NCBI GenBank assembly: GCA_021773565.1
Contig: JAJFJZ010000011.1
Location: 1-64,000 of the forward strand
Direction of reading: 5' to 3'
DNA: 64,000 nucleotides
Source: Gammaproteobacteria bacterium
GTDB lineage: Bacteria > Pseudomonadota > Gammaproteobacteria > Pseudomonadales > Azotimanducaceae
The notes beneath the pieces are model-generated. The model saw only the letters and a program-made list of their open reading frames with translations, was not told where the DNA came from and did no database searches. Both the position numbers and the translations under genes were made by a program. Below are positions 1-64,000 of this stretch, piece by piece (within the stretch, counting starts at the first letter, position 1; each line of letters begins with the position of its first letter).

Positions 1-677
1 CCGGTACGCCCAACAAATCGAAAGAGCGGTTGCACTACCAGACGCCCGATACCGAGAATGCTCAGTATTGCGAGAAAAGCTTCTCCCAGGGCCAATCCGA
101 GTTCACTTGCTACCGAGCTTTCGGTATTACTACCAAAGACGCCTACAAGGAACAGAATAGGTACAATTGCGATGTCCTGTGCAAGCAGTACCGCAAAACT
201 ACCCCGACCCACTGTGCTACCGAAACGACCCTGCTCAATGAGCAGTTGTGTAACAACTGCTGTGGAAGAAAGTGCAAGGCAAGCGCCAAGAAGTACGGAG
301 GCTTTTACGGAATTTCCAAACACCCACGCGATGCTTCCAATAACCAGTGCCGTCAAAACGATTTGCGCAGAGCCCATACCAAAAACCAGGCGTCGCATAG
401 CCCAAAGACGTTCGAGTGAGAGCTCCAGGCCAATCATAAACAGCAGAAACACAACCCCGAGTTCGGCCAGTGCAGCCACGCCCTCTACATCTGTGATCAA
501 CAGGAACCGTATCCAGGCGTAATCTTCCACTATACGCGCAAGACCAAAGGGACCAACGGCCAGGCCAATCAACAAAAAGCCCAAAACGGGGCTTATTCTG
601 AATTGTTTTGCGAGCGGTATTAGTAATCCGGCAGCAGCCAGAAAAACTACTGCATCATGAAGCTTTAAACCTTCCAC
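1..677 (-). CDS. CPA2 (Kef-type) cation/proton antiporter, N-terminal part
   Basis: This is the first ~225 residues of an inner-membrane monovalent cation:proton antiporter; the rest lies beyond the left edge. On the minus strand the frame is open from a GTG at 675-677 to base 1. It reads as successive hydrophobic helices starting MEGLKLHDAVVFLAAAGLL, followed by segments such as LGFLLIGLAVGP, GVVFLLFMIGLELSLERL, ACLALSSTAVVTQLL and GSFAVLLAQDIAIVPILFL. The LSSTAVV and LAQDIAIVP motifs are typical of the CPA2/Kef exchanger fold. The GTG is chosen because an in-frame stop sits six codons upstream and no ATG intervenes. Family knowledge suggests K+ or Na+ efflux in exchange for protons. Any C-terminal TrkA_N domain would be outside the window. 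Confidence 0.85.
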   Translation of the reverse strand, partial: MEGLKLHDAVVFLAAAGLLIPLAKQFRISPVLGFLLIGLAVGPFGLARIVEDYAWIRFLLITDVEGVAALAELGVVFLLFMIGLELSLERLWAMRRLVFGMGSAQIVLTALVIGSIAWVFGNSVKASVLLGACLALSSTAVVTQLLIEQGRFGSTVGRGSFAVLLAQDIAIVPILFLVGVFGSNTESSVASELGLALGEAFLAILSILGIGRLVVQPLFRFVGRT

Positions 678-727
678 GCCATTTCTCTGATCTACTCACG
701 GTGACAGGTACTGCTGTGGGTTATACA

Positions 728-1585
728 TTATCGTAAAGCGATTTTGGATATATGAGTGCAATATTGTACCCATTCATCGCCATCGAGTTTAAGCGCCTGT
801 TTTCTTTTTTGTAAGCGCGCCTTATTTAGGCCAGTACCTTTTTTCACAAAGCGCAGGACGATACTAAGCCTTACGTCCTTGCCCTGCCATTTGGTTGTTT
901 TATGTGGCCAATACTCATTGAACAATATGGCCTCGCCGAGCTGTGCGTAGTATGTGCATCGATGCTCATCAGTTTCCAGGTCCGTATCATTTGCGACTTT
1001 GTACATCGCACGTAGTTCCTTTCCCGGGTTAATGATGTCGTTAGGGCTGCCGCGACGCTTGGCGTCCATTTGTTTCCAACGCTGGCTGCATAAACGCTTC
1101 ATTTGAGTTTCTATACCACCACCAAACCAGAACCTGAAACCGGAGCCTGTCTCTGCCGAAATATTCTGCAGGGGAATCCAAAGTGATAATACGTCAGCGT
1201 CATCGTTGTAAATGTATGGGCTATAGTAGCCATTGTGCCAGCTACTGAATTCACCCCGTTTGGCCTTATGTGTTAATGCCGTTACCAGTGACAGTTCGCT
1301 TTTCGCTGCGTTTTCAGCAGCCTTCTTGGCGATAGTGCTCAAGCGGATGAAGCTGGGATCGCAATAGTGTTTGTGCATGCTGGTTGCGTCCGCCAAACCC
1401 TTGCCCATACTTCTTAAGAGAAAACGACCTGATGAATACAAGGGCGCCAGGATAGGCTTTAGTCCGGGTGAGACGAAGGATTCACTTTTAAGCATGTCGT
1501 GGCCAATGCATATTTCCCTTAAGCCCGATACCAGAGGTCCATCAATCCCGTCCAGATCTATTATCGTGGGTTTGCTGAGCCGCAT
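728..1585 (-). CDS. Phytanoyl-CoA dioxygenase (PhyH)-like protein with degenerate iron site
   Basis: A 285-residue protein that resembles the PhyH branch of Fe(II)/2-oxoglutarate oxygenases but is divergent. The stretch LSLWIPLQNISAETGSGFRF matches the PhyH core strand-turn, in which a Trp-Ile-x-Leu segment precedes a Glu-x-Gly-Ser-Gly turn. Further on, ILFNEYWPHKTTKWQGKDVR has the layout of the distal iron His and the 2-oxoglutarate-binding Arg. The proximal motif, normally WHxD, reads WHNGYY, so the usual iron-ligand Asp is not where expected. It could be a non-catalytic relative or use a different ligand set. The ATG at 1585 has GGAG about 10 bases upstream. It is divergent from the hydrolase-OsmC gene across 205 bases. 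The gene itself is clear; the function is not. Confidence 0.7.
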   Translation of the reverse strand: MRLSKPTIIDLDGIDGPLVSGLREICIGHDMLKSESFVSPGLKPILAPLYSSGRFLLRSMGKGLADATSMHKHYCDPSFIRLSTIAKKAAENAAKSELSLVTALTHKAKRGEFSSWHNGYYSPYIYNDDADVLSLWIPLQNISAETGSGFRFWFGGGIETQMKRLCSQRWKQMDAKRRGSPNDIINPGKELRAMYKVANDTDLETDEHRCTYYAQLGEAILFNEYWPHKTTKWQGKDVRLSIVLRFVKKGTGLNKARLQKRKQALKLDGDEWVQYCTHISKIALR

Positions 1586-1790
1586 GCCTTAATAACTCCG
1601 GTTGGGTAAAAACTAGTCCAGGATGGTTTTGGCCACACAGACCAGATTGCATGAACAGGTACAGAATGCGGTTCGAAGATTGGATATGCAAGCGGTGAAG
1701 ATTCTTTCGAGCAAATACACGGCTAAATGGGTGTTGGTATTTCGCTCCTATTGAATCTAGTCTTGGCTTACTGAACAATCGGGGGACCTC

Positions 1791-3020
1791 ATGGCCACAA
1801 AAGAACGAATAACATTTGAAAATCAGGCCGGAGTGCAGCTAGCGGCGGTTATTGAATATCCCACAGGTTCACCGCGTGCGTTTGCCCTGTTTGCACACTG
1901 CTTTACCTGTGGAAAAGACATAGTTGCTGCTACGCGTATTAGCAGGTCACTGACGGCACATGGAATTGCCGTCCTGAGATTTGACTTCACCGGCATTGGA
2001 AGTTCTGAGGGTGATTTTGCCAACTCTGACTTTAGTGCCAATACCTCGGATTTGCTTTCTGCTGCAGACTACCTTCGCAGTCAGCATAGGGCTCCGCAGC
2101 TACTCATTGGGCACAGTCTGGGAGGCACTGCCGTGCTGGCAGCTGCTTCACAAATACCGGAAGCGGAAGCGCTTGTTACCATTGGGGCGCCAGCTTCTCC
2201 CGAGCATGTGTTAAAACAGTTTTCTGCAGACCTGCCTGAGATTGAAGCGCAGGGTAGTAAAAAGGTAACGTTGGCCGGGCGTGATTTTACCATTAGCAGC
2301 CAATTTGTTAATGATTTGCGCACACACTCCCTAACAGAAAGTATCAGGGATCTTAAAAAGGCTTTGTTGGTGTTTCATGCACCTTTTGATAACGTGGTGT
2401 CTATCAGTGAGGCCGCTGCTATTTTCACTGCGGCCAAACACCCGAAAAGTTTCATATCTCTGGATGGTGCAGACCATCTTGTTAGCAAGGTAGCTGATGC
2501 ACAATATATCGCAGACACCATTACTGCATGGGCGGGTCGCTACCTCACCAGCTCGGAGGATAAAGAAAAACGGGAAGTGCCGGGCGGAGAAGTATATGTA
2601 GGCGAAGGGAACCAGCGTTTTTTAAGAGATGTTGTGTCTGATGATCATGCCTGGCTGGCAGACGAACCCAGGCGCGTGGGTGGGGACAACCTGGGTCCTG
2701 ATCCTTACGAACACCTTTTGGCTGCGCTGGGAACATGTACATCAATGACTATACGCATGTATGCAAACCGTAAAAAATGGCCATTAGAGGATATCGACGT
2801 TCAGCTGGAGCATAGCCGGGAACATGCCCAGGACTGTGAAGACTGCGGAGAGAAACCCGCTCAGATTGATGTTCTCACGCGTACAATCAGATTTGAAGGT
2901 GAGCTTGATGATTCACAAAGGGCACGTCTAATGGCTATCGCAGATCGCTGCCCGGTACATAGAACGCTGGAAGGGTCTTTGCGCATAGATACCAGAGAGT
3001 GGGCTGAACAAGAATGTTGA
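1791..3020 (+). CDS. Alpha/beta hydrolase-OsmC bifunctional protein
   Basis: A 409-residue two-domain protein. Residues 1-250 form an alpha/beta hydrolase with the nucleophile elbow GHSLGG (Ser109), a likely acid Asp near 200 (APFDNVV) and His229 (GADHLV). Residues ~265-405 form an OsmC/Ohr-like domain with the two redox cysteines in LGTCTSM (Cys316) and DRCPVH (Cys387), the arrangement used to reduce organic hydroperoxides. This fusion is a known architecture in proteobacteria; the substrate linking the two activities is not established. The C-terminal domain also carries an extra DCEDCGEK cluster. The gene faces the nitroreductase convergently with 11 bases between stops. Role inferred: cytoplasmic detoxification of peroxidised or ester substrates. 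Confidence 0.92.
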   Translation: MATKERITFENQAGVQLAAVIEYPTGSPRAFALFAHCFTCGKDIVAATRISRSLTAHGIAVLRFDFTGIGSSEGDFANSDFSANTSDLLSAADYLRSQHRAPQLLIGHSLGGTAVLAAASQIPEAEALVTIGAPASPEHVLKQFSADLPEIEAQGSKKVTLAGRDFTISSQFVNDLRTHSLTESIRDLKKALLVFHAPFDNVVSISEAAAIFTAAKHPKSFISLDGADHLVSKVADAQYIADTITAWAGRYLTSSEDKEKREVPGGEVYVGEGNQRFLRDVVSDDHAWLADEPRRVGGDNLGPDPYEHLLAALGTCTSMTIRMYANRKKWPLEDIDVQLEHSREHAQDCEDCGEKPAQIDVLTRTIRFEGELDDSQRARLMAIADRCPVHRTLEGSLRIDTREWAEQEC

Positions 3021-3031
3021 ACACACTCAAA

Positions 3032-3700
3032 TTAGTCAGCGCTTAATGCATCCCCGCCCCATTGTTCCAGTACGGCAAAGCTATTAACAGGATTGCGGCG
3101 CAGTTTTGTCAGTTGTTTCACCGGTTTGCCTATGGGAATCATTGCGGCTATTGCCATTTGCTCGGGCACCCCTAACAGTTTCTGTACTGCTTTTTCTTCG
3201 GCAGCTACAAAGGTGGTTGGAGTGCCTCCGTAACCTTCATTTCGTGCAGATAGAAGAATGTTCCAGACGAAAGGATAGATAGAACATCCCGAAATCAAAC
3301 CCACTCGATCAAGATGTTGATCCAGTGAAGCGACCTGCGCGAGATCAACAAAAACCATGAGTACAACAGGGGCTTGAGTCATTCGTTGAATATCTTCGTC
3401 TGCCAGTCTGGTTGCTTCAATTTCAGCTTTACTCACACGGGTGGGAATAATCGTATTCCATGGAGTTTCACCTGCTGCAGATTGCGCTTTGTACTGTTGT
3501 AGGGTGGGGCGAATCAATGTCGTTAGCGCATCTCTGGTTGCTGCCCGCCGAACGACAATGACTTTCCAGCCTTGCCGATTTCCACCACTGGGTGCAAAGC
3601 GGGCATTGTCCAATATCTTGTAAATTACTTCATCAGGAACGGGTTCGTCGACGAATTCCCTGGCTGCAAAAGTGGTATGCATTACGTCGTAAAGATCCAT
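3032..3700 (-). CDS. Nitroreductase family FMN oxidoreductase
   Basis: A 222-residue nitroreductase-fold flavoprotein. The N-terminus carries the FMN phosphate-binding arginine in TTFAAREF and the signature ARFAPSGGNRQGWKVIVV, where the Pro-Ser-Gly-Gly-Asn-Arg-Gln run contacts flavin. The C-terminal part has the GYGGTPTTF and LLGVPEQMAIAAMIPIG segments usual in the family (NAD(P)H-dependent reduction of nitro compounds, quinones or enals). The ATG at 3700 is preceded by AGGAAATAGAA. The upstream serine hydrolase gene ends 3 bases before it, so the two are probably cotranscribed. Substrate cannot be told from sequence. Confidence 0.92.
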   Translation of the reverse strand: MDLYDVMHTTFAAREFVDEPVPDEVIYKILDNARFAPSGGNRQGWKVIVVRRAATRDALTTLIRPTLQQYKAQSAAGETPWNTIIPTRVSKAEIEATRLADEDIQRMTQAPVVLMVFVDLAQVASLDQHLDRVGLISGCSIYPFVWNILLSARNEGYGGTPTTFVAAEEKAVQKLLGVPEQMAIAAMIPIGKPVKQLTKLRRNPVNSFAVLEQWGGDALSAD

Positions 3701-3702
3701 TT

Positions 3703-4941
3703 CTATTTCCTGCCCTTATATGCCAACAGTGACAATAACAGTATAACCAGCGCGCCGATGGCCATTGGAATATAGGCGCTCGTGATAGCTCTATCCATAA
3801 GCAGAAAATCAGGGTATCCGCTTTGCCAGAGTGTCCATTCAAAACCAAGCATTGTGGCCAGGGTCTTATGCCCGGTAACCAGTACGATAATTGCGTCTCC
3901 ATTGTCCGGGTTAATTCTAACGCTACTGTTTATGGCCGGGTCGTTCGCGCCATCATGACCGTAGATAAAGTCACCATTTTCAGTCGGTGCATACAATATG
4001 GTTCCCAGACCCCAGATATCTATGCCAAACATTTGCCCGTGCGGCATCCGCATGGATGCGAGGGTAGTCTGGCTCAACGGACTACCATTGCCATTGTTAT
4101 TGAGCTGTGACTGAACAAATCTGGCCATGTCAGCCGCGGAGGTGGATAAGCCGGTCGCAGCACTTGCTGCATATTGGTATATCGGCGCTGGGTTTCCCAT
4201 TGCGTCGTAGGAGCTGGATATGTTGGGAATTTTACCCAGATAGTCATAGGTCGATCTCGACATACCCAACGGATCAAAAACGCTCTGCTGCATCAATGTG
4301 TGAAAACCCAATCCTGATACTTCTTCTGCTATTAGTTGCAATATCAAATAACCGCCACCTGAATAATCCCATTCACTTCCGGGAGCGCGGCCGAGCTTTA
4401 TAGTTTTATCGCCGCTGGACGCTCTCGGGTGCCTTAGTGATTCTTCCAGTGAAGGGATGATTTCATGGCGTTCATAGTCGCCGAAACCAAGCCCATCGGT
4501 GAGGCCTGCTGTGTGGGACAGTAGTTGTCGGACCGTCACTTTGTCGTTGTCAAAATCACCGGGTGGTAGTTGCCAACGGCTCAAATACCGTGAGGCAGGG
4601 TTATCCAGATCAATTTTACCCTGGTCAACGAGTTTCATCACAGCATAGGCGCTAAGCCACTTACTCATTGAGGCGGCTGGAAACAGGGTGTCCCGATTTA
4701 TACTGTCTTTTGAGGCCGCGAAATGTTCAGCAAAAACAGTTCCCTTTTCCAGCAATATAAGTGCTGCGTTGCCTTTGCTGTGTTCATGTAGCAGAGATTT
4801 GGATGTATCCAGAAATGCGGCTGTGTCTCCCGGCGCAGCTAGTGGCTTAAGCCACCAGCCGCTTAACGCACCATAAAGGCTAATGCCACACCAGAAAAGC
4901 AGGATCAAAAAAGCACTTGTAATAACCTTTACATGAAACAT
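3703..4941 (-). CDS. Membrane-anchored serine hydrolase, class C beta-lactamase fold
   Basis: A 412-residue penicillin-binding/beta-lactamase-family serine hydrolase. An N-terminal helix (residues ~6-25) anchors it in the membrane. The catalytic Ser-x-x-Lys is SMSK (Ser91, Lys94) inside FPAASMSKWL. The second motif Tyr-x-Gly/Asn is seen as WDYSGGGYL, and the HxG-type third motif as GHDGAND. A second hydrophobic helix (IPMAIGALVILLLSLLAYKGRK) lies at the very C-terminus, giving a double-anchored periplasmic enzyme. Family members include esterases, D-aminopeptidases and true lactamases, and the motifs do not separate these. It is followed at a 2-base gap by the nitroreductase gene. Confidence 0.9.
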   Translation of the reverse strand: MFHVKVITSAFLILLFWCGISLYGALSGWWLKPLAAPGDTAAFLDTSKSLLHEHSKGNAALILLEKGTVFAEHFAASKDSINRDTLFPAASMSKWLSAYAVMKLVDQGKIDLDNPASRYLSRWQLPPGDFDNDKVTVRQLLSHTAGLTDGLGFGDYERHEIIPSLEESLRHPRASSGDKTIKLGRAPGSEWDYSGGGYLILQLIAEEVSGLGFHTLMQQSVFDPLGMSRSTYDYLGKIPNISSSYDAMGNPAPIYQYAASAATGLSTSAADMARFVQSQLNNNGNGSPLSQTTLASMRMPHGQMFGIDIWGLGTILYAPTENGDFIYGHDGANDPAINSSVRINPDNGDAIIVLVTGHKTLATMLGFEWTLWQSGYPDFLLMDRAITSAYIPMAIGALVILLLSLLAYKGRK

Positions 4942-5022
4942 ATCTATTGCTGTCCCTGATTCAATGTCAGGCTGTTGCCATGCATGCTACTGCGTTGTTC
5001 AATCCCGCGCCAAAAAATGCTC

Positions 5023-6333
5023 TTACCGGCCACGGCCCAGACCCTGTGCTGCCTGCCTCCAGACACGCAGAAAATTACCGCCCCAGATTTTTTTGATGTC
5101 ATCTTCGCTGTATCCACGCTTTATAAGCCCAACAGTAATATTTAGTGCTTCACTGGCATCCTTGTAACCGGGAATACCGCTACCATGGTTAAAGTCAGTA
5201 CCAATACCGACGTGATCTACCCCAATGCGCTGCGCGATGTAATCCAGGTGGTTAAGCATGTCGTCCAGGCTGAGTGGTCCAATTAGCGCACTTACACTTT
5301 TCAGAAATGCTGCCTTCACTTCCGGGTCTTCAATTTCCCAGTACAATTCGAATGGGTACAAGTAATCCTCGGCAACGCCTGCATCACGACGTACAGCTCT
5401 CAGGTCTGCATCAAACTGCGGGTTGGAAGAATCAAAGAGATAACCTCTAAAAGGTGCTACGTGGATGACGCCACCGGTTTCGCCGATCCGGTCGATTTCT
5501 TCATCCGTGAGGTTACGACTAACGTCTGTCATTGTGCGGACATTGGAATGGCTTGCGATAACCGGAGCACTGGACAGTTCGATTACCTGAAGTGTTGCCT
5601 GTTTGGATAGTTGTGAGATGTCCACGATACCGCCGAGGGCATTAATTTTTTTAATTGCCGCTACCCCGAGTGGGGATAATCCGCCATGCTCAGCATCAGG
5701 TTCGTGTTTGCCAGTCTCGCCGTTAAACAATGGCCGGGATGAATCTGCAAAGTCGTTGTGACCCATATGGGTGAGCGCAAATACTCTCACGCCATCAGCA
5801 TAAAAATCATCCAAAGCGGCTACGTCGCTACCGAGAATCAGTGTATTTTGAAATCCCAGGATCAGCGCTGATTTACCGCTTTTATGTGCAGCGAGTAATT
5901 CATCAACGCTTACTGGAATTACAGCATTATTTGTTGGGTCTGCCGCCAGCGTACGCACCGCTGCCAACTTGGTCTGTGCAAGACTGCGTGCAGCCGTATA
6001 ACCCGCCTCGTTCCTGGGCATAGGGCCTACCGCTACCGACATTACTACTGCATCCAGTCCGCCCGCTTGCATTTTTGCAGGCTCTACCTGAGACCGTCCG
6101 TCTTCCCCAACGTAAGCGGAGGGTTTACCCGGAATTTCTATATCTGCATGTGCATCTATCGTGAGTGCAGCCTTGTGAATGGCTTCGGCACGTTCCATAA
6201 GCGTGGGTTCGTTGGGCTTTTGTGTAGAATTTTGTACTGGAGCCGTCGGTTCGGTACACGAAGAAGCCATCAAGGCGAATAGCAGGGCAAAGCCCATAAA
6301 CACTGGATGAACTGCTTTTGCTGTGTGTATCAA
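5023..6333 (-). CDS. Lipoprotein membrane dipeptidase, peptidase family M19
   Basis: A 436-residue renal-dipeptidase-type zinc peptidase. The N-terminus is a lipoprotein signal ending in the lipobox MASSC, so the mature enzyme should be tethered to a membrane. The metal-binding DxHxD motif is seen as TIDAHADIEIPG; the later ligands lie in PVIASHSNVRTMTD and HVGIGTDFNHGSG, all hallmarks of family M19, which cleaves dipeptides, some D-amino-acid containing. The best start is a TTG at 6333: CGGGAG stands about six bases upstream, whereas the first ATG (12 codons in) would leave the signal peptide without its charged N-region. It is divergent from the Rieske operon. Confidence 0.92.
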   Translation of the reverse strand: MIHTAKAVHPVFMGFALLFALMASSCTEPTAPVQNSTQKPNEPTLMERAEAIHKAALTIDAHADIEIPGKPSAYVGEDGRSQVEPAKMQAGGLDAVVMSVAVGPMPRNEAGYTAARSLAQTKLAAVRTLAADPTNNAVIPVSVDELLAAHKSGKSALILGFQNTLILGSDVAALDDFYADGVRVFALTHMGHNDFADSSRPLFNGETGKHEPDAEHGGLSPLGVAAIKKINALGGIVDISQLSKQATLQVIELSSAPVIASHSNVRTMTDVSRNLTDEEIDRIGETGGVIHVAPFRGYLFDSSNPQFDADLRAVRRDAGVAEDYLYPFELYWEIEDPEVKAAFLKSVSALIGPLSLDDMLNHLDYIAQRIGVDHVGIGTDFNHGSGIPGYKDASEALNITVGLIKRGYSEDDIKKIWGGNFLRVWRQAAQGLGRGR

Positions 6334-6486
6334 GAATTACTCCCGCTTGTGCACCATGCTTCGATGCTGAATCCTCAGGGTAACTGATGTAACAGGGCTG
6401 GGACAACCGTTCCGGATTGTTCGGTTATGCGGTTTTAACTTGTCAATTTGTAGTTTAAGGTAGTTAAAAATCAGGGGGCGGTTGAG

Positions 6487-7728
6487 ATGGACCAGGTACT
6501 TCAAGTCAGCATACTCAAAGAACTTATGCAGCAGCTTGATGATGGTAAAAATGTCGATGCGGGCGTTCAGTACAAAAACCCGACAACGTCCTATGTCTGC
6601 CCGAAGATGGCGACAAAAGAATTTAATTTGTTTTTCCAAAATCATGCGCAGCTCATCGGTCTGTCGGGAGACTTGCCAGAACCACGTAGCTTCTTAACAA
6701 CGGATGACTTTGGTACACCGATCCTGGCGACTCGCGATAAGGATGGGAATTTTTGCGCCTTTCTCAACGCCTGCAGGCATAGAGGCGTTCGGGTTGAATC
6801 CAGAGTGCGCGGCAAGGCAAACTTGTTTAGCTGCCCCTTTCATTCATGGAGTTATTCTCCAGCAGGAGAGCTTGTAGCCATTCCCAATGAAGATCATTTT
6901 GGAAGCATCGACAAGACTTGTCATGGGCTGGTTGCGTTACCGGCAGTAGAGTGTGATGGCTTTTTGTGGGTGCATCCACAACCGGATGGTGAATTGAATA
7001 TTGCTGAGTTGCTTGGACCACTTGCCGGGGAGCTTGCCTCCTTCAGGCTTGAAAACCTGGTCCACGCCGGTGGTACCACCATCACCAAAAATCTCAACTG
7101 GAAACTTGCAAACGATACTTTTGGGGAAACCTACCACTTCCAAAAGCTGCACAAAAACACCCTGGGGCAGGTTTTCTACGGGAACAATCTCCACTTCAAG
7201 GAGTTTGGTCGTCATCATAGATTTGTTACAGCATCAAAAGGAATAGACAAGTTAAGAGACCGGCCAGAGGAAGACTGGGATATCACTCTTGGAACCTTTG
7301 TACTCTATTACCTTTTTCCCAATATTCAGTTGGTGGTTAACCACGGTAGCTGCACGCTCGTTAAAATCTATCCGGATAAAGAGAACCCCGGGCGCTCAAC
7401 AACCCAGATAGAAACCTACTTCACACAGGAAATCATTGATGCAGCCAAGGCCGCAGAAACAGATGACAGTATCGCCAAAGTAACGCCCGAGAACGTGTAT
7501 GACAAAGACGTGCGCAATAACGCGGTACAAACGCTGGCGGCGTCACTGGAAGTTTTCAGCAGTACCATTGAACAGGAAGATTATTTAATGGGCGAGTATC
7601 AGCAGAAATCTGCTGAAAACGGATTGTTAAAAGAAGTGCTCTTTGGGCGAAATGAACCGGCGTTGCACCACTTTCATAATTCTTTCCGTCAAGCGCTGGG
7701 ACTTGAGGCGATGGAAAAAGTGGGCTAG
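6487..7728 (+). CDS. Rieske non-heme iron oxygenase, alpha subunit
   Basis: A 413-residue aromatic-ring-hydroxylating-type oxygenase. The Rieske [2Fe-2S] ligands are Cys96/His98 (ACRHRG) and Cys116/His119 (SCPFHSW). The mononuclear iron site is in NDTFGETYHFQKLH, with His217 and His222 and the bridging acid Asp210; a C-terminal Asp is expected around EQEDYL. GGGGG lies 8 bases ahead of the ATG at 6487. The family uses reductase-delivered electrons to hydroxylate or demethylate substrates; no ferredoxin or reductase gene is adjacent, so electrons must come from elsewhere. It is the first gene of an operon with an acyl-CoA dehydrogenase 29 bases downstream, which suggests breakdown of a lipid-like or CoA-activated substrate. 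Confidence 0.93.
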   Translation: MDQVLQVSILKELMQQLDDGKNVDAGVQYKNPTTSYVCPKMATKEFNLFFQNHAQLIGLSGDLPEPRSFLTTDDFGTPILATRDKDGNFCAFLNACRHRGVRVESRVRGKANLFSCPFHSWSYSPAGELVAIPNEDHFGSIDKTCHGLVALPAVECDGFLWVHPQPDGELNIAELLGPLAGELASFRLENLVHAGGTTITKNLNWKLANDTFGETYHFQKLHKNTLGQVFYGNNLHFKEFGRHHRFVTASKGIDKLRDRPEEDWDITLGTFVLYYLFPNIQLVVNHGSCTLVKIYPDKENPGRSTTQIETYFTQEIIDAAKAAETDDSIAKVTPENVYDKDVRNNAVQTLAASLEVFSSTIEQEDYLMGEYQQKSAENGLLKEVLFGRNEPALHHFHNSFRQALGLEAMEKVG

Positions 7729-7757
7729 AAAACTTTTTATTCTCCGGGAGGAAACAC

Positions 7758-9101
7758 ATGGCAATAGATTTTGATGTAGAGCCGGAATTTCAGGAACAAA
7801 TAGACTGGGTGCAAAAAATTGTTACGGAGGAAATCGAACCGCTCGATAATTTCATGCGCGCCGGCCGCACCAGGGATGGCCAACGTCTGGATAAAAACAG
7901 CTGGGACGCCATTCGTGCTTATATAAAAGAACTGCAACAACGCGTTAAGGACCAGGGCTTGTGGGGCTTTCACCTGGGGCCGGAATTGGGTGGCCCAGGG
8001 CTTGGGCAGGTTAAGCTTTGCCTGCTAAATGAAATACTCGGCCAAACCCGCATGGGACCCACAATTTTCGGCTGTCAGGCACCCGACACAGGCAACATGG
8101 AGTTAATTGCCCACCTGGGTACAGAAGACCAGAAGAAGAGATATCTGCAACCGCTATTGTCGGGCGAAAAACGCTCAGCCTACTCCATGACAGAACCACA
8201 CGCGGGTGAACCGGGTGAGTTTAAGTGCAGTGCAGTGCTTGATGGCAACGAATGGCTGATTAATGGCGAGAAATGGTTTACATCAAATGGCGCGAGCGCA
8301 GATTTTCTTATTGTAATGGCAGTCACCGACCCGGATAAACCTCTGCTTGAGCGTGCCTCCATGTTCATTGTAGATCGCGAAACAGAAGGCGTGAATATTG
8401 TTCGCAATGTGCATGGGCTGGGTACGCCCATTAAGGAGAATTACAATACAGGTCCGGGTCGCGGTGGGCATGCCTACATTCAATATGACAATGTGCGTGT
8501 ACCTGCTTCTGCCCTATTGGGCGAAGAGGGCGCTGGATTTGTTGGGTCCCAAACCCGCCTGAGCGGCGGGCGTGTGCATCATGCCATGCGCGCGGTCGGT
8601 GTGTGTACCAAGGCGCTGGATATGGCCTGCGAACGCGCGCTCAGTCGTAAAGCAAAGGGAGAGTTACTGGCCAACCTGCAAATGGTTCAGGCAGACCTGG
8701 CAGATTCCTATATTCAACTTAAACAGTTCAGATTACATGTGCTATATACGGCGTGGCTGATCGACAAGGTAGGTGCATACACCCGGGAAATCAGAAAAGA
8801 AATAGCATCAATCAAAATCAGCGCCGCCAAAGTGAACCACGACATTATCTATCGTGCCATACACCTGCATGGAGCCCTGGGAATGTCTAACGAAACCGCC
8901 TTGGGGGATATGTGGATGTCAGCACCACAGATGGGAATAATGGATGGAACCACCGAAGTACACAAAGCAAACCTTGCTAAACTGATGTTGCGGGATTACG
9001 AAGCATCGGACGATTTGTTTCCGACCTACCATTTACCCAAACTTATCGAAAAGGCACAGGACAAATTTGAGACTGTAATTAAAAACTATATCGCCAAATA
9101 G
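7758..9101 (+). CDS. Acyl-CoA dehydrogenase
   Basis: A 447-residue flavin-dependent acyl-CoA dehydrogenase. The core is recognised from AYSMTEPHAGEPGEF (FAD/substrate loop), EWLINGEKWFTSNGASADF, the hinge segment LSGGRVHHAMRAVG, and the C-terminal GALGMSNETALGDMW and DGTTEVHKANLAKLML. This layout resembles the ACAD10/11 subgroup, in which the catalytic base position differs from short-chain enzymes; that assignment is tentative. A textbook ribosome site (GGGAGGAAACAC) precedes the ATG. It sits between the Rieske oxygenase and the damaged PhyH gene, so the set probably served oxidation of a branched or cyclic acyl-CoA. Confidence 0.93.
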   Translation: MAIDFDVEPEFQEQIDWVQKIVTEEIEPLDNFMRAGRTRDGQRLDKNSWDAIRAYIKELQQRVKDQGLWGFHLGPELGGPGLGQVKLCLLNEILGQTRMGPTIFGCQAPDTGNMELIAHLGTEDQKKRYLQPLLSGEKRSAYSMTEPHAGEPGEFKCSAVLDGNEWLINGEKWFTSNGASADFLIVMAVTDPDKPLLERASMFIVDRETEGVNIVRNVHGLGTPIKENYNTGPGRGGHAYIQYDNVRVPASALLGEEGAGFVGSQTRLSGGRVHHAMRAVGVCTKALDMACERALSRKAKGELLANLQMVQADLADSYIQLKQFRLHVLYTAWLIDKVGAYTREIRKEIASIKISAAKVNHDIIYRAIHLHGALGMSNETALGDMWMSAPQMGIMDGTTEVHKANLAKLMLRDYEASDDLFPTYHLPKLIEKAQDKFETVIKNYIAK

Positions 9102-9137
9102 CAGGTCCTGAAAAAAGAGCAGGAACTGAGATCATAC

Positions 9138-9530
9138 ATGCCATCCATACTCACACCGGCTCAGGTTGAGCACTATCACCAGAAAGGATATCTGGTTCTG
9201 GAGCAATTTGTTCCTGGCGATTGGCTGCAACGGCTTAATGTGGCCGATGCAGTTTTCCCGGTCGGAAAAGCGGGCACAGTAACGGTACATAACTGTAGAA
9301 CAATACACGGCTCTTACCCCAATCATTCTGACTATGAGCGGCCTTTATTATTGCAGACCTATACCGCAGCAGATGCTTATGCGTACACAGATCTTGTGCG
9401 CAATACGCGTCATGGGGAACAGTTAATCAGGGGTAAACCGGCGCGATGGGCACGCCATGATCCCCGACCCTGTTTGGTGCCCCCGAAAAAAGTTGGTACT
9501 ATTTTTCAGGCTCAGCAGGGTGAAATTTAG
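9138..9530 (+). pseudogene. Phytanoyl-CoA dioxygenase with large in-frame internal deletion
   Basis: A 130-residue reading frame that joins the beginning of a PhyH protein to its end. Residues 1-34 (LTPAQVEHYHQKGYLVLEQF) are the usual PhyH N-terminus. From about residue 36 the sequence jumps to the C-terminal strands, VTVHNCRTIHGSYPN and YERPLLLQTYTAADAYAYT, which hold the distal iron His and the 2-oxoglutarate Arg. The middle ~150-180 residues, including the WHxD iron-binding motif, are absent. Without two of three iron ligands it cannot be an active oxygenase. The reading frame is intact, so a product could still be made. It follows the acyl-CoA dehydrogenase by 36 bases with its own weak ribosome site. 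Confidence 0.8.
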
Positions 9531-9532
9531 GC

Positions 9533-9994
9533 TTACTGATCCGCGGTACGGGCATTGAACATGTCGGTTACATAGCGCCATACACCATCTTCGCCGCGAT
9601 GCCATACCACCTGGTAATTGTCCGAGCCAGGCATAAGTTGACCATCCTCTCCCGCGACTTTGTAAGTGCTATGGCCGATCTCTACCGCGTGATCAGCGCC
9701 CAACGGCCTTACTTCGTCGACGATAAGCGCCAGGTCTTTGAGTAAGGGGTACAGGCTGCTGAGTACGTCGCCAATGGCTTCATGACCTGTCACAGGTGGG
9801 CTGCCGGGTGGAATGAGGATGGCATCTGATTCGTAAAAAGCGATCAGTGTATCTGTATCGTGGGCGTTATATGCTGCGGACCATCCATTTTCGCGTTCCT
9901 GAATGGTGCGAGTAAGCGCATCATCTGCTGCTACGTAATTGGCGCCACACGCCAATAAAAAGAAAACTATGCTCGTAGTTATTGTTTTTGCCAT
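9533..9994 (-). CDS. Secreted SgcJ/EcaC-type (DUF4440, SnoaL-like) protein
   Basis: A 153-residue protein with a Sec signal peptide (MAKTITTSIVFFLLACGA, cleavage near VAA-DD). The mature part is a small cone-shaped NTF2-like domain: IQERENGWSAAYNAHDTDTL, YESDAILIPPGSPPVTG and the C-terminal strand YQVVWHRGEDGVWRYVTDM are the conserved positions of the DUF4440/SgcJ group. Members are described as putative isomerases or oxidoreductase-like proteins, with no firm reaction for the secreted ones. It is convergent with the deleted PhyH gene, only 2 bases between stops. Confidence 0.82.
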   Translation of the reverse strand: MAKTITTSIVFFLLACGANYVAADDALTRTIQERENGWSAAYNAHDTDTLIAFYESDAILIPPGSPPVTGHEAIGDVLSSLYPLLKDLALIVDEVRPLGADHAVEIGHSTYKVAGEDGQLMPGSDNYQVVWHRGEDGVWRYVTDMFNARTADQ

Positions 9995-10066
9995 GTTTGT
10001 TCTTCCAATGGATAGCCGTCAACCCCAGCCCGAATATCAGGCAGGGGATGCTTGGCTAGTTTAGAT

Positions 10067-10091
10067 GAGGGAATACTGCAAGATTTCCCTC
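10067..10091 (-). terminator. Small hairpin after the duplicated-domain protein gene
   Basis: GAGGGAA (10067-10073) pairs perfectly with TTCCCTC (10085-10091) around an 11-base loop. It lies about 20 bases past the stop of the minus-strand gene ending at 10112. No run of U follows, so it may be only a weak or RNA-stabilising hairpin. Confidence 0.3.
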
Positions 10092-10111
10092 AGGTTATTG
10101 TGGCCGTCGAT

Positions 10112-10870
10112 TTACTCTGCCGCGGCAGGACCCTCTATTACCTGTTGGCCAGACCAGTGACCAGTGGAGCAATCCAGCACCGCATTCCAATGACGAAGCA
10201 GCATCTGCCCACCTTCCGTTGACACCAGGCTGTCCTGTCGCGCACCCCAGTCAGCGGCATTATTGTGCACACCGAAGAATCGCACGTCTGGTGAGTTTGG
10301 AGTCGGCGTCATGGAGTTCTGCTGATACAATGTGAACGACTTGTGCGTTCCTGCTTCATCCAGGTAACCCTTGATGTGGGCTTTCAGGTCGGCTAGCGAA
10401 GCAGGACCCGCACCCTTTTGATAGTTACAAGCGTGACTGTCGATATAGGCAGTCGGGCCTTCCCCTTCTTCTCCTCCATTGTAAACTTCTTCCTGATTCA
10501 ACAGGTAGGAATCGCAATCAAGCACGGCGTAAAACTTGTTGACCGCAGCTATCATACTGGAGGAGGCAGCCGTGGCATCTGTTAGCGTGCCATATTGTGC
10601 GGCATTCTCGTAGAAGTTGAACCAAAGCAGGTCTGCATCCGAACCACCTTTAATCTTCGACCACAGGAACGAAGGTGGAAGTGTGACACCGGCCTTCTTC
10701 GCTTGACTAACGTAGTTGTCCCTGGCCTTTAATACGTCACTCACATCGGCATCGCCTTTGTAGCTACAGGCAAATACTTCTCCCTGGTAGGCCTGTGCCG
10801 TAAGACCAAACAGGCTGGCCAGCAGGATGATTGAGCCCAAACAGGCCTTAAGCATTGAAATGTTTTTCAT
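10112..10870 (-). CDS. Secreted protein of unknown function with two repeated Cys-bounded domains
   Basis: Not recognised as a named family. The protein of ~252 residues starts with a Sec signal (MKNISMLKACLGSIILLASL, cleavage after AQA). The start is the ATG at 10870: a TTG five codons upstream overlaps the GAGGGACA ribosome site and is therefore unlikely. The mature protein is an internal duplication. Each half begins with a Cys-Ser/Asn-Tyr segment (FACSYKG; HACNYQK) and ends ~80-90 residues later with AVLDCDSY or AVLDCSTG; both halves contain a Trp/Phe-Asn/His turn (LLWFNFYENAAQYG; FFGVHNNAADWGA) and a helix before the closing Cys. Probably one disulfide per half. It is divergent from the ECF sigma operon. 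Confidence 0.8.
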   Translation of the reverse strand: MKNISMLKACLGSIILLASLFGLTAQAYQGEVFACSYKGDADVSDVLKARDNYVSQAKKAGVTLPPSFLWSKIKGGSDADLLWFNFYENAAQYGTLTDATAASSSMIAAVNKFYAVLDCDSYLLNQEEVYNGGEEGEGPTAYIDSHACNYQKGAGPASLADLKAHIKGYLDEAGTHKSFTLYQQNSMTPTPNSPDVRFFGVHNNAADWGARQDSLVSTEGGQMLLRHWNAVLDCSTGHWSGQQVIEGPAAAE

Positions 10871-11127
10871 TTTATTGTCCCTCAATTAGCTTGTTACTTA
10901 TTGAAGAGCGCTGAAGCAAATACAAACTGGACAGGCGCGTTTGTCCTCCCGAACCAATACATACAGATGTCAGTCTCTCCCTCTGCTCCAGTCTCTACTT
11001 CTACGGAACAGATTGCCAGAGACAAATCCGCTACTTTAATGCAATGTCATACTGCTATTGGCCGGTTGTATCTGGCCCATTTAACAGGGTGAATTATCGA
11101 ATAATCACGTGAATAAGGGAGCATTTC

Positions 11128-11211
11128 ATGGAAAAAGTGATCTTTTTGGACATTTTTTGTAATAAATTCTGCCCGGCAGCGTATTACTGTTTGAATGAAA
11201 GGAATTTATAA
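11128..11211 (+). CDS. 27-residue leader ORF in frame with the ECF sigma gene
   Basis: A short ORF (MEKVIFLDIF ... LNERNL) with a strong ribosome site, AAGGGAG six to seven bases before its ATG. It ends in TAA at 11209-11211, three bases before the GTG of the sigma gene and in the same frame. It is rich in Cys and aromatic residues. A second, 7-codon ORF (ATG 11195, TGA 11216-11218) overlaps that GTG. I infer translational coupling or leader control of the sigma gene; a non-functional chance ORF remains possible. The rest of the region 10871-11127 shows no gene and must hold divergent promoters, none of which I could define. Confidence 0.4.
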   Translation: MEKVIFLDIFCNKFCPAAYYCLNERNL

Positions 11212-11214
11212 GTT

Positions 11215-11739
11215 GTGAGAAATGCGGCCTTCGAGATTCTCTACAAAGACTATTACGTGCGGGTATTTGGGCTGTGCCGCCGATTGTTGAACTCCAGTGA
11301 GATGGCAGAGGATGCGGCCCAGGAAGCATTTATGCGAGCATACAGAAGCTTTGGAAAATACGATACGGAACAGCCTTTTTGGCAGTGGATCGCATCGATA
11401 GCCAACCATCACTGCATAGACCTGTTGCGTCAACAAAACCGAACCGGAGCGCTGTTTGGTGATGAAGCGGCTGAACTCGAACAACTTGCTGATGTGGATG
11501 CACCCGTGCTGAGCAAACTTATTTCCGTGCAAGAAGCTGGTTTCTTGAATAAGGCCGTTGCAAACCTGTCTGCCAAATACCGGGTGCCTCTGGTGCTTGC
11601 CTATTTCAACCAGTTTAGCTACGAAGAGATAGCACAAGAGTTAAAAATCAGCCGCAATCATGTAGGGATTCTGCTGCTTCGTGCCAAACAACGGTTGAGA
11701 GCGGATCTTGTTTCAGACACCGGGGAGGCTCGTAAGTGA
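11215..11739 (+). CDS. ECF-type RNA polymerase sigma factor
   Basis: A 174-residue extracytoplasmic-function sigma-70 factor. Region 2 spans residues ~1-70, with the core-binding segment AEDAAQEAFMRAYRSFGKYD and the -10-recognising helix PFWQWIASIANHHCIDLLRQQ. Region 4 is near 115-165, with SAKYRVPLVLAYFNQFSYEEIAQELKIS split over the turn and HVGILLLRAKQRL as recognition helix. The start is a GTG at 11215, three bases after an in-frame leader ORF ending TAA; no ATG gives a proper region 2 boundary. Its stop overlaps by 4 bases the GTG of the membrane anti-sigma fusion, a typical sigma/anti-sigma pairing. The stimulus is unknown. Confidence 0.93.
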   Translation: MRNAAFEILYKDYYVRVFGLCRRLLNSSEMAEDAAQEAFMRAYRSFGKYDTEQPFWQWIASIANHHCIDLLRQQNRTGALFGDEAAELEQLADVDAPVLSKLISVQEAGFLNKAVANLSAKYRVPLVLAYFNQFSYEEIAQELKISRNHVGILLLRAKQRLRADLVSDTGEARK

Positions 11740-13382
11740 AACATGCCACCCAATTACAGTTGTCCATGCATGCTGATGTGGCATTGCCTGCATCCGAAGC
11801 CGTTGTTGTTTCTGAACATCTGGAGACCTGCCCTTCCTGCCTGGCCAGATTCGCTGAGATTAAAGATGAAGCTGGTTTTATTCGCTCTACACTGCAGATT
11901 GAGGCACGGGAAAATACCGGGGAAGTAACAGTACCCAAATTCTCCGCGCCTTCCGGTCTACGTGGTTTTGCACTTGCAAACCTTGCCACGGGTCTGGTGA
12001 TTTGGTTGACCCAGTTTTTGTGGAAGACCCTGTTTGGAGAAGTGATTGTAAATGCTTCGACCTGGGTTACATCCATATACCTGCCTGACATTTACGCAAT
12101 GTCGAGCGCCACTTTATTGTATTTGTTAAAAGAAGGAACCGTCATGTTCAATGCATACCTTGGTTTTGTTGTCTTAAGTTTGTTCACTGCTACTACACTA
12201 TGGTACTTGCTGATGCACCGTAAAACCCGCGTCACGATGAACATATGTTTGGTGGTATTTGTCATGGGAGCCATGGTCTTTCCCGCGCCAGTAAATGCGC
12301 TGGAAGTGCGGATGGAGGAAGACGTGGTAACTATAGCCGCGTCCGAGACTGTTGATGATACGCTTCTCATTGCCGCAGAAACCATACTGATTGAGGGGGT
12401 AATTAAAGGAGACCTGATGGTTGCTGGACGCAGAGTTGTTATTTCCGGTACCGTGGAAGGTAATCTTATTACCTTTGCTGACACTATAACCATTAGTGGC
12501 AAAGTTGGGGGCATGGCTTTGGGAGCATCTTCCACTTACGACTTGCGTGGTGCAACGGTCGGTGGTGATTTATGGGTTGCCGGTGAACAAATCGGTATCG
12601 ACAGTGAATCCAGCGTGGTCAGGAATGCAAGTGTTGCGAGTAGATCCGCTAATATCGACGGATCGGTGGGTAAGGACCTGTATGCCTTTGCAGAAACGGT
12701 CGAATTTAGCGGTAGCCTGGGTGAAGATCTGGAAGCCTTCGCCAACCGCATGAGATTATTAGGTGATGCGCATGTTGCGGGTAATGTACGTTTTCGCACC
12801 GACAGCGAAGATGGATTGCACAGGGCAGACTCGGTTCGGGTAGACGGCGAAGTAGAATTTCTGGATATGCCGCAGGAGCTGGAGGAAGGCAGTAAATACG
12901 CAAAAATTAAGTATTATCTGTGGCAAGCAGCACGTCTGATAGGCGCCTTTCTTGTGGGTATGGCTTTTCTCTGGTTAGTGCCAGGCTTGCGCTCCATGTC
13001 TATAGGTGCGGATGTCGATACGCTAAAAACTGCAGCTATTGGACTGGTCACCGTGGTGAGTGTGCCGATTGCAGCTGTATTGGTAGCCGTCACACTGGTT
13101 GGTCTGCCGATCTCATTCATGGCTATAGCTGCCTGGTTGCTTGGGCTGTACCTGGCCAAGATTGTAGTTGGGGCCGTGATTGGCCAATTGTTGTTAAGTG
13201 AGAGTGACAGTCTTCCACGAACGCTATTTGTGGGCTTGTTAATCGTACTGATTGCTGTGAATTTGCCCTTTATCGGTGGAATTTTGAATCTTGTACTCAC
13301 AATTGTGGGCCTGGGAATGCTTGTGCAATTCCTGATTGGAACCCTGCCGGGCCGTGAACACCGTGATTATGAAGAAATTTAG
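11736..13382 (+). CDS. Anti-sigma zinc-finger protein fused to membrane helices and a bactofilin-like beta-helix
   Basis: A 548-residue multidomain protein, start GTG overlapping the sigma gene stop. Residues 1-60 hold a zinc-binding anti-sigma motif, His28-x3-Cys32-x2-Cys35 (SEHLETCPSC). Then come three hydrophobic segments between ~70 and 190, a repetitive region (~195-350) of short strands such as EGVIKGDLMVAGRRVVISG and SGTVEGNLITFADTITISG that resembles the polymer-forming bactofilin/cell-surface beta-helix, and a C-terminal block of about four helices (LIGAFLVGMAFLWLVPGL onward). The likely job is to hold the ECF factor at the inner membrane while the repeat domain, probably periplasmic, senses envelope state; this is inference from domain order. 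The gene overlaps the convergent SLC13 gene by 4 bases. Confidence 0.85.
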   Translation: MKHATQLQLSMHADVALPASEAVVVSEHLETCPSCLARFAEIKDEAGFIRSTLQIEARENTGEVTVPKFSAPSGLRGFALANLATGLVIWLTQFLWKTLFGEVIVNASTWVTSIYLPDIYAMSSATLLYLLKEGTVMFNAYLGFVVLSLFTATTLWYLLMHRKTRVTMNICLVVFVMGAMVFPAPVNALEVRMEEDVVTIAASETVDDTLLIAAETILIEGVIKGDLMVAGRRVVISGTVEGNLITFADTITISGKVGGMALGASSTYDLRGATVGGDLWVAGEQIGIDSESSVVRNASVASRSANIDGSVGKDLYAFAETVEFSGSLGEDLEAFANRMRLLGDAHVAGNVRFRTDSEDGLHRADSVRVDGEVEFLDMPQELEEGSKYAKIKYYLWQAARLIGAFLVGMAFLWLVPGLRSMSIGADVDTLKTAAIGLVTVVSVPIAAVLVAVTLVGLPISFMAIAAWLLGLYLAKIVVGAVIGQLLLSESDSLPRTLFVGLLIVLIAVNLPFIGGILNLVLTIVGLGMLVQFLIGTLPGREHRDYEEI

Positions 13383-15208
13383 GTGATATAAATATGAACG
13401 AGCGTCATGGAAAGTGTTGCCCACATAATGAGGGTAAGTGGTAAGCCCACCCGAATGAAATCGGAAAATCGGTAACCACCAGCACTAAAAACCAGGAGGT
13501 TGGTTTGATACCCGATTGGTGTTGCGAAACTTAAATTTGCTCCAAACAGCACCGCCAACACCATCGGTTCAACGGGTATTCCGAGCTGGTGCGCTAGCTG
13601 GATGCCAATGGGTGTTCCTATTACCGCGGCTGCATTATTGGAAACAACGTTGGTTACGATTGCCATTACCAGCATGAGTGCGGGAATTGCCACGTTGGCA
13701 CCATACCCCTGTAATAAATTGGCGAGAATGCTGGCGATATAAACATCGCCCTCGGTTGCCATAAGCGCGTAACCTAACGCCAGGCTCACGACAATCACGA
13801 GTATCACTTGTGTCGACAGTCCCTGGCCAATGTGTCGCCATGCAATACATTTTGTAGCCCGCATAAGACCCACACCGACAAGTGCACTAACCACTATAGG
13901 CAGTATATCGAGCGCTGCGAAAACGACGACACCGGCAATAATACTCAATGCCATGCTGGCCCGTTTTGAAAAATGCAGCTCCACAGATTCTGTGAGCGCC
14001 AGGAGTCGGGTGTTGGCCAAAAGCCGTTCAAACTGTTCTTTTGTACCCTCGCAAAGCAGGATATCGCGCGCGCGCAGTCTCACCCGGCTCAACGGCAATT
14101 TTGATCGCTCCCGAACGAGTTCAGGACGATGCAGTGCAATTGCCTCGATGCCGTATTCCTCGGCCATATTAAGCCGTCTAAAGGAACTGCCATCCAGTTC
14201 GGAACGTTCGGTAACGAGAATTTCCATGAGTTGGGGTTCGTGTTCCGGATCGTCAAACTCTTCGGGGTTTTCTGTACGCATGGATGTTCGTAGCTCAAGT
14301 TCGGCCAGTTTCAGGGCCTCACGAGTTCCGCAAACGTGAATACGGTCTCCTGCATATAACTTTGTTGATGGCAGGGGTAGACGAAAGGTATCTTCCTTAT
14401 GCTGAATCCTGTCAATAGTGAGTTGATGGTGCGTGCGATCAAGCAGTTTAGCCACAGTACCGTCCTGGGCCAGAGGAGAAGTTTTATCGATAACCAGGGT
14501 GGCCATGTATTGTCTGGGCTCACTTGGTTCGCTGGTCTCAACGGTCTCCTTGTCTCTATGTGGTGTAAGTGCTGGGGCAATCAACCAAAGATAACCAAGA
14601 CCTGCGGTACCTGCGACCAACATCAAAGGGGCGAGGTCAAACATGGCGATCTCCAGCCCCGCTATACTTTGTGCCAGGCCAACAACCAACAAATTTGTTG
14701 ATGTACCTATAGTGGTAGCCATACCACCAATAATCGTTGCAAGACCCAGGGGCATTAACAGCTTTGAAGGACTGGTATTGTTGCGCTGCGCGATGGTAAT
14801 GAGTACGGGTAACATAACAACCACGATGGGTGTGTTGTTCAAAAACGCAGACATCACAGCCGCACCAACAAGAATAGCAAGCATAGTAAGACGCGGGCGT
14901 GAGGACCAGTTTCGTGAAATAAACCCGACCATGGGCTGCAGGGCATGGGTTGTCTCCACACCTTTACCCAGAATCATCAGACAACACACAGCGATCAGGG
15001 CCGGGTTACCAAATACTGACAACAATTGCTCAGGTTTTAGCATTTCTCCCGTGTCAAGTTGGTACGGCCAAATGGCGAAACCGACTACCAGAAACACCAG
15101 AATGATAAATGCCGTGGCCTGCAGACGAATTTTTTCAACAGCGAATAAAATCAGGGCAAGGCTTATCAAGGCCAGCACAAACGCCGCGTGATTGTTCAAA
15201 TCAATCAA
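13379..15208 (-). CDS. SLC13/DASS-family permease with internal RCK_C (TrkA_C) domains
   Basis: A 609-residue inner-membrane transporter of the divalent anion/Na+ symporter type. Two membrane halves flank a soluble insert (~residues 215-400) carrying two RCK_C-like domains: DRTHHQLTIDRIQHKEDTF through AGDRIHVCGTREALKL, and EPQLMEILVTERSELDGSSF through RARDILLCEGTKEQFERLL. The conserved membrane motifs are SAFLNNTPIVVVMLPVL in the first half and NVVSNNAAAVIGTPI plus LSFATPIGYQTNLLVF in the second. Family members carry sulfate, dicarboxylates or related anions; substrate undetermined. The TTG start at 15208 has GGGAAGGGA upstream. Convergent with and overlapping the anti-sigma gene by 4 bases. 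Confidence 0.9.
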   Translation of the reverse strand: MIDLNNHAAFVLALISLALILFAVEKIRLQATAFIILVFLVVGFAIWPYQLDTGEMLKPEQLLSVFGNPALIAVCCLMILGKGVETTHALQPMVGFISRNWSSRPRLTMLAILVGAAVMSAFLNNTPIVVVMLPVLITIAQRNNTSPSKLLMPLGLATIIGGMATTIGTSTNLLVVGLAQSIAGLEIAMFDLAPLMLVAGTAGLGYLWLIAPALTPHRDKETVETSEPSEPRQYMATLVIDKTSPLAQDGTVAKLLDRTHHQLTIDRIQHKEDTFRLPLPSTKLYAGDRIHVCGTREALKLAELELRTSMRTENPEEFDDPEHEPQLMEILVTERSELDGSSFRRLNMAEEYGIEAIALHRPELVRERSKLPLSRVRLRARDILLCEGTKEQFERLLANTRLLALTESVELHFSKRASMALSIIAGVVVFAALDILPIVVSALVGVGLMRATKCIAWRHIGQGLSTQVILVIVVSLALGYALMATEGDVYIASILANLLQGYGANVAIPALMLVMAIVTNVVSNNAAAVIGTPIGIQLAHQLGIPVEPMVLAVLFGANLSFATPIGYQTNLLVFSAGGYRFSDFIRVGLPLTLIMWATLSMTLVHIYIT

Positions 15209-15418
15209 TATTAATCATCCCTTCCCGATTCCATTGTTCTGAAATTCATATTCTTATATTGGAGAGGATATATGCTTGCTGTCGAATCGCGAAGCAGTTT
15301 CTCACGCATTTTCATCATGCTCTGTTGAACCAGAATTATTGCGAGAAATCACTGAATCTGGCGGATTATGATGTCTGATGAGCTGGAATATTGTAGTTTG
15401 GCCTGGGTGAAAATTACA

Positions 15419-15712
15419 CTAGTCTGCGCTACGCCTGCCTCGGCGCAGCGAACGCTTTTCATCATCATGAAAGAATTGATTGGCTATCCCCATGTCCATA
15501 TCCCGCCTGTCGTCCTGACGACGGTCGTCCCAACGTTTGTATATGCATTTGCATTTTTCGGATCGGTCACATTCTGCTAATGGAAAAAGTGGCGCTTCCC
15601 GAGACAAATAACGAATGCCCATTATCTCTTTCACGGCCTCACAACAATCCTGTGAGTCCGGTTGTAAGGACACAGCGCTAAAATGTGACAATACAGGATT
15701 TGCTCTAACCAC
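15419..15712 (-). CDS. Small Cys-rich, DRR-repeat protein, function unknown
   Basis: A 97-residue basic protein. The diagnostic part is RYLSREAPLFPLAECD, then a KCKCIYKRW cluster giving a Cys-x5-Cys-x-Cys arrangement, followed by DDRRQDDRRDMDMG and a C-terminal KRSLRRGRRSAD. I recall short gammaproteobacterial proteins with this spaced Asp-Arg-Arg/Cys pattern, sometimes annotated PilZ-like, but this is from memory and not verified. The cysteines suggest metal binding and the arginines nucleic-acid or nucleotide contact. No operon partner is evident. Codon pattern and periodic motifs argue that the ORF is real. Confidence 0.6.
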   Translation of the reverse strand: MVRANPVLSHFSAVSLQPDSQDCCEAVKEIMGIRYLSREAPLFPLAECDRSEKCKCIYKRWDDRRQDDRRDMDMGIANQFFHDDEKRSLRRGRRSAD

Positions 15713-15885
15713 CTTGTTCGTCCCGAATTATTAAACTTCGGGAAATATAGCAGCCTGTAGCGGGGTGTTTTGTGGCGTACGTCTGGTTTTGTGGATCGAT
15801 TTGGTGCAGGACCTGCTGACCAGGAAGTAGCGAGTAAGCTGGATTAGCTCACAAAGGCAGAAAAGGTGTTCCAACTGGGGTATGT

Positions 15886-16212
15886 CTAACCTTTTAGTAC
15901 CTCCTCGGCCCATTGGGCTGACCACTTGCTTAAACCCAGTAGATGTTCGCCGAGTTCACGCCCCCATTTTGTATGGCCAAATCCCTGCTCATTGTGATCG
16001 ACCAGCTCTAAGGCTCTAAGCTCCTTGAGTCTGGTGTTGAGGCTTGTTGGTGATACATCGTCACATCGCTTCTGCAGATCCCTGAAAGTGAGACGCGCAT
16101 CCCTCAACTCCCATAATATTCGTAGTGCCCAGCGTTGTCCCATCACATCCAGAAGCACCATGATGGGTCTGCCACTGGAAGATTCGCCAGTTTCTATGGT
16201 GTTTTTTTTCAC
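15886..16212 (-). CDS. HxlR-family winged-helix transcriptional regulator
   Basis: A 108-residue HxlR/MarR-like regulator. The core LDVMGQRWALRILWELRD, the DNA-recognition helix region LTFRDLQKRCDDVSPTSLNTRLKEL and the wing ALELVDHNEQGFGHTKW are all present; the usual N-terminal redox cysteine of some HxlR proteins is not visible. It starts at a GTG (16212) with AGAGG five bases upstream. It diverges from a carboxymuconolactone-decarboxylase-type gene; two palindromes lie between them at 16226-16271, strongly suggesting autoregulation and control of that gene. Confidence 0.9.
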   Translation of the reverse strand: MKKNTIETGESSSGRPIMVLLDVMGQRWALRILWELRDARLTFRDLQKRCDDVSPTSLNTRLKELRALELVDHNEQGFGHTKWGRELGEHLLGLSKWSAQWAEEVLKG

Positions 16213-16225
16213 TATTACCTCTTGA

Positions 16226-16244
16226 CGCTACAATATTAGTAGCG
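16226..16244. promoter_or_regulatory. Palindromic operator 1, CGCTAC-N7-GTAGCG
   Basis: A perfect inverted repeat with 6-base arms and a 7-base AT-rich spacer, 13 bases upstream of the HxlR start codon. Its half-site matches that of the next palindrome (GCTAC), and the two centres are 27 bases apart, so two regulator dimers could bind on similar faces of the helix. Confidence 0.7.
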
Positions 16245-16252
16245 CTATTATT

Positions 16253-16271
16253 TGCTACAAATAATGTAGCA
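16253..16271. promoter_or_regulatory. Palindromic operator 2, TGCTAC-N7-GTAGCA
   Basis: A perfect inverted repeat with the same GCTAC-N7-GTAGC core as operator 1, ending 14 bases before the ATG of the CMD-family gene. Placement would block that gene's promoter or start region. Confidence 0.7.
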
Positions 16272-16285
16272 CAAAGGATAGTTGT

Positions 16286-16849
16286 ATGAAACACGTACTT
16301 AACCCGGTTGCACCGCCCTATTCACCTGAGGTGGCAGAAATATTAAAGGGATATCCCCAGGGTAAGGATGGTTACATCATTCAGTTGTTCCGGGTATTTG
16401 CGAACAGCCTGCGCTTTCTTGGAAAAAAAGGTGTTGTAAATCTGTTAGACAGGAATAGCCCTCTACCAATGAGAGAGCGGGAAATAGTTATTCTTCGAGT
16501 GACGGCCAACCGGGATTGTGAGTATGAGTGGGGCGTTCATGTTGCGACCTTCTCAAAAGCTGCGGGTTTGGACAAGGAGCAAGTGATTGCGACCAGACTT
16601 GGAAGTGCTGGGCAAGATTGCTGGTCGCCAGTCGATAGCTTGTTAATAAAATGTGTCGATGAACTTTGTGCGCATGCAAAAATCCAGGACGACACGCTTG
16701 ATCAGTTTCAGGAACAATGGAACCTGGAGCAGCAATTGGAAATAATGGCACTTTGTGGCAACTACCATACTATCTGTTTTGTGGCTAACACCACGCGTTT
16801 ACCCCGGGAAGAAATGGCTGTTGCTTTTCCAAAACCGGCTGGATTGTAG
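16286..16849 (+). CDS. Carboxymuconolactone decarboxylase (CMD) family protein
   Basis: A 187-residue all-helical CMD/AhpD-superfamily protein. The active-site helix is VTANRDCEYEWGVHVATF: a Cys, then Glu-Trp-x-x-His, the pattern of the decarboxylase-like branch, lacking the CxxC of peroxidase-type members. REREIVILRV precedes it as in the family, and ALCGNYHTICFVANTTRL closes the fold. It probably acts on a small oxidised or lactone substrate, or as a proton-relay oxidoreductase; not determinable. It is divergent from an HxlR gene with two operators in the 73-base gap. Confidence 0.9.
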   Translation: MKHVLNPVAPPYSPEVAEILKGYPQGKDGYIIQLFRVFANSLRFLGKKGVVNLLDRNSPLPMREREIVILRVTANRDCEYEWGVHVATFSKAAGLDKEQVIATRLGSAGQDCWSPVDSLLIKCVDELCAHAKIQDDTLDQFQEQWNLEQQLEIMALCGNYHTICFVANTTRLPREEMAVAFPKPAGL

Positions 16850-16909
16850 AATTTGGAAAATTGGCAGTGCTGTCTTATCGTGCACCGGGAATCTATTTCA
16901 GGCAGAGAC

Positions 16910-17578
16910 TCAACCCGGCAGTGCAAACATACAATTGGACATCCATTTGCTCACATTTTTGGTGAGCTCTCTTTGCCCCACGAGTTTCAAATTGTCATTT
17001 GCGATTTCTTTTCTATAACTGGTCTCCCCCATCCATATATCAGACATGCATTTTACTGAACAGGTAAAATAAACATCTACTTCTCGTCCGGGATCCATCG
17101 TGCAAACATCTACCTCATCATTCTGCACAAGAATCCACCAGTTAGGCTGACGTTCAAGATCGGTGAAACAAAAGCGTATGACGGTTTCCCTTCCGGGTAA
17201 TTTCTCAGGTTGAATACTGCGCTGCAGATAGAGAATGAGAAAATTTACATCAAAGTCATTGTCCGAAAGATGATCGCGGGTCCAGCGCATTCCCCAATTA
17301 CCAAGTTCAATAAATATGGGCAATAGCTCTTTGCTGGCATTCGTGGGTAAGTATTCATAGCCTTTCTGCCCTGGTAGTTTTTTCTTCATTAGCAGCCCGT
17401 AATCTACAGCAGAAGTTAGACGCTTGCTGAGAAGGGCCGGGGAGATCATGGCTAAACCCCGTTGCAGCTCATTAAATCTTGTACTTCCCATGAGAATTTC
17501 CCTGAGAATCAGGATCATCCATTTTTCACCAATAATTTCGGTTGCTTTTGCGATGGGACAAAACTGACCAAACTCCAT
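16910..17578 (-). CDS. HxlR-family regulator with extra C-terminal SCP2-like domain
   Basis: A 222-residue regulator. Residues 1-105 form the HxlR winged helix, beginning FGQFCPIAKATEIIGEKW with the conserved Cys7, then LILREILMGSTRFNELQRGL and the SPALLSKRLTSAV recognition helix. Residues ~110-220 add a second domain (VIRFCFTDLERQPNWWILV, DVCTMDPGREVDVYFTCSV) that resembles the sterol-carrier/SCP2-like ligand pocket found behind some HxlR domains. Together they suggest small hydrophobic ligand sensing. The ribosome site AGGAGCAAGGAC precedes the ATG. It diverges from an AhpD-like gene across a region with a palindrome at 17614-17632. Confidence 0.88.
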   Translation of the reverse strand: MEFGQFCPIAKATEIIGEKWMILILREILMGSTRFNELQRGLAMISPALLSKRLTSAVDYGLLMKKKLPGQKGYEYLPTNASKELLPIFIELGNWGMRWTRDHLSDNDFDVNFLILYLQRSIQPEKLPGRETVIRFCFTDLERQPNWWILVQNDEVDVCTMDPGREVDVYFTCSVKCMSDIWMGETSYRKEIANDNLKLVGQRELTKNVSKWMSNCMFALPG

Positions 17579-17613
17579 GTCCTTGCTCCTGACAAAAATG
17601 ATAAGGAAAGTAT

Positions 17614-17632
17614 AACTATATAAAGCATAGTT
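17614..17632. promoter_or_regulatory. Palindrome AACTAT-N7-ATAGTT between HxlR and AhpD-like genes
   Basis: A perfect 6-base inverted repeat with a 7-base spacer, 35 bases from the HxlR start and 108 from the AhpD-like start. It has the same geometry as the operators at 16226-16271 but a different half-site, as expected for a second HxlR regulator with its own specificity. Confidence 0.6.
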
Positions 17633-17740
17633 TATAACTTCACTTTCTGTAGTTGGCTACTATGGATTGTGAAGTAGTTTACTTCCAGCATTTCTTACAT
17701 CCTGTACTGGCATTACCCAATCATTGGACAGGAGAAAATA

Positions 17741-18316
17741 ATGACTACTTTTACTATACATACCCCGGAAACAGCACCTGGTTGTTCTGCAGACGTTCTA
17801 AAAAGTGTGGAGGAAAACGTGGGGTTTATCCCCAATGTTTTTGCCACAGTTGCGGAGTCAGACGCAGCCTTGACGGGCCTTGCGAATCTGGGTGCGGCTT
17901 TTGCTTCGTCTACTTTTACCAGCGAAGAACAACAGGTTATCCAACTGGCTGTTAGTACGGAAAATGGGTGCGTCTACTGTGTATCCGGGCATACAGCCTT
18001 TGCGCAGATACTGAATATTTCGGACGCTGTTATTTCCTCTCTAAGGGAGAAAACAACAGTGCCAGATGAGCGCCTGGAAGCACTGGGGAAACTGGTGCGT
18101 AGTCTGGTCCAAAAGCGTGGCCATGTGGAGCGAAACGAAATTGATGAATTTCTGGCAGCGGGTTTCACGCGAGCGCAATTCATCGAGGTGATACTGGGAA
18201 TAAGCCTTAAGACGTTCAGCAACTATGCAAGTATTGCGTTGAACATTTCTCTGGATGAAGAGTTTGAAAAATATGCCTGGCGACCCGCGGCAGAGCCCGG
18301 GGAAGTTGCGGCATAG
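17741..18316 (+). CDS. AhpD-like / CMD-family peroxidase-related protein
   Basis: A 191-residue member of the alkylhydroperoxidase AhpD-like group. The redox motif is CVYCVSGHTAF, a Cys-x2-Cys-x3-His, after the conserved EEQQVIQLAVSTENG helix. SADVLKSVEENVGFIPNVFA is the family N-terminus. Such proteins reduce peroxides or act as disulfide relays. It is divergent from an HxlR-SCP2-like regulator, and followed 94 bases later by a methyltransferase gene on the same strand, which may be cotranscribed. Confidence 0.9.
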   Translation: MTTFTIHTPETAPGCSADVLKSVEENVGFIPNVFATVAESDAALTGLANLGAAFASSTFTSEEQQVIQLAVSTENGCVYCVSGHTAFAQILNISDAVISSLREKTTVPDERLEALGKLVRSLVQKRGHVERNEIDEFLAAGFTRAQFIEVILGISLKTFSNYASIALNISLDEEFEKYAWRPAAEPGEVAA

Positions 18317-18410
18317 TGCCCCTAAATAATTCGCTGCTTCATATGTGCATTCTATTGGAGCAGCGAATTCCTTTCCAATAGACCAACAACATACTACAGA
18401 GATTACTAAT

Positions 18411-19457
18411 ATGAGAAATACAGAAGAATTTGCAGGACAGGTTGTCAGCGATATAGCGGCAACTTTTTCAGGTGTAATGAGCAATATTGGCCATAAGCTT
18501 GGTTTGTACAAGGCGATGGCAGGAGCGGGTGTCATGACTTCTCAGTTATTGGCTGACAAAACCAATACCCATGAGCGTTACATTAGAGAGTGGCTTAATA
18601 ACCAGGTAGCGGGTGGCTACGTTGTCTATAACAAAGAAAACAATTCCTATGTACTTCCAGATGAACATATACCAGTTCTTGTGGATGAGGAGAGCCCCAT
18701 GTTTCTTCTCCCGGCTTTGGATGTCGCTTCCTCTTTATGGCTGGATGAAGATAAGGTGAAAGCCGTGTTTCTCTCCGGAGAAGGAATAGCGTGGTCTGAA
18801 CATCATCATCGCTTGTTCTGTGGCAGCGAGGCATTGTTTCGCCCAGGGTACAAGGCCCATCTTACAGGTGGCTGGATTCAAGCGCTTGATGGCATGGAAG
18901 AAAAGCTTGAGGCTGGAGCAAAGGTGGCTGACATTGGATGCGGCCATGGCGCGTCAACGATTGTTTTAGCGCAGAGCTATCAGCATTCAAGGTTTTTTGG
19001 TATTGATAATCATGATGAGTCGATTGTTATCGCGAGGGCAAACGCTAAAGAAGCTGGAGTGAATGCAAATATCAAATTTCATACCGCGGGAGCAAAAGAG
19101 TACACCGAGTCCGGGTTTGATTTGATCTGCTTCATGGATTGTCTGCACGATATGGGAGATCCCGTAGGGGCTGCGCGTCACGCGCTGAAGAGATTGAAAA
19201 AGAATGGGTCCGTACTTTTAGTTGAACCCGCAGCAGGTGATTCGATCCACGAAAATATCAATCCCGTTAGTCGACTTTACTATGCAGCTTCAACAGCGGT
19301 TTGCACGCCTTGTTCTTTGTCACAGGAAGTTGGACTTGCGCTCGGTGCACAGGCGGGTGAAAAAAGGCTCTCTGAAATTATGCAAGCGGCCGGGTTTGGC
19401 AGCGTGCGCCGTGTCGCAGAGACCGCGTTCAATATTGTTCTTGAGGCACAAGCCTGA
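18411..19457 (+). CDS. SAM-dependent methyltransferase with N-terminal winged-helix domain
   Basis: A 348-residue class I methyltransferase. Residues 1-~100 (FAGQVVSDIAATFSGVMSNI, YIREWLNNQVAGGYV) form the winged-helix dimerisation part seen in small-molecule O-methyltransferases. The SAM site is VADIGCGHGASTIVLAQ, followed by an acidic residue in FFGIDNHDE and the post-I motif FDLICFMDCLHDMG. The ATG at 18411 is preferred over a GTG 66 bases upstream because homologous residues begin there, though the ribosome site is weak. The last 29 bases overlap the convergent sugar dehydrogenase gene. Substrate unknown. Confidence 0.88.
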   Translation: MRNTEEFAGQVVSDIAATFSGVMSNIGHKLGLYKAMAGAGVMTSQLLADKTNTHERYIREWLNNQVAGGYVVYNKENNSYVLPDEHIPVLVDEESPMFLLPALDVASSLWLDEDKVKAVFLSGEGIAWSEHHHRLFCGSEALFRPGYKAHLTGGWIQALDGMEEKLEAGAKVADIGCGHGASTIVLAQSYQHSRFFGIDNHDESIVIARANAKEAGVNANIKFHTAGAKEYTESGFDLICFMDCLHDMGDPVGAARHALKRLKKNGSVLLVEPAAGDSIHENINPVSRLYYAASTAVCTPCSLSQEVGLALGAQAGEKRLSEIMQAAGFGSVRRVAETAFNIVLEAQA

Positions 19458-20988
19458 TTATGGAGCTTCCCACTTTATTCTCCAGCAGCAGATACAGCAG
19501 ACCATCAAAGCCAACTTCAATATCGCGAATGCGTGGAAGGTTTTTGATGAGCGTTTCGCGGTGCACCAGTTTGTTCCCATCAAAAACCATGCGAAAGAGT
19601 GAGCCGCCCTTAAGAGAACCAATTAACACATTGTCTTTCCATCCGGGAAAACCGTCTCCCGAATAGATAACAAAACTGGATATTGCCGGGGAGGGGGTTA
19701 TGTCAACGAGCGTATGTTCCACCTCAGATTCATCAAATTCGGTTGCGGTAATCTTATGCCGCTCAACCCGCGTGGTGGCATATTCAAGTCCCATTGAGTA
19801 GTAGGGCCAGCCGTAGTTTCGACCGGGCAGTAGCTCGTTTAGCTCATCGCCGCCGCGTGGGCCCATCTCTGAATTCCACACCTTCTTACGTAATGGATTC
19901 CACTCCAGTCCCTGCGGGCTACGGTGCCCATAGGTCCAGATGCTCCTGCGGATGAATTCATTGTCCTTCTCGTCCCCAACGGGATTTACGACGAAGGGGT
20001 TGTCGAGCGGTATTGCACCATCATCACGCACGCGGTGAATCTTGCCATAGGGTATAGACAGATCCTGTGGGGTGGTATCCTCAAAGCCGTCCGCAGACTT
20101 GATACCTACAGAAATATATACGTGACCCGAGTCATCAAAAGCGATACGTCCGCCTGCGCCGGTATCGGGTGTTGATGAGTAAAACTCAAGTGGCGCCTGC
20201 CAGATGGTCTGCACGTCCACCCATTTGCCGTTAACAATATGCCCGCGATCCAGGCGATTCATTGACGGCGATGCAGGGGACACAAGTGATGAATCACAAC
20301 GCTCCGCGCAAAGATCGGTATAATGCAAATAGACCCATCCGTTATTCTCATAGTCTGGATGAATGGCCACATCCAACAACCATCCTGAACCGTACTGAAC
20401 ACCCATGACGTCAATCGAACTGCCTGTCTGTGGTGTGCCTTCGATAAGCTCCGATTGAACGCCATCACTTGATACGATTGAGAGCCCGCGTTCCTTTTCT
20501 GTTACGAGTAGCGATCCATCGGGTAAGGGCTCTATGGAGAAGATTAGTGGGTCGAGACCATCAACGACAGTCTCTATTGTAAAGTTGTGTTCCTCGCTAA
20601 TTTGCACATCTTCCGGAATATCAACATCTCTGTCGAACTGAAATTTTGTGAAGCGCTGTCCCATGCGTCGCTCACCCACATAGATTGCCAGGCCCTTGAT
20701 TTCAATATCATTAAGTTTTTTTGAAACAACAGCATGGTCGAATACGTGTGCACCCTTTATGCTCTCCTGCAATGCGGTAATGCTATCCCCTCCGCTGAGA
20801 ACTGTGCCCAGCAGGCCCAGTGCCATTTCCGTGCCCTGCAGTTCGTTCCCGTGGCACTGAGCGCAATTGTTAGCATACATATCCACATACGGATCAAGTT
20901 CTGCAATGTTAAGCAGGTACCAGATGACACCGCCGCCACCAAATAACAGAACACCAACCACAATGATGAGAATTTTCAACCAGGACAT
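19429..20988 (-). CDS. Membrane-anchored cytochrome c - glucose/sorbosone dehydrogenase-like fusion
   Basis: A 519-residue protein. An N-terminal helix (residues ~5-27) anchors it; immediately after is a heme-c site CAQCHGNEL (Cys42, Cys45, His46) in a short cytochrome domain. From ~130 onward it is a six-bladed beta-propeller of the PQQ-type aldose sugar/sorbosone dehydrogenase class: PLPDGSLLVTEKERGL, VAIHPDYENNGWVYLHYTDL, YGHRSPQGLEWNP, MGPRGGDELNELLPGRNYGWP. In the family PQQ oxidises sugars in the periplasm, and here the fused heme could take the electrons directly. No PQQ synthesis genes are in the window. Confidence 0.9.
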   Translation of the reverse strand: MSWLKILIIVVGVLLFGGGGVIWYLLNIAELDPYVDMYANNCAQCHGNELQGTEMALGLLGTVLSGGDSITALQESIKGAHVFDHAVVSKKLNDIEIKGLAIYVGERRMGQRFTKFQFDRDVDIPEDVQISEEHNFTIETVVDGLDPLIFSIEPLPDGSLLVTEKERGLSIVSSDGVQSELIEGTPQTGSSIDVMGVQYGSGWLLDVAIHPDYENNGWVYLHYTDLCAERCDSSLVSPASPSMNRLDRGHIVNGKWVDVQTIWQAPLEFYSSTPDTGAGGRIAFDDSGHVYISVGIKSADGFEDTTPQDLSIPYGKIHRVRDDGAIPLDNPFVVNPVGDEKDNEFIRRSIWTYGHRSPQGLEWNPLRKKVWNSEMGPRGGDELNELLPGRNYGWPYYSMGLEYATTRVERHKITATEFDESEVEHTLVDITPSPAISSFVIYSGDGFPGWKDNVLIGSLKGGSLFRMVFDGNKLVHRETLIKNLPRIRDIEVGFDGLLYLLLENKVGSSIIRLVPQEQY

Positions 20989-21061
20989 GAATTTGAACCT
21001 TGAAATAATATTGAAACGTTATACCCGATATATGTCCAAAGTGCCAAATTCCGCGCCCAAG

Positions 21062-22396
21062 TTAACCCACGACTATATGTGCACCCACTATCAGTACCGG
21101 CGTTACGATCACAGTTCTTAGCAGAAAGATTATTACCAGTTCCGTAAAACTGATGGGCAGGCTTGATCTCAGGATAATGACTCCAACTTCTGACATGAAA
21201 ATGATCTGGCAGACGGATAAGCCCGCCAATACAAAGCTTGTTACCTGGCTATCAATACTTGCTGCCGCGATGGCTGGCATATACTGATCCAGAAAGCCGG
21301 AAAACAACCCTGGCGCCGCTGCAGCAGCCTCGGGCAATTGACCGAGTTCCAAAATTATTACGAAGGGAAAGGACAACCAGGTAAATATGGGTGTGTGAAA
21401 GGTTAACAAGGCTGCGATCGTTGCCAGGGCCATGGCGGCGGTTATGACAGAAAACACAAAAAACATCAGGTTTGTAATTCCAGTAGCGAAGAATTGCCGG
21501 ACACCCGGTGCTGTCCTGGTGCGTTCGATCGCCCGATCCCAGGCTTCAGTCAAAAGCGATTGTGAATGCCAGGGTATGTGGTTGGCATCTTCCCCCAAAC
21601 CTGCGACATAAGAATCGCGTTTGCGCGACAATGGCGGCAGCCTGGGAGTAATCAGGGCGGCGACGAGGCAGGCCAAAACTACAAAGGCATACCAGGCAAT
21701 AAACAGTTCCTGTATGCCAGCGACAGTTGCAACGGCGATGCTGAACGGAAGCGACACGACCGAAAAATTTGTTGCGATTACGCTTGCCTGTCGGGCCGTG
21801 TAGTTACCACGTTCATACTGGCCGATAGTAATCAACAAGCCAATCGATGCTGCACCGACAAAAGATGCGATTGAGTCGATGGCTGCACGTCCAGGCAAAC
21901 GAAACCACTTTTTAAATGTCGGACCGGCCAAAGTGCCTACAAACTCCATCAGGCCGAAGTCAGTTATTAATGGCAACAACAGGCATGCACCGATGTATAC
22001 CGACAGAACGTTAACCGCGATGTCGACAAACACCGCCCCACCCACGCTTTCTGATTTTAACAATTCGGGCCCGAACTGAAACAGGTAAATTAGCCCGAAT
22101 AGTGTGCCTAGCAGTCTTAGAACTACCCAGATTACAGGCACGTTGAACAACTCTCTCAATCGCTCGTGCTTCTGAATCCAGCCTACTCGTAAAGTCGTTC
22201 CCATCAATGTCAGAATGCTGGTGGTCATCATCAGCGACACCACAATGTGCAGACCGTAGTCGCCCATCAGGCTCTTGATCCATTGGGTAACAATGCTGAT
22301 TCCGATCGTGTAATGACCGTCCCATAAAACCGGCGTAAGAAATATCAATATGCCGAGCGAGGATGGCAGCAGGAATAGTAGTTTTTTCCTATCCAT
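21062..22396 (-). CDS. YjiH-like membrane protein with nucleoside-recognition (Gate) domains
   Basis: A polytopic protein of ~444 residues with about ten membrane helices. The opening LLFLLPSSLGILIFLTPVLW and inner segments such as SFVGAASIGLLITIGQYERG, ATNFSVVSLPFSIAVATVAG and AAASIDSQVTSFVLAGLSVCQIIFMSEVGV (split here) match the YjiH/nucleoside-recognition Gate family, whose transported substrate is not settled. The start is uncertain: an ATG at 22396 and a GTG at 22435 are both in frame and neither has a convincing ribosome site; the ATG places the first helix normally. Confidence 0.8.
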   Translation of the reverse strand: MDRKKLLFLLPSSLGILIFLTPVLWDGHYTIGISIVTQWIKSLMGDYGLHIVVSLMMTTSILTLMGTTLRVGWIQKHERLRELFNVPVIWVVLRLLGTLFGLIYLFQFGPELLKSESVGGAVFVDIAVNVLSVYIGACLLLPLITDFGLMEFVGTLAGPTFKKWFRLPGRAAIDSIASFVGAASIGLLITIGQYERGNYTARQASVIATNFSVVSLPFSIAVATVAGIQELFIAWYAFVVLACLVAALITPRLPPLSRKRDSYVAGLGEDANHIPWHSQSLLTEAWDRAIERTRTAPGVRQFFATGITNLMFFVFSVITAAMALATIAALLTFHTPIFTWLSFPFVIILELGQLPEAAAAAPGLFSGFLDQYMPAIAAASIDSQVTSFVLAGLSVCQIIFMSEVGVIILRSSLPISFTELVIIFLLRTVIVTPVLIVGAHIVVG

Positions 22397-22477
22397 TGTT
22401 AACGGTACGTATTTTTTTCGTGCTGTTATGGGCACATGAGGGTCGTTCGTATTGTTTCGACGTTAACGGCGGGTTAC

Positions 22478-22927
22478 TCATTGAGGTTGTTGCAAAGGGT
22501 CTGCCCAACAGTTTTCAACGAACTCCACAAAACTGGCCGCCAGAGCAGTATTGTGATCGTTCCAATTCGTAGCAAATCGCATTGCGCCACCGGTACCACT
22601 TGTACAAATCAATCTGTTATACAGGGTCCAATCCTCATCGTTGAGTGTTCCGCGACGCCATTGCAGGTAGGCATTCTGCATTCTTAGCCAGCGAGCCCGG
22701 CTGATTAGAAAAAACCGAACACGGTCAATTTCGTTTAAGCCGTCCGGATTGCTCGAGGCCTCCAGCCAGATACGGGACAATTCGTGGTCTGAGGCAATCA
22801 GCAATAAAAACTCAGTTGAGGCATCGGTCTGGTTTTGTAAACTCGATGCTTGTATTGCTTCGGTATTCTGTCTGAGTTCGAGACCCACAAATACGAGCCC
22901 GATTAGCACTGCGGCTGCGCCGATCAA
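22478..22927 (-). CDS. Small membrane-anchored protein of unknown function
   Basis: A ~149-residue protein with one N-terminal helix (IGAAAVLIGLVFVGLELRQN) and a soluble helical remainder with conserved-looking FFLISRARWLRMQNAYLQW and WTLYNRLI. Marine gammaproteobacterial genomes contain many such proteins with this opening; I know no function. The TTG at 22927 is the first recognised start, but the open frame runs a further ~40 bases to a CTG, and LKTNKNRSFLDLIGAAAVL would give a better positively charged membrane N-terminus, so the true start may be upstream. Confidence 0.7.
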   Translation of the reverse strand: MIGAAAVLIGLVFVGLELRQNTEAIQASSLQNQTDASTEFLLLIASDHELSRIWLEASSNPDGLNEIDRVRFFLISRARWLRMQNAYLQWRRGTLNDEDWTLYNRLICTSGTGGAMRFATNWNDHNTALAASFVEFVENCWADPLQQPQ

Positions 22928-23147
22928 GTCCAGGAAGCTTCTGTTTTTATTGGTTTTCAGTTTGCTCTTGCTCCATTTTCGATATGTTATTCACGACGTA
23001 GTTTACCTTCCCGGGATGTGAGAAGCGCGTGAAATAGCGATGTAATCCGCGAGAGTCTCTCCTCCAACTATCAAGATTTGACGGATCGGCCACCGATTGC
23101 GAGAGAGTATGGCTTGTAATAGGACCCAATCTTAATACTATTGAAGC

Positions 23148-23465
23148 ATGATGAGATCGCGACTTTATCGACAAAGTATTGGCGGCAGCCCACGGTGGCT
23201 ATTGGCACCCTTGCTGGTATGCGCATTGGTACTATTTACCTATACCCAAAACCTCGGTCTTGGTCACTATCATGGCGATTCCAGTTTTGACATAAGCTGT
23301 GTTACTTGTGGACATTCTGCGAATACACCGATTGCCTACTCGACTGAAATAACCGGCCTGCCAGATTTTGGTTGTAACTTTGTTTTCATCGATAGTGAGG
23401 ACGTTTGGCAGCCTCTCACCTCTCCCGCGGCCTACAAAAACCGTGCACCCCCTCTTCTAGCCTGA
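23148..23465 (+). CDS. Small secreted or membrane-anchored His/Cys protein, function unknown
   Basis: A 105-residue protein with a hydrophobic signal/anchor (WLLAPLLVCALVLFTYTQN). The mature part has a compact metal-ligand-like cluster GLGHYHGDSSFDIS then CVTCGHS, that is His-x-His followed by Cys-x2-Cys-x-His, and a further lone Cys. This resembles DUF2946-like small envelope proteins only in layout. Downstream is a hairpin and the remnant of a secreted or outer-membrane protein gene on the same strand, so it may once have been the first gene of a metal-uptake operon. Confidence that it is coding is moderate. Confidence 0.6.
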   Translation: MMRSRLYRQSIGGSPRWLLAPLLVCALVLFTYTQNLGLGHYHGDSSFDISCVTCGHSANTPIAYSTEITGLPDFGCNFVFIDSEDVWQPLTSPAAYKNRAPPLLA

Positions 23466-23487
23466 CAACGCAATAACTAATGTTGCT

Positions 23488-23503
23488 GTTCGCGAAAGCG
23501 AAC
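23488..23503 (+). terminator. GTTCGC-GAAA-GCGAAC hairpin
   Basis: A perfect 6-base stem with a stable GAAA tetraloop, 22 bases past the stop of the small His/Cys protein and 28 bases before the ATG of the signal-peptide remnant. No U-run follows, so it could be an attenuator or mRNA-stabilising element instead of a terminator. Confidence 0.4.
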
Positions 23504-23531
23504 TCGCTCGTTAACCCGTCAGGAGAAAAAA

Positions 23532-23603
23532 ATGAATACATTGTGGTTGAAGCGCACGTGCTGTTTTGGCGCGCTGGCGGTTGCTTTGGTTAATAGTGCC
23601 TAA
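23532..23603 (+). pseudogene. Orphan signal peptide: 5' remnant of an exported protein gene
   Basis: A 23-codon ORF with a perfect ribosome site (AGGAG, six bases from ATG) that encodes only a Sec signal, MNTLWLKRTCCFGALAVALV plus NSA, and then stops. The start signals are those of a full gene, for instance an outer-membrane receptor, but nothing follows. It overlaps by 14 bases the also-truncated 3' end of the sugar isomerase gene, marking a deletion junction. Confidence 0.65.
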
Positions 23604-24348
23604 GACCAGTTCCCGCCGAGAACATTGCAGGAAAATCGATGTTGCCCTGCCCTACATCCACCATCTCACCGGCAGCATTGCGATCCTTCACATGACAAAG
23701 TGGAAAGCGTTCCGGATCAGCATGCAGGTACGCTATCGGATCAACACCTGCATGGACCGCCCAGAACAGGTCAAGTTCAAATCGCACAAATTCAGCATCA
23801 CACTCGCGCAATAGTAAATTATAGGGTAACTCGCCGCCCATCGGTTGAAACTCAAAATCGTGGTTGTGATAACACAGTTGCACACCCGCCCTGGTACAGC
23901 GCTCACCAAAGCGGTTGAGCGTTTCGATCACCTGGGCATATCCGCTCACGGTGCGTTGTTCGGGCGCCAGCCAGGGTAAGACAAGGTACTTATACCCAAC
24001 TGTTTCTGCTGTTGCCAGAAGAGCGTCGGGCTGTTCGGCCATTTGGTTCAACAATACGTGTGCCGATGGCGCGGTTAAGCCGGTGTTTCCAAGTGCTGTT
24101 GAGAACTGCTCCGCACTTAAATCGCCGGTTCCGGCGGTCTCTACTTCCAGATATCCTGCCTCGGCAACCGCTGCCAGAGTTGCACTCACATCTTTGGCCA
24201 TCGCATCGCGTACCGTGTAAAGCTGCAAGCCGATCCGCTCAATTTTACGCAAGGTGGTAGCCATAAGTTTAGGCGCCATCGCAAGGCCCGCCCCGACCCC
24301 AACCACTGTGCCGAGCAAAGTAAAACACTCTCTGCGTCTTAATATCAT
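23590..24348 (-). CDS. Exported sugar phosphate isomerase/epimerase (AP endonuclease 2 fold), C-terminally truncated
   Basis: A 252-residue TIM-barrel protein of the xylose-isomerase-like/AP-endonuclease-2 group with a twin-Arg-like or Sec signal (ILRRRECFTLLGTVVGVGAG). Core motifs: RIGLQLYTVRDAMAKD, YLEVETAGTGDLS, VQLCYHNHDFEFQP (metal ligands), FELDLFWAVHAGVDPIAYL and FPLCHVKDRNAAGEMVDVGQ. The chain stops at FSAGTGLRHY, where homologues normally continue with a Glu/His-Asp-containing strand and a final helix of about 25 residues. The loss coincides with the 5' remnant of another gene. Activity may be impaired. The start codon overlaps the upstream MFS gene stop by 4 bases. Confidence 0.85.
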   Translation of the reverse strand: MILRRRECFTLLGTVVGVGAGLAMAPKLMATTLRKIERIGLQLYTVRDAMAKDVSATLAAVAEAGYLEVETAGTGDLSAEQFSTALGNTGLTAPSAHVLLNQMAEQPDALLATAETVGYKYLVLPWLAPEQRTVSGYAQVIETLNRFGERCTRAGVQLCYHNHDFEFQPMGGELPYNLLLRECDAEFVRFELDLFWAVHAGVDPIAYLHADPERFPLCHVKDRNAAGEMVDVGQGNIDFPAMFSAGTGLRHY

Positions 24349-25592
24349 TTGCTTGCTCCTGCATTAGCTACACCTGTATCCGATTCCCCGGGAGTTGTAT
24401 CATGAAAAACAAAAGAGAATACGATGGCGATTACAGCAGCAAAGATACAGGGTATCAACCAGATGGTCTGCCAGTCGTGACCATCTTCAATTACGTAGGC
24501 ATCCACCACAATTCCCGCTACATAAGTTCCAATCGCCATGCCAGCACCATAGGTCAGCAATGTAATAAAACCCTGGGCGCTGGCGCGAATCTCCTTACTG
24601 GCTCGTTGATCGATATAAATCTGCCCGGTGACGAAGAAAAAGTCGTAGCAAACTCCGTGTAAGAGAATGCCCAGATATAACATTCCCACAAGATCTATAG
24701 AGCCGTAAGCAAATAGGCCGTAACGCAACACCCAGGCCAGCATGCCCACCAACAGCATCCATTTCACACCCAGGCGCAGAAAGAAAAAGGGCATCGCCAC
24801 CATAAAAACTGCTTCTGACATTTGGCCCAGCGTCATTTTTGCAGCTACGCCCTGCATGCCCAATTCATTGAGGTACAGGTTTGCAAAGCTGTAGTAAAAG
24901 GCCAGAGGAATGCAAATGAGCAAAGAACTAATTGCAAACACTGCAAACGAGCGCTCCTTTAGCAGGGACAATGCTTCAATTCCGACAATATCACCTATGG
25001 TCACGCGCTTGCCTTTACCTGCTGGTGGTGTGTGTGGCAACGTGAAGCAATAAAAACCCAACATTACCGAACAGCCGGCAGCCAATATCATCGGTAAATT
25101 TGTCGTTTCTACATTCGCCGCATTACCTGCCAGTACGAAGGTGATAGAGAGGCCCGCAAAAATCCAGCCGATGGTGCCCCAAACCCGCACTCTGGGAAAC
25201 TGCGCATCCGGTTTCTCCATCTGGGCAAAACCGATACTGTTTGCCAAAGCAAGGGTAGACATATAACAGGCGTTGTAGACCAACAGCCACAGGATGATCT
25301 CGTTGGCCTGGCTTAAGCTAGACACGTAATACAACACAAGCGCGCCAAATAGATGCATGACCGCAATCACTTTTTCAGAGGCGAAAAATCGATCCGCAAT
25401 CATGCCGACAAAAAACGGCGCAATAATGGCGCCGATGTTATTGGTTAGATACGCCCTGCCTATGTCTGTGGCGCTAAATCCCAGGCTGTTCAAATAAGTG
25501 CCGAGGGTGACAAACCAGGCGCCCCAGACGAAAAACTGGAGGAACATTAAGGCGCTGAGACGAGTATATATAGAAGAAGTCATGCTTTTCAT
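24345..25592 (-). CDS. MFS transporter, nucleoside:H+ symporter (NupG/XapB-like) family
   Basis: A 415-residue permease with twelve predicted helices. The family signature is at the N-terminus, LSALMFLQFFVWGAWFVTLG, with YLTNNIGAIIAPFFVGMIADRFF as the loop 2-3 motif and FPRVRVWGTIGWIFAGLS after helix 4. This group imports nucleosides, but many members beside sugar isomerase/epimerase genes are thought to carry other sugar-containing compounds. The 4-base overlap with the isomerase gene shows they form one operon, so it probably imports the isomerase's substrate or product. The ATG at 25592 is used. Confidence 0.9.
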   Translation of the reverse strand: MKSMTSSIYTRLSALMFLQFFVWGAWFVTLGTYLNSLGFSATDIGRAYLTNNIGAIIAPFFVGMIADRFFASEKVIAVMHLFGALVLYYVSSLSQANEIILWLLVYNACYMSTLALANSIGFAQMEKPDAQFPRVRVWGTIGWIFAGLSITFVLAGNAANVETTNLPMILAAGCSVMLGFYCFTLPHTPPAGKGKRVTIGDIVGIEALSLLKERSFAVFAISSLLICIPLAFYYSFANLYLNELGMQGVAAKMTLGQMSEAVFMVAMPFFFLRLGVKWMLLVGMLAWVLRYGLFAYGSIDLVGMLYLGILLHGVCYDFFFVTGQIYIDQRASKEIRASAQGFITLLTYGAGMAIGTYVAGIVVDAYVIEDGHDWQTIWLIPCIFAAVIAIVFSFVFHDTTPGESDTGVANAGASK

Positions 25593-25849
25593 TCTTGTTG
25601 TTTAAGAAGCATTTAATCCGCGCTACAGATGGATTGCAAGCTATGTCAGCATCAACCAGCTACGACAAGATCGCCCGTCGTGGTGCATCTGCTTTCCATT
25701 ACTGCAATTGACAGTTATAGATAGAGAGGCACAATTCTGGCACAGTTTAATGGCTGCAATTAAACAATAACGCACTTTGAATGAGTGGATACATCGTAAC
25801 CAGGCAATCCGTTAAAACGCATTAACCTGGAAACCAGTCGAGGATTAAC

Positions 25850-27568
25850 ATGAAAATTCAATTTTGTTGTATCGCAATATTGTCGATCGTGGCCCCAGGA
25901 TGTACACAAGATGCATCTAATACCAGATCGGTGGATTACGTAGACACCCTGTTCGTGAATGGCGCTGTATACACAATGGACGTCAATCGAACCTGGGCCA
26001 CAACGGTGGGCTTGCTCGGGGGCAAGATAGCCTACGTTGGATATGACAGCGACGCCGGTGGGTTGCGGGGCCCGGATACGCGTGTCGTTGATCTTGGTGG
26101 AAAGATGCTGATGCCTTCCTTTCAAGACGCCCACGTACATCCGTTGGGTGCTGGCAAGGATGCCCTGACTGTCAATCTTAGTGGCCTGGATTCGCAGGAG
26201 AGTTATGTAGCTGCGGTTAAAGCATATGCAGATGCTAATCCTGAAGCGCCCTGGATACTGGGCGGTGGATGGTCGATGGCTGTCTTCGGCCCTGGCGCGC
26301 GGGCGAGCAAAAAGCTGCTTGACGCAGTAGTTGCAGATCGTCCGGTGTACCTGACGTCAGCAGATGGTCATACCGGTTGGGCCAACAGTGCGGCACTTAA
26401 AGTAGCAGGCATTGGTGAAGATACACAGGACCCGGTGAGCGGCATTGTGGACCGGGATGCTGACACTGGAGAGATTATCGGCAGCCTGCAGGAGGGCGCA
26501 ATGGAGCTGTTAACTTATCACATTCCGCCGTCCTCATCTGAATTCAACCAGAAGAGCTTGAAGTATTCGATAGATCTCCTGAACAGCTTTGGCATTACCG
26601 CTATTAACGATGCCATCGTCATGCAACCCGAACTGGATGCCTATCGAGCATTGGATCAGCGCAATGAACTTTCGATGCGGGTGGTGGCATCACTTTGGCT
26701 GGAAAGAACATTGGGCGTGGAGCAGATTGAAGAGCTCAAGCGCCTCCGGCAGGAGTACTCCAGCGGAAACGTTAATGCCGGTGCCGTCAAAATTATGCAG
26801 GACGGTGTAATGGAGAACTATACAGCCGCGATGTCGGAGCCCTATTTTGTCGATGGGAACCTAACTGGCATTCCGATGTTTGAGCCGGGCAACCTTAAAG
26901 AAGTAGTTACCGCTTTAGATGCGGAAGGGTTCCAGGTGCACTTCCACGCTATCGGCGATGCGGCGATTTCACAATGCCTGGATGCAGTCGCTGCAGCCAT
27001 CGACGCTAACGGCAACGCGCATCGGCGACATCACATTTCGCATTTGCAGACGATTCATCCGAATGATCTCTCCAGATTCCGCGAGCTTGATGTAATCGCC
27101 AATTTTCAGCCTTTATGGGCCTATGCAGACAGCTACATCACTGACCTGACGATTCCGTTCATTGGTGAGGAGCGCTCGAACTGGCTGTACACGATCCGCT
27201 CAGTCATTAATGCAGGCGGTATGGTTGCGTTCGGTAGCGACTGGTCAGTTTCGACTGCAAATCCCTTCCCGCAAATCGAAACCGCGGTTACGCGAACTGA
27301 CGCCGAGGGCGATGGCGAACCATTCATGCCACAAGAGACAATCGATCTGGCGACCGCACTCGCTGCGTTCACAATAAATTCGGCGTACGTGAATGGTATT
27401 GACGAGACCAGCGGTTCGATCGAGCTTGGTAAGCTGGCAGATCTAATAGTACTGGATCGAAATTTATTCGAGATACCAGTGAAGCAAATATCAGAAACCA
27501 AAGTATTGTTGACCTTGTTCGGAGGGTTGCCTGTTCATGGTGAGCTGCAAGCGCTTCTCAAGCGCTGA
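25850..27568 (+). CDS. Lipoprotein amidohydrolase, YtcJ-like (amidohydrolase family 3)
   Basis: A 572-residue metal-dependent amidohydrolase. The N-terminus is a short lipoprotein signal with lipobox APGC. Metal and catalytic positions appear as MPSFQDAHVHPLGAG (first His-x-His), QVHFHAIGDAAISQ, HHISHLQTIHPND and MVAFGSDWSVSTANPFPQI. The FVNGAVYTMD start and ELGKLADLIVLDRNLFEI end are the composite beta-sandwich typical of the family. Members hydrolyse cyclic amides or amide bonds of diverse compounds. CGAGG stands eight bases before the ATG. The 257 bases upstream contain no gene. Confidence 0.92.
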   Translation: MKIQFCCIAILSIVAPGCTQDASNTRSVDYVDTLFVNGAVYTMDVNRTWATTVGLLGGKIAYVGYDSDAGGLRGPDTRVVDLGGKMLMPSFQDAHVHPLGAGKDALTVNLSGLDSQESYVAAVKAYADANPEAPWILGGGWSMAVFGPGARASKKLLDAVVADRPVYLTSADGHTGWANSAALKVAGIGEDTQDPVSGIVDRDADTGEIIGSLQEGAMELLTYHIPPSSSEFNQKSLKYSIDLLNSFGITAINDAIVMQPELDAYRALDQRNELSMRVVASLWLERTLGVEQIEELKRLRQEYSSGNVNAGAVKIMQDGVMENYTAAMSEPYFVDGNLTGIPMFEPGNLKEVVTALDAEGFQVHFHAIGDAAISQCLDAVAAAIDANGNAHRRHHISHLQTIHPNDLSRFRELDVIANFQPLWAYADSYITDLTIPFIGEERSNWLYTIRSVINAGGMVAFGSDWSVSTANPFPQIETAVTRTDAEGDGEPFMPQETIDLATALAAFTINSAYVNGIDETSGSIELGKLADLIVLDRNLFEIPVKQISETKVLLTLFGGLPVHGELQALLKR

Positions 27569-27792
27569 GATCGCCGTTGATTGAATCGTATCGAGACATA
27601 TCCGGTTGGGGCAGCTGGTGGCGCCATGTATGAGAAAGCCCTGTAAAAAACGCATGCCTGAATCAGCACCATTAAAAGCGGGCGGAGACAGATTTCTATA
27701 AGGTGTAACCTGATGATTAAGTGACCTTTCCGCTCATCAATGGTAGCGTGCCACCGACTCTCATCGCGCCCCAACAGGGGCTTGAAACTGCA

Positions 27793-29556
27793 ATGAACCA
27801 AACCGCGTGGCAATCATCCAAACCATACCAAAAATTCAATCTGGTTGTGCGCGTGCGGTTATTATTGTTTGTCAGCCTTTTATGGACACCGAATCTTTTC
27901 GCAAACTCCGTCACCATTGTCGGAGTCGAAGGTGAGCTTGCAGAAACCATTCAGGGATATCTAGCGCTGGATAAGCCTGACTGTTTTGCCAGCGAACGGG
28001 CTTTAAGGCGCCGACTCCGGGGAGCCGATGAATTGGTTCAACAAGCCCTGGATGCTTTCGGGTTATTCAATGCTGAATTCTCCATAGCACATCGCCAAAT
28101 CGAAGAGTGCTGGCGTGGCGAGGTTACCGTTCAACCCGGGGAGCCTATGGAAATCAAGCAGTGGAAACTCGACGTGGTGGGTCCCATCCTCAGTGAGCAA
28201 ATCATCACCGCCACCCAAAAGGAACTGCGATTGGCAGAAGCAAAGCGCTTTGATCCACAGATTTACGAATCGGTTAAGTTCAATCTTTTGGGCCGCAGCC
28301 GCGATATCGGGTATCTGGATGCCAGACTGACCACACACAAAGTAAGCGTGGACCCTTCCGCCGGAAGAGCCGATATTGATTGGGTGCTGGATGGAGGAGA
28401 GCAGTATAAAGTTGGTGCTGTAAACGTGAATACGACGCAGCTTTCAGACGAGCTGGTTAGGGCCTTTCTGGATTTCGCACCAGGCACACCCTACGCTAAC
28501 AGTCGCTTTATCAAGTCGCACCAAAACCTTGTTGAGAGTGATTATTTCAAACATGTGCGTATTGAGCCTCACGTAAACGAACGCAATGCCGGGGCAGTAC
28601 CGGTGGACGTATCGGTAACTCCAACGGATCGCTGGTCAGCACTCACCGGAGTAGGCTTTTCCACGGACACGGGAATTCGCGGCAGGATTGACGTCGAAGG
28701 ACGATACCTGAATCGCCACGGCCACAAAGCAGCCCTGCGCGGACTGGCGTCGCCCGTGAAAGGGTCTTTAAACGTCAACTATCGTTGGCCCTACGGCGAC
28801 CCGACACACCAATGGTACTCACTCGAGCCGGGTGTTGCCTACGTGGATACGGATACTGCCAAAAGTACAACCACGAGCCTGCAGTTCAAGCGAACTCAGC
28901 GCGTGGCGAGCCGCTGGAACCATGTTGCCTCAGTTAACCTTACGTTCGAGGATTTTGAGGTGGGTGATCAGGAGGGTGATTCGCGATTAGTGTTGTTCAC
29001 TTCGCATTGGACCTATTCGACGGGTTCCCAGCAAAGCCGTCCCATGCGGGGAACCCGATTTAATGCTTATGTGCGTGGTGCCTTGCGCGCGCTGGGTTCT
29101 GACAGTGATGTAATGCAAGCCGGGCTTGCAGCCAAGCAGATAGTGCCATTTTTCTACGGCACCCGTTTTATCGTTCGCGGCGAGGTAGGCTGGACATGGC
29201 AAAATTCCTTCGCAGACCTGCCACCGTCATTGCGGTTTTTTGCAGGTGGTGACAATAGTGTGCGTGGTTATGATCTGGATGCCCTTGGAACTCTGGAAGA
29301 CGGCGAGGTAATTGGCGGACCAAAATTGCTGCTGGGTTCCCTCGAGTGGGATATGCCAGTGAAAGAAAATTGGGCGCTGGCTTTATTTGTTGACAGTGGT
29401 AGCGCGTACAAAAACAAACCGAATTTCAGCCACAGTATTGGCCTGGGTTTGCGATGGTTTTCGCCGCTCGGACCCATCCGCCTGGATCTGGCACATCCAC
29501 TGGATAATGACAGGGCTTCGATACGATTACACATCTCGCTGGGGCCGGATATATGA
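27793..29556 (+). CDS. tamA: Translocation and assembly module outer-membrane protein TamA
   Basis: An Omp85-family outer-membrane barrel with N-terminal POTRA domains. From the ATG the protein has ~587 residues with a signal peptide (VRLLLFVSLLWTPNLFA). POTRA segments occupy ~40-250 (SVTIVGVEGELAETIQGYLA, YKVGAVNVNTTQLSDELVRA). The barrel begins near WSALTGVGFSTDTGIRG and includes the Omp85 lid-type motif RFFAGGDNSVRGYD. The final strand ends in a Gly-Pro-Asp-Ile. With TamB it inserts autotransporters and other proteins into the outer membrane. A GTG at 27721 gives 24 extra residues and an unusually long signal, so the ATG is preferred. It overlaps tamB by 4 bases. Confidence 0.92.
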   Translation: MNQTAWQSSKPYQKFNLVVRVRLLLFVSLLWTPNLFANSVTIVGVEGELAETIQGYLALDKPDCFASERALRRRLRGADELVQQALDAFGLFNAEFSIAHRQIEECWRGEVTVQPGEPMEIKQWKLDVVGPILSEQIITATQKELRLAEAKRFDPQIYESVKFNLLGRSRDIGYLDARLTTHKVSVDPSAGRADIDWVLDGGEQYKVGAVNVNTTQLSDELVRAFLDFAPGTPYANSRFIKSHQNLVESDYFKHVRIEPHVNERNAGAVPVDVSVTPTDRWSALTGVGFSTDTGIRGRIDVEGRYLNRHGHKAALRGLASPVKGSLNVNYRWPYGDPTHQWYSLEPGVAYVDTDTAKSTTTSLQFKRTQRVASRWNHVASVNLTFEDFEVGDQEGDSRLVLFTSHWTYSTGSQQSRPMRGTRFNAYVRGALRALGSDSDVMQAGLAAKQIVPFFYGTRFIVRGEVGWTWQNSFADLPPSLRFFAGGDNSVRGYDLDALGTLEDGEVIGGPKLLLGSLEWDMPVKENWALALFVDSGSAYKNKPNFSHSIGLGLRWFSPLGPIRLDLAHPLDNDRASIRLHISLGPDI

Positions 29557-32500
29557 GACGCTGGTTTCTCGCACTCACAGCTTTTACCTTCACAACCGTC
29601 ATAGTTTGCATTGGTGTTTTGGGGTGGCTACTCACGACCAGTAGTGGCGCCCAGTGGCTTGCCGATCAGGTTACCGACCGATTTGAAGAAGTATCCTTAC
29701 ATCAGGTGTCTGGTAATCTGGTCGACGGATTGATGATTGGTAAACTGAGCATCCACGCTGCGCCAACACATTTTGAGGCGCACGAGACCCAGGTAAAGGC
29801 CGACCTGTGGGCACTGTTGTTCGACAGTCGCCTGGACCTGGCCCATCTGCGTATCCGTACATTGCTGGTAGAGTCAACTTCAACAGAAGCGAGTGATCCC
29901 GTGTCACCCCAACTATCCCTGCCGGAACCGCCGCTCGAGATCAATATTTCAGAGCTGCAAATTGCTGAGGCTAACATTATGGGTGAGCAGTTGTTGGGTT
30001 TCGTTGCAGCGCTATCTATTGCGACTGATCGCTTGACGATTGACATTGAATCTCTAAATGCTGTGGCTACTGACTTGTCTGGTCATCTCGAGATTCCCGT
30101 TGGTGCGCAACCCAGTATCGTTGGTGACATTAAATGGCAACGCAGTAATGCCAAAGGTCACTTAACCGCAACCGGTCTGTTGCATGCTTTACAGGTCGAG
30201 CATCAATTCGAGGGACCTGTCACCGTGTTAAGTCGAGGTAGCGTCAACGCTAGCGAGGTCCAAAGCCTGCGAGCTCGCCTGCAACACGAACTCCCCAAAT
30301 ACGAGCTGTCCTTGATAAACGAAATTACAATGACCGGTACGGATATTCTCATTGTGGGTTCGGGTAGTTACCAACAGTACAAGAGTGACTACTCAGTGGT
30401 GGTCTCAGGGGACACTATTACAGCAAGCCGAGTGTCGATTATTGACGATACCAACAAGGTTGCTGCCACCGGCACGCTGAACCTTGCTGACAATTCTGTT
30501 GTCTTAGATGGCGAGTTTCATGTGGAGGACTATACGGTATTGGTGTCAGGCATCGAAGGATTATCCAAAGGCACGTTCGAACTAAGGGGCAATCCAGATA
30601 ATCCGGAAATTTCTGCTAACTTTACTACAGAGGAAATACTGGTTTCGGGTGTCCGCTTGAAACATCTGCAAGGGAGTGCCAGCTATAGCGTTGACCTGGT
30701 AACGATAAAGGCCAGTGCGGACTCGGTTGCCTATGCGGGTGAATCCTTTTCAGATCTCATGATAAGCACCAGCGGTACTCTTGAGCACAGTGCTGTCAGG
30801 CTGCAATGGTCTGGCGGTAATCTCGATGGTCAACTCGGTTGGTCGGATGGCGGTCTGAGTGCGCACGTAAACTCCAACGCCATGATCACATACGTTGGTT
30901 CAAACTGGCGCAACGATGCACCAATTGATATTCGTATTGGTGGGGAAACGTGGAAAATAACACCGCACTGCTGGCAAGGCATCGGGAAGTTGTGCATTAC
31001 CTCGGTCACGTACACCGGCGGAAGGGAAGGTAGCATCAGCGGCTACCTGAGTCAGTTACCAATCCAGGCGGTGCCAGTGGAGGCCCTCAACTTTACACCA
31101 ACCGGCCAAATCGATGGTTCCTGGGAGTTCACATACAGCGACGAATGGTTGGGAACAGCTGCGTTTTCCATATCTGGGATGACAGCCTCAAATATGGAAC
31201 AGGAGATGATCATATTACCGGCCGTGACCGGAAATTTGCGGCTATCTGGCACCGAGTGGGGTGTCGACATTGCCGTTGCGCAGGATAAACTGGTTTTAAC
31301 CGGGGAGCTCGCGGCCAACGGATTTACTGCGGCTACGGCATTAAGTGGCTTTGTGCGGATGACGGACGAAGATTTGGCCCTGGTGAGAGAGTTTGAGCCG
31401 GGCTTCGAAAAACTATCTGGCTTGTACACCATCGAGATAGATCTCAGCGGTACGCTAGCAGATCCGCAGTACAAGCTGGTGGCAATGCTCGAACGCGGCA
31501 GCGTGGCATGGGATCAGCCGGCGATGAAATTTGACGATGTCACAGCACTTATTAATGCCACGAATAATCGCTGGTCGGCGACTGCCACCGGTCGGCAGGG
31601 CGACCAGGGGGGGCTCACCCTGCAGGCCGGTGGAACTACGCTCGATTTCGACGGAAGTGCTAAGGCCAATATTGCAGGCGCGGGTTTCCTTGTTGACTCA
31701 CCTGAAGTGCGTTTACGCCTTGTGCCGGATCTGTCTCTTGACTACAGCCAGGGCAAAATCAATCTGGGCGGGATAATCGAAGTACCAGAGGCGACCATTG
31801 AGCTTGCGAGCGCACCAAAAACATTGCGAAAGCCCTCATTCGACGTCACCGTGCTGGGTCGCGCAGCCCCGAAAAAAGCTTCCAGCCGCACGCTCACCGT
31901 TGATGGCCGTGTCACAGTTGAATTGGGTAATGCAGTGCGCTACTCGGGTTTAGGCCTGGATGTTGGCATCACCGGGAATCTTGTCGCTGATATCGAGAAT
32001 ACGGAACTCACCGCGTTACGGGGGGAGCTGGTTATCTCGGGAGGCAAGCTTGAAGCAGAAGGTCAGTCTCTAACGGTCGAATCCGGCCGACTGCTTTATA
32101 CCGGTGCTGTGGATCGACCCTATCTGGAATTGATTGCGGTGCGTCAGATCGAAGATCAAACTCCGCCGCTCAAGGTTGGTTTGCGGGTTCGGGGCACGAT
32201 CGACAATTTGGAATCCAGCGTGTACTCCAATCGAGTCATTTCAGATACTTCTGCGCTTTCGTATCTGGTTTTAGGACGGGATTTTGAATCGGAGGGTGCT
32301 GACACGGACAACAGCCGTCTGCTTGCAGCAGCCTTCAACCTGGGTCTAAAGAAATCTGCGCCTGTATTCGATCAGCTGAGCAATGCCCTCGGCATGGATG
32401 AACTCAGTGCGCTTGCCCTGGGCCAATCGGAATTTGCCATCGTTGCCGGAAAGCGTATCTCAAAAGATCTCTATGTTCGTTACACTTACAATGCGCTCTC

Positions 32501-32609
32501 TGCAGTAGGCGCGTTTGTGATTCGCTATAGTTTGAGTAAGCGCGTGCGACTGGAGGCCACAAGTTCGGAGAACTCATCTATGGACATACTCTATAAGTTC
32601 ACTCGTTAA
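29553..32609 (+). CDS. tamB: Translocation and assembly module protein TamB
   Basis: A 1018-residue AsmA/TamB-like protein. One N-terminal helix (FLALTAFTFTTVIVCIGVLG) anchors it in the inner membrane; the long remainder is a repetitive beta-taco expected to bridge the periplasm. The C-terminal TamB/DUF490 domain is clear: ARGELVISGGKLEAEG-like segment at TALRGELVISGGKLEAEGQ, then RVRGTIDNLESSVYSNRVIS, SALSYLVLGRDFESEG and the end VGAFVIRYSLSKRVRLEA. It partners TamA, whose stop overlaps its ATG; together they handle outer-membrane protein insertion and possibly phospholipid transport. Length is somewhat below the E. coli protein. Confidence 0.92.
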   Translation: MRRWFLALTAFTFTTVIVCIGVLGWLLTTSSGAQWLADQVTDRFEEVSLHQVSGNLVDGLMIGKLSIHAAPTHFEAHETQVKADLWALLFDSRLDLAHLRIRTLLVESTSTEASDPVSPQLSLPEPPLEINISELQIAEANIMGEQLLGFVAALSIATDRLTIDIESLNAVATDLSGHLEIPVGAQPSIVGDIKWQRSNAKGHLTATGLLHALQVEHQFEGPVTVLSRGSVNASEVQSLRARLQHELPKYELSLINEITMTGTDILIVGSGSYQQYKSDYSVVVSGDTITASRVSIIDDTNKVAATGTLNLADNSVVLDGEFHVEDYTVLVSGIEGLSKGTFELRGNPDNPEISANFTTEEILVSGVRLKHLQGSASYSVDLVTIKASADSVAYAGESFSDLMISTSGTLEHSAVRLQWSGGNLDGQLGWSDGGLSAHVNSNAMITYVGSNWRNDAPIDIRIGGETWKITPHCWQGIGKLCITSVTYTGGREGSISGYLSQLPIQAVPVEALNFTPTGQIDGSWEFTYSDEWLGTAAFSISGMTASNMEQEMIILPAVTGNLRLSGTEWGVDIAVAQDKLVLTGELAANGFTAATALSGFVRMTDEDLALVREFEPGFEKLSGLYTIEIDLSGTLADPQYKLVAMLERGSVAWDQPAMKFDDVTALINATNNRWSATATGRQGDQGGLTLQAGGTTLDFDGSAKANIAGAGFLVDSPEVRLRLVPDLSLDYSQGKINLGGIIEVPEATIELASAPKTLRKPSFDVTVLGRAAPKKASSRTLTVDGRVTVELGNAVRYSGLGLDVGITGNLVADIENTELTALRGELVISGGKLEAEGQSLTVESGRLLYTGAVDRPYLELIAVRQIEDQTPPLKVGLRVRGTIDNLESSVYSNRVISDTSALSYLVLGRDFESEGADTDNSRLLAAAFNLGLKKSAPVFDQLSNALGMDELSALALGQSEFAIVAGKRISKDLYVRYTYNALSAVGAFVIRYSLSKRVRLEATSSENSSMDILYKFTR

Positions 32610-32617
32610 CCAACTTG

Positions 32618-33979
32618 TTAGATAAGCGCCGGTAGTACCTGGCTTGCAAGACTAAGCAACAAAAAGAATCCGCACATATCGGTAACGGTAGTAAGCAGTG
32701 GCCCCGACGCCACCGCCGGATCCAGTTTCAAACGTCGCAATATCAGCGGCACGGTGCCTCCAATAGACACGGCCACTATCGTGTTTAAAGCCAGTGCACC
32801 GCCAACGACGAGGCCCAGCACGGGGTTACCCTTCCATGCCCAGGCGGCCATTCCGAGTAACAAGCCAAGTGCCATTCCATTTATGATGCCCACTACTGCT
32901 TCCTTTCGCCAAACCCGCAGTACATCGGAGGGCACGGCAGCACCCAGGGTTAACTCGCGCATGCTGACTGCCACGGCCTGATTTCCAGAACAGCCACTCA
33001 TATCGGAAACGATGGGCAGAAATACGGCGAGCGCAATGACTGCGGTTAAGGTGTCCTCATATGCAGCTATGACGCTGGCCGCAATGATGTTTAACAGGAT
33101 ATTAATGCTGAGCCACGCTAATCGTCGACGAGAACGTAGCCATACCGGCATGCTACGCAACTCATCACCACCGATGATACCAGCCACTTTGAGACTATCT
33201 GCCTCTGATCGTTCCGCTAGCGCTTCCAGAAGTGAGCGGCGACGAACGATTCCCAAAAGCATCTGGCGAGCGTCTACAACTGGCACCGCGGCTATGTCGT
33301 GCTCATCAAAAAACGCCTCTAATGCTTCAAGCGGTGTTTCTGGTGATACTACCAATGCTGGTGACACGATTTCGCCGATCTTTTGTTTGGGATCGGAAAA
33401 AACCAGATCGCGGATGCGGATGACGCCCTTTAGCTTTTTGGCCTTAACTACCACATACACGTAGTGCACCGTCAGCAAATGGTAGTCAACGGTTTCACTG
33501 GTCAGGTCGTCGACAACTTCTCTCACCGTGGCCGTCATCGGGTAGGATGCGTATTCCGTCATCATGAGTCCACCGGCTGAATCAGGCGCATAATCGATTA
33601 GTTCGCGTACTTCATCCGCATCTTCATCGTCCAGTTCGGCGATAATTGCGTCGGCTTCGGTTTTATCCAACTCGGAGAGTACGTCAACGCGATGATCACT
33701 TGAGAGCTCTTCTACAATTCCCGCTGCATCATGTGCAGACATATCCTCAATCAGGTCAGCCGCGTGCGCGTCAGGAAGTTCCTCTACCAGAGAAGCCGCC
33801 CGGGGTGGCGTTAGCGCGGATAAGAGCGCTCTCTGGTCGTCCGGGCTTAACATGTAAACAGCGTGCAACAAATCCGCTGAATCAAGCCCGTCTATTTCCC
33901 GACCGAGCTCTTCCGCTCCCAGACCGCTGGCCAGCATTTCGCGAATTTTTTTCTCGGGGTATCGAATCGTGCTATCCAC
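32618..33979 (-). CDS. mgtE: Magnesium transporter MgtE
   Basis: A ~453-residue Mg2+ channel/transporter. The N-terminal Mg-sensing helical domain (LLHAVYMLSPDDQRALLSAL, DLIEDMSAHDAAGIVEEL) is followed by two CBS domains (MTEYASYPMTATVREVVDDL; VVSPETPLEALEAFFDEHD) and the membrane part with AVAVSMRELTLGAAV-type and GTVPLILRRLKLDPAVASGP motifs. The start is taken as the GTG at 33979, which has CGAGGGAAAATT directly upstream; a GTG 45 bases earlier lacks a ribosome site. It is the last gene of a seven-gene minus-strand cation operon. Confidence 0.93.
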   Translation of the reverse strand: MDSTIRYPEKKIREMLASGLGAEELGREIDGLDSADLLHAVYMLSPDDQRALLSALTPPRAASLVEELPDAHAADLIEDMSAHDAAGIVEELSSDHRVDVLSELDKTEADAIIAELDDEDADEVRELIDYAPDSAGGLMMTEYASYPMTATVREVVDDLTSETVDYHLLTVHYVYVVVKAKKLKGVIRIRDLVFSDPKQKIGEIVSPALVVSPETPLEALEAFFDEHDIAAVPVVDARQMLLGIVRRRSLLEALAERSEADSLKVAGIIGGDELRSMPVWLRSRRRLAWLSINILLNIIAASVIAAYEDTLTAVIALAVFLPIVSDMSGCSGNQAVAVSMRELTLGAAVPSDVLRVWRKEAVVGIINGMALGLLLGMAAWAWKGNPVLGLVVGGALALNTIVAVSIGGTVPLILRRLKLDPAVASGPLLTTVTDMCGFFLLLSLASQVLPALI

Positions 33980-34051
33980 AATTTTCCCTCGTATAGATTG
34001 TTTCGAATTTGTAGCGCCCGCCACCCGCGAACGCCACCAGCAGACTTGCGA

Positions 34052-35254
34052 CTACTTTCCAACCTTGTCGATAGCGGATTGACTAAGGCTCTTAACCTTC
34101 GGGCGCCTGCGGCGCTGAGACTTCGGCGCGAGCAAGCCACGCATCGAGTCGAGTTTTCCGAAGCACAGAAGCCTGTCATGGGCCTGCAAGGTTCGACTGT
34201 CCTTTGGGTTGGGAATTTCGGTCTCACCGCGATACAGAGTAAGTACATTTACGTCACTGTCTCGCAACTTCGTTTCGGTGATAGTCATTCCGTCGAATTC
34301 AGAATCTTTTGGAACGTGAATTTCACTAACGCCATAACCACTACTCACGGTCAGCCTTTGGCGTACATCGATCTCGGGAAAGTCGACCCGTGCAGCGATG
34401 TACTCAACAATAGCACCGGCAATATCCAGGTTAGTACATGTTTCAATACCCTCGAGGCCTGGAGAGGAATTAACTTCCATTACCTGTGGACCTGCATCGC
34501 TCTCCAGCATATCCACTCCGGCGACACGCAGGCCAAGAATTTGTGCGGAGCGTACGGCTGTTTCAACGTACTCTTTTGACAGCTCTACCGGTTCTGCTAC
34601 GCCGCCTCGGTGTACGTTGCTACGAAATTCCTGGCCCTGCGCGACCCTGCGCATAGCCGCAACCACGCGATCGCCTACCACAAACGCACGGATATCCTTG
34701 CCTTTGCTTTCTGCGACAAATTTTTGAATCAGTACGTCCTGCTTCTGGCTTTGTAGTAGTTCGATTATGGACTCTGCAGCTTTAATAGATTCTGCCAACA
34801 GTACGCCTATACCCTGGGTTCCCTCTATAAGTTTGATGACAACAGGTGCACCACCCACTCTCTCAATTGCCGGTAATACGTCTTTCTTGTCATTGACAAA
34901 AGTAGTTCTGGGAATACCGATATGATGTCGGCTGAGAATCTGCAGGCTCCGAAGCTTATCGCGAGAGTTCGAAATTCCATTGGCTGTGTTCGCGCAGAAC
35001 ACATCCATCTCCTCAAACTGTCGAACCACAGAGGTTCCATAGTAGGTAATTGATGCGCCAATGCGCGGTAGTACAGCATCATAGTGACTGAGTTGTTTTT
35101 GTCGAAAATATAAATCCGGCGAACCCTGATCCAGGTCGATCGCAAATTTTAGCGTGTTGAGCACCTTTGCGTCGTAGCCACGCGCCAGAGCGGCCTCTTT
35201 TAAACGACGTGTGCTATAGGATTTTGGTCCGCGTGATAGAATTGCCAGTTTCAT
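34052..35254 (-). CDS. RimK-like ATP-grasp ligase fused to an RCK_C (TrkA_C) domain
   Basis: A 400-residue two-domain protein. Residues ~1-290 are a RimK-type alpha-L-glutamate ligase: KLAILSRGPKSYSTRRLKEA, RIGASITYYGTSVVRQFEEM, GGAPVVIKLIEGTQGIGVLL (ATP-binding loop), GDRVVAAMRRVAQGQEFRSN and VMEVNSSPGLEGIE (metal ligands). Residues ~305-380 are an RCK_C domain: VSEIHVPKDSEFDGMTITE, NVLTLYRGETEIPNPKDSR, LQAHDRLLCFGKLDSMRGL. RCK_C domains regulate ion channels and transporters by binding ions or nucleotides. The tail is very basic (SQRRRRPKVK). Set among Mg/Ca/ion transporters, it may add glutamates to a partner in an ion-responsive way; this is inference. AAGGAAT precedes the ATG. Confidence 0.9.
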   Translation of the reverse strand: MKLAILSRGPKSYSTRRLKEAALARGYDAKVLNTLKFAIDLDQGSPDLYFRQKQLSHYDAVLPRIGASITYYGTSVVRQFEEMDVFCANTANGISNSRDKLRSLQILSRHHIGIPRTTFVNDKKDVLPAIERVGGAPVVIKLIEGTQGIGVLLAESIKAAESIIELLQSQKQDVLIQKFVAESKGKDIRAFVVGDRVVAAMRRVAQGQEFRSNVHRGGVAEPVELSKEYVETAVRSAQILGLRVAGVDMLESDAGPQVMEVNSSPGLEGIETCTNLDIAGAIVEYIAARVDFPEIDVRQRLTVSSGYGVSEIHVPKDSEFDGMTITETKLRDSDVNVLTLYRGETEIPNPKDSRTLQAHDRLLCFGKLDSMRGLLAPKSQRRRRPKVKSLSQSAIDKVGK

Positions 35255-35293
35255 AGTCTATTCCTTTTTATCCAATTTTCTTCAATAGTTGTC

Positions 35294-36523
35294 TTACCAT
35301 TTGATACCAACCCGCCGAATTGCCCTGTCGGATACTTCCTCGATCGAGAATTCGAACCGGCGGTACTTAACGACACTTCCCACCTCGGGAATTTCACGCG
35401 CGAGATCAATTAGAAACCCTCCCAGCGTCTCGTAGTTGCCGTCAGGCAGGCTCACTGGAGTCGCCCGGGCGAGATCTTCGATGTCGATGCGCGCGTTCAC
35501 GCGTATGTTGTTTTTGCTGATTTTTTCGATCATCTGGAGCGAATCATCAACATCATGTTCGTCCGTGATCTCACCAACCACTTCTTCGAGCAAATCCTCG
35601 ATTGTGACGATACCGTCTACGCCTCCGTATTCGTCGACTACAACCGCCATTCGTTGCGAAGACATACGCAATGTTACTAACAACTCTTCCACATTTTGCG
35701 AGCCCGGAACAAATCTGACAGGGGAAACGAATTGGGAAATCGGCGCGTCTATATCTTCTCCCAACAACTCGAGCGCGTTGAGAATACCTACTACGTTGTC
35801 CACCCGTTTTCGATACACCGGCAAACGATGGTGCGCGTTTTGCGCAGCAAGTTTGGTGGTCTGGCCACAGGTTGCCGATTCTTCTACGCCAACTACTTCA
35901 ATCAAAGGTGTAAGAACCTCACTAACCGATGTGTCGTGAAACTCAAAAACGCGACGAATCATATCCTGCTCTTCGGGATCGACATCGCCACTTACGCTCT
36001 TCATCTGCATCAACGAGGCTATTTCTTCGCGGATGGTAAACGGGTTTGATTCAGATTGACCGGTAACCCGAGCAAGGAAACGGGTGAGAAAGCCGAATAC
36101 CACTAAAAGAGGATAAAAAAGATACGAGGCGAGCCGAACAAAGCCGATGACTTTTGGGGTAATGTTGTCAGCGTGGTGTTGGAATGCGCTCTTGGCGACA
36201 ATCTCGCCGAAAACCCATGACAAGGGTGCCACGATCACTGCTGCCAACCAACCCCACTTGTCGCCAAATACGCTTACCACCAGCATAGTGGCAACTGTGG
36301 TATTGGTCACGATAGATATGTTGGTGCCAACCAAAGTTGTGGAAAGTAGCCACTCGGGCTTTTTTAACATATCCAGTGCAAGTTGCGCACCACGAGAACC
36401 CTGTTCGGCTTTGTGAAGTAATTTCGCACGATCAGCACTAACAATACCAATCTCCGAACCGGAGAAGAATGCCTCCAGTACGAGGCACAACAACATAATA
36501 AAAATTGCGGTTACGGGATCCAT
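35294..36523 (-). CDS. CNNM/CorC-type membrane protein (DUF21, CBS pair, CorC_HlyC), copy 2
   Basis: A 409-residue hemolysin-family protein. The DUF21 membrane domain (~1-190) has LCLVLEAFFSGSEIGIVSAD and WVFGEIVAKSAFQHHADNI. Two CBS domains follow (VSEVLTPLIEVVGVEESATC; FVSPVRFVPGSQNVEELLV with MAVVVDEYGGVDGIVTIEDL), then the CorC_HlyC domain (NIRVNARIDIEDLARATPVS to the end). CNNM/CorC proteins export Mg2+ or Co2+ coupled to Na+. It stands four bases downstream of a paralogue, with which it may work as a heterodimer. Confidence 0.92.
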   Translation of the reverse strand: MDPVTAIFIMLLCLVLEAFFSGSEIGIVSADRAKLLHKAEQGSRGAQLALDMLKKPEWLLSTTLVGTNISIVTNTTVATMLVVSVFGDKWGWLAAVIVAPLSWVFGEIVAKSAFQHHADNITPKVIGFVRLASYLFYPLLVVFGFLTRFLARVTGQSESNPFTIREEIASLMQMKSVSGDVDPEEQDMIRRVFEFHDTSVSEVLTPLIEVVGVEESATCGQTTKLAAQNAHHRLPVYRKRVDNVVGILNALELLGEDIDAPISQFVSPVRFVPGSQNVEELLVTLRMSSQRMAVVVDEYGGVDGIVTIEDLLEEVVGEITDEHDVDDSLQMIEKISKNNIRVNARIDIEDLARATPVSLPDGNYETLGGFLIDLAREIPEVGSVVKYRRFEFSIEEVSDRAIRRVGIKW

Positions 36524-36526
36524 TAC

Positions 36527-37840
36527 CTAAGGCTCCGAGCCGACTGGAGTTTCAGACTTTGACGCTGACTCGCGCCCCACTTTGACGTTCAGGGATACAA
36601 TTCTCTGGCTTGTGATCTCGGTAACGGTGAGTAGCACATTGTCTACGTCTACGACATCCCCTACGTTTGGGAACTCGCCGCGCGTGTGTAGTACTAACCC
36701 GGCCATTGTCGTTACACCGGCACGTTCCAGACTGGTGCCAGCAATTGCATTAAATTGCCGAATTGTCAGCGATCCGCTGGCGCGGAATAAGCCCGCACCC
36801 AGTGCCTCCAAAGAAGACGTTTCTGCCAGCCTGCTATCAGACCAGCTGGGAAGATCACCGAATATACATTGCATAATATCTTCAAGTGTTATTAGTCCCA
36901 CTACACCGCCAAACTCATCACTGACCAGTGCTATCGATACCTGGCGTTCGCGCATTGCAACGAAAATGTCAGATGCTGTGCGGGTGGCTGGCACCAGGTA
37001 GGGTTTTCGTAATCTCTCGCGGACTGGGTGCTCTGCGTAGGGTGTGTCTTCAGTCACATCTAAATCCAGAATATCGCGTGCGTACAGCACACCCTCTATC
37101 GATTTTCCATCTGCGCCAAAAACCGGCACTTTTGAGTGACGGCTTTGTCGAATTACTTCAACGATTTTCGAGAACGACATGGAGGTATCTACAGAAACAA
37201 GTTGCGAGCCATAGGTCATCAAGTCACCGACAGACTTGTTGCCAAAGTCAAAAATCTGATGAATGTATGCGGATTCCTTGGTATCAAGAGAGCCCTCGCC
37301 AACTGCAGCGTTGGTTAAGGAGCGCACCATATCTTCTGTCAAAATGTTGTTTTGCGACCGTTCTTCTGTAACTATGAGTTTGATGAAAAATTCCGAAACA
37401 AGGCGAACCGCGTTACGCAGGGGCGTGATGAAGTGAGCGAACATTTCGATGTATCGGCTCTGAAAGGTCGCAAAAGCAACATTGTTTCCAAACGCCAGAG
37501 TCTTCGGCGTAATCTCACCAAACAACAGCAGCAAAGGAACCATAATAACGACATTCAACCAACTATTACCGGCACCAAACACTTCAATGATGATCGTTGC
37601 AGACAGAACAGAGGCCGAAACATTAACGAATTCGTTGCCGATCAAAATTGTTGCTATCAGGCGCCTTGGTTCCGCCAACAAATTTTCGATCAAACCCAAC
37701 CGTGGATTGCGATCGCGTCGCATCTGTCGCAACTGTGCCGAGCTCAGGGAAAACAGGCTTGTTTCTGAGCTGGAGAAAAATGCAGACAGCGCGAGTAATA
37801 ATACCATTACCGCGAGCTCTATTATCAGGACGATGTCCAC
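36527..37840 (-). CDS. CNNM/CorC-type membrane protein (DUF21, CBS pair, CorC_HlyC), copy 1
   Basis: A 437-residue paralogue of the next gene. DUF21: LLLALSAFFSSSETSLFSLS and LLLFGEITPKTLAFGNNVAF. CBS pair: VGDLMTYGSQLVSVDTSM and DIFVAMRERQVSIALVSDE with FGGVVGLITLEDIMQCIFGD. The CorC_HlyC domain starts near LGAGLFRASGSLTIRQFNAI. Expected role is divalent cation (Mg2+) efflux. It begins with GTG, with AAGGACTGAA overlapping the stop of the upstream mechanosensitive channel gene, so translation is probably coupled. Confidence 0.92.
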   Translation of the reverse strand: MDIVLIIELAVMVLLLALSAFFSSSETSLFSLSSAQLRQMRRDRNPRLGLIENLLAEPRRLIATILIGNEFVNVSASVLSATIIIEVFGAGNSWLNVVIMVPLLLLFGEITPKTLAFGNNVAFATFQSRYIEMFAHFITPLRNAVRLVSEFFIKLIVTEERSQNNILTEDMVRSLTNAAVGEGSLDTKESAYIHQIFDFGNKSVGDLMTYGSQLVSVDTSMSFSKIVEVIRQSRHSKVPVFGADGKSIEGVLYARDILDLDVTEDTPYAEHPVRERLRKPYLVPATRTASDIFVAMRERQVSIALVSDEFGGVVGLITLEDIMQCIFGDLPSWSDSRLAETSSLEALGAGLFRASGSLTIRQFNAIAGTSLERAGVTTMAGLVLHTRGEFPNVGDVVDVDNVLLTVTEITSQRIVSLNVKVGRESASKSETPVGSEP

Positions 37841-37841
37841 T

Positions 37842-39197
37842 TCAGTCCTTGCCTTCTACAATTTCGTTGCTCAGGGATTCCAGTGAAGAGGAGCGCAGGT
37901 GAAGGTCGCGCTGGGGATATGGAATCTCAATTCCGTTTTCATGAAATTTGTCCCAAATACTCAGCAATACTTCGCTGATAACATTTGCCCGGCCATTCAT
38001 CGGATCGTCAATCCAGAATCTCAATTCAAGATTTACTGAACTATCGCCGAATTCCTGCATATGACATACAGCAGCCGGTTCTTTCAGGATGCGGGGTGTT
38101 CCATCGGCTGCCTCCAGGCACAGTGCGATGGCTTTTCTGACATCTGATTTATAGTGAACTCCAATAGTTTTCTTCAGGCGAAGCAGATTCTGCGAATAAG
38201 ACCAGTTTTCGACGCGCGTGGTGATCAGTTCTTCGTTTGGAATCAGGTGTTCGATACCATCACGGGTTAGAACAGAGACATAACGTGCACCGAGAGAATC
38301 CACACGGCCGTAGTAATCGGCAATTGCGATAACGTCGCCAGGTTTAATTGATTTATCGAGCAGGAGGATAAACCCGCTGACCAGATTCGCAAAAATCTTC
38401 TGGAGTCCAAAGCCCAGACCAACGCCGATTGCACCACCAAACACGGCGAATGCGGTGAGGTCGATACCGACAATCTTCAGCGCAACTACCACCGCCACAA
38501 GTACAAGAACAATGCGCATCAACTTGGTGGATAACACTTTTATTGAAGGCGAGAGATTTTCAGATGACTTTATTCGCCCTTCGACGAGCTGCCCGACGAC
38601 TGTGGTCAACCAGAGAAGCACGCCCAAAGCAATCAGTCCTTGCACCACTATCAACAGCGATACGTCGACCTGGCCGAAAGAAAGTGTAGCGCCATCCAGA
38701 AAGGTGATGGTGTTATCCAGCAAGCCGACAATATTTAGTGCTGCGGCTATCCATGCGACAATTGAAATAGTGAGTGACAGCAATGGATTGGCTACAAACA
38801 CGGTTGCTACATTGATTACGATCCATGCAGTTAGCAGGCTGGAGGTAACCACGAGTGCAGCATGCCGAAACTCGAGATATACCATGACTGCGACTATCAA
38901 CCACTGGGCAGCCAACCAAACCGCGGGAAATGCAAGCTTGTTGAGCGTAGACCAAAGTCGTCGAAGCAGGGCGAATCGATCATATTTTGTACGCTGCAGT
39001 AACAGCTTGTTGCGTACTACCTTTGATATTGGCCAGGCTAACGATGCGGCAATGACGATCATGCCGAGCTCAATAAGGGTTGCAGTCGTAAACAGGTTAT
39101 CGATAGCCCAGGACTGGCCTTCGCTCAGCCAACCAGACCAAACGTCACCGTTCGTCAGATCTCCCAATATTGTTTTCTCGCCCTCCACTAGATCCAC
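37842..39197 (-). CDS. MscS-family mechanosensitive ion channel
   Basis: A 451-residue channel with about five or six N-terminal helices. The pore-lining helix and following segment carry the MscS signature AVFGGAIGVGLGFGLQKIFA then NLVSGFILLLDKSIKPGDVI, and the beta-domain has GRVDSLGARYVSVLTRDGIE and HLIPNEELITTRVENWSY. The C-terminal alpha/beta vestibule ends at LHLRSSSLESL. It would release osmolytes or ions on membrane tension. The start overlaps the CorA-like gene's 3' end by 10 bases; a second in-frame GTG three codons in is possible. Confidence 0.93.
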   Translation of the reverse strand: MDLVEGEKTILGDLTNGDVWSGWLSEGQSWAIDNLFTTATLIELGMIVIAASLAWPISKVVRNKLLLQRTKYDRFALLRRLWSTLNKLAFPAVWLAAQWLIVAVMVYLEFRHAALVVTSSLLTAWIVINVATVFVANPLLSLTISIVAWIAAALNIVGLLDNTITFLDGATLSFGQVDVSLLIVVQGLIALGVLLWLTTVVGQLVEGRIKSSENLSPSIKVLSTKLMRIVLVLVAVVVALKIVGIDLTAFAVFGGAIGVGLGFGLQKIFANLVSGFILLLDKSIKPGDVIAIADYYGRVDSLGARYVSVLTRDGIEHLIPNEELITTRVENWSYSQNLLRLKKTIGVHYKSDVRKAIALCLEAADGTPRILKEPAAVCHMQEFGDSSVNLELRFWIDDPMNGRANVISEVLLSIWDKFHENGIEIPYPQRDLHLRSSSLESLSNEIVEGKD

Positions 39198-40156
39198 CGC
39201 TTGCGGCGGAAGTAGATGAGCTGACAGACAGCAACCACTGCCATTACTGCTATAACGGCGAAATAACCACCACGTGTAGACAGCTCTGGCATGTTCTCGA
39301 AATTCATGCCATAGATTCCTGCGAGGAATGTCAACGGTACAAAAATGACAGTGATGATCGTTAGAATTTGCATCACTCGATTCAGCTGATGTGAGGACAT
39401 ACCCAGGTAACCACCCGTGAGATCGTTAGATATCTGATAGTGTAACTGGGCAAGGCTTTCGGTTCGTTCAATCTGCTCATAGAGGTCGACAATTTCATGG
39501 GACAACTCTGTACCGATGAACGAATCGCCAACGTCTCTGAGTCTTGTGGCAATTTGTTTGTGATAATTCGCGATACGGGTAAGTTTTCTGAGTTGGGATT
39601 TGTAGCCAGTCAGTTCGGCGAGAAGTTTATCGTCGGGCTGCTTGAACATTTGCTCTTCGATTTCATCCAGGCGTGGCTCCAGTTCAAGCAGTATTTCGAC
39701 ATAACGACGAGCAAGGCGATTGCCAAGGCGAATTGCAAGGGACCCCGGACGCTCTTTCGCAATGGCGTTGCCGCGCTTAATCTTGCCAATCATCCAGTTA
39801 ACTGATGTAGACGGTTTTGCATGACGCGTCAGTAGAAATCGATCTCCGATGAAGAGAGACAACTGAATTACACCGAAATCTATGCCTGAAGTATCGGCAT
39901 CGAGTCCACGGAGCAGGATGAAGAGAAAGTCGTCGAAGCGTTCCATTTTTGGTGGATGACGGGGACGTAATGCATCTTGTATAGCTAAGGGGTGTATGCC
40001 AAATCCGCCGAGTAATTCTTCATCTATCGAATCCGACTCGCCTTCAAGGTCGACCCATATATTCAGGGTGTTCGATTCTTGCCACGTTGCAATCAATTCC
40101 CTGCCGCCCAGAGTCAATTCTCCGGTGTCGGGGTTACTCAAAAATACTCTGATCAC
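39188..40156 (-). CDS. CorA-family divalent metal transporter (ZntB-like)
   Basis: A ~322-residue CorA-superfamily protein. The cytoplasmic funnel comprises LLGGFGIHPLAIQDALRPRH, KMERFDDFLFILLRGLDAD and long helices through EQMFKQPDDKLLAELTGYKS. Two C-terminal helices carry the invariant Gly-Met-Asn in AGIYGMNFENMPEL, followed by GGYFAVIAVMAVVAVCQLIY. CorA transports Mg2+/Co2+, ZntB Zn2+; the split is not decided by motif here. The start is taken as GTG 40156 (AGGGGG four bases before); an upstream TTG at 40204 has no ribosome site. Part of the minus-strand cation operon. Confidence 0.92.
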   Translation of the reverse strand: MIRVFLSNPDTGELTLGGRELIATWQESNTLNIWVDLEGESDSIDEELLGGFGIHPLAIQDALRPRHPPKMERFDDFLFILLRGLDADTSGIDFGVIQLSLFIGDRFLLTRHAKPSTSVNWMIGKIKRGNAIAKERPGSLAIRLGNRLARRYVEILLELEPRLDEIEEQMFKQPDDKLLAELTGYKSQLRKLTRIANYHKQIATRLRDVGDSFIGTELSHEIVDLYEQIERTESLAQLHYQISNDLTGGYLGMSSHQLNRVMQILTIITVIFVPLTFLAGIYGMNFENMPELSTRGGYFAVIAVMAVVAVCQLIYFRRKRWI

Positions 40157-40237
40157 TTTACCCCCTAAACTAGTTTCGAGATGGTCTTTTCGGCCTTCTG
40201 CCAACCGGGCGCCATTTGCGCATTGGCGTCTATCAAA

Positions 40238-40567
40238 TCAGGGAGACCGGGCTACGATCTTCCTGATTGACTGCGACAGCTCATCCCATGCGACATCAAC
40301 CTGAAAGCGCAGCTTCTCCCACGATTGGTCATTAGCACTTCCAAGCTGATCGAGCTGCTTTCTCAATTCTGCGATGCATGCATCGGCCTGGCGCTCGGCT
40401 TTCAGCAATTGTTCGCTCGGATGAATCCGGCCGGAATGCGTCGCAAGGTTTATTTTGCGCTTGACCAAACCCAGCGTCGTTTTCTTTTGAGCAAGCATAA
40501 CTTCAATATTTTGTATGTAGCTTTTCTTGCCTTTCTTGCTTCTGCAATTGTAGGGGTCTTCTTTCAT
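40238..40567 (-). CDS. Small coiled-coil protein, sll1863-like stress-protein layout
   Basis: A 109-residue charged, helical protein: SYIQNIEVMLAQKKTTLGLV, then a heptad-like LLKAERQADACIAELRKQLD, ending with WEKLRFQVDVAWDELSQSIR. The closing Trp-Glu-x-Leu ... Ala-Trp-Asp-x-Leu pattern is the layout of short coiled-coil proteins annotated as sll1863-type stress response; this is recognition by pattern. The ATG at 40567 has AGGGGTG about eight bases upstream; the ORF is open further upstream but lacks signals. It is the first gene of the cation operon and diverges from the LysR gene. Confidence 0.7.
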   Translation of the reverse strand: MKEDPYNCRSKKGKKSYIQNIEVMLAQKKTTLGLVKRKINLATHSGRIHPSEQLLKAERQADACIAELRKQLDQLGSANDQSWEKLRFQVDVAWDELSQSIRKIVARSP

Positions 40568-40684
40568 GATGTGCACCCCTGAATTGGTGACATGAATGCA
40601 GCACGATTGCTCTGGTTTGTGTCGATATGCCATTGGTCGGCGCTTGATATCCACAGTATTCTTTTTGTTTGATAGATACAACTA

Positions 40685-40717
40685 ATAAATATTGTCGTTT
40701 ACATAAAAAATATTTAT
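40685..40717. promoter_or_regulatory. Inverted repeat ATAAATATT-N15-AATATTTAT
   Basis: A perfect 9-base inverted repeat with a 15-base spacer, ending eight bases before the LysR ATG and about 118 bases from the first gene of the divergent cation operon. LysR regulators typically bind such AT-rich dyads between themselves and a divergent target, so it is a candidate autoregulatory site that would also control the operon. Confidence 0.5.
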
Positions 40718-40725
40718 CATACGGT

Positions 40726-41565
40726 ATGGATCTTGAACTCCTTCGCACATTTCTTGAGTTGCATCGCATCAGGCACTTCGGTCGTACTGCGGATGCACTT
40801 CATCTCACTCAGGCGGCTGTGAGCAGCCGCTTGAAATCACTGGAATCAATACTTGGTGTGACACTCTTTGAGCGAAGTCGCCGTGAAATGCGCCTGACGC
40901 CGGAAGGGGCCCGTTTGATCCGCCATTCGGAACGACTGATGGCGGGTTGGAGAGTGGCGCGTCAGGATGTATCGCTTGCGGGCGCAAGTGAACAACTGGT
41001 TATTGGCGGCAGCCTTAGATTATGGGATGTGTTGTTGCAATCCTGGTTGCATGATTTGCGGCGAGCGCACCAAAATATGGCGATAATCGCTGAAGCCCAG
41101 ACTCCGGAGATTCTCACCCGCCGACTCATTGACGGAACCCTGGATGTTGCGATCATGTTGGAACCCGCTCAACTTGACATCATGCAAATTCGAACAGTTT
41201 CTACTCTGGAGTTGGTATGCGTCTCCAACTCCATAAATTTGTCCATAGAAGCTGCGCTCATGCAAAACTATATATTCGTGGACTGGGGACTTTCATTCGG
41301 CCTTGATCACCGGCGGGCATTTCCGGACGCCGCCGAAGCCATGACCCGGGTTTCGCACGCGAAAATGGCCTATGAATACATAGTGTCGGTGGGCGGAAGT
41401 GCATACCTCCCAAAACGTATGATTGAAAAAGACATCGAATTCGGGTTGCTGCACCTGGTTAATGACGCACCGGTATTTGAGCGTCAGGCGTACGCAACCT
41501 ATCCGGTGCGGTCTCCAAAGTTGGACCTGATCGAGAGAAGCTTGAAACTGGTCAGAAGCCAGTAG
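40726..41565 (+). CDS. LysR-family transcriptional regulator
   Basis: A 279-residue LTTR. The N-terminal helix-turn-helix is MDLELLRTFLELHRIRHFGR, ALHLTQAAVSSRLKSLESIL, GVTLFERSRREMRLTPEGA; the rest is a periplasmic-binding-like effector domain starting near ASEQLVIGGSLRLWDVLLQS. The ATG at 40726 is preferred: the frame is open 57 bases upstream but LysR homology begins exactly here. It is divergent from the cation operon and precedes, convergently, the CaCA exchanger. It may be the regulator of the neighbouring ion genes. Confidence 0.93.
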   Translation: MDLELLRTFLELHRIRHFGRTADALHLTQAAVSSRLKSLESILGVTLFERSRREMRLTPEGARLIRHSERLMAGWRVARQDVSLAGASEQLVIGGSLRLWDVLLQSWLHDLRRAHQNMAIIAEAQTPEILTRRLIDGTLDVAIMLEPAQLDIMQIRTVSTLELVCVSNSINLSIEAALMQNYIFVDWGLSFGLDHRRAFPDAAEAMTRVSHAKMAYEYIVSVGGSAYLPKRMIEKDIEFGLLHLVNDAPVFERQAYATYPVRSPKLDLIERSLKLVRSQ

Positions 41566-41636
41566 GTGTGAGGATTTCAGGCCAGCTTAAGCGTGCGGGA
41601 ATGCCCCGCGAAGTTTGGCCAGAGTGCGTTTGTTAG

Positions 41637-42608
41637 CTATAGGGTAATTCGGGCGAAAGCCCAGCCAAAATACACAAGAAGAAAACCGATTCCTGCCATA
41701 CGTCCCAGCCGTGCCCTGCCAAACAGGAATATCGGGATTAGTGACAAGGTAAAAACAAGCGACAAGGCCAAATCCGAAATGCCGCCGTCTGGAATAACCA
41801 CGGGGCTTACCAGGGCACTGGAAGGCAGCACCAGAAGCGTGTTAAACAAATTTGAACCGACGATATTTCCCAGTGCAAGATCCGATTCGTTACGAGCAGC
41901 TGCAACTATTGTTGTGACAAGTTCTGGCATGCTCGTTCCCAGCGCGACGATAAACAGGCCGACAATAGCGGGAGAAATTTCCAGGTGTTCCGCGAGCACA
42001 ACGCTATGGTGAACGGTCATCTCACCTCCGTAGTACAGCAATAACATACCACTGATAACGAATATCGCGCTGAAGCGATTGACGGGCGCGTTGTCCACCA
42101 GGGGGTTTTTATCGATGTCAACGAATAGCGGATCACTATTTCGCGATCTAACGAAGTCAAGGGCCATAATGTAGAGAAAATTACCGAAAACAAGCAGCAA
42201 AATGACTGCTTCGGAACGGCCTATCTTGTCTATAGAGATGTCAAAAAAGCCGTCCATCGACATAATTGTGAGGACGGCGGTCGCAAACAGCAGCAGCGGT
42301 AACTCGCGCTGTACCAATTGGCCTTGAATATCAATGGGGCGAATGAGCGTTGCGACACCCAGCACCAGCGCAAGGTTTGCGAGATTGGATCCGATGACGT
42401 TGCCAAACGCCAGCTCGGTAGCTCCGCGAGACGCTCCAATCATATTTACCACCAGCTCTGGCATGCTCGTGCCGAAGGCGACAATGGTCAAGCCGACGAC
42501 CATTGGAGAGACACCGAAACGGGCCGCAATCTGGGAAGCACCGTGCACGAGTGCTGTGCCACCGGCGATCAGCAATACAATGCCAAAGACAATCCCGACA
42601 ATCGTCAT
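41637..42608 (-). CDS. Calcium/sodium antiporter, CaCA family (YrbG-like)
   Basis: A 323-residue exchanger made of two inverted repeats. Each holds the alpha motif: VVGLTIVAFGTSMPELVVNM with FGNVIGSNLANLALVLG, and IVGLFIVALGTSMPELVTTI with LGNIVGSNLFNTLLVL. The conserved Glu in SMPEL binds Ca2+ or Na+. About ten helices; inner membrane. The ATG has GGAG ten bases upstream. It fits the surrounding ion-homeostasis set, though on its own transcript. Confidence 0.94.
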   Translation of the reverse strand: MTIVGIVFGIVLLIAGGTALVHGASQIAARFGVSPMVVGLTIVAFGTSMPELVVNMIGASRGATELAFGNVIGSNLANLALVLGVATLIRPIDIQGQLVQRELPLLLFATAVLTIMSMDGFFDISIDKIGRSEAVILLLVFGNFLYIMALDFVRSRNSDPLFVDIDKNPLVDNAPVNRFSAIFVISGMLLLYYGGEMTVHHSVVLAEHLEISPAIVGLFIVALGTSMPELVTTIVAAARNESDLALGNIVGSNLFNTLLVLPSSALVSPVVIPDGGISDLALSLVFTLSLIPIFLFGRARLGRMAGIGFLLVYFGWAFARITL

Positions 42609-42639
42609 ATTTGGTGATCTCCGCCGTCTATGGCCATCG

Positions 42640-42882
42640 CTATCTCCATATCCTGAATGGTAACGGGTCTATCTCAGGCTCACCAACAAACGTGTTGAAC
42701 CGCTTGCCGTTGTCCGCTGGCACTCTCGATTTCTGATCGCCAGGAGCTATAACATTCGCTATCAGAGGGTATCCTTTTGCCGGCCTGATTGGTAATGAAA
42801 CCCCAGCTTGCTTCGATAAATTCGACGAGTCAACTCCCGAGGTCAAGACCACCTTAAGACCTTGATTGTCTCTACCATGCAA
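42640..42882 (-). pseudogene. Remnant of a DadA-like FAD-dependent oxidoreductase
   Basis: An 80-codon open frame whose middle part, VVLTSGVDSSNLSKQAGVSL then PIRPAKGYPL, resembles the D-amino-acid-dehydrogenase/DAO core, where a small-Gly-x-Trp/Tyr-Ser strand is followed by Gly-x-x-x-Pro-x-x-Pro-x-Lys-Gly-Tyr. Neither the N-terminal Rossmann motif nor the C-terminal half is found, and the end of the frame loses similarity. It has no ribosome site. I read it as gene debris. Apart from this, 42609-42974 contains only the promoter region of the QEGLA gene. Confidence 0.5.
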
Positions 42883-42974
42883 AAATATTCATAATTCCAA
42901 TTGCAGTCATGTCACGGTCGATTGATACTCATGCGCGCATAACGCAGGTCGGTCTTGATGATCAGGAGAATTCA

Positions 42975-44240
42975 ATGGCAGAGTTAGACAGCCTAATCGC
43001 GCTCGACAAGGAACTCGTCGCTGCGTCTCGCGACATCAAGGTGTTATCGGAACTTGCATGGGAGCCCGAACAGCAAGTTTCCTTTATCGCCAACTGGCAG
43101 CGCGGCAAGCCGGCTCTGCCTGTCGTTTGTTATACGAAGGTTGACCATTCGCAACAAATCATTCTGCTTGAGTCAATCGCCGAGCGAGCCGCCGCCCTTG
43201 TTCATCCATTGAGCGAATTTCTCAAGGATACAGCGCTGTCCTATCTCAATGTGGCGCGCATGATTACCAACATCGGCACGGCCGGGATGTCTGAGTTGTC
43301 GATAGAAATATACGGCCGACCGGGCGACCCACTTACCGGCGGAAATGGTACCACCAGCCTTGAGGCAGCAAAGTATTTTTTAAGCGTAGGAAAGGAATTC
43401 CATCAAGGCAGTGGGCTGAAGGAAGCAGATTTTTGCGTTACTGCCAGCGCCGTTCAGGTCGAGCTCGAAGCGGGTCTGACAGAGGTATTCAAAAACAGCG
43501 AGGTCAGTGTCGTCACCGACCGCCATCTGGCGTCAAAAGCTGCCGCAGGTGCTACTCGAATTCGCCTTCGTGATGCCACCTGTTTTTCAGAGTACGATGC
43601 CCAGCAACTGCTGCAACATGAAGCATTTGTGCATTCCTTAACTGCACTGAATGGCCGGCGACAACCGACCATTAGCGCTATGAGTCTTGGGGCGCCAAGA
43701 ACCACTGCTTCGCAGGAAGGGCTAGCGACGTTTGCTGAACTTGTGACCGGTGCGATTGATATTTCACGCCTTGAGCGTATTGCGATGCGTATCATTGCAA
43801 CAGACATGGCGCTGGGTGGTGCCGATTTTATCGATGTGTTTCGCTATTTCGTGGAAACCGGCCAGACCCTGAACGAAAGCTACAACTCAACGATGCGAAT
43901 TTTTCGTGGCGCACCCTTAACGGGTGGTTATGCCTTTACCAAAGACGCTGTTTACTTGCGCGGCATGCTGGAGGTTCATACGTTCTTCCGTTGGGCATTC
44001 AAGGAGCAGAAGCTGCAACTGTGCGAACATTTCTTCGCCGGGCGCATGACCTTGAGTGATGTAGTGAAGTATGAAGAATTTTTTCTTGACGGAACATTAT
44101 GTGTGCCCAACTACCTGCCTCCATGGATGACTCGGGCAACCGGGCTTGCCGGTTACCTCGCATTTTCGGTATTTGCGAACACGATCGACCTGGCGGTGCT
44201 GAACGCAGACCATCAATTTCCGGATACGGTATCGGAATGA
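42975..44240 (+). CDS. DUF1704 / QEGLA-motif putative metallo-carboxypeptidase (MATCAP-like)
   Basis: A 421-residue protein of the family annotated as flavohemoglobin expression-modulating QEGLA motif protein. Metal-binding motif HEAFVH (His215, Glu216, His220) followed by SQEGLATFAEL (247-257), whose Glu supplies another ligand; the eukaryotic relative MATCAP is a zinc tyrosine carboxypeptidase acting on tubulin. Bacterial members often lie beside ATP-grasp ligases, and here a RimK-like ATP-grasp gene is ~8 kb away. The ATG at 42975 has AGGAG seven bases upstream; an ATG 66 bases earlier lacks such a signal. Substrate unknown; C-terminal processing of a peptide or protein is inference. Confidence 0.88.
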   Translation: MAELDSLIALDKELVAASRDIKVLSELAWEPEQQVSFIANWQRGKPALPVVCYTKVDHSQQIILLESIAERAAALVHPLSEFLKDTALSYLNVARMITNIGTAGMSELSIEIYGRPGDPLTGGNGTTSLEAAKYFLSVGKEFHQGSGLKEADFCVTASAVQVELEAGLTEVFKNSEVSVVTDRHLASKAAAGATRIRLRDATCFSEYDAQQLLQHEAFVHSLTALNGRRQPTISAMSLGAPRTTASQEGLATFAELVTGAIDISRLERIAMRIIATDMALGGADFIDVFRYFVETGQTLNESYNSTMRIFRGAPLTGGYAFTKDAVYLRGMLEVHTFFRWAFKEQKLQLCEHFFAGRMTLSDVVKYEEFFLDGTLCVPNYLPPWMTRATGLAGYLAFSVFANTIDLAVLNADHQFPDTVSE

Positions 44241-44286
44241 TCGTTGAGAGATTATGATAGCTTGAGATTGGGTTTTCCGGAGAGTT

Positions 44287-44874
44287 ATGCGTATGAACAT
44301 CATGAAATTTGCAGTATTAATAGTGGCAATTTCTTGCCTGCTAGTGGGATGCGCAAGTTCTGGCACGTCGGGCGCACGGGGCTACGAAATGCGCGTTCGA
44401 TACGCAGAGATAACCGATATTGATCGCGTGAAACTGCCGTCTAACGCACCTGTGGGCGCAGTGGTTGGTGGATTCACAGGGCTCATTCTTTCACGCAAAG
44501 GCTCCGGAGCCGGACAGGTTGCCAGTGGTGTCGGGGGCGCCATACTGGGTGGTCTTGCGACCGCCGCGCTGGAAGGCGATCGACTGGGGTACAGCTATCG
44601 TCTTCGATTCTCCAATGGCGATACGTCAAGCTTCATTACAGAAAAAGGCTACCTGCAATCAGGCGACTGCGTCTCGGTTGAGCGTGGGCAGCACGCGAAC
44701 ATCAGACGGGTGGCATCCACGCTTTGCGCCAACAGTCAATCAGTCGCTGCCAACCAAAAGCATGTGCGTGAAGCCAGGCAATGCCACGAGGCAAAAGAGC
44801 AACTACTTGCCGCATCCACCGATGACCAGATTGACGCCGCAGCGCGCAAGGTTTCAATAATTTGCGAGTACTAA
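44287..44874 (+). CDS. Glycine-zipper outer-membrane lipoprotein (SlyB-like)
   Basis: A 195-residue lipoprotein: signal with lipobox LLVGC, then RVRYAEITDIDRVKLPSN and a glycine-zipper hairpin (GAVVGGFTGLILS to GGAILGGLATAALEG) as in SlyB/17-kDa antigen proteins, then YSYRLRFSNGDTSSFITEK as the surface domain. An added C-terminal helix with three further cysteines (LCANSQS, QCHEAKEQ, IICEY) is unusual. SlyB is induced by low Mg2+ in enterobacteria, which agrees with the neighbouring ion genes, but no PhoP-type site was identified. GGAG precedes the ATG. Confidence 0.85.
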   Translation: MRMNIMKFAVLIVAISCLLVGCASSGTSGARGYEMRVRYAEITDIDRVKLPSNAPVGAVVGGFTGLILSRKGSGAGQVASGVGGAILGGLATAALEGDRLGYSYRLRFSNGDTSSFITEKGYLQSGDCVSVERGQHANIRRVASTLCANSQSVAANQKHVREARQCHEAKEQLLAASTDDQIDAAARKVSIICEY

Positions 44875-44930
44875 TCTGGTCCTTTACGGCCAAATGACTA
44901 CGTGCCAAAAAAAAGGGAACGAGAAATTTT

Positions 44931-45263
44931 ATGCCCCATCAACATATAGTTAGCCTGGTTTGTGTGTTTGTTGTGATATGTTTGAGCGTCGGGTGCGACA
45001 CCAGCACTCCAGTTTTCACTGTAGCTCCCGACATCTCCCCGAATCCGAACAGCGCTGTACCGTTGGCGCCCATCATTGGGCTCGCATCCTGGAGGTCACA
45101 CATTCCGAACAGCCGGAAAAAGTATTCGAGATTACCATTGATTCCCAGGAATACGACAATTCGACTGGATGGGCCGTATACCGCAGCGACAGATTATCAA
45201 GCCTCTACACAAACTGACCCCTGTAATGATGAGTCATCCATTGGCCTGATCCCAGATTCGTGA
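44931..45263 (+). CDS. Chimeric or damaged small lipoprotein ORF
   Basis: A 110-residue frame that starts with a good ribosome site and lipoprotein signal (VCVFVVICLSVGC). After ~45 residues it runs into a 148-base repeat in the wrong frame: in the +2 frame the same bases read HHWARILEVTHSEQ and on to YRSDRLSSLYTN, stop, a segment also found at 47209-47356. So the N-terminal lipoprotein part appears joined out of frame to a fragment of another gene. The product past residue ~45 is probably meaningless. Confidence 0.45.
   Translation: MPHQHIVSLVCVFVVICLSVGCDTSTPVFTVAPDISPNPNSAVPLAPIIGLASWRSHIPNSRKKYSRLPLIPRNTTIRLDGPYTAATDYQASTQTDPCNDESSIGLIPDS
45070..45217 (+). repeat. 148-base direct repeat, copy 1 (3' fragment of an unknown gene)
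   Basis: It matches 47209-47356 without gaps, with about 17 differences counted by eye. In both copies an open frame of 48 residues (HHWARILEV ... RSDRLPSLYTN) ends at the same stop and similarity ends with it. Most differences are at third codon positions, which implies both copies once belonged to functional paralogous genes. Confidence 0.8.
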
Positions 45264-45356
45264 GTCACACGAGGCAGCGACCCCCAATCGAGCTGGCGAA
45301 TACACCCACGTTCGCAGATACTACGGTACCGTAGACTATAAGACCGTTTTCCATAC

Positions 45357-46985
45357 ATGTTCGGTATAAAGGTAAATCGACTATCCATTGAGAATTTGCG
45401 CGGTGATATTTTCGGAGGTGTTACCGCCGCGGTCATCGCACTTCCATTAGCGCTCGCGTTTGGCGTGGCATCCGGCATGGGCCCGATTGCCGGTCTATAT
45501 GGTGCTATATGCGTAGGCTTGTTCGCCGCGTTGTTTGGCGGTACGAACGCCCAGATTTCGGGACCTACGGGCCCCATGACAATTGTCGCCGCAAGCGTAT
45601 TTACCCAGTTCGCCGGACAACCGACCGTCGCGTTTACTGTTGTTATGATGGCAGGTGCGTTTCAAATAATGTTCGGTTATCTGCGCATAGGGCGGTACAT
45701 TAATCTAATGCCTTACCCTGTCATATCGGGATTCATGACAGGCATCGGTTGCATATTGATCATACTGCAGCTTGAACCCCTTATCGGGCACGTTGCGCCA
45801 CCCACTGTCGTAAATGTACTGACGGCTTTGCCAAGTGATGTCCAATCTGTGAATGGTTATGCGGCTGGAGTGGGGTTATTGTCACTGGCTATTTGCATAT
45901 GGTGGCCAAAACGCCTGACGCGCATTGTGCCGTCGCCTCTGGTTGCATTGATAGTGTGCACAATTGCGGCCCTTTTTATCACCAACGTGCCGCTGCTTGG
46001 TGCGGTGCCGTCGGGGTTGCCGTCCATGCAGATCCCCCAGTTTGATTTTGGACAGCTGAGCTTCATGCTTGTAAGCGCAGCTGTGTTGGCGGCACTGGGT
46101 TCTATCGACAGTCTGTTAACTTCATTGGTTGCAGATAATATGAGTCGCAGTTTTCATGATTCAGATAAAGAACTCATCGGACAGGGGATTGGCAACCTAG
46201 TTGCAGGTTTTGCTGGAGGCCTGCCTGGTGCGGGCGCAACGGTTCGCACGCTCGGCAATTTGAAGGCGGGCGGTCGCACCCCGCTATCCGGTGTGCTGCA
46301 TGCCATTATATTGTTGCTGATCGTATTGGGTCTTGGACCTGCCGTTAGTCTGATTCCTCACGCCGCTCTCGCAGGTATCCTCCTCAAGGTGGGCATCGAC
46401 GTCATTGATTGGCGTTTTATAAAGCGATGGCATCGCGCGCCAGGCACCGACCTTGTTCTAATGTTAGTGGTTCTCGTGTTGACGGTTTTTGTCGATATTA
46501 TCACTGCTGTCGGCGTTGGTATCGTGATGGCCAGTCTCGTATTCGTTAAGGATATGGCGGACGTACAGATTCAGTCTATTAAAACCATTGTCGACGATGT
46601 TGACCACGAGCTGTTAACTACGGACGAAGCGGCGGCGTTCCGCAAGTTAGGTGGTCGGGCGGCCATCCTGCATCTGTCTGGTGCAATGAGTTTTGGTGCC
46701 GCTAACGAAATGATGCGACGTATCTCCTCGGTAAGACCCGTTGATGTACTGATCGTCGACCTTACGGATGTGCCAAGTATCGATGGAAGTGCCGCGCTAA
46801 CACTTGAAGAAATCATCCAGCGAGCAGTGGACGTAGATCAGGAGATTCTGGTTGTTGGAATGCAATTTGGAGTGGCGCGAGTGCTTGGCCGCCTCGGTGC
46901 CCTCGATGGTGTAAGAGAAGCAACGAGATTCTCGACCAGGATTGACGCGATCATGGCCGCGCTGGAATCGCTGCCCGATCGTTAA
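45357..46985 (+). CDS. SulP-family inorganic anion transporter with STAS domain
   Basis: A 542-residue SLC26/SulP permease. The first helix region GDIFGGVTAAVIALPLALAF and ISGPTGPMTIVAASVF are family signatures; VADNMSRSFHDSDKELIGQG and NLVAGFAGGLPGAGATVRTL form the second inverted-repeat core; ~14 helices end near 405. The STAS domain (~430-540) contains RAAILHLSGAMSFGAAN and VLIVDLTDVPSIDGSAALTL. It transports sulfate, bicarbonate or other anions. It is an intact gene standing inside a stretch of gene fragments. Confidence 0.94.
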   Translation: MFGIKVNRLSIENLRGDIFGGVTAAVIALPLALAFGVASGMGPIAGLYGAICVGLFAALFGGTNAQISGPTGPMTIVAASVFTQFAGQPTVAFTVVMMAGAFQIMFGYLRIGRYINLMPYPVISGFMTGIGCILIILQLEPLIGHVAPPTVVNVLTALPSDVQSVNGYAAGVGLLSLAICIWWPKRLTRIVPSPLVALIVCTIAALFITNVPLLGAVPSGLPSMQIPQFDFGQLSFMLVSAAVLAALGSIDSLLTSLVADNMSRSFHDSDKELIGQGIGNLVAGFAGGLPGAGATVRTLGNLKAGGRTPLSGVLHAIILLLIVLGLGPAVSLIPHAALAGILLKVGIDVIDWRFIKRWHRAPGTDLVLMLVVLVLTVFVDIITAVGVGIVMASLVFVKDMADVQIQSIKTIVDDVDHELLTTDEAAAFRKLGGRAAILHLSGAMSFGAANEMMRRISSVRPVDVLIVDLTDVPSIDGSAALTLEEIIQRAVDVDQEILVVGMQFGVARVLGRLGALDGVREATRFSTRIDAIMAALESLPDR

Positions 46986-46994
46986 CAAAGACCT

Positions 46995-47189
46995 TTAATC
47001 GATGTAGCGTCGATACCAGAGTTCCAGCGCAGCGCTGCGGAAAACGCGATGCGCACTACTGCCGTCGGCCTCGAAGCGTGAAACATCGTGGGTCAGCCCA
47101 TTCGGGTCAAATATTCCGCGTGCTCTCGTCTGCTGGGCATTTAACAGCTCACAGAACTCGCCGCATTCGCGATAAGATGGGCCTTCCAT
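46995..47189 (-). pseudogene. C-terminal fragment of an asparagine synthetase paralogue
   Basis: A ~60-residue frame ending ARGIFDPNGLTHDVSRFEAD ... ALELWYRRYID, which closely matches the last 60 residues of the intact AsnB at 52151-54016 (ARGIFDPEGLRHHVSRFEAD ... ALELWFRRYID). DNA similarity is also strong near the stop. The remaining ~560 residues are absent; the upstream bases do not continue the homology. No start signal. A relic of a second asnB or of a duplication. Confidence 0.8.
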
Positions 47190-47208
47190 CGGATCAAATC
47201 GTAGGTGG

Positions 47209-47356
47209 CCATCATTGGGCTCGCATCCTGGAGGTCACCCGTTCCGATCAGCCGGAAAAAGTCTTCGAGATTACCGTTGATTTCCAGGAATACGACAAGT
47301 CAACCGGATGTGCTGTGTATCGCAGCGACAGATTGCCGAGCCTCTATACAAACTGA
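47209..47356 (+). repeat. 148-base direct repeat, copy 2 (3' fragment of an unknown gene)
   Basis: Partner of 45070-45217. Its frame reads HHWARILEVTRSDQPEKVFE on to DRLPSLYTN and a stop. Upstream the open frame continues only into antisense of the asnB fragment, so there is no genuine 5' part. The parent family is not recognised. Confidence 0.8.
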
Positions 47357-47502
47357 TCGCCCACCGATTCTCATCGACAACTAACGACTGGAAGCAGTCA
47401 GTTACTGCTTATCGAATATGTTGGGATCGCGTTCCATGATTCTTCAGCAGCAGCGCGTTGGTAACCCACCGTCATTCCACCGCCCATCGACCAAGCTATC
47501 AG

Positions 47503-47634
47503 ATGGATATTGCCCTGGTAACAGCTGAATTTTCAGAGCCGGGTAATCAGGTGATGGTCCATTCTGAAGAAGGGATGCGCGAGGCAATAGTTACTGTCTT
47601 GCCGTTTGAGATAGAAAACCAGGCAGCCCTGTAA
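47503..47634 (+). pseudogene. Fragment resembling the C-terminal barrel of GcvT-type proteins
   Basis: A 43-codon ORF: MDIALVTAEFSEPGNQVMVH then a segment ending REAIVTVLPFEIENQAAL. This has the shape of the last strands of aminomethyltransferase/dimethylglycine-dehydrogenase-like proteins, in which a small-Leu-Ala-x-Val strand, a Pro-Gly turn and an Ala-x-Val ... Pro-Phe segment close the chain. There is no ribosome site and no upstream domain. Apart from it, 47357-47669 holds no gene that I can see. Confidence 0.45.
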
Positions 47635-47669
47635 AGCGCTTGACTGTGAGTGGCATTTTTTCTGAATGC

Positions 47670-48407
47670 CTAGTTTTCCAGTTTCTCTCTAATCTGATCG
47701 ATAATGCCGATTCCAACTGCACCAGCAATTTGGCTATCCGGTTTTTGTTGTGCCTGATGACTCAGGCAGGGTGAAAATTCGGTTTTGAACTCCGCTCGTG
47801 GATAATCCCCCAGTACCAATTCCAGAGTATCTTTGGGTATTTCATCGACGCGCATGCCAAACAGGTCCATTCCGGTTCCAAAATGGAGTAAGGCAATTTC
47901 CGGTTGATACCGATCGGCTATGCCGATCGAGGTATGGAGTGCAATTGCGTTGTGCACTGTTATCGCTCGGCTTTCCGTTTGTTCGGCCGTCAAACAAAAG
48001 GAGTGCGCTAACCTGGCACCAACCCACTCGAATGAGCCGGGATCATCGGCATGGGTGTCGCTCAGACCAAGATCGTGCAACATCGCCGCGATAAAAAATG
48101 CCTCCCTATCAAGGGTAAGATTGTTGCGCGCAGCTAGAATAGCGCCGAAACAATAGGACCTGAAGCAGTGCCTCACCATGAATGCCGGACACAGGTTACT
48201 CGCGACTTCAATCGCTTGTACCGCAATCGCGCTGTCGGGAATCGCCCAGTTCTCCGGTACTGCGTCTTGTAGCCGCTTAAACCCCAGCACGCGTGAGATA
48301 CGTTGTAAACCGGTGCGAAACTCTGAGCGCGCAAAACGTGTAGCGAGCACTGGCCTGGATGGTCGACCGGGGTCGATGGCAAGTTTGGTAGTACTGTTTT
48401 CGTCCAT
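47670..48407 (-). CDS. HD-domain phosphohydrolase-like protein
   Basis: A ~245-residue protein with an HD fold: the first His in FMVRHCFRSYCFGAILAARN, the His-Asp pair in FFIAAMLHDLGLSDTHADD, and a third His/Asp region around ALHTSIGIADRYQPEIALLH. It resembles cyanamide-hydratase-like small HD proteins, in which the entry segment is Arg-His-x-x-Arg-Ser-Tyr; exact substrate unknown. The ATG at 48407 is used (a GTG two codons earlier overlaps the GST stop). The GST gene immediately upstream is transcribed together with it. Confidence 0.85.
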   Translation of the reverse strand: MDENSTTKLAIDPGRPSRPVLATRFARSEFRTGLQRISRVLGFKRLQDAVPENWAIPDSAIAVQAIEVASNLCPAFMVRHCFRSYCFGAILAARNNLTLDREAFFIAAMLHDLGLSDTHADDPGSFEWVGARLAHSFCLTAEQTESRAITVHNAIALHTSIGIADRYQPEIALLHFGTGMDLFGMRVDEIPKDTLELVLGDYPRAEFKTEFSPCLSHQAQQKPDSQIAGAVGIGIIDQIREKLEN

Positions 48408-48412
48408 AGCCA

Positions 48413-49333
48413 CTAAGCCGCAACCTTTGTAAGTGCTTGTTTCAATCCTATGCCCAACAAATTTTCGATACCTGCTTTCGAGCGAAATATGCGATTGCTC
48501 AAGCGGTTTTTGCCCATCACCTCATTTTGAAACGAGGGGCGTTGATAAATTCTCTGATACCACGCATAGAGTTCCGGGTGATGCGCCTGCACCGGATATC
48601 CACATTCAATTAATCTGAGAATTTTCATAGACCAGAACGCATCTGCAATCGAAAGCCCATCCGACATAAGAAACTTACGCCCATCTTTAAGCTCTGTGTT
48701 CAATTCACAAAATGCTTCGTAGAGTTTGGTCAGGTGGTCGAGGTATATGGATTCAGGAATTGTTTTGTTGCTGTACCCGTTATAAAAGCTAACCAGATTC
48801 TCGCCATCACTACCTTGTTGGGCCAATTTTGCCAATTGGCTGCGTTCCCTGCTATTGAGCATTGCCAGTCGGCCTAGTCCCCAATGAAACGTGACAAAGC
48901 GTATTGACCTGTGTAGCTCCTTGGCCTGTTCCACCCGTTTCATGGTAGCTACTCTCAGCTCCGGGTCCTTTGAAATTAGTGGCGTGCCACCAAAGGTTTC
49001 GTCGAGGTACTCTATAATATCCATGGACTCCAGATAGAGCTTGCCGTCGTGTACGAGCGCGGGCACAACCATATTTGGATGAATCTGTGCATAGGTCGTG
49101 GTCATATGATCCTTTCTTACCAGGGAAACCAGGCGGCTAACCCAGTGGTTTGGCTCGCCCTGTACGGAAGAACTTGTTACGGAATCGAATTTTTCCTCCC
49201 TGCCTCTGGCAAGCCCTTTTTCTCCAAGGGCAAAACGAACTCTCTGTGCGCAGGGCGCGCCGTCAAAATGAAAAAGGTGCAAGCCCTCAAGTTTTGAAAC
49301 GATTTCACTCCTGGGCGTATCTATCCTTGGCAT
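48413..49333 (-). CDS. Glutathione S-transferase family protein
   Basis: A 306-residue GST. The thioredoxin-like domain starts GLHLFHFDGAPCAQRVRFAL, with a possible catalytic Cys/Ser near PCAQ, and has an insertion before HPNMVVPALVHDGKLYLESM, the Val-Pro-Ala-Leu and Glu-Ser-Met glutathione contacts. The all-helical domain contains LMSDGLSIADAFWSMKILRL. A C-terminal extension of ~45 residues follows. It forms an operon with the HD protein and diverges from a TetR gene with an inverted repeat between, so it is probably a TetR target for xenobiotic or electrophile handling. Confidence 0.9.
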   Translation of the reverse strand: MPRIDTPRSEIVSKLEGLHLFHFDGAPCAQRVRFALGEKGLARGREEKFDSVTSSSVQGEPNHWVSRLVSLVRKDHMTTTYAQIHPNMVVPALVHDGKLYLESMDIIEYLDETFGGTPLISKDPELRVATMKRVEQAKELHRSIRFVTFHWGLGRLAMLNSRERSQLAKLAQQGSDGENLVSFYNGYSNKTIPESIYLDHLTKLYEAFCELNTELKDGRKFLMSDGLSIADAFWSMKILRLIECGYPVQAHHPELYAWYQRIYQRPSFQNEVMGKNRLSNRIFRSKAGIENLLGIGLKQALTKVAA

Positions 49334-49371
49334 GTAGATGACTCACTGAGGTTATTTATGTACTATCTCGA

Positions 49372-49400
49372 ATAATATTCAGAAAATCAACAAATATTAT
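49372..49400. promoter_or_regulatory. Inverted repeat ATAATATT-N13-AATATTAT between GST and TetR genes
   Basis: A perfect 8-base inverted repeat with a 13-base spacer, in the 85-base divergent gap, 18 bases before the TetR ATG. It is AT-rich, so chance is not excluded, but it is the natural place for a TetR operator controlling both genes. Confidence 0.45.
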
Positions 49401-49418
49401 GCGAATTGGTATATATAT

Positions 49419-50021
49419 ATGAGTGGACAACGTGGTCGCCCCAGACAATACGATGCACAAACAGCTGTAGATGCTGCCGGGAAGGTGTTTTGGACAAAGG
49501 GATTCAGCGGCACATCACTGGATGATCTATCTGTCGCAATGGGCATGAATCGGCCCAGTATTTACCGCGCATTTGGAGATAAAGAAGCGATCTATCGATT
49601 GGCATTGGCGCAGTTTACCAGTCAGATGGAGGAAGGATTCACACGCGCCGTTTTACATGAAGTTGACATTCGCAAAGGGCTCAGAAAATTCTACAGAGCC
49701 GCATTGGAGGTTTACTCGGTGGGTGAGTCTCCACTTGGTTGCATGGTTATGTGTACCGCACCTTCAGCATCTGTAGTTAACCCGAACGTGCAGGCTGATT
49801 TGCTGAAAGTAATAACGCAATTGGATGCACACATACTTGGTTGTGTTGAGCGGGCTGTTGAGCAAGGTCAAATTTCTGAAGTTTCGGATGCTAAATCGCT
49901 GAGCAAGCTCATACAAGCTGTGTTGCACAGCTTGGCGATAAGAGCCCGGGCTGGAGAGTCCAAGGCTTCGCTTCGACGATTTTCTGACGCTGCCATACTC
50001 ACGTTTCTGGGTGAGGCCTAA
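49419..50021 (+). CDS. TetR/AcrR-family transcriptional regulator (divergent from GST)
   Basis: A 200-residue repressor. The DNA-binding part is RGRPRQYDAQTAVDAAGKVF, KGFSGTSLDDLSVAMGMNRP, SIYRAFGDKEAIYRLAL; the C-terminal domain (GCMVMCTAPSASVVNPNVQA) resembles the TetR_C group often seen near oxidoreductases. It faces the GST-HD operon and an AT-rich dyad lies between. Likely a local repressor induced by an electrophile or xenobiotic; ligand unknown. Its stop is 28 bases from the convergent second TetR gene. Confidence 0.93.
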   Translation: MSGQRGRPRQYDAQTAVDAAGKVFWTKGFSGTSLDDLSVAMGMNRPSIYRAFGDKEAIYRLALAQFTSQMEEGFTRAVLHEVDIRKGLRKFYRAALEVYSVGESPLGCMVMCTAPSASVVNPNVQADLLKVITQLDAHILGCVERAVEQGQISEVSDAKSLSKLIQAVLHSLAIRARAGESKASLRRFSDAAILTFLGEA

Positions 50022-50048
50022 TTGTCGCTTCCGAATGCTGGACCAGGA

Positions 50049-50615
50049 TCAGCTGTGCAACTCAGAGTCATCGGGCAACATCAGCTTATCCCGAATGTAG
50101 TGCCAGCGATCAGCGAAGCCCGGTTTCATCAGATCCGGGTCGAGGTCAAGAGAAGCGAGACCCATCATAAGCAAGGTGCGCGACTTGGCAGCAATCTCGT
50201 TGAACCCCAGAGTCAGAAAAATTTCATCCAGGTTTTTGATCAGTGCCTCATCATAGCGCCGCACTGCTGCGTAGGCGCACTTGTTCGTTTGTGCCCAGGC
50301 GCGCATGGCGATATTGAGTTGGCGACCAGACTCGGCACCAAAAATTGCTGTGGCTTCAAGCAACAGTGATTCAGGATTGTCGCCGACGCGGGCGCGGGCT
50401 TCATCGAATGGCAGCTGTGCCTGTTCGGAACCATAGTACTCCGCGAGTGCTGACAGATACTCTTCAAAACTTTTAAAGTGGTGATAAAAACTCCCGGTGG
50501 AGACCAGCAGCCTTGATGTAAGGGTGTGCAGCTTGACGGCTTCAATACCGTGTTCGACAAGCAGGATCTGGCCTGCCCGTACCCAGTCCAGCCGGGTTTT
50601 TCCTTTTCGCCCCAT
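50049..50615 (-). CDS. TetR-family transcriptional regulator (divergent from P450)
   Basis: A 188-residue repressor starting MGRKGKTRLDWVRAGQILLV. The helix-turn-helix is GIEAVKLHTLTSRLLVSTGS with the recognition helix entering FYHHFKSFEEYLSALAEYYG. The ATG at 50615 is used because the alternative TTG at 50654 lies inside the operator-like palindrome. The C-terminal ligand domain is all helical. It probably represses the P450 gene through the 22-base palindrome at 50644-50665. A decayed relative of this gene is found at 56972-57091. Confidence 0.92.
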   Translation of the reverse strand: MGRKGKTRLDWVRAGQILLVEHGIEAVKLHTLTSRLLVSTGSFYHHFKSFEEYLSALAEYYGSEQAQLPFDEARARVGDNPESLLLEATAIFGAESGRQLNIAMRAWAQTNKCAYAAVRRYDEALIKNLDEIFLTLGFNEIAAKSRTLLMMGLASLDLDPDLMKPGFADRWHYIRDKLMLPDDSELHS

Positions 50616-50643
50616 GTGCGTTCTTATGACTATGTTTGGTGTG

Positions 50644-50665
50644 TACCATAACAAATGTTATGGTA
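50644..50665. promoter_or_regulatory. TetR operator: TACCATAACA-AA-TGTTATGGTA
   Basis: A 22-base palindrome with two perfect 10-base arms and a 2-base centre, located between the divergent TetR and P450 genes (29 bases from the TetR ATG, 66 from the P450 ATG). Size and symmetry are those of a TetR-family operator. Confidence 0.85.
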
Positions 50666-50731
50666 TTTAGGTATTCTGTAAATTATGCAATACTCGAATG
50701 CATTGTGCGTTTTGATAAATGAGGATTAGAG

Positions 50732-52051
50732 ATGAGTGAGGCAACTGCTACGCAAAAACCGGCATTTCGGACCCCGGAACAGGAACAGGCGGAGACCGGG
50801 GCTAATACGCCCGACCCGTATGAGATGCCGCTGGAAGAAATCAATCCTGTTAATGCCCACCTTTTCGCTGATAATCGATGGCAAGAGGTTTTTGAGCGAC
50901 TGCGTGCCGAAGATCCCGTGCATTTTAACGAGATTAAGAGTGCGGGGCGGTACTGGTCACTGACGAAGTACAAGGATATTAAGGCGGTAGACTCGGACTG
51001 GGAGCATTTTTCTTCGGCCCATGGCATCACAATTGGCTTCCGCCTGGATGAAGAAATGCCAGAGGGCGTGTTTATTGGTACCAAACCCGCCTTTATTTCA
51101 CAGGACCCACCCAGTCATGCCGACCAACGCAAGACAGTTACAGGTGTCGTTGCTCCGAGCAATCTGGCGAAACTTGAACCCCTGATCCGCGAAAGAACCT
51201 GCAAGGTTCTGGACTCTTTGCCCGAGAATGAAACCTTTGATTGGGTTGAGATGGTGTCCATCGAACTCACCACCCTGATGCTGGCAACACTGTTTGATTT
51301 TCCATTGGAAGACCGGCGCAAGTTGACGCGGTGGTCTGATGTCGTATTTGCCATCCCCGAACCGGGTGGCGTGGTTGAAACCCAGGCAGAGAAGCGCCAG
51401 GAATTTATTGAGTGTGTTGCCTACTTCGCAAAACTGTGGGAAGAGCGAAAGGAAAATCCGGGAAACGACCTGGTATCCATGCTGGTGCATGGTGAGGCGA
51501 CAAGGGATATGGAACCCATGGAGCATTTGGGAAACCTTTTGTTGCTGATCGTGGGTGGTAATGACACAACGCGCAACTCCATGTCTGGCAGTGTCTATGC
51601 GCTGAACAAGTTTCCGGAACAGTACGACAAACTGATAGCTAAACCTGAGCTGATTCCAAAAATGGTGGCTGAAATGATCCGCTGGCAAACACCGTTGTCC
51701 TACATGCGGCGAACGGCGACGCAGGATATAGAAGTGGGTGGCAAGCAGATGAAAGCGGGTGACCAGGTGTTGATGTGGTACGTCTCGGGCAATCGCGATG
51801 AAGACGTTTTTGAGAATGCCAATGACCTGGTCATTGATCGCCCAAACGCACGACAGCATCTTGCGTTCGGATTTGGCATTCACCGTTGTATGGGTAATCG
51901 CCTTGCAGAAATGCAATTGCGCGTTCTGTGGGAAGAGATACTGGCACGATTCGAGAAAATTGAAGTGCAACAGGAGCCAGAACGTACTTTTTCGTCGTTC
52001 GTGAAAGGTTACACGAGCCTGCCAGTGAAGGTTAAACGCAAGGCAGGTTAG
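50732..52051 (+). CDS. Cytochrome P450, CYP153-like
   Basis: A 439-residue soluble bacterial P450. Heme-binding loop FGFGIHRCMGNRLAEMQLR with Cys386; the I-helix oxygen motif GGNDTTRNS (276-283); the K-helix ExxR at Glu314-Arg317 (EMIR). The run HRCMGNRLAEMQLRVLWEEI and GGNDTTRNSMSG are those I associate with CYP153 terminal alkane/fatty-acid hydroxylases; assignment to that subfamily is by memory of motifs. No ferredoxin or ferredoxin reductase lies adjacent. It is controlled, by inference, by the divergent TetR gene. A 330-codon antisense open frame on the other strand is a shadow. Confidence 0.94.
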   Translation: MSEATATQKPAFRTPEQEQAETGANTPDPYEMPLEEINPVNAHLFADNRWQEVFERLRAEDPVHFNEIKSAGRYWSLTKYKDIKAVDSDWEHFSSAHGITIGFRLDEEMPEGVFIGTKPAFISQDPPSHADQRKTVTGVVAPSNLAKLEPLIRERTCKVLDSLPENETFDWVEMVSIELTTLMLATLFDFPLEDRRKLTRWSDVVFAIPEPGGVVETQAEKRQEFIECVAYFAKLWEERKENPGNDLVSMLVHGEATRDMEPMEHLGNLLLLIVGGNDTTRNSMSGSVYALNKFPEQYDKLIAKPELIPKMVAEMIRWQTPLSYMRRTATQDIEVGGKQMKAGDQVLMWYVSGNRDEDVFENANDLVIDRPNARQHLAFGFGIHRCMGNRLAEMQLRVLWEEILARFEKIEVQQEPERTFSSFVKGYTSLPVKVKRKAG

Positions 52052-52150
52052 CAAACCGGACTGCATGTGCAAGCGTCTCACACTGTCCAAACAAACACGA
52101 CGACTACTGGTTAACCGCGTCTGCTCAAGTCGCAGTTGTTTTTTCGGTGT

Positions 52151-54016
52151 TTAGTCGATGTAACGTCGAAACCAGAGTTCCAGCGCAGAACATCGAAATA
52201 TGCGGTTTGTACCGCTGCCGTCGGCCTCGAAACGTGACACATGGTGCCTCAGTCCTTCAGGGTCAAAAATCCCGCGCGCGCTCATGCGCTGGGAATTTAA
52301 CAACTTACAGAGTTCTCCGGTGTGCGGATTCACCCACTGCTCAAACGGTGTAGCAAAGCCGACCTTATCGCGACGGGACAGAATGCCTTGAGGAAGATCC
52401 TCCGCAAAAGCGCGCCGCATGATATGTTTTGTTTCAGCGCCACGCATCTTGTCATCAAATGGCAGGCCGAACACAAACTCAACCAGCCGATGATCCAGGA
52501 ACGGCAGCCGCGACTCAACAGAGTGCCCCATACTAATTGCGTCGCCGAAGTGGAGTAGCTCCGGCAGCAAGCCTAATGCGTGATCGCTATACAAGGCATT
52601 GGTTAATGGGTCTGAATAAGGCGGGGGCGCCAAATTTGTGTTCGTGTGCTCCCGGTCATCAAGGCTGGCCGAGAGAATCGGCGGCACTGATGCCGAGCGC
52701 GGTGTGGTGCGAATACGCAACAGTTGCGGACGCGTGTTATTGAGCAGTTTAAAGGCGCTTATCATACGGGGTAGGCGGTGGTGCAAATTCCATGGACGCA
52801 ACGTTCCAAGTTCCGCGCGGAGATAAGGTGCTGTGTAACGCTGTGGATAACCAGCCAACAACTCATCGGCACCCTGGCCTTCCAGTACTACGCGTGCCTT
52901 CGTGGATACCGCCTGTAGTAACTGCCAGCGAACAAGCTCTTGCCCCCGCCGGGGTGGTGTGTCCAGGTGCCAGGTAACAGACGCAAGATCTTCCAGAAAA
53001 CGCTCAGACTTATACTCGACGCGATGCAGAGGTATACCGGCGTGTGTTGCACTGAGCGTGGCATACCGACTCTCGTCGTATTCGAATCCCGGGAAGACCG
53101 CGGTGTACGCTTCCATACTGGAAGTCTCTTTCTGTGCATGCACAGCGATTGAGGATGAGTCAAGGCCTCCACTGAGCAAGAGCGCAACCGGGACATCGGA
53201 GCGCAGTCGAATACGTACCGCATCGCGAAATAACGCTCGAAAGGTCTCCATCGGGTGTTTGTAATCGTAGTGCTGCGATTGGTCCGTATAGCGCCAGTAA
53301 GGTATTTCGGAATGGCCATTCTCGGTGACAACGAGGTTGTGTCCAGATGGCACCTGAAAGATATAGGCGAATGCGGTGTCGCGGCCGTTTTCGCATACAT
53401 CCATAGTCATGTAACGGCGCACATATTGCAGATTGGGCGCCACCGGCAGCTCGTTAGCAGCGAGTAAGGCTTTCACTTCTGATGCGAAATAAAATGTATC
53501 GCCATGCCATGCGACGAACAGGGGCTTTATCCCGAAACGATCACGCGAACACACCAGTCGACGTTGATGTACGTCCCAGATAACGTACGCCCACATTCCG
53601 TTGAAACGGCGTGCGCAATTCTCCCCCCATTCTTCGTAGGCATGCACGATCACTTCCGTATCTGTACGTGTGCGGAATGTATGCCCGCATGCTTCAAGCT
53701 CCATCCGCAGTTCGATGTAGTTGTGGATGGCACCGTTGAATACTACAAATACATCGTTGGTTTCGTTGGCGATGGGCTGCCGCCCGGCAGTGCTCAGATC
53801 GACGATCGACAGTCGACGGCTGGCGAGCAATAGGTCGGGCACAAAGTCGGTGGTAAGCTGCTGACCTACCGATACGCGCGCGCGTAATGCGTCCGCAAGT
53901 AGATAACCGAAGTCATCCGGCCCTCTGTGAAAGAGAGTGTGTGCCATACATTCGATTCGCGCACTATCTGTTGGGTCGAGATTGTTACGACGCCACAATC
54001 CGGCAATACCGCACAT
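52151..54016 (-). CDS. asnB: Asparagine synthase (glutamine-hydrolysing)
   Basis: A 621-residue class II glutamine amidotransferase/AMP-forming synthetase. Cys2 in MCGIAGLWRR is the glutaminase nucleophile; FNGAIHNYIELRMELEACGH, HAYEEWGENCARRFNGMWAY and CSRDRFGIKPLF are the N-terminal domain. The synthetase domain has the PP-loop LLLSGGLDSSSIAVHAQ and VVLEGQGADELLAGYPQRY. Beyond asparagine synthesis this family amidates sugars and peptides in envelope or natural-product clusters. It neighbours a JmjC-cupin and two acetyltransferases, favouring a specialised role. The C-terminal 60 residues have a second, orphan copy at 46995-47189. Confidence 0.93.
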   Translation of the reverse strand: MCGIAGLWRRNNLDPTDSARIECMAHTLFHRGPDDFGYLLADALRARVSVGQQLTTDFVPDLLLASRRLSIVDLSTAGRQPIANETNDVFVVFNGAIHNYIELRMELEACGHTFRTRTDTEVIVHAYEEWGENCARRFNGMWAYVIWDVHQRRLVCSRDRFGIKPLFVAWHGDTFYFASEVKALLAANELPVAPNLQYVRRYMTMDVCENGRDTAFAYIFQVPSGHNLVVTENGHSEIPYWRYTDQSQHYDYKHPMETFRALFRDAVRIRLRSDVPVALLLSGGLDSSSIAVHAQKETSSMEAYTAVFPGFEYDESRYATLSATHAGIPLHRVEYKSERFLEDLASVTWHLDTPPRRGQELVRWQLLQAVSTKARVVLEGQGADELLAGYPQRYTAPYLRAELGTLRPWNLHHRLPRMISAFKLLNNTRPQLLRIRTTPRSASVPPILSASLDDREHTNTNLAPPPYSDPLTNALYSDHALGLLPELLHFGDAISMGHSVESRLPFLDHRLVEFVFGLPFDDKMRGAETKHIMRRAFAEDLPQGILSRRDKVGFATPFEQWVNPHTGELCKLLNSQRMSARGIFDPEGLRHHVSRFEADGSGTNRIFRCSALELWFRRYID

Positions 54017-54171
54017 TTGGTTTGTCTCCCTGGAACCTGGAGTGAAGCTAACAAGTGAACAGGACGGTTCTCCTTTTAGCTATCAGTTCAATTATCCGTA
54101 AGCCTGTCATCCATCGTATTCCAATGAGCAATTGCGGATTGGAGATGTTGATGTACCTGAGTACATGCGCC

Positions 54172-55053
54172 TTAGCGGCGCGTAGTAATACCAAACCGGT
54201 TGACCAGCTGTCGCTTAATCAGCTGGCGCGATCCTGGTACGGTAAACCACTTTAGGCCAATTCCCAATAAGTGGATGAAGTTATAAGTTAGCGAAATACT
54301 GCTGCACGCAGTAAATACCTCATGTGCCCATCCCATCGGAATGTATAAGGCCTCGCCAGGCTTAAGCTCAAATTGCCACATAGGCAAGCCTTCATAATTG
54401 GGTGTTTGACCTTGCAGAACTTCAATTTTTCGAGCAGTGACCTTTTCAGCCGAAGCCAGATTGTTATCCCTCCACTGTTCTTTAGTGTCAGGCGGCAACA
54501 AAAAGCCACGCTTGGTTCCACTCACCTGGCAAAGAATGGCGCTCGAGTTCCAGGGATCCATATGCAACCCGGTCTCGGCTCCACGCGGTGAAAAATAGCA
54601 CCCAAAAAGAGGGTACTTTCTTCGATTGGGCTCGCATGATAAAACATCAAACGGAAACAAATACAACGATTTTGGTAGAAAGTAGGGATTAGCCCAACCA
54701 TCTTCCAGAATTCCATGCAGGACTTTCTGCTGCGATGGTGTCCAACATTGTGCTCGCACATAAGGAACTGCCTCAAGAAACTGAGGCGCATCTGCAGTTA
54801 ACGTATCATAGGCCACGAATGTATCGAGAAAATCGGTAAACGGTATTTGATCTGAGGATAACCTGTCAAAGTTGTAACCTTGCGGATGAACCATTTCCCG
54901 GCCGATTCTTGATCGGAAGAAGCCGACATCCCATATTGTCATACCGCTCCAACTTTCAAGCGCATCCGTAACGACAACGGGACGATTTTGTCTGAGATAA
55001 TCGCACCTGAATTGCCTGCGACTCAGGTGGTCAATTTTGTCCACTGACTGCAT
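54172..55053 (-). CDS. Cupin-like JmjC-type Fe(II)/2-oxoglutarate oxygenase
   Basis: A 293-residue cupin_8 protein. Iron ligands fit His164 and Asp166 (TGLHMDPWNS) and His244 (PMGWAHEVFT); the N-terminal entry QNRPVVVTDALESWSGM and GFLLPPDTKEQW are conserved features. Family members hydroxylate proteins, peptides or tRNA bases. It starts at ATG 55053, ends 155 bases upstream of asnB on the same strand, and is divergent from two GNAT genes. Together these could modify a peptide or saccharide; inference only. Confidence 0.88.
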   Translation of the reverse strand: MQSVDKIDHLSRRQFRCDYLRQNRPVVVTDALESWSGMTIWDVGFFRSRIGREMVHPQGYNFDRLSSDQIPFTDFLDTFVAYDTLTADAPQFLEAVPYVRAQCWTPSQQKVLHGILEDGWANPYFLPKSLYLFPFDVLSCEPNRRKYPLFGCYFSPRGAETGLHMDPWNSSAILCQVSGTKRGFLLPPDTKEQWRDNNLASAEKVTARKIEVLQGQTPNYEGLPMWQFELKPGEALYIPMGWAHEVFTACSSISLTYNFIHLLGIGLKWFTVPGSRQLIKRQLVNRFGITTRR

Positions 55054-55306
55054 ACGCCTAGCCTAGCACACCACACCACCGCCAGTACTTTCCGAAAACA
55101 GCGGGATGCGATGTGCGACAATCATTATGGTTAGGCATTTGGCAATCGGTTAGATTCAATAAAATTGATATTATGTACAGGTTGGAGATGTAGTTCTATA
55201 CTCTAGCGCGCCACGCCTGGTGAATGGGACTGCTGCACATTGGAATTAACAACACATTAACAATTCGTCAACCACATTACATTTTGAGTGGCACAAGCTA
55301 TCAGAC

Positions 55307-56356
55307 GTGAGCCGAGAGTTCGTAGATAAATGGGTATCCCTGGGCCGGGCAGCCTCGACTCCCAACATTTACCTGATGCCCGAATTTGTATTACCGGCAC
55401 TTCGTCATCTGGAGGCTGGGAAGAACCACAGGATAGCAGTTGTATGGAATGCGGATTGCACCGTATTGCTGGCACTTGCTGTTTTTGTAGCGGTTTCGCC
55501 GAGTTGGAAGTTTCCATTCCCTAAACTGGTAGCCAGCCGGTCAAAACATAGTTTTCAATCGGGAATTCTCGTGCGGGAGGGTTACGATCCGGCGTTGAAG
55601 TACTTGCTTAATCAGATCATCCATGAGTCGTGGTGTGCTATTGAATTTGGTGAACTTAGGGAGGATTCACTTCTCTACCAACAACTTAAAGATGCTGCGC
55701 AACAATTGAAGCTTGTATGGATTTTGCACCGTCGTTACCAACGGGCAATGTTAATTGTGCGCCAAGGCGAGCGTTGGCGAGGTTATTTATCGCGCCATCG
55801 ACATCGAAGAATGAATAGTAATCGCAAACGGCTGGCAGAGCTCGGAAAGGTTGAAACACGAATCTCGTTTGGAGAGGATATATCGGCGCAGGCGATACAG
55901 CGCTTTATTTACCTTGAGTCGCTTGGTTGGAAAGCGGACACCTCGCTTGCAGCGGCACAGCAGGAGCTCTGTTTTTTTCAGGAATTGGTGAGCGACTGTC
56001 GCTCAAGCAATATGATTTTTCTCTGTGAGTTGATCGCGGCAGGGGAGACTATCGCTGCAACTGTAAATTTTTGCGTCGACGGACTTGGCTTTGCATTTAA
56101 GGTAGGCGTTGATCCAGCATTTGCCAAGTATTCCCCAGGTTATCTTGTTGAATACGGCTTCCTCGAAGCCATGGAACACACGGACTTCCCTTTTCGTGAA
56201 GTTGAGAGCGGTGCTCAGTCCGGTTCGTATATAGAAGCACTTTGGCCCGATCGCATAAACATTGTCAGCGGCGAATTTGTAGTGGGTGTGCTTCCTGTAC
56301 TGTTTTCCAGATTCAAGCAAAAGCTCAAACCCATGTACCAGAGATTAAGGAGCTAA
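55307..56356 (+). CDS. GNAT/FemAB-like acetyltransferase (CelD/BcsL type)
   Basis: A ~349-residue protein of the Acetyltransf_6 group. Conserved layout: NIYLMPEFVLPALRHLEAGK (N-terminal lobe), RHRHRRMNSNRKRLAELGKV and the catalytic lobe FIYLESLGWKADTSLAA, ELIAAGETIAATVNFCVDGL, AFAKYSPGYLVEYGFLEAME. Such enzymes acylate exopolysaccharide or cell-wall components. The GTG at 55307 is the first standard start, yet the frame is open back to 55250 and the 19 codons before it include FEWHKLSD, which fits the family's start; only an ATT is available there. Ribosome site unclear. A second GNAT gene follows 7 bases later. Confidence 0.85.
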   Translation: MSREFVDKWVSLGRAASTPNIYLMPEFVLPALRHLEAGKNHRIAVVWNADCTVLLALAVFVAVSPSWKFPFPKLVASRSKHSFQSGILVREGYDPALKYLLNQIIHESWCAIEFGELREDSLLYQQLKDAAQQLKLVWILHRRYQRAMLIVRQGERWRGYLSRHRHRRMNSNRKRLAELGKVETRISFGEDISAQAIQRFIYLESLGWKADTSLAAAQQELCFFQELVSDCRSSNMIFLCELIAAGETIAATVNFCVDGLGFAFKVGVDPAFAKYSPGYLVEYGFLEAMEHTDFPFREVESGAQSGSYIEALWPDRINIVSGEFVVGVLPVLFSRFKQKLKPMYQRLRS

Positions 56357-56363
56357 AACGAGT

Positions 56364-56972
56364 TTGTACTCAAAAATTCAGACCCTGCGCCACGGATTGC
56401 TAGGACAGCGTATCCTGGAACGATTGCGAAAAATCGGCCTAAACATCAATCCTTACTATCTGATTCGTGAGGGTGCTGGACCACTAGAGAATAACTGGTC
56501 CTGCCTGGATGCGGAATTTACCAGTCAGGTATTCTTGCAGAGTGATATGTCCGCTATGTGTGCGTGCACTGCATGGAATACACCGGAAGTTCTGCAACAA
56601 AGACTCGACAAGGGTCACCTGTGCATTGTGCTCAAGCAACAACAACAGATTGTCGGTTATACCTGGGTGGATTTTAAGGAAGTAAACGACTCAGTCTGCG
56701 ATATAGAGCTTCAGCCAGGAGAAGTATACTTGTATGACGCCTTTATCGCACCTGAGTACCGCGGTCGAGGACTGGCGTCATACATGAGAGTTGAGTGTTA
56801 TCAGCAGGTGCGACGAGCCGGGGCCGATATTTTTTACAGTATTTCCGACTACTTCAATTCACCCGCGATTCGTTTTAAACAGAAACTGCATGCAAAATTT
56901 GTCCGCTTGTACCTGGATGTTAAAGTGGGGCGCTTTCATGTGGGTCATTGGGTTCTGAAGGAATACCTTTAG
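56364..56972 (+). CDS. GNAT-family N-acetyltransferase
   Basis: A 202-residue acetyltransferase. The acetyl-CoA binding site is in VYLYDAFIAPEYRGRGLASY, with the Arg-Gly-Arg-Gly-Leu-Ala signature, and the C-terminal strand DYFNSPAIRFKQKLHAKFVR. The N-terminal ~90 residues are longer than a minimal GNAT. The start is a TTG at 56364 with AAGGAG 11 bases before it, 7 bases after the stop of the previous gene, so the two are cotranscribed. The substrate may be the same glycan or peptide. Confidence 0.88.
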   Translation: MYSKIQTLRHGLLGQRILERLRKIGLNINPYYLIREGAGPLENNWSCLDAEFTSQVFLQSDMSAMCACTAWNTPEVLQQRLDKGHLCIVLKQQQQIVGYTWVDFKEVNDSVCDIELQPGEVYLYDAFIAPEYRGRGLASYMRVECYQQVRRAGADIFYSISDYFNSPAIRFKQKLHAKFVRLYLDVKVGRFHVGHWVLKEYL

Positions 56973-57091
56973 ATTTTCGTCTGCTCGGATGCGGCTTCAT
57001 CGTAGAGTAGCTGGGCCTGCCTGGATCCATAGTAATTCGGGCGTGTTGAAAGATAATCGGAAAAATTGTTGAAGTGGGTATAAAAACTCCC
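56972..57091 (-). pseudogene. Decayed TetR-regulator fragment
   Basis: Forty codons on the minus strand read GSFYTHFNNFSDYLSTRPNY then YGSRQAQLLYDEAASEQTKI. They align with GSFYHHFKSFEEYLSALAEY then YGSEQAQLPFDEARARVGDN of the intact TetR at 50049-50615; over half of the positions agree by eye. A TAG stop precedes the fragment after two codons and a TAA follows, so it cannot be translated as a regulator. It fills nearly the whole gap between the GNAT and TPR genes. Confidence 0.75.
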
Positions 57092-57100
57092 CTAGCCTAC

Positions 57101-58723
57101 TTACTGACTCGGGTTCCTCATGTTGCCCAAACCAACACGACTTCCGTTAGCTGAACGTGTCTGCGCAAGTACAGTGGCACGATACTGCCCCGCGAGCCAG
57201 GTGTTGCCAAGACGCTTTGCTGCGTGTGCGGCACCAGTCAAGGCGTTTAATCTGTTGGGAGATACTGCCAACACTGCCTCATACTGCTCAAGCGCCTGTG
57301 CATCATTTCCAACTTCAAGCAGCATATCCGCATAGAGTTCGCGTGCTGGTAGCACCTCGCCCGGTGTTACCGGATGTTTGTCTACTGCGTCCTCTCTATC
57401 TGCAGCCGCAGCTGCTTGGAACAGGGCCCCTTCCTGATCGCCTTTAGCCAGTAAAATCCAGGATTGCACGGATTCGACATGTACCTCGACCTGTGCCCGA
57501 AAGTAGGCGGGGGTTGCCGGCGGCAAATTTGCCAGAATATCCTTTATGATAACCAGGTCCTGCGCCGCCTTTTCCGGTTGCTTGCTGCGTGCGCTACCAA
57601 TTCCACGCGCGAAGAAGTGAATAGATTGCGCCCAGGGAAAATCCTTCCAGGCGAAGTCTTCACGCACGTGCCGTAATTGACTGGCTTCTTTCCACATGCG
57701 CCGTTCCAGTGCGTAACGTGCTGGTGCGGATGCGTAAGTAAAGGCAACCTTAAAGTTTTCGGTATCCGTTTTTTTGATGTTTCCCAGTCGCACCAGCAGC
57801 TGTTGTGCTTCATCGTCGCGACCCGTCTGCAGCATGGCATACATTAGATAGTCGATGCTGTGCAGGCCCTCGTCGTAGTGTCCAGGCAAGTGGGCACTGA
57901 CGGTATATTCGGCGGCTGAGCGGGTTGAATCGTGGTTCGAGGAGAGCGATCTGTCCCAAAGACCGAGACGCGTGAATATGTGGGAGGGCATATGTTGTGC
58001 GTGGGCAGAATCAGGCGCTGCTTCGGCATAGGTCATCGCCGCATCCAGTGCCAGATGGGCAAGGCCTGGATAATCATAACTGTGAATCAAATAGTGCAAA
58101 ACACCCGGGTGTGTGGGTTGCGATGCACGCACCCAGTTAAGCAAGCCCGCTGATTTGAACTGGTGTGCGTATGACTTGTCTCGGGGATCAGCACTGGCGA
58201 GCAATGAAAGTGCGTAGAACATTGCGGCTTCCGGGTCCTGCAAATTATTGCTGTACACTCCGCTCATGCGGGACTCATATTCCCGAGCACGTTCGCGATG
58301 GCTTTGAACATCGTTACTGGAAAAAAAAGCTTTTAGCGCATCTATGTAACTCGATTCCCGGGCTGTGCTTTCCAGTTGCTCCGCAATTGCAAGCAAGGAT
58401 GCACCGCTCTCAAGATCAGATTTACCGGGTGGCGCCCAAAGCGGATGCCAAATACTCATCGCCCCGCCCCAATACGCCATTGCACAATCGGGATCTTCAT
58501 TAATGATCTCTTTGAATAGTTTCGTCGTCTCGGGATATTCGAAGGAATGCAGAAGCGTTATTGCCCGATTAAATGTTTCCTGCACGCCGGTCGAACAGGA
58601 ATTCGAAAACTGTACTTGTCCTGGTTTTTTCTCCTCAGCTGATGCCGTGACTGAAATCATGAGGACTACGAAGATGAGCAGGCCAGTAGCTTTTTTGTCC
58701 CATCGGATATTGCGCGCATTCAT
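57101..58723 (-). CDS. Exported TPR-type protein of unknown function
   Basis: A ~540-residue protein with an N-terminal signal or anchor (GLLIFVVLMISVTASA). It is composed of TPR-like helical pairs: TLLHSFEYPETTKLFKEIIN with EDPDCAMAYWGGAMS, and near the end YADMLLEVGNDAQALEQYEA with SPNRLNALTGAAHAAKRLG. The centre has the distinctive HPGVLHYLIHSYDYPGLAHL and HAQHMPSHIFTRLGLWDRSL, a recurrent pattern in uncharacterised proteobacterial TPR proteins. The ATG at 58723 is preferred to the TTG 30 bases upstream. It diverges from glgC. Role unknown; a periplasmic scaffold is plausible. Confidence 0.88.
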   Translation of the reverse strand: MNARNIRWDKKATGLLIFVVLMISVTASAEEKKPGQVQFSNSCSTGVQETFNRAITLLHSFEYPETTKLFKEIINEDPDCAMAYWGGAMSIWHPLWAPPGKSDLESGASLLAIAEQLESTARESSYIDALKAFFSSNDVQSHRERAREYESRMSGVYSNNLQDPEAAMFYALSLLASADPRDKSYAHQFKSAGLLNWVRASQPTHPGVLHYLIHSYDYPGLAHLALDAAMTYAEAAPDSAHAQHMPSHIFTRLGLWDRSLSSNHDSTRSAAEYTVSAHLPGHYDEGLHSIDYLMYAMLQTGRDDEAQQLLVRLGNIKKTDTENFKVAFTYASAPARYALERRMWKEASQLRHVREDFAWKDFPWAQSIHFFARGIGSARSKQPEKAAQDLVIIKDILANLPPATPAYFRAQVEVHVESVQSWILLAKGDQEGALFQAAAAADREDAVDKHPVTPGEVLPARELYADMLLEVGNDAQALEQYEAVLAVSPNRLNALTGAAHAAKRLGNTWLAGQYRATVLAQTRSANGSRVGLGNMRNPSQ

Positions 58724-58865
58724 TCCCTTTTCCCCATGGCTATTATTATTCAAGCAAGATAAAAGATGTTTTGATCAAAGACAGCATCTGCGACGACGAG
58801 TTTACACCGTGGATCATTGGCGTGATACTTTAGGAAGCATACATACCGGTTGACCAGGGATCCAA

Positions 58866-60158
58866 ATGGAAACAATAGTAGATGACCAAAGCAGCGAAGA
58901 TGCCCGGTATATCAGCCGCCTCACAAGATCCACGCTTGCACTGGTTCTCGCGGGCGGGCAGGGCTCACGGCTCTACGAATTGACGGCGTGGCGCGCCAAA
59001 CCCGCCCTGTACTTTGGCGGTAAGTTCCGTCTGATTGATTTCCCATTATCGAATTGCATCAACTCCGGCATTCGTCGCATTGGTGTTATTACGCAGTACA
59101 AGGCGCACTCACTCATTCGCCATCTGGTATATGGCTGGTCGTGGTTTCAGCCCGCACATCGTGAGTTTGTTGAAATTCTCCCGGCCTCGCAACGTGTGGA
59201 TGGAGAGTGGTACCGGGGAACGGCGGACGCCGTTTATCAGAATCTCGATATTATTCGAACGCATACTCCCCGTTTTGTTTTGATACTCTCCGGAGACCAT
59301 GTTTACAAAATGGACTATGGTCCGTTTCTCGCGTCGCACAATGAGCGCGCGGCGGATATGTCAATCTGCTGTATCGAGGTGCCGGTCGAAGATGCCGCGG
59401 GTGAGCTCGGCGTCATTACAGTCGATGAAACAGGGCGAATCATTGGCTTTGATGAAAAACCGCCAGAGCCAAACTCCATTCCCGGCAAGCCGGGCATCTG
59501 TCTGGCATCCATGGGTAACTATGTTTTCAATACAGCTTTTCTCTATGAACAGGTAATCAAGGACGCGGACAGCAAAAAAACCGACCACGATTTCGGAAAA
59601 AATGTCATTCCCTCTATCATCGGGAATTATCGCGTTTTTGCTTACGCTTTTTGCGATCAGGAAACCCGGAAACAGGCCTACTGGCGGGATGTCGGAACTC
59701 TGGATTCGTTTTGGGAGGCCAACATGGAGCTGGTTTCGGTGACACCGCAATTGGACATGTACGATAGTGAGTGGCCGATCACAACGTATCAGTGGCAGTC
59801 GTCGCCGGCGAAGTTTGTGTTTGACGACGAGGATCGACGCGGCGAGGCGATTCAGTCAATGGTTTCCGGTGGTTGCATCATATCCGGAGCTGCGGTCAAA
59901 GGATCATTGCTGTTCTCGCGCTGTAAAATCCATTCATACAGCAAGGTTACCGATTCTGTCATTCTGCCGGATGTCGAGATTGGTGAAAACTGTCGCATAA
60001 ACCGTGCGATTATTGATCGAGGTGCGGTAATCGAGTCGGGATCGGTGATCGGTGAGGATGCCGAGGCGGATCGCGCCAGAGGATTTCGTGTTACCAAAAA
60101 AGGCATAACGCTGGTGACGCCGAATATGCTGGGCCAAGACATGCATTTCACAAGATAG
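58866..60158 (+). CDS. glgC: Glucose-1-phosphate adenylyltransferase
   Basis: A 430-residue ADP-glucose pyrophosphorylase, the first committed enzyme of glycogen synthesis. The nucleotide site is [20 protein letters not shown], followed by [20 protein letters not shown], the effector/allosteric region; further signatures are [28 protein letters not shown] and [18 protein letters not shown]. The C-terminal part is a left-handed beta-helix ([36 protein letters not shown]). It begins the glgC-glgA-glgB operon, with glgA starting 5 bases after its stop. Confidence 0.96.
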
Positions 60159-60162
60159 GCCG

Positions 60163-61710
60163 GTGCAACACGTTGTATATCTCGCTGCTGAGAACGCAGC
60201 ACTGCCGGGCGGAAAAGTCGGCGGAGTTGGCGATGTAATTCGCGATCTTCCGGAAGCTATCGCAGATAAGGGCTGGCAGGTAACCGTCATCACACCCGCT
60301 TACGGTGTCTTCGCAAAGCTTGCTGGGTCGACTGAGATGGGCGTCGTCGATGTCGATTTCGCGACTCGTAAATACAAGGTGGGTGTGTACCAGGTACCCA
60401 CTCAATCTAGCGAGGTCACCACATTGGTGCTGGATCACGCTCGTTTTATGCCTACTGATCCCGGTGTGATTTATCACAATGACCCCCATGGACATCCGTT
60501 TGCCACCGACGCAACGAAATTTGCATTTTTCTGTGCCGCTGCGGCGAGCTGGATTGCGAACCAGCTAAAGCAACCCACAGTGGTTCACCTGCACGACTGG
60601 CACAGCGCTTTTTACCTGCTGCTTCGGGATAGCGATCCTAAATACAAAAGCCTTCAATTGATTCGTACAGTGTTCACAATTCATAACCTGTCCTATCAGG
60701 GACAGCGTCCTTTGGCGAATAGCGAATCGTCTCTGGAGCAGTGGTTTCCGGATCTCGATTATTGCAGAAATTTTGTTGTCGACCCCGTCAGCAAGGACTG
60801 TATCAATCCGATGGCGCTGGCAATTCGGCGGGCCGACTACATCAATACCGTTTCACCATCCTACGCCAGGGAGATTCTCAAACCGAGCGACGTCGCAAGC
60901 GGATTTATCGGTAGCGAAGGGCTGGAGATAGAGCTGGCTTGTGCAGCAGCCGAGGGCCGTCTCATGGGGATATTGAACGGTTGTGTCTACGCCGCGGTAA
61001 AACCTCGAAGGCCTGGCTGGCAACGGCTGGTCAGTACCACCCGTGCAACGCTCGAACGTTGGAGAGATACTGGTTCAAACATCGCGTCGCATGAGCTGGC
61101 ACTGCAGCGGCTGTCTTTATTTCCAAATCGGGCACCGGCATTGTTGTTGACGAGTGTTGGCCGAATCGTGGAGCAAAAAGTCAGTCTTCTGCTTCAGCAA
61201 ACCAGTGATGGCCCAAAGGCACTGGAGGCGATTCTGAGGGGTATTGGTCCGAGTGCAGCTGTGTTCCTGCTGGGCAACGGTGAGCCGCGTTATGAGCAAG
61301 AGCTGCACGAGATCGCCTGCAGAAATCCAAACTTTTTATTTTTGCGTGGCTATTCCGAAGAAATCGGCGAGCTGTTATACCAGCGTGGCGATACATTTCT
61401 GATGCCATCAAGCTTCGAGCCTTGTGGTATTAGCCAGATGCTGGCGATGCGGGTAGGCCAACCCTGTGTTGTGCATGGCGTAGGTGGTTTACGCGATACT
61501 GTCAAACACAATGAAACCGGATTTGTCTTCAACGGCAGTTCCCCGATGGAGCAGGCAAATGAATTTGTTGCCTGTGTAGATCAGGCGTTTCGGTTGCACC
61601 TCGACGACCCGGCTGCATGGGTTCTCCTGTGCGAACGTGCTACGAAGGAACGATTCACCTGGCAGGCGTCGGCAGCGAAATATATCGAGAGTATGTATGA
61701 GCATCATTGA
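60163..61710 (+). CDS. glgA: Glycogen synthase, GT5 family
   Basis: A 515-residue ADP-glucose-dependent starch/glycogen synthase. The donor-binding Lys-x-Gly-Gly loop reads GGKVGGVGDVIRDLPEAIAD instead of the usual Lys-Thr-Gly-Gly-Leu. Other GT5 features are VVHLHDWHSAFYLLL, TVFTIHNLSYQG, RADYINTVSPSYAREIL, GILNGCVYAAVKP (where most enzymes have Asn-Gly-Ile-Asp) and the C-terminal E-x7-E region MPSSFEPCGISQMLAMRVGQ. The start GTG is five bases after glgC. The unusual loop and NGC suggest a divergent subtype. Its 3' end overlaps glgB by 14 bases. Confidence 0.92.
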   Translation: MQHVVYLAAENAALPGGKVGGVGDVIRDLPEAIADKGWQVTVITPAYGVFAKLAGSTEMGVVDVDFATRKYKVGVYQVPTQSSEVTTLVLDHARFMPTDPGVIYHNDPHGHPFATDATKFAFFCAAAASWIANQLKQPTVVHLHDWHSAFYLLLRDSDPKYKSLQLIRTVFTIHNLSYQGQRPLANSESSLEQWFPDLDYCRNFVVDPVSKDCINPMALAIRRADYINTVSPSYAREILKPSDVASGFIGSEGLEIELACAAAEGRLMGILNGCVYAAVKPRRPGWQRLVSTTRATLERWRDTGSNIASHELALQRLSLFPNRAPALLLTSVGRIVEQKVSLLLQQTSDGPKALEAILRGIGPSAAVFLLGNGEPRYEQELHEIACRNPNFLFLRGYSEEIGELLYQRGDTFLMPSSFEPCGISQMLAMRVGQPCVVHGVGGLRDTVKHNETGFVFNGSSPMEQANEFVACVDQAFRLHLDDPAAWVLLCERATKERFTWQASAAKYIESMYEHH

Positions 61711-63889
61711 TACAGACGCAAGGAATCTCGCTGATCAGTATGCCGCTCTCGTGCAGGGCAAGCACAACAACCCCTTTGCGATTCTTGGTGTGCATCGTTC
61801 CGGAAAACAACGCCTGGTTCGCACCTTTCTGCCCCAGGCGCGTCAGGTAACTTTACTGGACAGGAATGGTGAGGTGCTCTGCGATATGCAGCGTGTACAT
61901 GCGGATGGTATCTTTGCGGCGATCATGCCACCTCGCATGCGTCGCTATCGCCTGCGCGTGACAGACTACTCGGACACGAGTGGTGATTATGAGGATAGTT
62001 ATGCTTTCGCGCCTACGCTCGGTGCGCTTGATCTCTACCTGCTGGGCGAGGGTTCGGACAAGGCGATCTACACCAAACTTGGCGCGAACGCCCTGACGCT
62101 GCGGGGGATCACAGGTACGCGATTCGCTGTGTGGGCGCCCAATGCGTCGCGAGTGAGCGTTATTGGTGATTTCAATGACTGGGACGGGCGCCGCCATGTG
62201 ATGCGGCTGCATCCGGGAAACGGCATCTGGGAGATATTCATTCCGGGCGTTGGGACCGGTGCGAAGTACAAGTTTGAACTGCTGGACTTGAATGGCGTTT
62301 TGCTGCCATTGAAGTCTGACCCCTTTGGGCATTATTTTGAACCACCTTCGGGTAATGCATCCATTGTCTTTGAGAGTCGGCATCAGTGGCGCGATGGACA
62401 CTGGATGCAAAATCGCCGGGTGGTACCCGACCTGAACCGGGCGGTGAGTATTTATGAAGTACACCTTGGCTCCTGGCGGAGAAATCCGTATGACAGTACG
62501 CGGTATTTAACGTATCGGGAATTGGCGGTGGAACTGATACCGTATGTCGTGGAAATGGGATTTACCCACATCGAGTTACTACCCGTATCCGAACATCCAT
62601 TCGATGGCTCCTGGGGTTACCAGCCGATAGGAATGTTTGCACCAACGCAGCGCTTCGGCGACCCGGACGATTTCCGCGAGTTCGTTGATTGTTGTCATCA
62701 GTCCAATATTTCGGTGATCCTCGACTGGGTACCGGCGCACTTTCCGCGGGACGAACACGGGCTTGGTGAATTCGATGGCACAGCCCTCTATGAGCATGAG
62801 GACCCTCGAAAGGGCGCCCATGCGGACTGGGGCACCCTCATCTTCAATTTTGGGCGAAGGGAGGTAGTTAACTATCTGATTGGTAATGCACTCTATTGGG
62901 TTGATGAATTTCACGTTGATGGGATACGTGTTGATGCGGTTGCATCGATGTTGTACCTCGACTATTCGCGCAAGGAAGATGAATGGATTGCAAATGAACA
63001 CGGTGGCAATCAAAACTACGAAGCGGTCGGCTTTCTAAAGCGTCTCAACACGGAATTACATGCGCATGGTGCGGTATCATTTGCGGAGGAGTCGACAGCA
63101 TGGCCTGGCGTTTCCCATCCTGTTGACGCAGGTGGCCTGGGATTCACCTACAAGTGGAATATGGGCTGGATGAACGATACTTTGTCATACCTCAGTGAGG
63201 AGAGTGTTCATCGCAAGCATCATCATGACAAAATGACATTCGGACTGGTGTACGCGTTCAGCGAAAATTTTGTCTTGCCACTTTCGCATGACGAAGTTGT
63301 GCATGGAAAACGTTCGCTGCTTGAGCGTATGCCAGGCGATGACTGGCAACAATTCGCTAATCTGCGCGCCTACTTTGCCGGTATGTATGCGCATCCGGGC
63401 AAGAAACTGCTGTTTATGGGTAGCGAGCTTGCACCGCGCGAAGAATGGGATCATGACACTGCATTAAACTGGGAACTGCTGAAATCGAAACCACATGCCG
63501 GTATTCAATTATTGGTACGTGATCTGAACGCGCTTTATACACGTGTTCCGGCCTTGTACGAGAGAGATTTTTCTGCAGACGGTTTTGAGTGGATCCGATG
63601 GGATGATAAGGATTCAAGTGTGCTGTCCTGGATTCGACGCGACGCATCTGGCGGGTTCATTATCTGTGTGTCCAACATGACACCAGTTGTCAGGCATGAT
63701 TACTGTTTTGGGGTTCCCAGGGCGGGTACCTACACCGAGATACTGAACACGGATAATGCATGTTATGGCGGCAGTAATATCTGCAATGCAGATGTGGTGT
63801 GTGAGCCAATCACGCATGACGGTCGACCCTATCGAATCGCGTTAACACTGCCACCTTTGGCAACATTGATATTGGCTTGCGCCGACTAA
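61697..63889 (+). CDS. glgB: 1,4-alpha-glucan branching enzyme, GH13
   Basis: A 730-residue branching enzyme. Two N-terminal beta domains (NNPFAILGVHRSGKQRLVRT; TRFAVWAPNASRVSVIGDFN) precede the TIM barrel. Catalytic sites: nucleophile Asp in VDGIRVDAVASMLYLDYS, general acid Glu in SFAEESTAWPGVSHPV and the third Asp in LPLSHDEVVHGKRSLL. The start is the ATG at 61697, overlapping the end of glgA (ATG 4 bases inside MYEHH, different frame); an earlier in-frame start lies deep inside glgA and is improbable. Makes alpha-1,6 branches in glycogen. Confidence 0.96.
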   Translation: MSIIDTDARNLADQYAALVQGKHNNPFAILGVHRSGKQRLVRTFLPQARQVTLLDRNGEVLCDMQRVHADGIFAAIMPPRMRRYRLRVTDYSDTSGDYEDSYAFAPTLGALDLYLLGEGSDKAIYTKLGANALTLRGITGTRFAVWAPNASRVSVIGDFNDWDGRRHVMRLHPGNGIWEIFIPGVGTGAKYKFELLDLNGVLLPLKSDPFGHYFEPPSGNASIVFESRHQWRDGHWMQNRRVVPDLNRAVSIYEVHLGSWRRNPYDSTRYLTYRELAVELIPYVVEMGFTHIELLPVSEHPFDGSWGYQPIGMFAPTQRFGDPDDFREFVDCCHQSNISVILDWVPAHFPRDEHGLGEFDGTALYEHEDPRKGAHADWGTLIFNFGRREVVNYLIGNALYWVDEFHVDGIRVDAVASMLYLDYSRKEDEWIANEHGGNQNYEAVGFLKRLNTELHAHGAVSFAEESTAWPGVSHPVDAGGLGFTYKWNMGWMNDTLSYLSEESVHRKHHHDKMTFGLVYAFSENFVLPLSHDEVVHGKRSLLERMPGDDWQQFANLRAYFAGMYAHPGKKLLFMGSELAPREEWDHDTALNWELLKSKPHAGIQLLVRDLNALYTRVPALYERDFSADGFEWIRWDDKDSSVLSWIRRDASGGFIICVSNMTPVVRHDYCFGVPRAGTYTEILNTDNACYGGSNICNADVVCEPITHDGRPYRIALTLPPLATLILACAD

Positions 63890-63908
63890 AAATTACGGAG
63901 AGTAGGGT

Positions 63909-64000
63909 ATGTCAGAAGATTCGCAAAAACCGGTCGCTACGGGTGACATCGAGCTGTTGCAGCCACCTGATTTGCCGATGGACGCTGATGCGATTCTGAA
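63909..64000 (+). CDS. Start of an unidentified gene in the glycogen operon (partial)
   Basis: An ATG with GGAGAGTAGGGT just upstream opens a frame MSEDSQKPVATGDIELLQPP and about ten more residues to the window edge. The visible part is a non-conserved acidic lead, so I do not assign a function. Position 19 bases after glgB suggests another glycogen or alpha-glucan gene. Confidence 0.6.
   Translation, partial: MSEDSQKPVATGDIELLQPPDLPMDADAIL

What the first reader, a model, noticed from the sequence alone, without database searches (positions are those of the whole stretch)
34052..35254. RimK-type ATP-grasp ligase fused to an ion-sensor (RCK_C) domain inside a cation operon
The protein joins an alpha-L-glutamate ligase core (residues ~1-290) to a TrkA_C/RCK_C domain (~305-380) and a basic tail, and is encoded between CorC and MgtE genes. 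RCK_C domains normally gate ion channels. Fusion to a peptide ligase suggests that glutamate tagging of a protein or peptide is switched by ions or a nucleotide. I know of RimK fused to a protease-like domain, but not of a described role for RimK-RCK_C.
Basis: partly seen in the sequence, partly recalled or inferred. Interest (0 to 1): 0.75.

Follow-up and report, generated by a model that had tools for sequence, protein, structure and literature searches.

The report
Glutamate ligase with ion-channel regulator domain
A bacterial enzyme that strings glutamates together carries a regulator domain normally found on potassium channels and sits in a magnesium-transport gene cluster, which suggests that this protein- or ribosome-tagging system responds to the cell's ionic or osmotic state.

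Summary
Window 34052-35254 encodes 400 aa: Rimk_N + RimK ATP-grasp + TrkA_C/RCK_C, all above Pfam cut-offs. The fusion is no accident: sampled fusions lie on one side of a 100/100 branch, in hosts labelled with nine phyla; poly-glutamate contact residues are kept; RCK_C evolves under purifying selection. It behaves as a Rim-system ligase: in 17 of 19 genomes without a canonical RimK it sits beside RimB protease or AstE-type genes, against 3 of 16 genomes that also hold one. The link to Mg2+ transporters/MscS is real: 22 of 61 fusion loci against 1 of 59 comparison regions. But canonical RimK shows it equally (10 of 31), so it belongs to RimK genes generally, not to RCK_C. c-di-AMP is an unlikely ligand here: no diadenylate cyclase found in this genome or in 20 of 36 other fusion genomes. 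"Ion sensor" is not supported; the ligand is unknown. Best reading: a poly-glutamate ligase switched by RCK_C and tied to ionic/osmotic physiology. New variant of a known kind.

The parts
34052..35254 (-). RimK-RCK_C fusion protein, 400 aa, ATG start
   Evidence: AAGGA-like ribosome site before the ATG, seen by eye in the bases printed
34973..35254 (-). Rimk_N pre-ATP-grasp domain (residues 1-94)
   Evidence: Pfam PF18030 E 2e-35
34397..34963 (-). RimK ATP-grasp catalytic domain (residues 98-286)
   Evidence: Pfam PF08443 E 1.3e-58; model matches RimK 7qyr_A, TM 0.88 normalised to target; poly-Glu contact residues kept
34343..34393 (-). Conserved linker (residues 288-304), as conserved as the catalytic core
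   Evidence: mean identity to window 0.85 against 0.82 for the core and 0.61 for RCK_C over 28 rows; low model confidence at 294-304
34139..34327 (-). TrkA_C / RCK_C domain (residues 310-372 by Pfam; about 305-375)
   Evidence: PF02080 E 3.5e-9; 25 of 25 segments, window included; fold match to MthK and KhtT
34079..34129 (-). Basic tail (residues 376-392)
   Evidence: net charge +7 in the window, 0 to +9 over 29 rows, identity 0.44
32618..34024 (-). MgtE Mg2+ channel, last gene of the presumed operon
   Evidence: PF01769, PF03448, CBS; TIGR00400 above cut-off
35294..36523 (-). CNNM/CorC-type protein (CNNM + CBS + CorC_HlyC)
   Evidence: at E 1e-50 only 3 of 57 other relatives have a match, 35% identity at best
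36527..37840 (-). Second CNNM/CorC-type protein
37842..39197 (-). MscS-family mechanosensitive channel
   Evidence: PF00924, PF21082
39188..40204 (-). CorA-family Mg2+ transporter
   Evidence: PF01544 E 1.1e-64
40238..40681 (-). sll1863-family small protein, first gene of the presumed operon
   Evidence: NF052504 41.5 bits, cut-off 35

Best explanation
The gene encodes a catalytically competent RimK-type poly-alpha-L-glutamate ligase of a distinct, widely transferred clade that carries an RCK_C domain as a built-in switch. It is the ligase half of a Rim write/erase module: RimK-RCK_C adds glutamates (to ribosomal protein S6 and/or as free poly-glutamate), RimB-type retropepsin cuts them off, and an AstE/AspA-type deacylase probably finishes or redirects the product. 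In this genome the RimB and AstE partners are encoded in the separate canonical Rim cluster and would act in trans, while the ligase is probably co-transcribed with CorA, MscS, two CNNM proteins and MgtE. RCK_C most likely works by ligand-dependent or self dimerisation that alters the RimK tetramer, so that glutamylation follows the ionic/osmotic state. Shown here: domains, conserved residues, grouping of the sampled fusions, selection on RCK_C, statistical link to RimB/AstE and to transporters. Inferred: activity, target, switching by RCK_C, co-transcription. The ligand is not identified.
For: RimK domains and NCBIfam TIGR00768 subfamily above cut-off. Poly-Glu contact residues of P. aeruginosa RimK (S7, R8, S14, R64, S68, R189, N262) and R211/H215/R216, named in passages of PMC10092738, are all present in the window; across 29 fused rows 7 of the 10 positions are invariant, S7 and S68 have one T each, R8 is C in 20 and K in one. 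Full model matches RimK crystal structures. RCK_C confirmed by sequence and fold. 38 fused rows on one side of a 100/100 branch. RCK_C dN/dS 0 to 0.11 in the 6 of 10 pairs where dS was not saturated, three of them within one trio. RimB/AstE adjacency: 17 of 19 genomes without against 3 of 16 with a canonical RimK, p 3e-5. Transporter link 22 of 61 against 1 of 59, p 7e-7, including a held-out set of 11 of 24 against 1 of 19, p 0.005. Tight seven-gene cluster. RimB removes glutamates from RpsF and stimulates poly-Glu synthesis (PMC11957791, abstract passages). RimB-like RloA proteases are needed in hypo-osmotic medium in P. aeruginosa (PMC12239564 passages).
Against: No experiment. No RimB or AstE gene in the window's own cluster: the genome's matches lie on contigs 19, 30 and 31, not 3. 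S6 of this genome is 218 aa and ends EEKK, not in glutamate, so S6 may not be a substrate here. Canonical RimK, without RCK_C, shows the same transporter link (10 of 31), so the link cannot be credited to RCK_C. 39 of 61 fusion loci have no such transporter within 9 kb of what was fetched. The window's CNNM has no close homologue in the relatives searched, and its gene order was seen in no other locus tabulated. R8 is replaced in 21 of 29 fused rows. Seeds for the transporter search came partly from the first fusion loci; many loci are from related genera or short contigs, so p-values overstate independence. The best full-length model has mean pLDDT 77.5, the other four only 59-63.
Confidence: 0.5

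Rival explanations
1. RCK_C is only a structural dimerisation module: it stabilises a higher-order RimK assembly and senses nothing.
For: RCK_C domains dimerise (recalled); RimK is a tetramer (PMC10092738 passages); domain retained in genomes where no diadenylate cyclase was found; RCK_C is more variable than the catalytic core (0.61 against 0.82).
Against: Purifying selection on RCK_C, a conserved linker and invariant positions in and before RCK_C suggest more than passive glue, but do not prove ligand binding.
Confidence: 0.25
2. RCK_C is a c-di-AMP receptor that switches the ligase, as in KtrA/KhtT/BusR.
For: Solved RCK_C relatives include c-di-AMP-bound KhtT and the BusR transcription factor; 16 of 37 fusion genomes hold a DAC domain, none of them labelled Pseudomonadota (two are unlabelled).
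Against: No DAC match in the window's genome (98% complete) or in 20 further fusion genomes; 0 of the 10 with stated completeness of 90% or more. RCK_C is kept there. P. fluorescens RimK does not respond to c-di-AMP (PMC7343187 passage), though it has no RCK_C.
Confidence: 0.08
3. The gene is a horizontally acquired passenger that happens to lie in a transporter operon; it performs ordinary S6 glutamylation.
For: Patchy distribution: 4 of 370 class genomes, 28 of 390 order genomes, 1 of 297 in the phylum of G440 (each count includes the genome the search started from); gene tree mixes phyla; CNNM neighbour lacks close relatives among 57 other genomes.
Against: The transporter link recurs with different families and gene orders in 22 of 61 fusion loci against 1 of 59 comparison regions, and with canonical RimK.
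Confidence: 0.17

Closest known systems
RimK, ribosomal protein S6--L-glutamate ligase (E. coli, Pseudomonas)
   Same: Rimk_N + ATP-grasp, 45-54% identity to solved RimK structures, same active-site residues
   Different: Adds a C-terminal RCK_C domain and basic tail; separate group on a long branch (1.14 changes per column); 326.7 bits against the S6-ligase equivalog cut-off of 331
RimBK hybrid of Desulfotalea psychrophila (DP2392)
   Same: RimK fused to another domain; RimB-RimK partnership (PMC11957791 passages)
   Different: There the partner is an N-terminal RimB protease (residues 1-163); here it is a C-terminal RCK_C and RimB is a separate gene
BusR (GntR-type regulator with RCK_C) and KtrA/KhtT/MthK RCK_C domains
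   Same: A soluble protein with RCK_C as a regulatory module; sequence and fold matches
   Different: Effector is a peptide ligase, not a DNA-binding domain or channel; no RCK_N; no c-di-AMP synthase found in this host
RloABC of P. aeruginosa
   Same: RimB-like protease plus ATP-grasp protein, tied to hypo-osmotic tolerance (PMC12239564 passages)
   Different: Secreted protease, inactive transglutaminase membrane protein, ATP-grasp only 24% identical to RimK; no RCK_C mentioned in the passages seen

Membership tests
RimK-family alpha-L-glutamate ligase | Rimk_N and RimK ATP-grasp domains; TIGR00768 subfamily score | tested here: met
   121.4, 198.2 and 258.9 bits, all above cut-offs
RimK-family alpha-L-glutamate ligase | Poly-glutamate and ATP site residues | tested here: met
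   10 of 10 listed contact residues present in the window protein; residue list from passages of PMC10092738; the further ATP/Mg residues checked are recalled
S6-specific RimK (NCBIfam NF007764 equivalog) | Score over the curated equivalog cut-off | tested here: not met
   326.7 against 331 bits
S6-specific RimK (NCBIfam NF007764 equivalog) | Glutamylates ribosomal protein S6 | not testable with these tools
   S6 of this genome ends EEKK
TrkA_C / RCK_C domain | Pfam PF02080 over cut-off and RCK_C fold | tested here: met
   36.9 bits against 27; 25 of 25 segments, window included; fold matches from E 1.6e-5
KTN/RCK cation channel regulator | RCK_N Rossmann domain before RCK_C | tested here: not met
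   no TrkA_N family among the 11 Pfam matches of the protein
c-di-AMP receptor | Host makes c-di-AMP (DAC domain, PF02457) | tested here: not met
   0 matches in G000; matches in 16 of 37 fusion genomes
Rim system (RimB-RimK) | rimB beside rimK | tested here: not met
   not in the window's cluster; RimB at G000 C19 and C30. Across loci, RimB or AstE beside the fusion in 17 of 19 genomes without a canonical RimK
RimBK hybrid | N-terminal RimB domain in the same chain | tested here: not met
   no PF05618 match in the protein

The most novel reading that the evidence does not exclude
The Rim system as a whole, canonical and RCK_C-bearing, is an ionic/osmotic adaptation module. RimK and RimB set the amount of poly-alpha-glutamate (on ribosomes or free) as a polyanion that buffers Mg2+/K+ or tunes the ribosome to them, working with CorA/MgtE/CNNM/MscS. 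In the RCK_C clade the ligase itself reads the signal through a domain borrowed from K+ channels.
Probability: 0.22. Interest if true: 0.82.

Novelty: new variant of a known kind. Interest (0 to 1): 0.58.

Why it matters
What the RimK/RimB glutamylation system senses and what it is for is still open; in P. fluorescens RimK answers to c-di-GMP and RimA (PMC7343187 passages). A RimK clade with a built-in regulator domain gives a handle on a different input, and the recurring neighbourhood of Mg2+ transporters and MscS, for canonical RimK as well, offers a directly testable hypothesis that poly-glutamate tagging belongs to ionic or osmotic adaptation. An independent hint: K05844 (RimK; the KEGG number is recalled) is named among glutamate-modification genes more frequent in brackish than marine genomes (PMC10219603 passage).

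Tried and rejected
c-di-AMP as ligand in this host: rejected for lack of a DAC match. Transporter link as a property of the fusion: rejected, because canonical RimK has it too; a preference of the fusion for MgtE (12 of 61 against 1 of 31) is only borderline (p 0.054). N-terminal extension of the L032 ORF as a RimB fusion: the 200 residues before RimK-RCK_C do not look like RimB by eye (not scanned with Pfam). Plasmid carriage: 115 plasmid records match by tblastn, none with one place covering 80% of the query, so no full fusion was seen on plasmids. Conserved operon with this CNNM: at E 1e-50 only 3 of 57 other relatives have a match, at most 35% identity. Promoter/terminator scan gave no more sites than shuffles (3 against 8.9; 9 against 8.6). 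Paper searches: 'RimK'+'TrkA-C' 0 papers; 'RimK'+'RCK' 1 paper, where 'RCK' was not found in the main text; 'TrkA'/'ATP-grasp'/'RimK', 15 of 59 listed, seen as titles and abstract starts, none on the fusion; RimK with MgtE/CorA/MscS/CorC, 20 of 365 listed, and with osmotic/mechanosensitive/magnesium transporter, 10 of 3,646 listed, none on this link; two searches listed 15 and 6. The amidoligase survey by Iyer and colleagues (2009, recalled) is not held under the DOI I tried, so it may already list such RimK gene neighbourhoods or this fusion.

L009, L020 and L036 were not among the genomes asked for canonical RimK, so they are not in the 35 genomes; G009 and G019 (partial or broken fusion) are not either. 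That table was entered by hand; it counts L023's genome as lacking a canonical RimK although it has a 43% match (248.7 bits), and L027's although it has a 33% match; some contigs end near the gene. RimB hits needed no 60-bit minimum, the other families did. Canonical loci were taken from the top of the score list (31 of about 170). Comparison regions were picked at round coordinates in the same genomes, not by a random generator; L125 (3.1 kb) and L117 (10 kb) are short; one of 20 asked for did not exist.

Full report
What is there. The reported span holds a 400-aa ORF on the minus strand. Pfam gives Rimk_N (1-94), RimK ATP-grasp (98-286) and TrkA_C (310-372; 36.9 bits against a cut-off of 27). 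No RCK_N half and no RimB domain were found. The protein is 45-54% identical to solved RimK structures and scores well above the RimK-family cut-off but slightly below the S6-ligase equivalog cut-off (326.7 against 331). The C-terminal domain was checked three further ways: TrkA_C in 25 of 25 segments, the window's included; a profile search of the PDB that finds KtrC, KtrA, KhtT, MthK and a GntR-type regulator at E 1.6e-4 to 3.3e-3; and a fold search of the predicted domain (mean pLDDT 75) whose best matches are MthK RCK domains, with KhtT and BusR further down.

Surroundings. The gene is the sixth of seven minus-strand genes: sll1863-family protein, CorA, MscS, CNNM, CNNM, RimK-RCK_C, MgtE, with gaps of 33, -10, 1, 3, 39 and 27 bp. 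Co-transcription is inferred from spacing only. Elsewhere in the same genome a stand-alone RimK lies in a RimK-AstE-RimB cluster, itself followed on the other strand by CorA and MscS.

The fusion as a family. A scan of genome contigs gave 32 loci; 29 match from residue 1 to residue 365 or beyond, and L036, L037 and L038 are partial. L020 runs out of frame within RCK_C. A tree of the catalytic part, 38 fused and 33 canonical rows, puts all fused rows on one side of a branch with 100/100 support; the root is at the midpoint, so this is a clade only if the true root lies elsewhere, and the fused rows were found by similarity to one query. Record labels of the fused hosts give Pseudomonadota, Planctomycetota, Acidobacteriota, Candidatus Krumholzibacteriota, Thermodesulfobacteriota, Chloroflexota, Verrucomicrobiota, Bdellovibrionota and Myxococcota (most are metagenome-assembled). 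It is rare: 4 of 370 sampled genomes of the class (whose match list is cut but ordered by score, so broken copies could be missed), 28 of 390 of the order, 1 of 297 in the phylum of the cable-bacterium genome G440. The patchy spread and mixed labels point to lateral transfer. The window's class is not named; it is inferred to be Gammaproteobacteria because G764, of the same order, has a contig identical in length and gene position to that of Chromatocurvus halotolerans.

Is RCK_C maintained? Mean identity to the window protein is 0.82 for the catalytic part, 0.85 for the linker and 0.61 for RCK_C over 28 rows, and 0.44 for the basic tail over 27. In the 6 of 10 pairs where synonymous sites were not saturated (three of the six come from one trio), dN/dS of RCK_C is 0 to 0.11, against 0.02 to 0.05 for the core. 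So RCK_C is under purifying selection, mostly weaker than on the core.

Is it a working ligase? The residues that touch poly-glutamate in P. aeruginosa RimK (named in passages of PMC10092738) are all present in the window protein; over 29 fused rows R8 is C in 20 and K in one, the rest are invariant or have one exception. Activity itself is not tested.

Does it belong to the Rim system? RimB (PF05618) and AstE/AspA-type (PF24827) genes lie beside many fusion genes. In genomes where no canonical RimK was found, 17 of 19 have RimB or AstE within 9 kb of the fusion; where one was found, 3 of 16 do (p 3e-5, entered by hand). The window belongs to the latter class. This fits the fusion being the ligase of a Rim module whose partners can be supplied in trans. 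Canonical RimK was judged from matches near 305-335 bits; L023's genome, with one 43% match of 248.7 bits, was counted as lacking it.

Transporter link. CorA, MscS, MgtE or CNNM genes (phmmer, 60 bits or more, seeds from the window and from the first fusion loci) lie within 9 kb of 11 of 37 fusion loci and 10 of 31 canonical RimK loci, against 0 of 40 comparison regions of the same genomes; within 4 kb the counts are 10 of 37 and 7 of 31. The seeds make the first fusion count partly circular. A held-out set, fetched afterwards with the seeds unchanged, gave 11 of 24 fusion loci against 1 of 19 regions (p 0.005). Together: 22 of 61, 10 of 31, 1 of 59; fusion against comparison p 7e-7, canonical against comparison p 6e-5, fusion against canonical p 0.82. 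Pfam confirmed 8 of 8 transporter calls that were checked. MgtE is commoner beside the fusion (12 of 61 against 1 of 31), borderline at p 0.054. Loci from one genus or family are not independent, so these p-values are too small. Ten neighbouring genes from nine loci without these transporters were mixed: GGDEF twice, beta-lactamase family, peptidase M3, EamA, GCV_T, transglutaminase, AraC-type regulator, and two without a family.

What does RCK_C sense? Not known. c-di-AMP is unlikely here: no DAC match in G000 and none in 21 of 37 fusion genomes, all of them of the window's class or labelled Pseudomonadota, while the 16 others have it. In the 21, RCK_C persists. P. fluorescens RimK is stimulated by c-di-GMP and not by c-di-AMP (PMC7343187 passages). 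Dimerisation that modulates the RimK tetramer, with or without a ligand, is the most economical idea. Cys364 is invariant in all rows of the C-terminal alignment (25 of 25); it could be structural or redox-related and is only noted.

Literature. Little et al. 2025 (PMC11957791, abstract and passages) describe RimB as a retropepsin-like protease that removes glutamates from RpsF and stimulates poly-Glu synthesis, and a RimBK hybrid; 'TrkA' does not occur in its main text. The mBio 2025 paper (PMC12239564, passages) ties RimB-like RloA proteases to hypo-osmotic survival. The 2023 salinity study (PMC10219603, passages) lists K05844 among genes more frequent in brackish genomes. A caesium-resistant E. 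coli strain carried a rimK missense change, one of three nonsynonymous changes (PMC10831881, passages), a weak hint. The CDC123 paper (PMC4431377, passages) mentions RimK but not TrkA or RCK. None of the papers listed appeared to describe RimK-RCK_C, but those lists were seen as titles and abstract starts, some were capped, and the 2009 amidoligase survey (recalled) is not held.

Verdict. Observation confirmed; interpretation partly supported. A new variant of a known kind: a laterally spread RimK clade with a selected RCK_C domain, acting in the Rim system, in a genomic setting that points to ionic/osmotic physiology. Mechanism and ligand remain to be shown.

Noticed in passing
G000 C19:95281-99700 (L073 9082-13522): The canonical RimK-AstE-RimB cluster of the same genome is itself followed on the opposite strand by CorA and MscS genes.
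   Followed up: yes
G000 C27:141165-141431 (L110): Ribosomal protein S6 of this genome is 218 aa with a long Glu-Ala-rich tail ending EEKK; in 8 of 9 other fusion genomes whose S6 was fetched it is 138-169 aa (the ninth, L105, was not caught by my pattern).
   Followed up: partly
L007 10233-13225, L011 10262-13266, L216 10225-13202, L220 5986-8990: Recurring set beside the fusion: a small MscS-like membrane protein (PF05552), an MgtE_N protein and MgtE, as three adjacent genes (Pfam for L007 in part and L216; phmmer for the others).
   Followed up: partly
window 34133-34168 (residues 363-374): Invariant Cys364 and Lys367 at the end of RCK_C (25 of 25 rows); the three solved RCK_C domains aligned have V, V and L at the Cys position.
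   Followed up: no
L217 7475-8602, L232 10440-11657: Two fusion loci have a GGDEF diguanylate cyclase gene next to the Rim genes, of interest because c-di-GMP stimulates P. fluorescens RimK.
   Followed up: no
L225 10314-11108: A transglutaminase-like gene lies between the fusion and RimB, which recalls the inactive transglutaminase RloB of the Rlo system.
   Followed up: no
G447 (L030 genome) C348 and C659: A Rhodopirellula-labelled genome carries two fusion genes, 74% and 72% identical to the window's.
   Followed up: no
window 27721-32609: An outer-membrane-assembly-like pair (611 aa and 1018 aa, TamA/TamB-like by eye) converges on the MgtE end of the operon; not scanned.
   Followed up: no
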